Positions 1 to 16,114 of a stretch of DNA of 16,114 nucleotides are shown here, piece after piece (position 1 is the stretch's first letter; every line of letters starts with the position of its first letter). The DNA comes from Perkinsus olseni (taxonomy: Eukaryota; Perkinsozoa; Perkinsida; Perkinsidae), in assembly GCA_013115135.1 (NCBI GenBank), contig JABANP010000819.1, forward strand, positions 1 through 16,114. The letters are read 5' to 3'. The position numbers were made by a program, and so were the translations under genes. The notes below the pieces were generated by a model. That model did no database searches. It saw nothing but the letters and a program-made list of their open reading frames with translations, and had not been told where the DNA came from.

Positions 1-352
1 TGATGCGTCCAACGGCCTAAGACTGATGTACGGGTTGTGACGGCTGTCTATTTCAGACAGTGATTGTCTATCTTTTGCGTGCGCGCAGCGGGAAACGGTG
101 CGCATGCGTAGCGCACACTACGCTTAGTATTACTATTATTTGAGACGAGTTTATGGTGATCTGAGAGTCGTGATGATTGTTCGAGTGGGTGTTTCATTAT
201 TGGCTCATTGTAGGCAGTTTGCCATAAGACTTGTTTGAGAGAGACTCCTCTTATTTCGACGCTACTCCTCCCGTCGAGCGGCAGTACCTCATACACAAGC
301 TATCCGAAGGGTATTAACTACTTGAGCAGCGTGTTTGGGCTTAGAAGTGGGT
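1..352. other. Non-coding or unrecognised flank
   Basis: No convincing coding frame, RNA gene or mobile element was recognised here. Small inverted repeats are present, for example gtgcgc and gcgcac arms around 99-117 and a tagta-t-tacta palindrome near 125. None of them fits the 22-bp insertion rule seen elsewhere in the window. Confidence 0.4.
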
Positions 353-1241
353 GACTACAACAAGAAAAACAAGTCTTATCCTCTTCGACTACTATAATTG
401 GCTGGTACTATCGGTACAACTATGTCGTCACGAGCGATGAGAGCGGCCCTGTCGGGCCGACCAGCACTCTGACTCGAGAGAGAGGATAGTCAAGAAGGTG
501 ATCGTCGTGAAGAACAAGAAGGGAGGTTCCCTGCTGCCGACGAGGAGCACCCCGAAGACGACGAGCACTCGGACGACGATGAACATGATGATGAGCGAGA
601 GCACCCTGAGGAAGTGGGGCGGACGAGAGCACCCCGAGGGCGACGGTAGCTGAGGATCCGGAAAGGCCTGGCGGCAACTGACCCCCTAACGTCGACCTCT
701 ATGACGACCCCCGACGCTGTAGATCCGGTGGCCTGGCGCACCGGGACTTGACGCCCACTCCCAGGACAGCGAGAGAACTGTGAATGGTGAGGCCTGGCGG
801 CAACGCCACCCCCTCTATCTACCGCGCCGACCACTACGAATCGGACGGCATCCACTTTGACGCGGGTCGTACCGAGTATACTCGGGCCATTAAGGAGCAC
901 ATGGTTCAGGGTTCTTCGCTGTCGGGTATGTTACGAGTGGTATCTACACCCCATCTCCGGAGATGGACAATCGGTTGGCAAAGATATATAAGACGGTGAA
1001 CTTCGGTGAGGCAAAATGTTATGAGAAGGTCCGCCAATGGAATTGGTGTCAATCTATTTGGTCACCGGTGGATGGATCCATGGCTGATCTTGAGAAAAAG
1101 ATCAGACGGATGGATCAGGTCTTGATTCTTTCCACTATTTTCCTGAGTTTTGTCTCGAGTACCGTTTACACGATCAAGTGGGTGATCCACGGATCCGAAT
1201 CACCCTCCATAGATCAGATCGCACGTGGATCTCATATTTGA
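353..1241 (+). pseudogene. Decayed reading frame: acidic region followed by a membrane-anchored C-terminus
   Basis: I do not recognise this gene. Protein-like stretches follow one another in different frames: 353-484; 473-649, very rich in Asp/Glu around 504-610; 650-748; 784 to about 927; and 942-1241, which ends at a TGA. In-frame stops lie at 647-649 and 781-783. The last open stretch (ATG at 963, 92 codons) has a charged helix-like segment near residues 40-52 and then one likely membrane helix at about residues 53-75. A 15-base direct repeat (starting aggcctggcgg) occurs at 664-678 and 790-804. The frame change near 930 coincides with a decayed 14-bp insert, and deleting it joins the 784 frame smoothly to the 942 frame, which argues that the region was once coding. 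It could be an extra ORF of the downstream retroelement or a separate host gene. Confidence 0.35.
921..942. repeat. Decayed 14-bp flip-duplication insert
   Basis: With target octamer T = cgggtatc, bases 921-927 equal T(1-7), 928-935 match the reverse complement of T at 5 of 8 positions, and 936-942 match T(2-8) at 6 of 7. Direct copies of ggtat lie exactly 14 bases apart. Removing 14 bases moves the reading frame from that of 784-927 to that of 942-1241. Because 3 of 8 central bases have changed, this is an inferred old copy. Confidence 0.5.
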
Positions 1242-1870
1242 GAATCAGAATACTTGTTTATGACTCAGCTGAGGGAGTCGACGGATCAGGTCCCACGGAT
1301 CGGAGCACGTAGGCTTTAGAATTTGGCACGGTTAGGCCAAGCGATGCGAGTCTGGCTCTCTTGTCCCATTCGTCGCGTATCGATCGGCGTCAATATATTT
1401 TCATAGGATCAGATCATCTTGAGGGTACCGCTAAGGAATACCGCCGTAACAGGATCGGGCCTCTATAACACGTTACAAGAGAGTGATGCTGTGCGTGAGA
1501 CGATTGTCGGATCATGATGTCGTACCTTTGGATCATCCGAATCACCTACCTTGATCCACTGAGCCACTGGATCATGGATCACCGAAATATCTCAACGAGG
1601 CCGAGAATTTCTCATGCGAGTGATCCACGGGTCACGGATCACGAATTTGTCTCACGGATCAAGGATCGGAATCAAGAATCCGGATCAAGCGTGATCTGGA
1701 TCACCAATCGCGTATCAGGATCGTGGATCAAGATTCCGGCTCTTGCATCGAGGTTTGGGCCAGGAATCGCGGATCAGAATCGTTATTGCGGGATCTGACT
1801 GATTCAGACTTTTCGGATCTTGCTGTGATCTGGTTCACGAAGCCGGATCAATAGTGTTTTCGGATCATCG
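1068..1870. repeat. GATC-rich degenerate repeat tract
   Basis: By eye I count about 36 GATC tetramers, mostly as GGATC or GGATCA, in roughly 800 bases, where about three are expected by chance. The density falls off sharply outside the tract. Spacing is irregular, so this is not a clean tandem repeat. Local inverted pairs form, for example gtgatc-tg-gatcac near 1690. The tract lies just before gag and could be the 5' LTR or leader of the gypsy element, but no matching copy follows pol. A sequence starting tggtatcgaag at 1876 resembles a primer-binding site only weakly. Confidence 0.75.
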
Positions 1871-1927
1871 CACAGTGGTATCGAAGAAGGCGAGATCGAC
1901 CTTGAGTACGGCGACGGGCACGCCTTT

Positions 1928-3226
1928 ATGGAGGCCCTTGAGAAGCACGTGATAGAGTTGGAGGAGTATTATGCCTTCGACGTGGCGCTGCTTACTTGCA
2001 TCATTTTGGGTATCTTTGGTGACGAGCGCGCGGACCCTAGCGACCAGGCGCGTGTCAACGTGGCGATTGACATTTATCTCTCTACCCCTGGGGATGATGT
2101 GGCATCGGTGTTGGCTAAGGTGAGGTCTACGGGTTACCCACAGGCTCCGACGCCCACGACCGAACAGGAGACGGCCGCTCTAGCTCGGTTGGCAGCGACG
2201 GATATGATGACATGGGAGAGTGCTTGGCGAGGTTTATTTGGTTTGGCGGTTGCTTCCATTACGAAGGGCCGGGTTTCTATGCAAACTTATCAAGAGGCTC
2301 ACCGCGAGTGGCAGGCTGTGAAGCAAGGCGATGGTTCATTGGATACGTACTTATGTATGGAGCGGAAGAAGTTCAAGGCTTTGTCCAACGTGTGTGGCTA
2401 TTTGAGAGCCAATCCCCCTTCGGCATCTCAGAGGGGAGTGCTCATCTTACAGAATGTCCGATCCGACTATGCGGAGGCATTCAGTGCTTATCTACGGCGT
2501 GAACAGTTAGATGCTGCTGACGTCGAGTACCTCCAGGTCTGTGAGTGGTTGCAGCAGTACGATTCCCTATCGGCTAAGAAGTTCCCCTGGGAGAAGTCGG
2601 CTGATACTGTAGCCAAGGCTGGTGGTAAGGACAACGAAGGATATCGAGCGGGTTACAATAAGAACAACGGTTATGGGAAGAGTTCTGGTGGTGGTAATGG
2701 TGGTTATGCGAAGGGTTCCGGGGGCGGTTCCACTCAAGGGGTGGGCTACCTTGGTGCTGGATCCCAATCTAATCCATCTACGAAGGGTAAGGGTAGTGCG
2801 GCTATCCGTCCGTTGGCTGAGGCGTCTAACGTCAAGGTTAAGTGTGACCATTGTAAACGGTTGGGCCACAGCAAGGACAAGTGTTGGAAGCTACACCCTG
2901 AGCAACGCCCTAAGAGTAAGGATGGCGATAAGGCGGTGAAGTCCTTTGCTGAGAGAGGAGGCCATCTGTGGGGACTACTGGTGACTGCCTATAAGGCGAC
3001 GACTCGTGTGGTCCAGGACATCTACTTGGCTCCGGATACTGGCTCTGGGGAGACCCTGGTTCCTGAGGCGATTGCTAAGTCGGTTGGTACCAAGTGGACG
3101 AGGCTGAAGAGACCCCGGGCTATTCAAGGTATTGGAGGCCAGGTGTACAAGTTGGAGTGGCAGGTTACTTTAGAGGTATCTATTGGTGGGAAGCGATGCC
3201 GGGTTCGGGTCTGGTATTCCCCCTAG
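1928..3226 (+). CDS. Gag-protease polyprotein segment of the gypsy element
   Basis: 432 codons from ATG to TAG. The frame is open back to 1829 without another ATG, so translation may start upstream. Residues about 1-230 form a helical capsid-like part. Residues about 236-290 are a Gly/Asn/Tyr/Ser-rich linker. A CCHC zinc knuckle (C-x2-C-x4-H-x4-C) sits at Cys306, Cys309, His314 and Cys319 and should bind element RNA. An aspartic protease follows, with its Asp-Thr-Gly-Ser active site at residues 370-373. The frame ends at TAG 3224-3226, directly after a run of five C. Protease and pol homology continues in the -1 frame (a conserved LDFLEG stretch). The break fits either a programmed -1 shift between Pro and Pol or the loss of one C. 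I found no 14-bp insert here. Confidence 0.85.
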   Translation: MEALEKHVIELEEYYAFDVALLTCIILGIFGDERADPSDQARVNVAIDIYLSTPGDDVASVLAKVRSTGYPQAPTPTTEQETAALARLAATDMMTWESAWRGLFGLAVASITKGRVSMQTYQEAHREWQAVKQGDGSLDTYLCMERKKFKALSNVCGYLRANPPSASQRGVLILQNVRSDYAEAFSAYLRREQLDAADVEYLQVCEWLQQYDSLSAKKFPWEKSADTVAKAGGKDNEGYRAGYNKNNGYGKSSGGGNGGYAKGSGGGSTQGVGYLGAGSQSNPSTKGKGSAAIRPLAEASNVKVKCDHCKRLGHSKDKCWKLHPEQRPKSKDGDKAVKSFAERGGHLWGLLVTAYKATTRVVQDIYLAPDTGSGETLVPEAIAKSVGTKWTRLKRPRAIQGIGGQVYKLEWQVTLEVSIGGKRCRVRVWYSP

Positions 3227-3996
3227 ACTTCCTGGAAGGCGTCCCTACTGTGCTGTTGAGCTGGAAGGGCATCGAGGATTTAGAGGCCGTGGTGTGTATT
3301 CCCCAATCGGCTTTTACGAGTGGACTCCTGGGGGTGACTGTGCCGCTGATCTTGTTGACTGGGGAAGCTGATCGCCCCGCTATATCGGCTATGGCCCTGG
3401 AGTGCCGCCCCTTGGACGAGTCGGTTATTGATAAGAGGTTGAAGACATGGTCTTTCCCCAAGGTCTATGCGAAGAGACGTAAGGAATGTGTGCCCCCAAG
3501 GGCGCGGCCTTACCCGCCTGAGTCAAGAGAAGAGGCTGATGTGACTACTTGGCTTGTGGACTATATGTTGCCAGATGGAATTTGTGAAGAGGTATATCCT
3601 ACTAAAGAGGCTACTTTCCATAATGTCTATTTTAATCCGGTTTTCGTTGTACCTAAGTTCAAGGACCCAAGACCCGAGGGGATAATTAAGTCTAATGTTA
3701 GAGATTTCTATCGGTTGGTATTGGATGCGAGGCCTTCTAATGCCGCTACTTCTGACTTTACCCCGGGTTCGGGCTGGGTTGATTATACCCCCGGTGTTAT
3801 GCAGGCTTTGGGCAAGATCGATAGCTCTAAGCCCAAGTACTTTATGAAGATGGACATACGCCAAGCCTTTTGGTGTATGGAGTATGCTACCGATGATGAT
3901 ATGGAGACTCAGAGTTTGTTCGGAGCGGTGGTGACTGGTCCTGGTGGTAAGATGCGTTACTTCTTACATCGTAAGTTGGTTATGGGAATCCCATAA
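3094..3996 (+). CDS. Pol segment 1: end of protease region and reverse transcriptase fingers/palm
   Basis: Open in the -1 frame relative to gag-pro. Meaningful sequence starts at about 3205; codons before that are probably read only as gag-pro. The segment carries the RT N-terminal motifs with LDARPSN near 3721 and motif A, KMDIRQAFW, whose catalytic Asp codon is 3853-3855. It ends after a YFLHRKLVMG motif at a TAA (3994-3996) that lies inside a 14-bp flip-duplication insert. When the insert is ignored the frame runs straight into the next segment. RT copies element RNA into DNA in virus-like particles; that role is known for the family and not seen directly here. Confidence 0.85.
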   Translation: MDEAEETPGYSRYWRPGVQVGVAGYFRGIYWWEAMPGSGLVFPLDFLEGVPTVLLSWKGIEDLEAVVCIPQSAFTSGLLGVTVPLILLTGEADRPAISAMALECRPLDESVIDKRLKTWSFPKVYAKRRKECVPPRARPYPPESREEADVTTWLVDYMLPDGICEEVYPTKEATFHNVYFNPVFVVPKFKDPRPEGIIKSNVRDFYRLVLDARPSNAATSDFTPGSGWVDYTPGVMQALGKIDSSKPKYFMKMDIRQAFWCMEYATDDDMETQSLFGAVVTGPGGKMRYFLHRKLVMGIP

Positions 3997-4002
3997 TGGG
4001 AT
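3981..4002. repeat. 14-bp flip-duplication insert in the RT gene (perfect)
   Basis: Target octamer T = tatgggat. Bases 3981-3987 are T(1-7), 3988-3995 are the exact reverse complement atcccata, and 3996-4002 are T(2-8). All 14 determined positions match. The insert brings in the TAA stop and shifts the frame by -1. Deleting 14 bases joins VMG directly to WKHSNAWW, the position of the conserved gypsy RT motif just before the YVDD box. Confidence 0.95.
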
Positions 4003-4931
4003 GGAAGCATTCGAATGCATGGTGGTTCTCTGGGTTGGTGAACCTCTTGGAGGCAGTGGTCCCCGAGCTCAAGGACTTTCTGGTTCCGTATGTGGACGAT
4101 ATCTTGGTGGTGGCCAGCAGCCCTGAGGAGTGTCGACGCGTTTTCGCCTTGGTCGTCTATGCGTTGGAAGGAGCTGGATTGGAGTTGCCCCCGTCTAAGA
4201 GATCGTCAGAGCCTCGAGAATTCATCGACTTCCTCTCCTTGGAATTATCAGCCGATGGTTGGAGGTTGTCGGCGAAGTCAGTAAGTGACTTGGCGGACGT
4301 GTTGCGGAGTTACCCAGAGACAGTGGGTTCGCTGAGATCTGCTTTAGGGGTGATCAAGTACTGCAAGACAGGCTTCTCAACTCTCAAGGCTGATGTTTCC
4401 CTCTCGGCGTTGTTGGTCCCTTTCAATGACTTGTTGGCGAAGCTTCCGACCGACGTCCGTAAGGGTACGAAGGTGTCTTTGACCCCGGCATTGAAGCGAG
4501 CATGGTCCGACTTGTTCGACTATTGCCATAATCGTCTTCATGCTTGGCATGGTTTGAGTGAAATTCTACAAGAGGACATGGTATGGTTACTGATGACGGA
4601 TACCAGTCCGATAGCGACCAGTGCGACGCTCTGGCGAGTCCCTAGAGTACAAGTCCCTGGAGTTCGAGAGCTGGGAGACGAGGCCTTTCAGCAAGACGAC
4701 TTTGAGGGTCAGCTGGTGTTCACTTCGGCGAGGAAACTGACGAAGGCTCAGTCGAAGTGGGTTAACTTTGACCGCGAAATGTACGGCGTGATCCGAGGGA
4801 TGGCGATCGTTGAGGACGTGGTCATGGGTAGCTATGATTGGTCTAAGGTGGGGATGGATCCCCAACCGGTGCATCTAATAGTGGGTAACGATAACACCAC
4901 GGCTTTGGGCCGTTATTGGCTCAAGGGGTGA
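3996..4931 (+). CDS. Pol segment 2: RT catalytic YVDD box, thumb and RNase H
   Basis: The RT active-site box Tyr-Val-Asp-Asp is at 4089-4100, followed by thumb and connection sequence. RNase H acidic residues are visible: Asp in MTDTSP (codon 4599), Glu in DREMYG (codon 4776) and Asp in GNDNTTALG (codon 4890). The listed start is only where the frame becomes open; it continues the RT of the previous segment once the 14-bp insert at 3981-4002 is ignored. The frame ends at TGA 4929-4931 just after a run of four G. The RNase H tail resumes in the -1 frame. This break lacks the 14-bp pattern. A lost G, a -1 slip on GGGG, or two 13-bp duplications are possible. Confidence 0.85.
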   Translation: MGWKHSNAWWFSGLVNLLEAVVPELKDFLVPYVDDILVVASSPEECRRVFALVVYALEGAGLELPPSKRSSEPREFIDFLSLELSADGWRLSAKSVSDLADVLRSYPETVGSLRSALGVIKYCKTGFSTLKADVSLSALLVPFNDLLAKLPTDVRKGTKVSLTPALKRAWSDLFDYCHNRLHAWHGLSEILQEDMVWLLMTDTSPIATSATLWRVPRVQVPGVRELGDEAFQQDDFEGQLVFTSARKLTKAQSKWVNFDREMYGVIRGMAIVEDVVMGSYDWSKVGMDPQPVHLIVGNDNTTALGRYWLKG

Positions 4932-6049
4932 CCTCAACCGGAAGTACTATCCAGAGGCAGAGGTGGACGAGATGGTATGGAGAGATCGCGGATCTCACAC
5001 ACCTGATCCCCCTCGAGTATATGCATGTTCCGGGACGCCGGAACTGGCTATGTGACTTCTTCTCTCGTTTTACGGGAGAGCTATGCGGTCCAGTGTCGAC
5101 CGAGGCCGAGGAAGACAGTAAGTTATTCCTATGTATGGCCCTCTGTGATCAGGACGATCAAGAAGACGTCTCACGGGTGGAGCGCGTCAATGAGGACGAC
5201 GACATATCCCTTGGAGGCGAGGTCCGGGAAGGACTAGGGTTGGCTCCCAATGAAGGTGAGTACCCCACCAATAATGATCCGTCCGAGGCGTTGGGCGACC
5301 TCATTAAGAACAACGAGGCCCTAAGGTCCCAACTTATTCAACTTTATAAGGCCGATGCCGTTACCGAGATCAACAAGGTTCGACTCTGTGACGTTCATGC
5401 TACTTCGCTAACAGGAGGTGTCTACTCGGTGGGCGAAGACGGCCTGATCTACAAGTTGGTTTGTTATCGCGGAGAATTCCGCAGAGTTATAGTCATTCCC
5501 AGAGGGACTCTCGAGGAGAGTTTGATCTACTGGGTTGATAAGAGTTACGTACCTTCCCTACGACGAGATTTGGTAGGTTTGGTGCATCATGTGAGCGGAC
5601 CCGGAGATGTCCGAGCTGCGTTGAAGGCACTGCGCAAGTATGTTTGGTGGCCTGGTATGTCAGGTGAAGTGACGAGGGTGATTCAGGCCTGTAGTTCCTG
5701 TTGGGAGACGAAGGCTGGGGCGGATCTGGATACCCCGCCGAACCCAAGGGCTCCGACGGTGGAGAGATTCGACATTGTACACTGCGACTTCGGTCATCCT
5801 CCGACTGGTTTGGCGCAGGCTAGCGACCCTTCGTACGTGGCATTTCTACTGTTGGTATGTGGTGGTAGCGGTTTTGTGGTTTCTTCCCCGGTGGTCAGCG
5901 AGGATGCCGGCTCCTTGGTTCGAGTACTGGCGGAGAAGTGGATATGCTACTTTGGAGTACCAAAAACTTCGGTGAGTGATGGCGGGCCCGCGTATCGGTC
6001 CCGCGTCACGGAGATGATGGCGTCACTGCTGGGATTCCGGTGTCAGTGA
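4916..6049 (+). CDS. Pol segment 3: RNase H tail and integrase zinc-binding/catalytic domains
   Basis: It opens with the end of RNase H: the HVPGRRNW and FFSRF motifs near 5025-5075 are the usual YxPGxxNxxADxLSR ending. An acidic linker follows at about 5100-5330. The integrase HHCC zinc-binding domain has His codons at 5585 and 5588 and Cys codons at 5690 and 5699 (CSSC). The catalytic core shows Asp in HCDFG (codon 5786) and Asp in SDGGPAY (codon 5978). The third catalytic residue, Glu, lies in the next frame. The segment ends at TGA 6047-6049, inside the 14-bp insert at 6039-6060. The integrase inserts the cDNA into chromosomes (family knowledge). Confidence 0.85.
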   Translation: MAQGVTSTGSTIQRQRWTRWYGEIADLTHLIPLEYMHVPGRRNWLCDFFSRFTGELCGPVSTEAEEDSKLFLCMALCDQDDQEDVSRVERVNEDDDISLGGEVREGLGLAPNEGEYPTNNDPSEALGDLIKNNEALRSQLIQLYKADAVTEINKVRLCDVHATSLTGGVYSVGEDGLIYKLVCYRGEFRRVIVIPRGTLEESLIYWVDKSYVPSLRRDLVGLVHHVSGPGDVRAALKALRKYVWWPGMSGEVTRVIQACSSCWETKAGADLDTPPNPRAPTVERFDIVHCDFGHPPTGLAQASDPSYVAFLLLVCGGSGFVVSSPVVSEDAGSLVRVLAEKWICYFGVPKTSVSDGGPAYRSRVTEMMASLLGFRCQ

Positions 6050-6060
6050 CACCGTGTCAC
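6039..6060. repeat. 14-bp flip-duplication insert in the integrase core (perfect)
   Basis: Target octamer T = ggtgtcac. Bases 6039-6045 are T(1-7), 6046-6053 are its reverse complement gtgacacc, and 6054-6060 are T(2-8). All 14 determined positions match. It separates the second catalytic Asp from the catalytic Glu of the integrase and introduces the stop. Deleting 14 bases joins GFRC to HRVLGYNPQGN in frame. Confidence 0.95.
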
Positions 6061-6405
6061 CGGGTACTGGGGTATAACCCGCAAGGGAATGGCCTTGCGG
6101 AACGGTCGGTAGGCCTGATTAAGATGTTCATGGACCGACTTCCCCGAGCTCTACCCTGGGACTACGCTCTGACCTTGGCTACTTATTATCATAATCATGC
6201 GGTTGGTCAGGGACCGATGCCCGGTCCAGCAGAGTGCGCGTTGGGTGTGAGCCGAGGCCCCCTCCACTTGTTCTTTGGGGGTTTGGCAAGCTCTATGGAT
6301 GGTAAGAAGGTGCAGACTTCGGGAGGTTCTCACTTGGTCGAGGTCATCCGAGAGATCTGCCGAGAACATCTAAGATGTTACATCTTGACGATGCGGGGTA
6401 TTTGA
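6040..6405 (+). CDS. Pol segment 4: integrase core end with catalytic Glu
   Basis: After the insert the frame reads GYNPQGNGLAERS, the classic integrase NG-x2-ER box; the catalytic Glu codon is 6100-6102. The helix after it (VGLIKMFMDRL) and sequence up to REH near 6369 fit an integrase core C-terminus. From about 6372 the true frame shifts again at the third 14-bp insert, so the last ten codons before TGA 6403-6405 are out of frame. With the inserts at 6039 and 6365 set aside, segments 3 to 5 form one continuous reading frame. Confidence 0.85.
   Translation: MSVTPCHRVLGYNPQGNGLAERSVGLIKMFMDRLPRALPWDYALTLATYYHNHAVGQGPMPGPAECALGVSRGPLHLFFGGLASSMDGKKVQTSGGSHLVEVIREICREHLRCYILTMRGI
6365..6386. 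repeat. 14-bp flip-duplication insert after the integrase core (perfect)
   Basis: Target octamer T = aacatctt. Bases 6365-6371 are T(1-7), 6372-6379 are the reverse complement aagatgtt, and 6380-6386 are T(2-8). All 14 determined positions match. Deleting 14 bases joins REHL to DDAGYLRFE in one frame. Unlike the other two pol copies, the stop codon appears several codons downstream. Confidence 0.95.
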
Positions 6406-6959
6406 GGTTCGAGCGAGCGACGAGGTCAGCGGATTCCAAGAGTTCCCCACCTTTGCTCCCGGGTACGAAGGTTACCTGGAGTAGGGGAAACCGAGTGGAT
6501 TCGGCGGTGGTGATAAAGGCTCCAGACAGAGGCGGTGAGGTTCCCGAGGCCATTCACAAGTACGTGCATGCTGATCCTGATGCGAAGACGGTTTGGGTTC
6601 GTACCCATGAAGGCGTCGAGCAGAGGGTCCCTTATCGGCAGTTATCTGTGAGAGCTGAGGAGATCGAGTTTCGTGATCAGCCGATGCACGGAAGTCCGGT
6701 CACTCTAGCCCAGTTGAAGGCTGGAGAGTACGCTGTCGCGAACGTCAACTATGGTAAGAAGGCTCCCGCTTTCGTGATAGTCAGGGTGGAGGAAAAGTTC
6801 AAGTCCGACGTAGACGTGCAAGTCTATGATATGGAGCCGTCAACGGAGGTCTTCAGGCCCTTGTACACGGATCGTAGCCACGGAAACTTTCGCCTACAAC
6901 CAGAACGAGGTTTCCGTCTGTACAGGGTGCGGTTGCCGACGAGTTGCTTCCGAAGTTAA
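6375..6959 (+). CDS. Pol segment 5: integrase C-terminal SH3-like region and extra tail
   Basis: The segment ends at TAA 6957-6959. A stretch beginning LLPGTKVTWSRGN near 6456 resembles the SH3-like C-terminal domain of gypsy integrases (GPY/F region), which helps bind DNA. A second module, from about 6710 (LAQLKA) to the end, is rich in charged and aromatic residues and I do not recognise it. No chromodomain signature is evident. The start given is only where the frame opens; the real protein continues from the integrase core across the insert at 6365-6386. Confidence 0.7.
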   Translation: MLHLDDAGYLRFERATRSADSKSSPPLLPGTKVTWSRGNRVDSAVVIKAPDRGGEVPEAIHKYVHADPDAKTVWVRTHEGVEQRVPYRQLSVRAEEIEFRDQPMHGSPVTLAQLKAGEYAVANVNYGKKAPAFVIVRVEEKFKSDVDVQVYDMEPSTEVFRPLYTDRSHGNFRLQPERGFRLYRVRLPTSCFRS

Positions 6960-7166
6960 GGACCTAGACCTAAATCTTAGGTCCTAAGTTTCGTGTATTC
7001 CCTAAGTTATAGGCCCAATAACTCACAATTTTTATGATGTTGACATAATCAACAGCATGCCTCATGCAGTTGTGCTTTTCGGAAGCTTCTCAAGCCGACT
7101 CAGCTGATTCGAGATCGGAGATTTCTGTGCCGGTGGACACATAGTTTGCCTCGGCAATATCTTCAA
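6960..7166. other. 3' flank of the gypsy element, with hairpin
   Basis: No gene. Directly after pol there is a hairpin, gacctaa-atc-ttaggtc at 6967-6983 (7-bp stem, 3-nt loop). Inverted repeats tgttga/tcaaca (near 7039-7055) and gcatg/catgc follow. If a 3' LTR existed it should begin here. I see no copy of this sequence upstream of gag and no polypurine tract of note. Confidence 0.4.
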
Positions 7167-7238
7167 GCCGGTGTATCTCAGTGGTAGAGCGTCAGTCTTG
7201 TAAACTGAAGGTTGACGGTTCGATCCCGCCTTCCGGCT
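7167..7238 (+). tRNA. tRNA-Thr (UGU), possibly a pseudogene
   Basis: A 72-nt cloverleaf. The anticodon stem is a perfect 5 bp (tcagt/actga) around loop cttgtaa, giving anticodon TGT, read as threonine. The B box is ggttcgatccc, a good match to the pol III consensus. The A box is tatctcagtgg, where G10 of the usual TRGC is replaced by T. A T5 run at 7266-7270 can terminate pol III. Weak points are a T-T mismatch and a G-T pair at the base of the acceptor stem, a lost 10-25 pair in the D stem and an A-C mismatch in the T stem. CCA is not encoded. It could be a diverged working tRNA, a tRNA pseudogene or the head of a SINE. Confidence 0.75.
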
Positions 7239-7390
7239 AGTATTGTTGCATTGGAGCAGCGAGAGTTTTTCGGGAAAGTCAATTTCGTACGGTACTGAGA
7301 TCGAAAGTGTTCTGTTCACCGTCCGCACTGCGAAGGGCTCTGCGGAAGCAGTAGACTTTCTGACACCTCTAGCTGTGAAAGGCATCACCT

Positions 7391-7712
7391 GCTCAAGACG
7401 AAGAACATGACACTACACCCGGGGAAGACCAAGCAAAGACTAAGGAAGGTAGCACAAGGCAGGAGGATGGAATTATCACGTCGATGGATGCACAGCACTT
7501 GGTTCTTCAGGCGATCGTCACCCGCATGGGACTTCAACCGCTCAAGACCAAGAACATGACACTACACCCGAGGGGGACCGAGCAAAAACTAAGGAAGGTA
7601 GCACGAGGCAAGAGGATGGAATTATCGCGTCCATGAATGCACAGCACATTTTTCTTCAGGCGATCATCACCCGCGTGAGAGTTCAACCGCTCAAGACCAA
7701 GAGAATGACACT
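7391..7712 (+). repeat. 149-bp tandem repeat, about 2.1 copies
   Basis: Unit 1 is 7391-7539, unit 2 is 7540-7688 and a partial unit 3 runs from 7689 to about 7712. Each unit begins gctcaagac. Units 1 and 2 agree over most of their length, with scattered substitutions and no net length difference. Similarity of unit 3 ends at about the place of the 14-bp insert, after which only weak protein-level likeness remains. Confidence 0.9.
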
Positions 7713-7729
7713 GCGGCAGTGTCACTGCC
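7708..7729. repeat. 14-bp flip-duplication insert in the tandem-repeat gene (perfect)
   Basis: Target octamer T = acactgcc. Bases 7708-7714 are T(1-7), 7715-7722 are the reverse complement ggcagtgt, and 7723-7729 are T(2-8). All 14 determined positions match. Units 1 and 2 of the tandem repeat lack the inserted block at the matching place. Deleting it joins AQDQENDTA to PDGNKGQTTEKD in frame up to TAA 7808-7810. Confidence 0.93.
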
Positions 7730-7810
7730 CCCGACGGGAACAAAGGACAAACTACCGAAAAAGACATCGTGGACACCTTTGATTCTCCCATTGAAAGTAA
7801 TGAAGAGTAA

Positions 7811-8257
7811 TCCTTCCATGCGTCACGTTTGCTTCATTTAGTTGAGGAAATAGAGGAGTTTTCAGAAGCATCACCAAGTCGTGGAAGTCAAGCATTACCA
7901 CTAGGAATCAGGAACCCAGAAAGTACAACAACCTTCCATTCCATTATTTACTCTGTACAATCTTAGACCAAACAAGACCACCAAAGAGATCGTGTACATC
8001 TCGAATGGAAAAGGAGGGATACAATATTAAAAGAAGAAGAACCGGTAAGTCACGTATGGAAACCAAGATTTTTTTACTCGACATATCTTAGATAGTAGCT
8101 CACCGATAAGCAGTCCTCAGTAACTACCAGCAGAACCCCGAGAACTCATCGAGGACATTATTACACATATAGCCGCTATCAATGTAAGCTGTCGACAAAA
8201 TAAATTCCACATATATTTTTCAACGTTTAGGAAAAATCGCAACAGTTGAATGAACAA
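7811..8257. other. Intergenic, nothing recognised
   Basis: Moderately AT-rich with no convincing open frame. A good splice-donor-like ggtaagt occurs at 8044-8050 after a purine-rich stretch, and a T7 run lies near 8070. Either could belong to an upstream exon or leader of the next gene, but nothing in the sequence shows this. Confidence 0.35.
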
Positions 8258-8402
8258 ATGGAAGGTTCGTCGCCGAAGGCGGAAGACCGCTTGAAGGGGA
8301 AGACGTATCCGGCTTGGGTACAGAAGATGATTCTGCAAGTCAGCAAGGAGGCTGTCCGGGAGGGAGTGGAGAAGTGGGGGAAGATCTACCTACCTTTCCA
8401 CC

Positions 8403-8424
8403 CGATGAACTTCATCGGATGAAG
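8403..8424. repeat. 14-bp flip-duplication insert (perfect), first in the 8258-8696 gene
   Basis: Target octamer T = cgatgaag. Bases 8403-8409 are T(1-7), 8410-8417 are the reverse complement cttcatcg, and 8418-8424 are T(2-8). All 14 determined positions match. It introduces the TGA at 8420-8422. Deleting 14 bases joins LPFHPM to KQDKFWEG. Confidence 0.95.
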
Positions 8425-8498
8425 CAGGATAAGTTCTGGGAGGGGATGCAGCAGCTGTTCGACGGATACAGCCAACTCCACGGAATGTCGAAGTTTGC

Positions 8499-8520
8499 CC
8501 GCAGTGACTGCGGCGCAGGC
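8499..8520. repeat. 14-bp flip-duplication insert (one mismatch), second in the 8258-8696 gene
   Basis: Target octamer T = ccgcagtc. Bases 8499-8505 are T(1-7) and 8506-8513 are the exact reverse complement gactgcgg. Bases 8514-8520 match T(2-8) except for G instead of T at 8519. 13 of 14 determined positions match. Deleting 14 bases joins MSKFAR to PKQLTEAFRK in frame. Confidence 0.92.
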
Positions 8521-8696
8521 CGAAGCAGCTGACTGAGGCTTTCCGCAAATCCTACCTGGATAAACTTTGCCTCCAGATGGGCTGGGAGAAGAGCGACTTC
8601 GGCATGAAATCGACGAAGGACTTGTCGGCCAGCCTAAAGGGAGAGATGAAGAAGGCAACAGACGCGATCGTCTCGAGGGCAAGCACCGGGGATTAA

Positions 8697-9149
8697 GCCG
8701 GGAATAGCGGTATTTCGGCCATCTCCCCAGGAGAAATGTCACCAATCCATACCCCAAACTGAAGGTAGAAACGATTCAACTCTCAAATGCTTTTATTTTC
8801 TTTAACAGTTACCCTACCTCCGCCAAGTTCCGTCTATCCAAATGTCAAGTATCAGATGTCCAGTCCAGATTATGATGATGGAAATCAATGTCGTTTGATT
8901 TTTTTTATTTTGGACAGATGTTTAGTTGAAAAAAGTAAATATGGATTACATCGTGGATGATCCCAAACCCGGACGCCAGATCTAACAAGGAAACAACCCC
9001 AAATCCGGTGCTACTAATATCTTGAGGAATCTACAATATACTCAATTGACAACTCAACCTATAACACTGCTTGTACTCTTCCCGACTACTCCACACAAAA
9101 CAAACTATCCTTCAGTGGTTTCCGGAGGCCTAAACACCCAAACACCTAA
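8697..9149. other. Intergenic, nothing recognised
   Basis: AT-rich with a T8 run near 8899-8906. No coding frame, RNA gene or repeat is recognised. The right edge is where LINE coding similarity begins abruptly (stop TAA at 9147-9149), so the 5' truncation point of the LINE is probably in or near 9100-9150. Confidence 0.4.
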
Positions 9150-10790
9150 CACGACATCACCGAGGCCCTCAGCGCTCTGGTGCGTGCATTAACGCCTGAA
9201 GCTCCTGCCACGGCGGTTGCCACCTGGTGGACACCTCGGCTAGGGAAGTTGAAGGCTAAGCTCAAGAGGGCCCAGCGGCGATATCACCGTCATAAGCGCG
9301 AGCACGGCCCTGACGCTCCCTCTACGGCTCATCACCGTGAGGTGCGTAGTAGTGCCGCGCGACGGAAGTTCAATGCGTAGGCCAAGAAGGCAAAGGGAGC
9401 AGCGGCGAACAGGTTCTACAACCTTCAGCACTACTCCCGATGTGTTAGGCGGGGTTCTCCCCGCATTCCACCGGCGGTCATCTGTCCGCCCGGTGTGAAC
9501 CAGGCCGACTTCCTACTCTCACGGCTACTGCCCTCTGACCCCACTAGGGATCGGGACGTAGCCCAGGTAGCCTGGCCAAATCAGGAAGAGCCCATCCCTC
9601 CAGTGTCGCTTGCGGAACTGAGGGATGCGGCAGATGAACTGCGACGAGGTGCAGTTCCAGGGTCCGACGATGTCACCAACGACATCATTAAGGACTCGCT
9701 TCCGGAGCTCGGGGAACACTGGACTTACCAGTTAACCCGATGTCTCCAATTCGGGCTATACCCCTTCGGCTGGAAACAAAGCCGAGGGGTATTTGTGCAC
9801 AAACCAGGCCGGGACCCCAGCCTTCCTAATGGCTGGCGACCCATATGCTTGGTCAAATCGGGGAGCAAGCTCTTCGAGAGGATTATCGTGGAACACCTCT
9901 TGAGCTGTCCACAGATAGCCGATCGGTTACGCTCCCCAGCTGTGCACGGTTTTTGCCGAGGGAAGAGCGTGGACAGCGCGGTTCACCGCGTGATGGGGTT
10001 GTTTCGTGATGGTAAGCGCCGTGGCAAGAACTGCCCGGCTGCTACGATACAGATCGATGTCCGGAACGCCTTCCCCAGTGTGCGCCACAGCCACGTCTTG
10101 AGGACTTTGGCTGAGTACAAGGTTCCTCCCTATCTCCTGGATATACTGAAAAGTTATCTAGGGGGACAGGCTGTGAGCGCCGACTATGGTTGCGACCACG
10201 GAGAACGCGGATTGCAATGTGGGGTTTAGCAAGGAAGTGTCCTCGGACCTTTCTTGTACCTGCTGAGCACTCTTCCTCTCGTGGATCGCTTTAAGCCTTT
10301 AGAAGCCCAGGGGATTTTCCTGACGCTCTTCGATGACGATACGACGATCAGCCTGTCTGCAGGGACACGCGCTGCTCTCGTCAACAAGTGGAAGCGAGCC
10401 GAGGGGCATCTCCTCGAATGGGCTGACGACGCGGGGTTGAGCTGGGAACCGGAGAAGTCCCAAGCTCTTATCCCTCGCACTATTGGAGAAGACCTCACTC
10501 TGCAGGACGTACCAATCCAGGTCGTCAATGTACTGCGGGTGCTTGGGGTCTGGAGCGATAAAAGGCTGACGTTTCAACACCATATCCGGTTGAAGGTGTC
10601 TGAAGCGTTGGCCAAGTTGAATCGAATGCGGCACCTGGGTTGGGAGCGTGCTTCCCTCACCAGTGCCATGTAAGTCATACGGACCTATAGGGTAGGCATC
10701 CTGCCTGGACTAACACACGGAGTGTGTGTGTGGTACGACGGCCTCCAAGTCTACCACAGCCAGGGCTCTGGTGATGCGAGTGCCAGTAAT
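9150..10790 (+). pseudogene. LINE reverse transcriptase
   Basis: Starts inside the pre-RT linker (DITEALSALVRALTPEA, then a Lys/Arg-rich helix). RT motifs are GSDDVTNDIIK near 9663, NGWRPICLVKSGSKLFER near 9827-9885, GFCRGKSVDSAV near 9950, motif A with IQIDVRNAFPSV (Asp codon 10056), QGSVLGPFLY near 10230, and the active site FDDD at 10329-10340 instead of the usual Y/F-A-D-D. The thumb has NVLRVLGVWSDKRL near 10527. Stops TAG 9378-9380, TAG 10227-10229 (just before the QGSVLGP box) and TAA 10671-10673 interrupt an otherwise continuous frame. The family role is copying LINE RNA at a nicked chromosomal target. Confidence 0.88.
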
Positions 10791-11558
10791 GGTGGCGCGG
10801 ATCGCTCTTCGAGCCCCGCGAAATGCCTCCAATTCTGCTCTCGTTGTTGTCGCAGGATTGGCGCCTGCCCATGTGGGATTAGCTGGCATGGCCGCTAGAC
10901 TAGCTAATCCGGCGCTAGACGACTAGGCTTGCTTGGAGATGAGATAGCCCTTGGCCGCCTTCTGAAGGTTAAGGGTCTCCAGCATGAGCAGCCTTCTGTG
11001 GCTATCCAGCAATGGCGGGCGCTCCCCATACAACCTCGGGAGACTCGTCTTGGTACGGTTATCGCAGAGCGGGAGCAGGCCTTGCACTATGCTAAGCAGG
11101 CCACGCGCTCTCGCAATGCGATCTATGCGGATGGTTCGGTGGTCCTCGACCGGCGAGCAGGTGCTGGGTGTGTGTTCTTCCGCAAGGGAGTCCAAGTGCA
11201 CTCAGCATCTTGGCGTCTACCGTCCTACTCTTCCATAACGGAGTGTGAGCTCCATGCGGTTGAGCAGGCGGCTCGCTGGGTTATTGGTAACGCCGTAGCA
11301 GGCGAAAGCTGGGAGATCTTCACGGACTCCCAAGCGGTCTTGAGGATATTGGCTAGCCGAGCCAGAACTCAGAACTGGGAGAAGGCAAGGCAGATTGCCA
11401 TCCTCCTTCGAGGACTCACCGAGCTAGTACGGTTACACTGGGTCCCACGGCACTCCGAAGTCGAGGGCAATGAGGTAGCTGACCAGCTGGCGGCCCAAGG
11501 CGGTAGCCTCTCAGAGGTGAATGCTGAGGGATGCGTCAGTGGTCGAACTCTCACTTGA
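10726..11558 (+). pseudogene. LINE connection region and RNase H
   Basis: 10790-10900 reads IALRAPRNASNSALVVVAG in the +1 frame. This resembles the LINE connection segment between RT and RNase H. After the 20-bp insertion the original frame resumes (LGLLGDEIALGRLLK). RNase H acidic residues: Asp in YADGSV (codon 11130), Glu in ECELHAV (codon 11247), Asp in FTDSQAVL (codon 11325); HWVPRHSEVEGNEVAD near 11436-11483 supplies the last motif. All four RNase H motifs are intact. The frame stops at TGA 11556-11558, one C-to-T step from CGA. Confidence 0.85.
10893..10920. repeat. 20-bp insertion with 8-bp duplication in the LINE
   Basis: The octamer cgctagac occurs at 10893-10900 and again at 10913-10920, with 12 bases (tagctaatccgg) between. 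gctag-a-ctagc across the first junction is a 5-bp palindrome with a 1-nt centre. Deleting 20 bases restores the LINE reading frame exactly (MAAR to RLGLLGDE). It resembles the 14-bp inserts in having a duplicated target and a length of 3n+2, but the middle is not the full reverse complement of the target. It may be a variant or a later-modified copy. Confidence 0.7.
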
Positions 11559-11990
11559 TACTTGAAGGAGCAGATGCGCATCGCCACACGCTTCTGGTGA
11601 TCTGATGAGCGCGCCAAGTTGGGAACTGCTATGAAGGGGTTCTTCTTCTGTGTCTCCCACGCATCATTGTGGATTCGCAGGGAAGTTACTCCGGCAGCCA
11701 GTGTGGTGGTGTTCGGTCGGGCTATGACCCCTGCGCACCGTTTCCGCTGCGACCTAGCTACCTCTCCGGAGTGTGGCTGCGGTTTTCCGATTGGGGATTT
11801 CCGCCACTATCTGCAGTCGTGTCCGTTCTTGGCACCTGCGCGGAAGAGGGTGGCCGGGGGAATACCCTTCCATCTCTACAGGATCGTGACGGACCTGAAG
11901 CGCCGAAAGGCCTCCAACCGTTTTATGAAGGCTATCATGGAGCATCTGGACGTCACTGCTGCAGCACAGCAAGACGTCCCACCGGATTAG
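11559..11990 (+). pseudogene. LINE C-terminal Cys/His-rich region
   Basis: Same frame as the RNase H, after TGA 11556-11558 and TGA 11598-11600. It includes MTPAHRFRCDLATSPECGCG and then HYLQSCPFLAPARKR, i.e. a C-x-C ... H ... C arrangement typical of the short zinc-binding tail of I/Jockey-like LINEs. It ends at TAG 11988-11990. The tail is thought to bind nucleic acid; this is family knowledge. Confidence 0.75.
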
Positions 11991-12273
11991 CGAAGGAGCC
12001 AGCCACACTATAGGTGCGGTGGCAGCCGGTAATTGAGAAGATGCTGCTGTTCGCTGGCGGCGGCAACTCGGAGGAAGGAAGACAGCAGCTGAGGAAGACC
12101 GCAGCAGCTGGCGACGGAAGAGTTTCTGAAGATCACTATTGTGTAAGATTGGCGTGACAGCCGGCGCCCTTTGTGCTGAGAGACGTGGCGATTATACCAT
12201 GTACAGCACGATGTATAAGGAAAGTTTCCATTGAAACACGAAGATATACATACACCTGGATAACTCATCCCCC
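11991..12273. other. LINE 3' untranslated region or intergenic
   Basis: CAG/GGC-rich with near repeats (two cagcagctg copies at about 12080-12115). Composition changes after about 12150. No poly-A run or simple tail marks the LINE end. No gene was recognised. Confidence 0.35.
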
Positions 12274-12994
12274 TCAAAACGAACGACTGCTGGCTTCACT
12301 TATTCGTTTTATCATTGAAAGTGATTTCCACATGCTCATCATCCCTTCCGCGCCCATGACCTTCGCTAGCAGGCTCCAATGTTCTACGCCTAACGACCAT
12401 ATAGCACAACACGATCGACACGCGATCAAAACGCATCGCCTGCTTTTCTCCACAACAAGCGTAGCCTCGCGCTCTGCCTCATCTTTAGTGAGACCCATAC
12501 ACTAAAAATGTTCCACGATGTCCTCGTAGCCAATGAATCCACAATCCTTCACCTCAGGCATACCAATGAAAAGGCACGTAATAGTTCCAAACAACACCCC
12601 GATCCAATAATATACCAAACATCGTTTGCAAAAGAAGCACACGATACCCCTTCTGCATAGTATAGGATAATCTCATACACTTGTGTATCAGAAATGGCAC
12701 GAGGTTCTAGTGGGTTCCGTCTGCGAGCTAACATCAGACGCACTATGTGGGAGATATTCCCCACAATGGAACCCCCAATAGATCTTCTAGCCGAGACTGC
12801 TCGCATGTAACATGTGGCTACACAAGAATAAACGAATCTAACTTGTTGCCAATCAGATACACAACCCTGGTACATGGGCGTGGAAATCGCTGACTAGGAC
12901 GCCGAGGATTGATAATCATCGCAATCTGCAAAGCAATATTTCCAGGAATAAGAGCCGAAGATATAGCCTTCTTCCTCATCGGCAGAACCGCCAT
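12274..12994 (-). CDS. Unrecognised protein, three inferred exons
   Basis: On the minus strand an ATG at 12994-12992 starts MAVLPMRKKAISSALIPGN. Two inferred GT..AG introns, 12787-12842 (56 nt, gttaga...ggctag) and 12502-12563 (62 nt, gtatgc...tttttag), join three open stretches in one frame. Exons are 12843-12994, 12564-12786 and 12274-12501, giving 200 codons before TGA. Exon joins read YLIGNK to RSIGGS and RAFSL to CMGLTKDEAE. Both introns are 3n+2 long. The middle and end have hydrophobic helices, but no clear signal peptide or known motif. I checked both junctions for the 14-bp insert pattern and did not find it. The model rests on splice-site logic alone; alternatives include a frameshifted pseudogene. 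Confidence 0.45.
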
Positions 12995-13369
12995 CGTAGC
13001 TTCAGCCTACCAGAGTGCGACTTACCACACTCTTACCAACAAAGTTCGACAAATCCTATTGGTCCTTCCGTAGAGCAACTTACAATGTAGACACTCTAAA
13101 GCTTTTTCCATCCACGACTGGGTATTTGGTAGTACCAAATACCCAGTCGTGGATGGAAAAAGTCTACCAAATTGGTACACTAGTAATTATAAATTTCATT
13201 GGGCTTGTCAACTCCGCCACTAAAACTTCAACAAAACAACGCTTATCGTATTTACAAAGTCTGTAATACAAACTATTCCCAACTAATAAAACCACAAATA
13301 AAATATTGCCGACCACACTCCTCAATAAATAGCTCACACCGCCCACCAGCAAGCTCAGTAGCAAAAAAA
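12995..13369. other. Intergenic region with large hairpin
   Basis: AT-rich, with no coding frame recognised. It contains the perfect 30-bp inverted repeat at 13102-13162 and a small palindrome taccaa-a-ttggta at 13165-13177. Confidence 0.4.
13102..13162. repeat. Perfect 30-bp inverted repeat with 1-nt centre
   Basis: Arms 13102-13131 (beginning ctttttccatcc) and 13133-13162 are exact reverse complements around a single G at 13132. The flanks do not extend the pairing, and no direct third copy follows, so it does not fit the T(1-7)/rc/T(2-8) rule. Such a hairpin with an almost absent loop usually comes from fold-back copying; an assembly artefact is possible. Confidence 0.95.
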
Positions 13370-14127
13370 TTAGCACTTGTCCTTATCATCTGCATCAGAT
13401 CGACTACTCACATAAATGGTATCTATTGGATGGAAACCCAAACTAGCGTCAAACTCAGCTTTTCTAAACCTACCTCCAGAGCTAGAATTAACTGAAGATT
13501 CCAAAGTGCATTGATCAGCTTCTTCACCAAGAATTATGCTGGACGTATCTAAAAGCATATATCTCTCATTAACAAGAAGGTAATGAATATTACCGCTACA
13601 ACGATCTTCACCTTGATGGAACTGCAATCTAGACGAACAGCTCCAATTGTCTTCTTCAACACTGGTATGCTGTGAACTAGATTGAGCACTTACAACGTTT
13701 TACTCGGAACTTTGATTTCCACCGCTGGACCAACCACGGTAAGCTCGCGCGAAAAAGATTACAACCATTAACCGGTTCTTCAAAAAATTTAAAACCAAAG
13801 GTCCCCTATAAACCAAATATGATAAGTTACCGCTTCGACTATCTTCACTCTGATGGAAATGAAATATAGACGAACGGCTCCAAGTGTCTTCTTGTACGCT
13901 GGTATGCTGTGAACTAGATTGGGCACTTGCAGTGTTATACTCCGAACTTTGGTATCCATCCACCAAAGGAATACCTGAAAGATCCACTTGAATCTTACCC
14001 GAGAAAAAATGGAATTACGACCATTCTCCGCTTCATCGCGTGGCGATCCAGCAACACTACTATGCACACTCACAACCTCAACGGGATCTTCCGTAAGATC
14101 AATAACAGAATTGTCTTCAGAGGACAT
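13370..14127 (-). CDS. Tentative Ser/Gln-rich acidic protein with internal duplication
   Basis: The minus-strand ATG at 14127 gives MSSEDNSVIDLTEDPVEVV, a plausible N-terminus that stays readable to about 14000. A second frame from 13987 reads QSSEYNTASAQSSSQHTS and continues to 13370, with a single in-frame TAA at 13700-13702 where the duplicated copy has TAT. Joining the two frames needs a -1 change. A 47-nt GT..AG intron ending tttcag near 13975 would do it, but other solutions exist. The long unit is Ser/Gln/Glu/Asp-rich and looks disordered. No family is recognised. It may be a pseudogene. Confidence 0.3.
13591..13961. repeat. Two copies of a ~135-bp repeat, 237 bp apart
   Basis: Copy A is 13591-13722 and copy B is 13828-13961. 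Both begin taccgct and share ggtatgctgtgaactagatt exactly. Identity is roughly 80% by eye. The spacer of about 105 bp is not repeated. The copies have diverged at both silent and replacement positions. Confidence 0.85.
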
Positions 14128-14256
14128 GAATAAAAAACAGTACTAACCTACCAAAAATAACCGAGTCGATAACAATATAATGAAGTTATTGGATCCAACC
14201 AAATGGAAAACACAAATCCAAAACCAATCAAGATATGATTAGGAGATTATCCCAGC

Positions 14257-14655
14257 TTATGCTTCCAACTCCGCAAGATACTGGTCGCTGCGATCCTTCG
14301 CTAACTTCCGAAACCGAGTACCAACCGGCTTCATGTTCTTGAAATAATCATTAGGAATATCAAACCGCTTCGTAATCTTTTCAAGCACGCTCTCGTGCAC
14401 ACACGCTTTCCCATACCATTCCGATGTTTGTCCTTCAAAGTCAATGTCGTTTCTGGAAGCGTAATCCCTCACCACAGAATCGAAACCATCCCAGTAAATA
14501 GCCTTCTTGAATGGACCATATTACAACAAAGCCCTACCATAAACGTTATACTCTAGCAACTTCTCAGTGTACACCTTCTCCGCCATAAGTTCAGCGATGC
14601 AAGCAGGGCACGACACCGGTCTTCTAGCAGTGGCAGGCCTACCGATCCTACCCTC
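14257..14655 (-). pseudogene. Unrecognised gene fragment with one in-frame stop
   Basis: On the minus strand an open frame from 14655 (after TAG 14656-14658) contains RRPVSCPACIAELMAEKVYT and then, after TAA 14521-14523, YGPFKKAIYWDGF and a charged C-terminus ending QYLAELEA and TAA. The sequence reads naturally on both sides of the internal TAA, which could be a C-to-T change from CAA. There is one CxxC pair and no recognised domain. It begins exactly where the adjacent LINE fragment ends, so its upstream part was probably displaced by that LINE or by a deletion. Confidence 0.5.
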
Positions 14656-15429
14656 CTAAGCTCGACCATTGTCCACTGAGGAATGAGCGCACCATGTCCG
14701 CAAAACCACAGTTGGCTAAACGGCCAACAGCTGCACAAATTGAGTCGTGGCTAATGGAGTTCAACGCCGCCACCGCGTCAAACGCCGCGACGGCCCGCAG
14801 TCCTAGGCTCCCAGCATTGTCTTCTAGAGCACTTGAGAGATGCTTCCATGCTGTGTCGGTCGACCTATTGGATGCGAATCCATGCAGGAAGGGAGGGAGG
14901 GCGCCTATGGATCCCTCAAGCCGTCCGCTTATGACTGCTTCACAGACTTTCTCCGAGAAAGTTCCTCGCAAGTGTCAGCGAGAGCGACACGGGTCTAAAT
15001 TTTGACCAACCCGTTCGGTTTCCTTTCTTCCTCAGCAGAATTACCTCAGCGCCCTGAAAGCACCTTGGGAAATATTGGAAACGGAGGATTGCTGTCATGA
15101 GCAGGCTCAAAGCGGCAGCCCAACGGCCGTTACATCTCGAAGCTACGTGGATGTGTTCGTATGCGACGTCGTCAGATCCAGATGCTCGGCCTTCGGGACG
15201 AGCAGCTATAGCACTTTCAAGCTCTTCTCGAGAGACTGGTCCTCCCATATCTTCAAGTGAGGCCCGAGTGCTGGGAAAATGTACACCCTAGGGGAGACGG
15301 TGTCTCCGAAGAATGTGGACGCTGTAACCCTCCATTACGGAACCGAGCAGCAGCGAGTATCGAATATACGCTCGGCTTACTAAGCAGACTCGCATGCGCA
15401 TAGCAACGCCCAGCGGCAGCCACTCGATG
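14648..15429 (-). mobile_element. Second LINE fragment: N-terminal half of a reverse transcriptase
   Basis: Minus strand. 15429 down to about 15255 is an open frame (AAAGRCYAHASLLSKPS) preceding the RT. 15248 down to about 14962 has VSREELESAIAARPEGRASG, then GSDDVAYEHIH, VILLRKKG and KFRPVSLSLTLA. 14961 down to 14648 has GFASNRSTDTAWKHLSSAL, motif A-like LRAVAAFDAVAALNSISHD and FLSGQWSSLGG, ending at TAG. The YADD box and everything after it are absent, so the copy is truncated at both ends. It differs from the plus-strand LINE. One break coincides with a 14-bp insert (14947-14968) plus a probable 1-base loss; the break near 15255 is unexplained. Confidence 0.82.
14947..14968. repeat. 14-bp flip-duplication insert in the second LINE (one mismatch)
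   Basis: Read on the minus strand with T = cgagaaag: 14968-14962 match T(1-7) with one difference (cgaggaa), 14961-14954 are the exact reverse complement ctttctcg, and 14953-14947 are T(2-8), exact. 13 of 14 determined positions match. The frame change here is +1, so an additional 1-base deletion close by is needed to explain the LINE frame. Confidence 0.88.
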
Positions 15430-15604
15430 CTATCAGATGAAACGACGGACCGTATATCCCCATATAAGTGATTCGACTGTACTGAAAGAATAACAGTGTA
15501 TCCATATAAATTGATTTACTGGACACTCTCGACTCGAGAGAGTCCCGAGGATGCCGATTCAGTTCCTCGATAGGGAATCAGGGTATCGCCGTCCAACCTG
15601 CCGT

Positions 15605-15626
15605 CCTCGTGGCACGAGGCTCGTGC
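15605..15626. repeat. 14-bp flip-duplication insert (perfect), non-coding
   Basis: Target octamer T = cctcgtgc. Bases 15605-15611 are T(1-7), 15612-15619 are the reverse complement gcacgagg, and 15620-15626 are T(2-8). All 14 determined positions match. No reading frame is affected. Confidence 0.95.
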
Positions 15627-15715
15627 GCGAGTCGCTGGAAATACATCTCATGGTGTCCACGATTTCGGCCTAGGAGCACGCAGCGCCTGCCTGGCAGGCA
15701 TAACCGGGAGTAACA

Positions 15716-15737
15716 CGCCCGGGCCGGGCGGCCCGGC
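15716..15737. repeat. 14-bp flip-duplication insert (perfect), non-coding
   Basis: Target octamer T = cgcccggc. Bases 15716-15722 are T(1-7), 15723-15730 are the reverse complement gccgggcg, and 15731-15737 are T(2-8). All 14 determined positions match. High GC makes chance somewhat less negligible than at the other sites, but the exact register is the same. Confidence 0.9.
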
Positions 15738-15901
15738 GTATAGTCCTGCTGAGAACAGGCTATTGTCGAGGGGCGAGGGTGGGGATCACATTGTGCAGCG
15801 GCAACTCATGGAACACATATTTGTACAAGGCTCTTCCGCTTACTTTCAACTCAATCAGATTTCAGTCGTACAGTTGCGATGCCGACACTGCCAACCCATA
15901 C

Positions 15902-15924
15902 AGTGGTCACTTGAAGTGACCACT
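15902..15924. repeat. Perfect 11-bp inverted repeat with 1-nt centre
   Basis: Arms agtggtcactt and aagtgaccact are exact reverse complements around a single G. There is no third direct copy, so it is a simple hairpin and not a member of the 22-bp insert class. It may share an origin with the 30-bp palindrome at 13102-13162. Confidence 0.9.
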
Positions 15925-16114
15925 ATACGTTTTGGGCCAAACCTTGCCAAAACTTTTGGCACACACGAAGCGACCAAGTGACTCACTTCGCACACTTCAA
16001 TCTCATGCAGGACCAGCTCGAGCATCATGATTCCCATAAAGCGGGGCTATTGGTGACAGATACTATTTCTACCACTCCGCGCTGCGCAAATCGCGCCGCA
16101 CAAAAATCTTCACC

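Follow-up and report, generated by a model that had tools for sequence, protein, structure and literature searches.

The closest described systems are the footprints left behind by hAT transposons. The traces of cut-and-paste transposons are as a rule hard to read, because their footprints vary; known hAT footprints are mixed joints, often short (PMC5873905). Those of Ac/Ds and other hAT elements retain the target duplication and carry palindromes centred on the complement of the element-adjacent base, a structure closely resembling the one described here (PMC5873905). According to the accessible text of the same paper, arms of up to 20 nt have been reported for hAT footprints in yeast; in Candida, 28 different footprints among 128 revertants had arms of at most 3 nt, whereas in the present genome the full 8-nt arm dominates (PMC5873905). 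Microhomology repair after excision of mPing, or of Ac in yeast, offers a second likeness, as the homology at the joint comes from sequence beside the element, but the mPing ends are proposed to anneal directly and restore the empty site, whereas here it would be inverted arms that anneal, with 14 bp left behind (PMC4561436). The introner elements of Amoebophrya, a parasitic dinoflagellate, have direct and inverted repeats, but in the portions accessible to us they are described as introns with sequence of their own (PMC7789003); the inserts reported here have no conserved sequence and are depleted from long open frames.

The window analysed here is the whole 16,114-nt stretch of Perkinsus olseni DNA covered by contig JABANP010000819.1 (contig C800 of assembly GCA_013115135.1 in our numbering). 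It contains 14-bp inserts, hereafter scars, in which an 8-base target T is expanded into the form T(1-7)+rc(T)+T(2-8). A preliminary description of this DNA knew of no named element with such a structure; the scar is better seen as the full-arm version of the hAT P-nucleotide footprint (PMC5873905). The literature that we searched, mostly openly accessible papers, yielded no description of the uniform 14-bp form, and within the accessible literature on hAT footprints we found no genome-wide uniform class. Relative to known hAT footprints, the uniformity and the number of the scars are new.

An exact scan of the window found seven sites at 14/14 determined positions and two at 13/14, none of them assigned to a strand. 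Three perfect scars lie in one LTR-type retroelement, namely at 3981..4002 in the pol region (T=TATGGGAT), at 6039..6060 in the integrase region (T=GGTGTCAC) and at 6365..6386 (T=AACATCTT). The other perfect scars are at 7708..7729 (T=ACACTGCC), 8403..8424 (T=CGATGAAG), 15605..15626 (T=CCTCGTGC) and 15716..15737 (T=CGCCCGGC), and the two 13/14 scars are at 8499..8520 (T=CCGCAGTC) and 14947..14968 (T=CTTTCTCG). The scar at 7708 is located at the end of a tandem duplication (7385-7563 and 7534-7712, 88% alike). Three further unstranded sites score 12/14: those at 6968..6989, directly past the retroelement frame, and 13252..13273 are probable mutated scars, and that at 15678..15699 is a possible one. 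Scores given in the preliminary description were reproduced at all nine of the better sites, but its tenth, at 921, is not supported, the best nearby score being 9/14 at position 923.

The scars were compared with paralogues. Among 134 scars scoring at least 13/14 in the loci examined, 30 have a paralogous stretch that spans the site. At 20 of these 30 the paralogue is exactly 14 bp shorter, three of the 20 being those of the window's retroelement; three of the 20 alignments have less than 70% identity, and at two of the sites a second paralogue differs by 1 and 11. In eight cases the scar is common to both duplicates, which amounts to four scars each viewed from either copy of the duplicated loci L022/L031 and L024/L035, and in the remaining two the alignment is only 65-67% identical and the outcome ambiguous. 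The 14 bp at 3981, 6039 and 6365 are missing in both other genomic copies of the retroelement that were found (L042 and L043). Locus L045 on contig C88 is 14 shorter at 7708, 8403 and 8499, although one or both of the two alignments made per site divide or displace the gap. The window's retroelement differs from L042 by 149 substitutions over 4,612 aligned columns, and apart from the three scars no gap exceeds one base; in the alignment with L043 no gap other than these scars exceeds three bases. Because the scars are the sole gaps of more than one base between the window's retroelement and L042, such inserts may be one of the main origins of short insertions that shift the frame in this genome. 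A weak Pfam rve match in the left frame (24.4 bits, cut-off 32.6) ends at most two residues before the end of that frame, which falls inside the scar at 6039.

Judging by these alignments, the scars are insertions rather than ancestral repeats. The scan and the shorter paralogues thus bear out the central claim of the preliminary description, that of a self-templated 14-bp insertion copied from its target in one fixed architecture, and as a structural observation it is confirmed. Locus L016 has a 95%-identical copy on contig C521.

The form was then counted beyond the window in 20 stretches of 10 kb from the same genome, a non-random sample picked by contig number that covers 200 kb, or 0.3% of the 61.5-Mb genome; one first-order Markov shuffle each of the window and of this sample served as the control for the length scan. 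For a target length of 8 and an offset of one, there were 46 perfect matches in the sample and seven in the window, against 0 and 0 in the shuffled sequences. At the same offset, other lengths gave 10 matches versus 4 shuffled (length 5), 3 versus 0 (length 6) and 1 versus 0 (length 10), and lengths 7, 9, 11, 12 and 13 gave no perfect match in the 200 kb; none of the lengths from 5 to 13 other than 8 showed a comparable excess. When the offset was varied at length 8, offsets 0, 2, 3 and 4 yielded 0, 0, 0 and 1 matches in the sample, and over all lengths tested offsets 0 and 2-4 never gave more than five matches per length, with no comparable excess. Only the combination of length 8 with offset one shows a large excess. 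No match of at least 12/14 occurs in five of the 20 stretches (L004, L005, L006, L008 and L010). Simple scaling from this 0.3% of the genome would extrapolate to about 14,000 perfect scars genome-wide.

Imperfect copies form a graded series. Places in the 200 kb at a minimum of 0, 1, 2, 3 and 4 changes from the form number 46, 39, 43, 71 and 365, compared with 0, 0, 2, 21 and 160 in the shuffled sequence. As far as this background allows, the series points to a roughly constant supply of scars that decay through point mutation. A few scars overlap each other.

The joints themselves were surveyed in about 295 kb by a scan for T1-7 and T2-8 separated by 1-16 bases of P nucleotides. The full inverted 8-base form accounts for 78 joints, with 0 in shuffled sequence. 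Gaps of 1, 2, 3, 4, 5 and 6 bases were found in 47, 14, 12, 4, 2 and 3 joints, against 32.7, 10, 3.3, 1.3, 0.7 and 0 for the mean of three shuffles, and gaps of 10 and 14 in one joint each versus 0; these partial-footprint counts include some joints counted twice, in duplicated loci. The uniformity is strong but incomplete, since gap classes besides 8 somewhat exceed their shuffled counts. The 8-base form is by far the largest class over background; other joints may exist, and the scan is blind to precise or deleting repairs.

Transposases of the hAT superfamily generate 8-bp target duplications and form hairpins on the flanking DNA. We propose that a transposon of this type would enter the 8-bp target and duplicate it (T-element-T), and that on excision its transposase would seal each flank into a hairpin at a distance of one nucleotide from the element. 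The left hairpin would read T1..T7 followed by T8'..T1', and the right hairpin would be its mirror image. If a host nuclease cut both hairpins several nucleotides away from the tip, the opened 3' arms would be complementary over the target and could anneal, after which trimming, filling and sealing would give T(1-7)+rc(T)+T(2-8). What had been described as a 6-nt duplication would rather be an 8-bp duplication with its inner terminal bases taken up by the hairpin tips.

In a simulation with random letters (400 trials per distance), in which annealing was taken to occur at the longest complementary stretch and the two hairpins to open at an equal distance, the model yields the observed product: the form appeared in 400 of 400 trials for openings 7-15 nt from the tip, in 396 at 6 nt, in 176 at 5 nt and in none at 1-4 nt. 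Since openings over so broad a range are expected to end in one product, the uniformity would not require a nuclease of high precision. The length of 8, which is that of hAT duplications, and the offset of one, which is that of hAT hairpins, both count for a hAT origin. In the accessible parts of two papers, the Kat1 hairpin is reported to form in most cases at a distance of one nucleotide from the transposon (PMC4763223), and Ds is reported to leave palindromic footprints whose centre is the complement of the bases next to the element (PMC5873905). The 14-bp inserts are most probably scars that hAT-type DNA transposons left on excision, which makes their likeliest cause a familiar kind of event followed by unusually uniform repair. 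The geometry of the scars suggests the hairpin intermediate, and the joining would have proceeded through annealing repair, perhaps by polymerase theta.

The genome encodes candidates for such repair. A predicted polymerase theta combines helicase, POLQ_helical and HTH_61 domains in one frame, with polymerase A matches adjoining this frame on contig C744, and a predicted Pso2/Artemis-type domain is also present. Ku gave a partial match only (28.3 bits), so that classical end joining may exist; it would predict varied joints, which counts against near-uniform repair. The idea of an organism devoid of classical end joining is, given this partial match, unsupported. We put forward tentatively, as a possibility just short of an even chance, that this lineage repairs hairpins almost deterministically, by far opening and annealing, and that most hAT excisions end in the same 14-bp scar, leaving a record, at single-base resolution and readable from one assembly, of thousands of transpositions with their landing sites and ages. 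If the scars are indeed uniform, one genome would suffice to count earlier jumps together with their ages and landing preferences, and it would also provide a natural case of transposon hairpins joined mostly in one predictable way.

Elements of the appropriate type are present. The genome has at least 21 matches to the hAT dimerisation domain, and one family combines Pfam DUF4371 with Dimer_Tnp_hAT in two copies that are 99.8% alike over 1.9 kb and 99.4% alike across the last 0.8 kb. These two copies are flanked by exact 8-bp duplications, TAGGGCTT and CCTGATTC, and the empty site of the TAGGGCTT copy is visible in the paralogue L045 as TAGGCCTT, with one base different. A second hAT family has the ends TAGAGATGGGCA, and one of its copies carries the duplication GTCCGGAG. 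The end motif of one hAT family occurs in 35 exact copies versus 5 of the reversed pattern. A two-ended search of 277-295 kb for standing elements with 8-bp duplications returned one clear hAT-like filled site, in L024, a locus picked for its hAT domain; in the 200-kb sample the same search returned no clear hAT-like filled site. Most of the two-ended matches (4 of 6 and 5 of 8 in two runs) fall within L013, where they are nested and suggest one large inverted repeat. In L032 a scar-like sequence directly abuts a hAT end, but a further 1.8 kb did not reveal the far end of the element. A non-systematic look through the loci examined revealed no locus where one copy holds the element and another the scar, for which reason we infer the hAT origin rather than report it as observed.

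The targets show a weak symmetric preference. The pattern nTnnnnAn fits 15 of 84 scar targets versus 4.9 expected (about 3-fold), and nnnTAnnn fits 4 versus 3.7; four flanking bases tested on each side of the target showed no significant preference. Of the three standing hAT duplications that were read, GTCCGGAG fits nTnnnnAn and two do not. A preference of the nTnnnnAn type is reported for Hermes in the accessible text of two papers (PMC10368747; PMC2803484).

The hAT copies found look few beside the number of scars, even with 21 domain matches taken as a lower bound, and this disproportion would fit a domesticated or hit-and-run hAT-like enzyme that would make 8-bp staggered breaks and hairpins, directly or via a brief element, with no lasting insertion. 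Kat1 is a precedent, being a known domesticated hAT transposase that makes hairpin-capped breaks (PMC4763223, accessible text). However, a real insertion is the simplest source of a duplicated target, and prolonged cut-and-paste activity could give many scars per standing copy with no special enzyme; we consider the hit-and-run enzyme unlikely.

Another superfamily with 8-bp duplications (Mutator-like, P or Merlin) is quite unlikely as the source of the scars. Merlin and P elements do have target duplications of 8 or 8-9 bp, and those of Muta1 are reported as 8 or 8-9 bp (PMC5225508). However, targets of length 9 have no perfect match in the 200-kb sample, the one-nucleotide offset is that of hAT hairpins, and duplication-flanked Muta1 left precisely in about 90% of revertants, as far as the accessible text reports (PMC5225508).

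The same letters would also result from replication slippage with two template switches (forward, inverted, forward) across 8 bases. Slippage would be expected to vary in length and offset, but the large excess stands at length 8 and offset one only, and the base preferences in the target are symmetric; this explanation is very unlikely.

In the 200-kb sample, only 1 of the 46 scars falls in what would, without it, be an open frame of 200 codons or more, versus 17.4% of places chosen at random within those stretches, and the distribution as a whole is shifted (Mann-Whitney P = 0.0015). For all 84 distinct perfect scars, with retroelement and hAT loci included, 8.3% lie in long frames versus 21.6% of random places. 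In this indirect test the depletion is as selection against frameshifts predicts, and not as expected of introns, IESs or bypass elements; it is therefore evidence against removal from RNA. The preliminary description had named IESs, introns and translational bypass as the nearest ideas. On such a reading the 14 bp would be removed from DNA or RNA and hence tolerated in genes. Past the scars at 3981, 6039 and 6365 open frames do resume in a frame shifted by 14, but the 14 bp are simply missing from other copies, many scars are in mutated states and some are common to duplicated DNA, and with the depletion these make removal highly improbable. Nothing was found in favour of an assembly or sequencing artefact, which we regard as scarcely credible in view of the four scars common to duplicated loci, the mutated states and the few overlapping scars.

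Consistent with a perkinsid source, the spliced-leader motif of dinoflagellates and perkinsids, CCGTAGCCATYTTGGCTCAAG, has 85 matches in the genome versus 0 for the reversed control, with C at the variable place in the matches listed.

One stretch of the genome (L001:1-10000) is very rich in the 14-bp scars, with 10 perfect scars and 19 matching at 12 or more of the 14 positions in the 10 kb scanned; in contrast, scars at this threshold are absent from five other 10-kb stretches. The loci chosen by a hAT domain (L021-L040) contain 32 perfect scars in 60.8 kb, and perfect scars are less dense in the 200-kb sample, where 46 were found.

In one of the hAT-domain loci, a 12/14 scar (L032:1227-1248) immediately adjoins the hAT end TAGAGATGGGCA, which starts at position 1249, and the final 8 bases ahead of the element therefore nearly repeat the scar target. 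Elsewhere in the genome, two perfect scars overlap (L009:8011-8050), the later one having apparently landed within the end of the earlier one.

The predicted gene for polymerase theta, a possible joiner of the inferred hairpin arms, lies on contig C744 (L050:2-3622) and combines helicase, POLQ_helical and HTH_61 domains in a single frame, which is adjoined by polymerase A matches.

The window itself contains an LTR-type retroelement (1-362 and 2301-6956). Bases 1-362 match the region downstream of pol in both other copies found of the element (L042, L043), and no second copy of these bases was among the matches listed within the window. A tRNA-Thr (TGT) gene (7166-7239) lies a short way past the retroelement. 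A second reverse-transcriptase frame (Pfam RVT_1, 9381-10229) is distinct from the LTR-type element. In another stretch of the genome, matches nested within one another suggest a long inverted repeat (L013:3248-6105).
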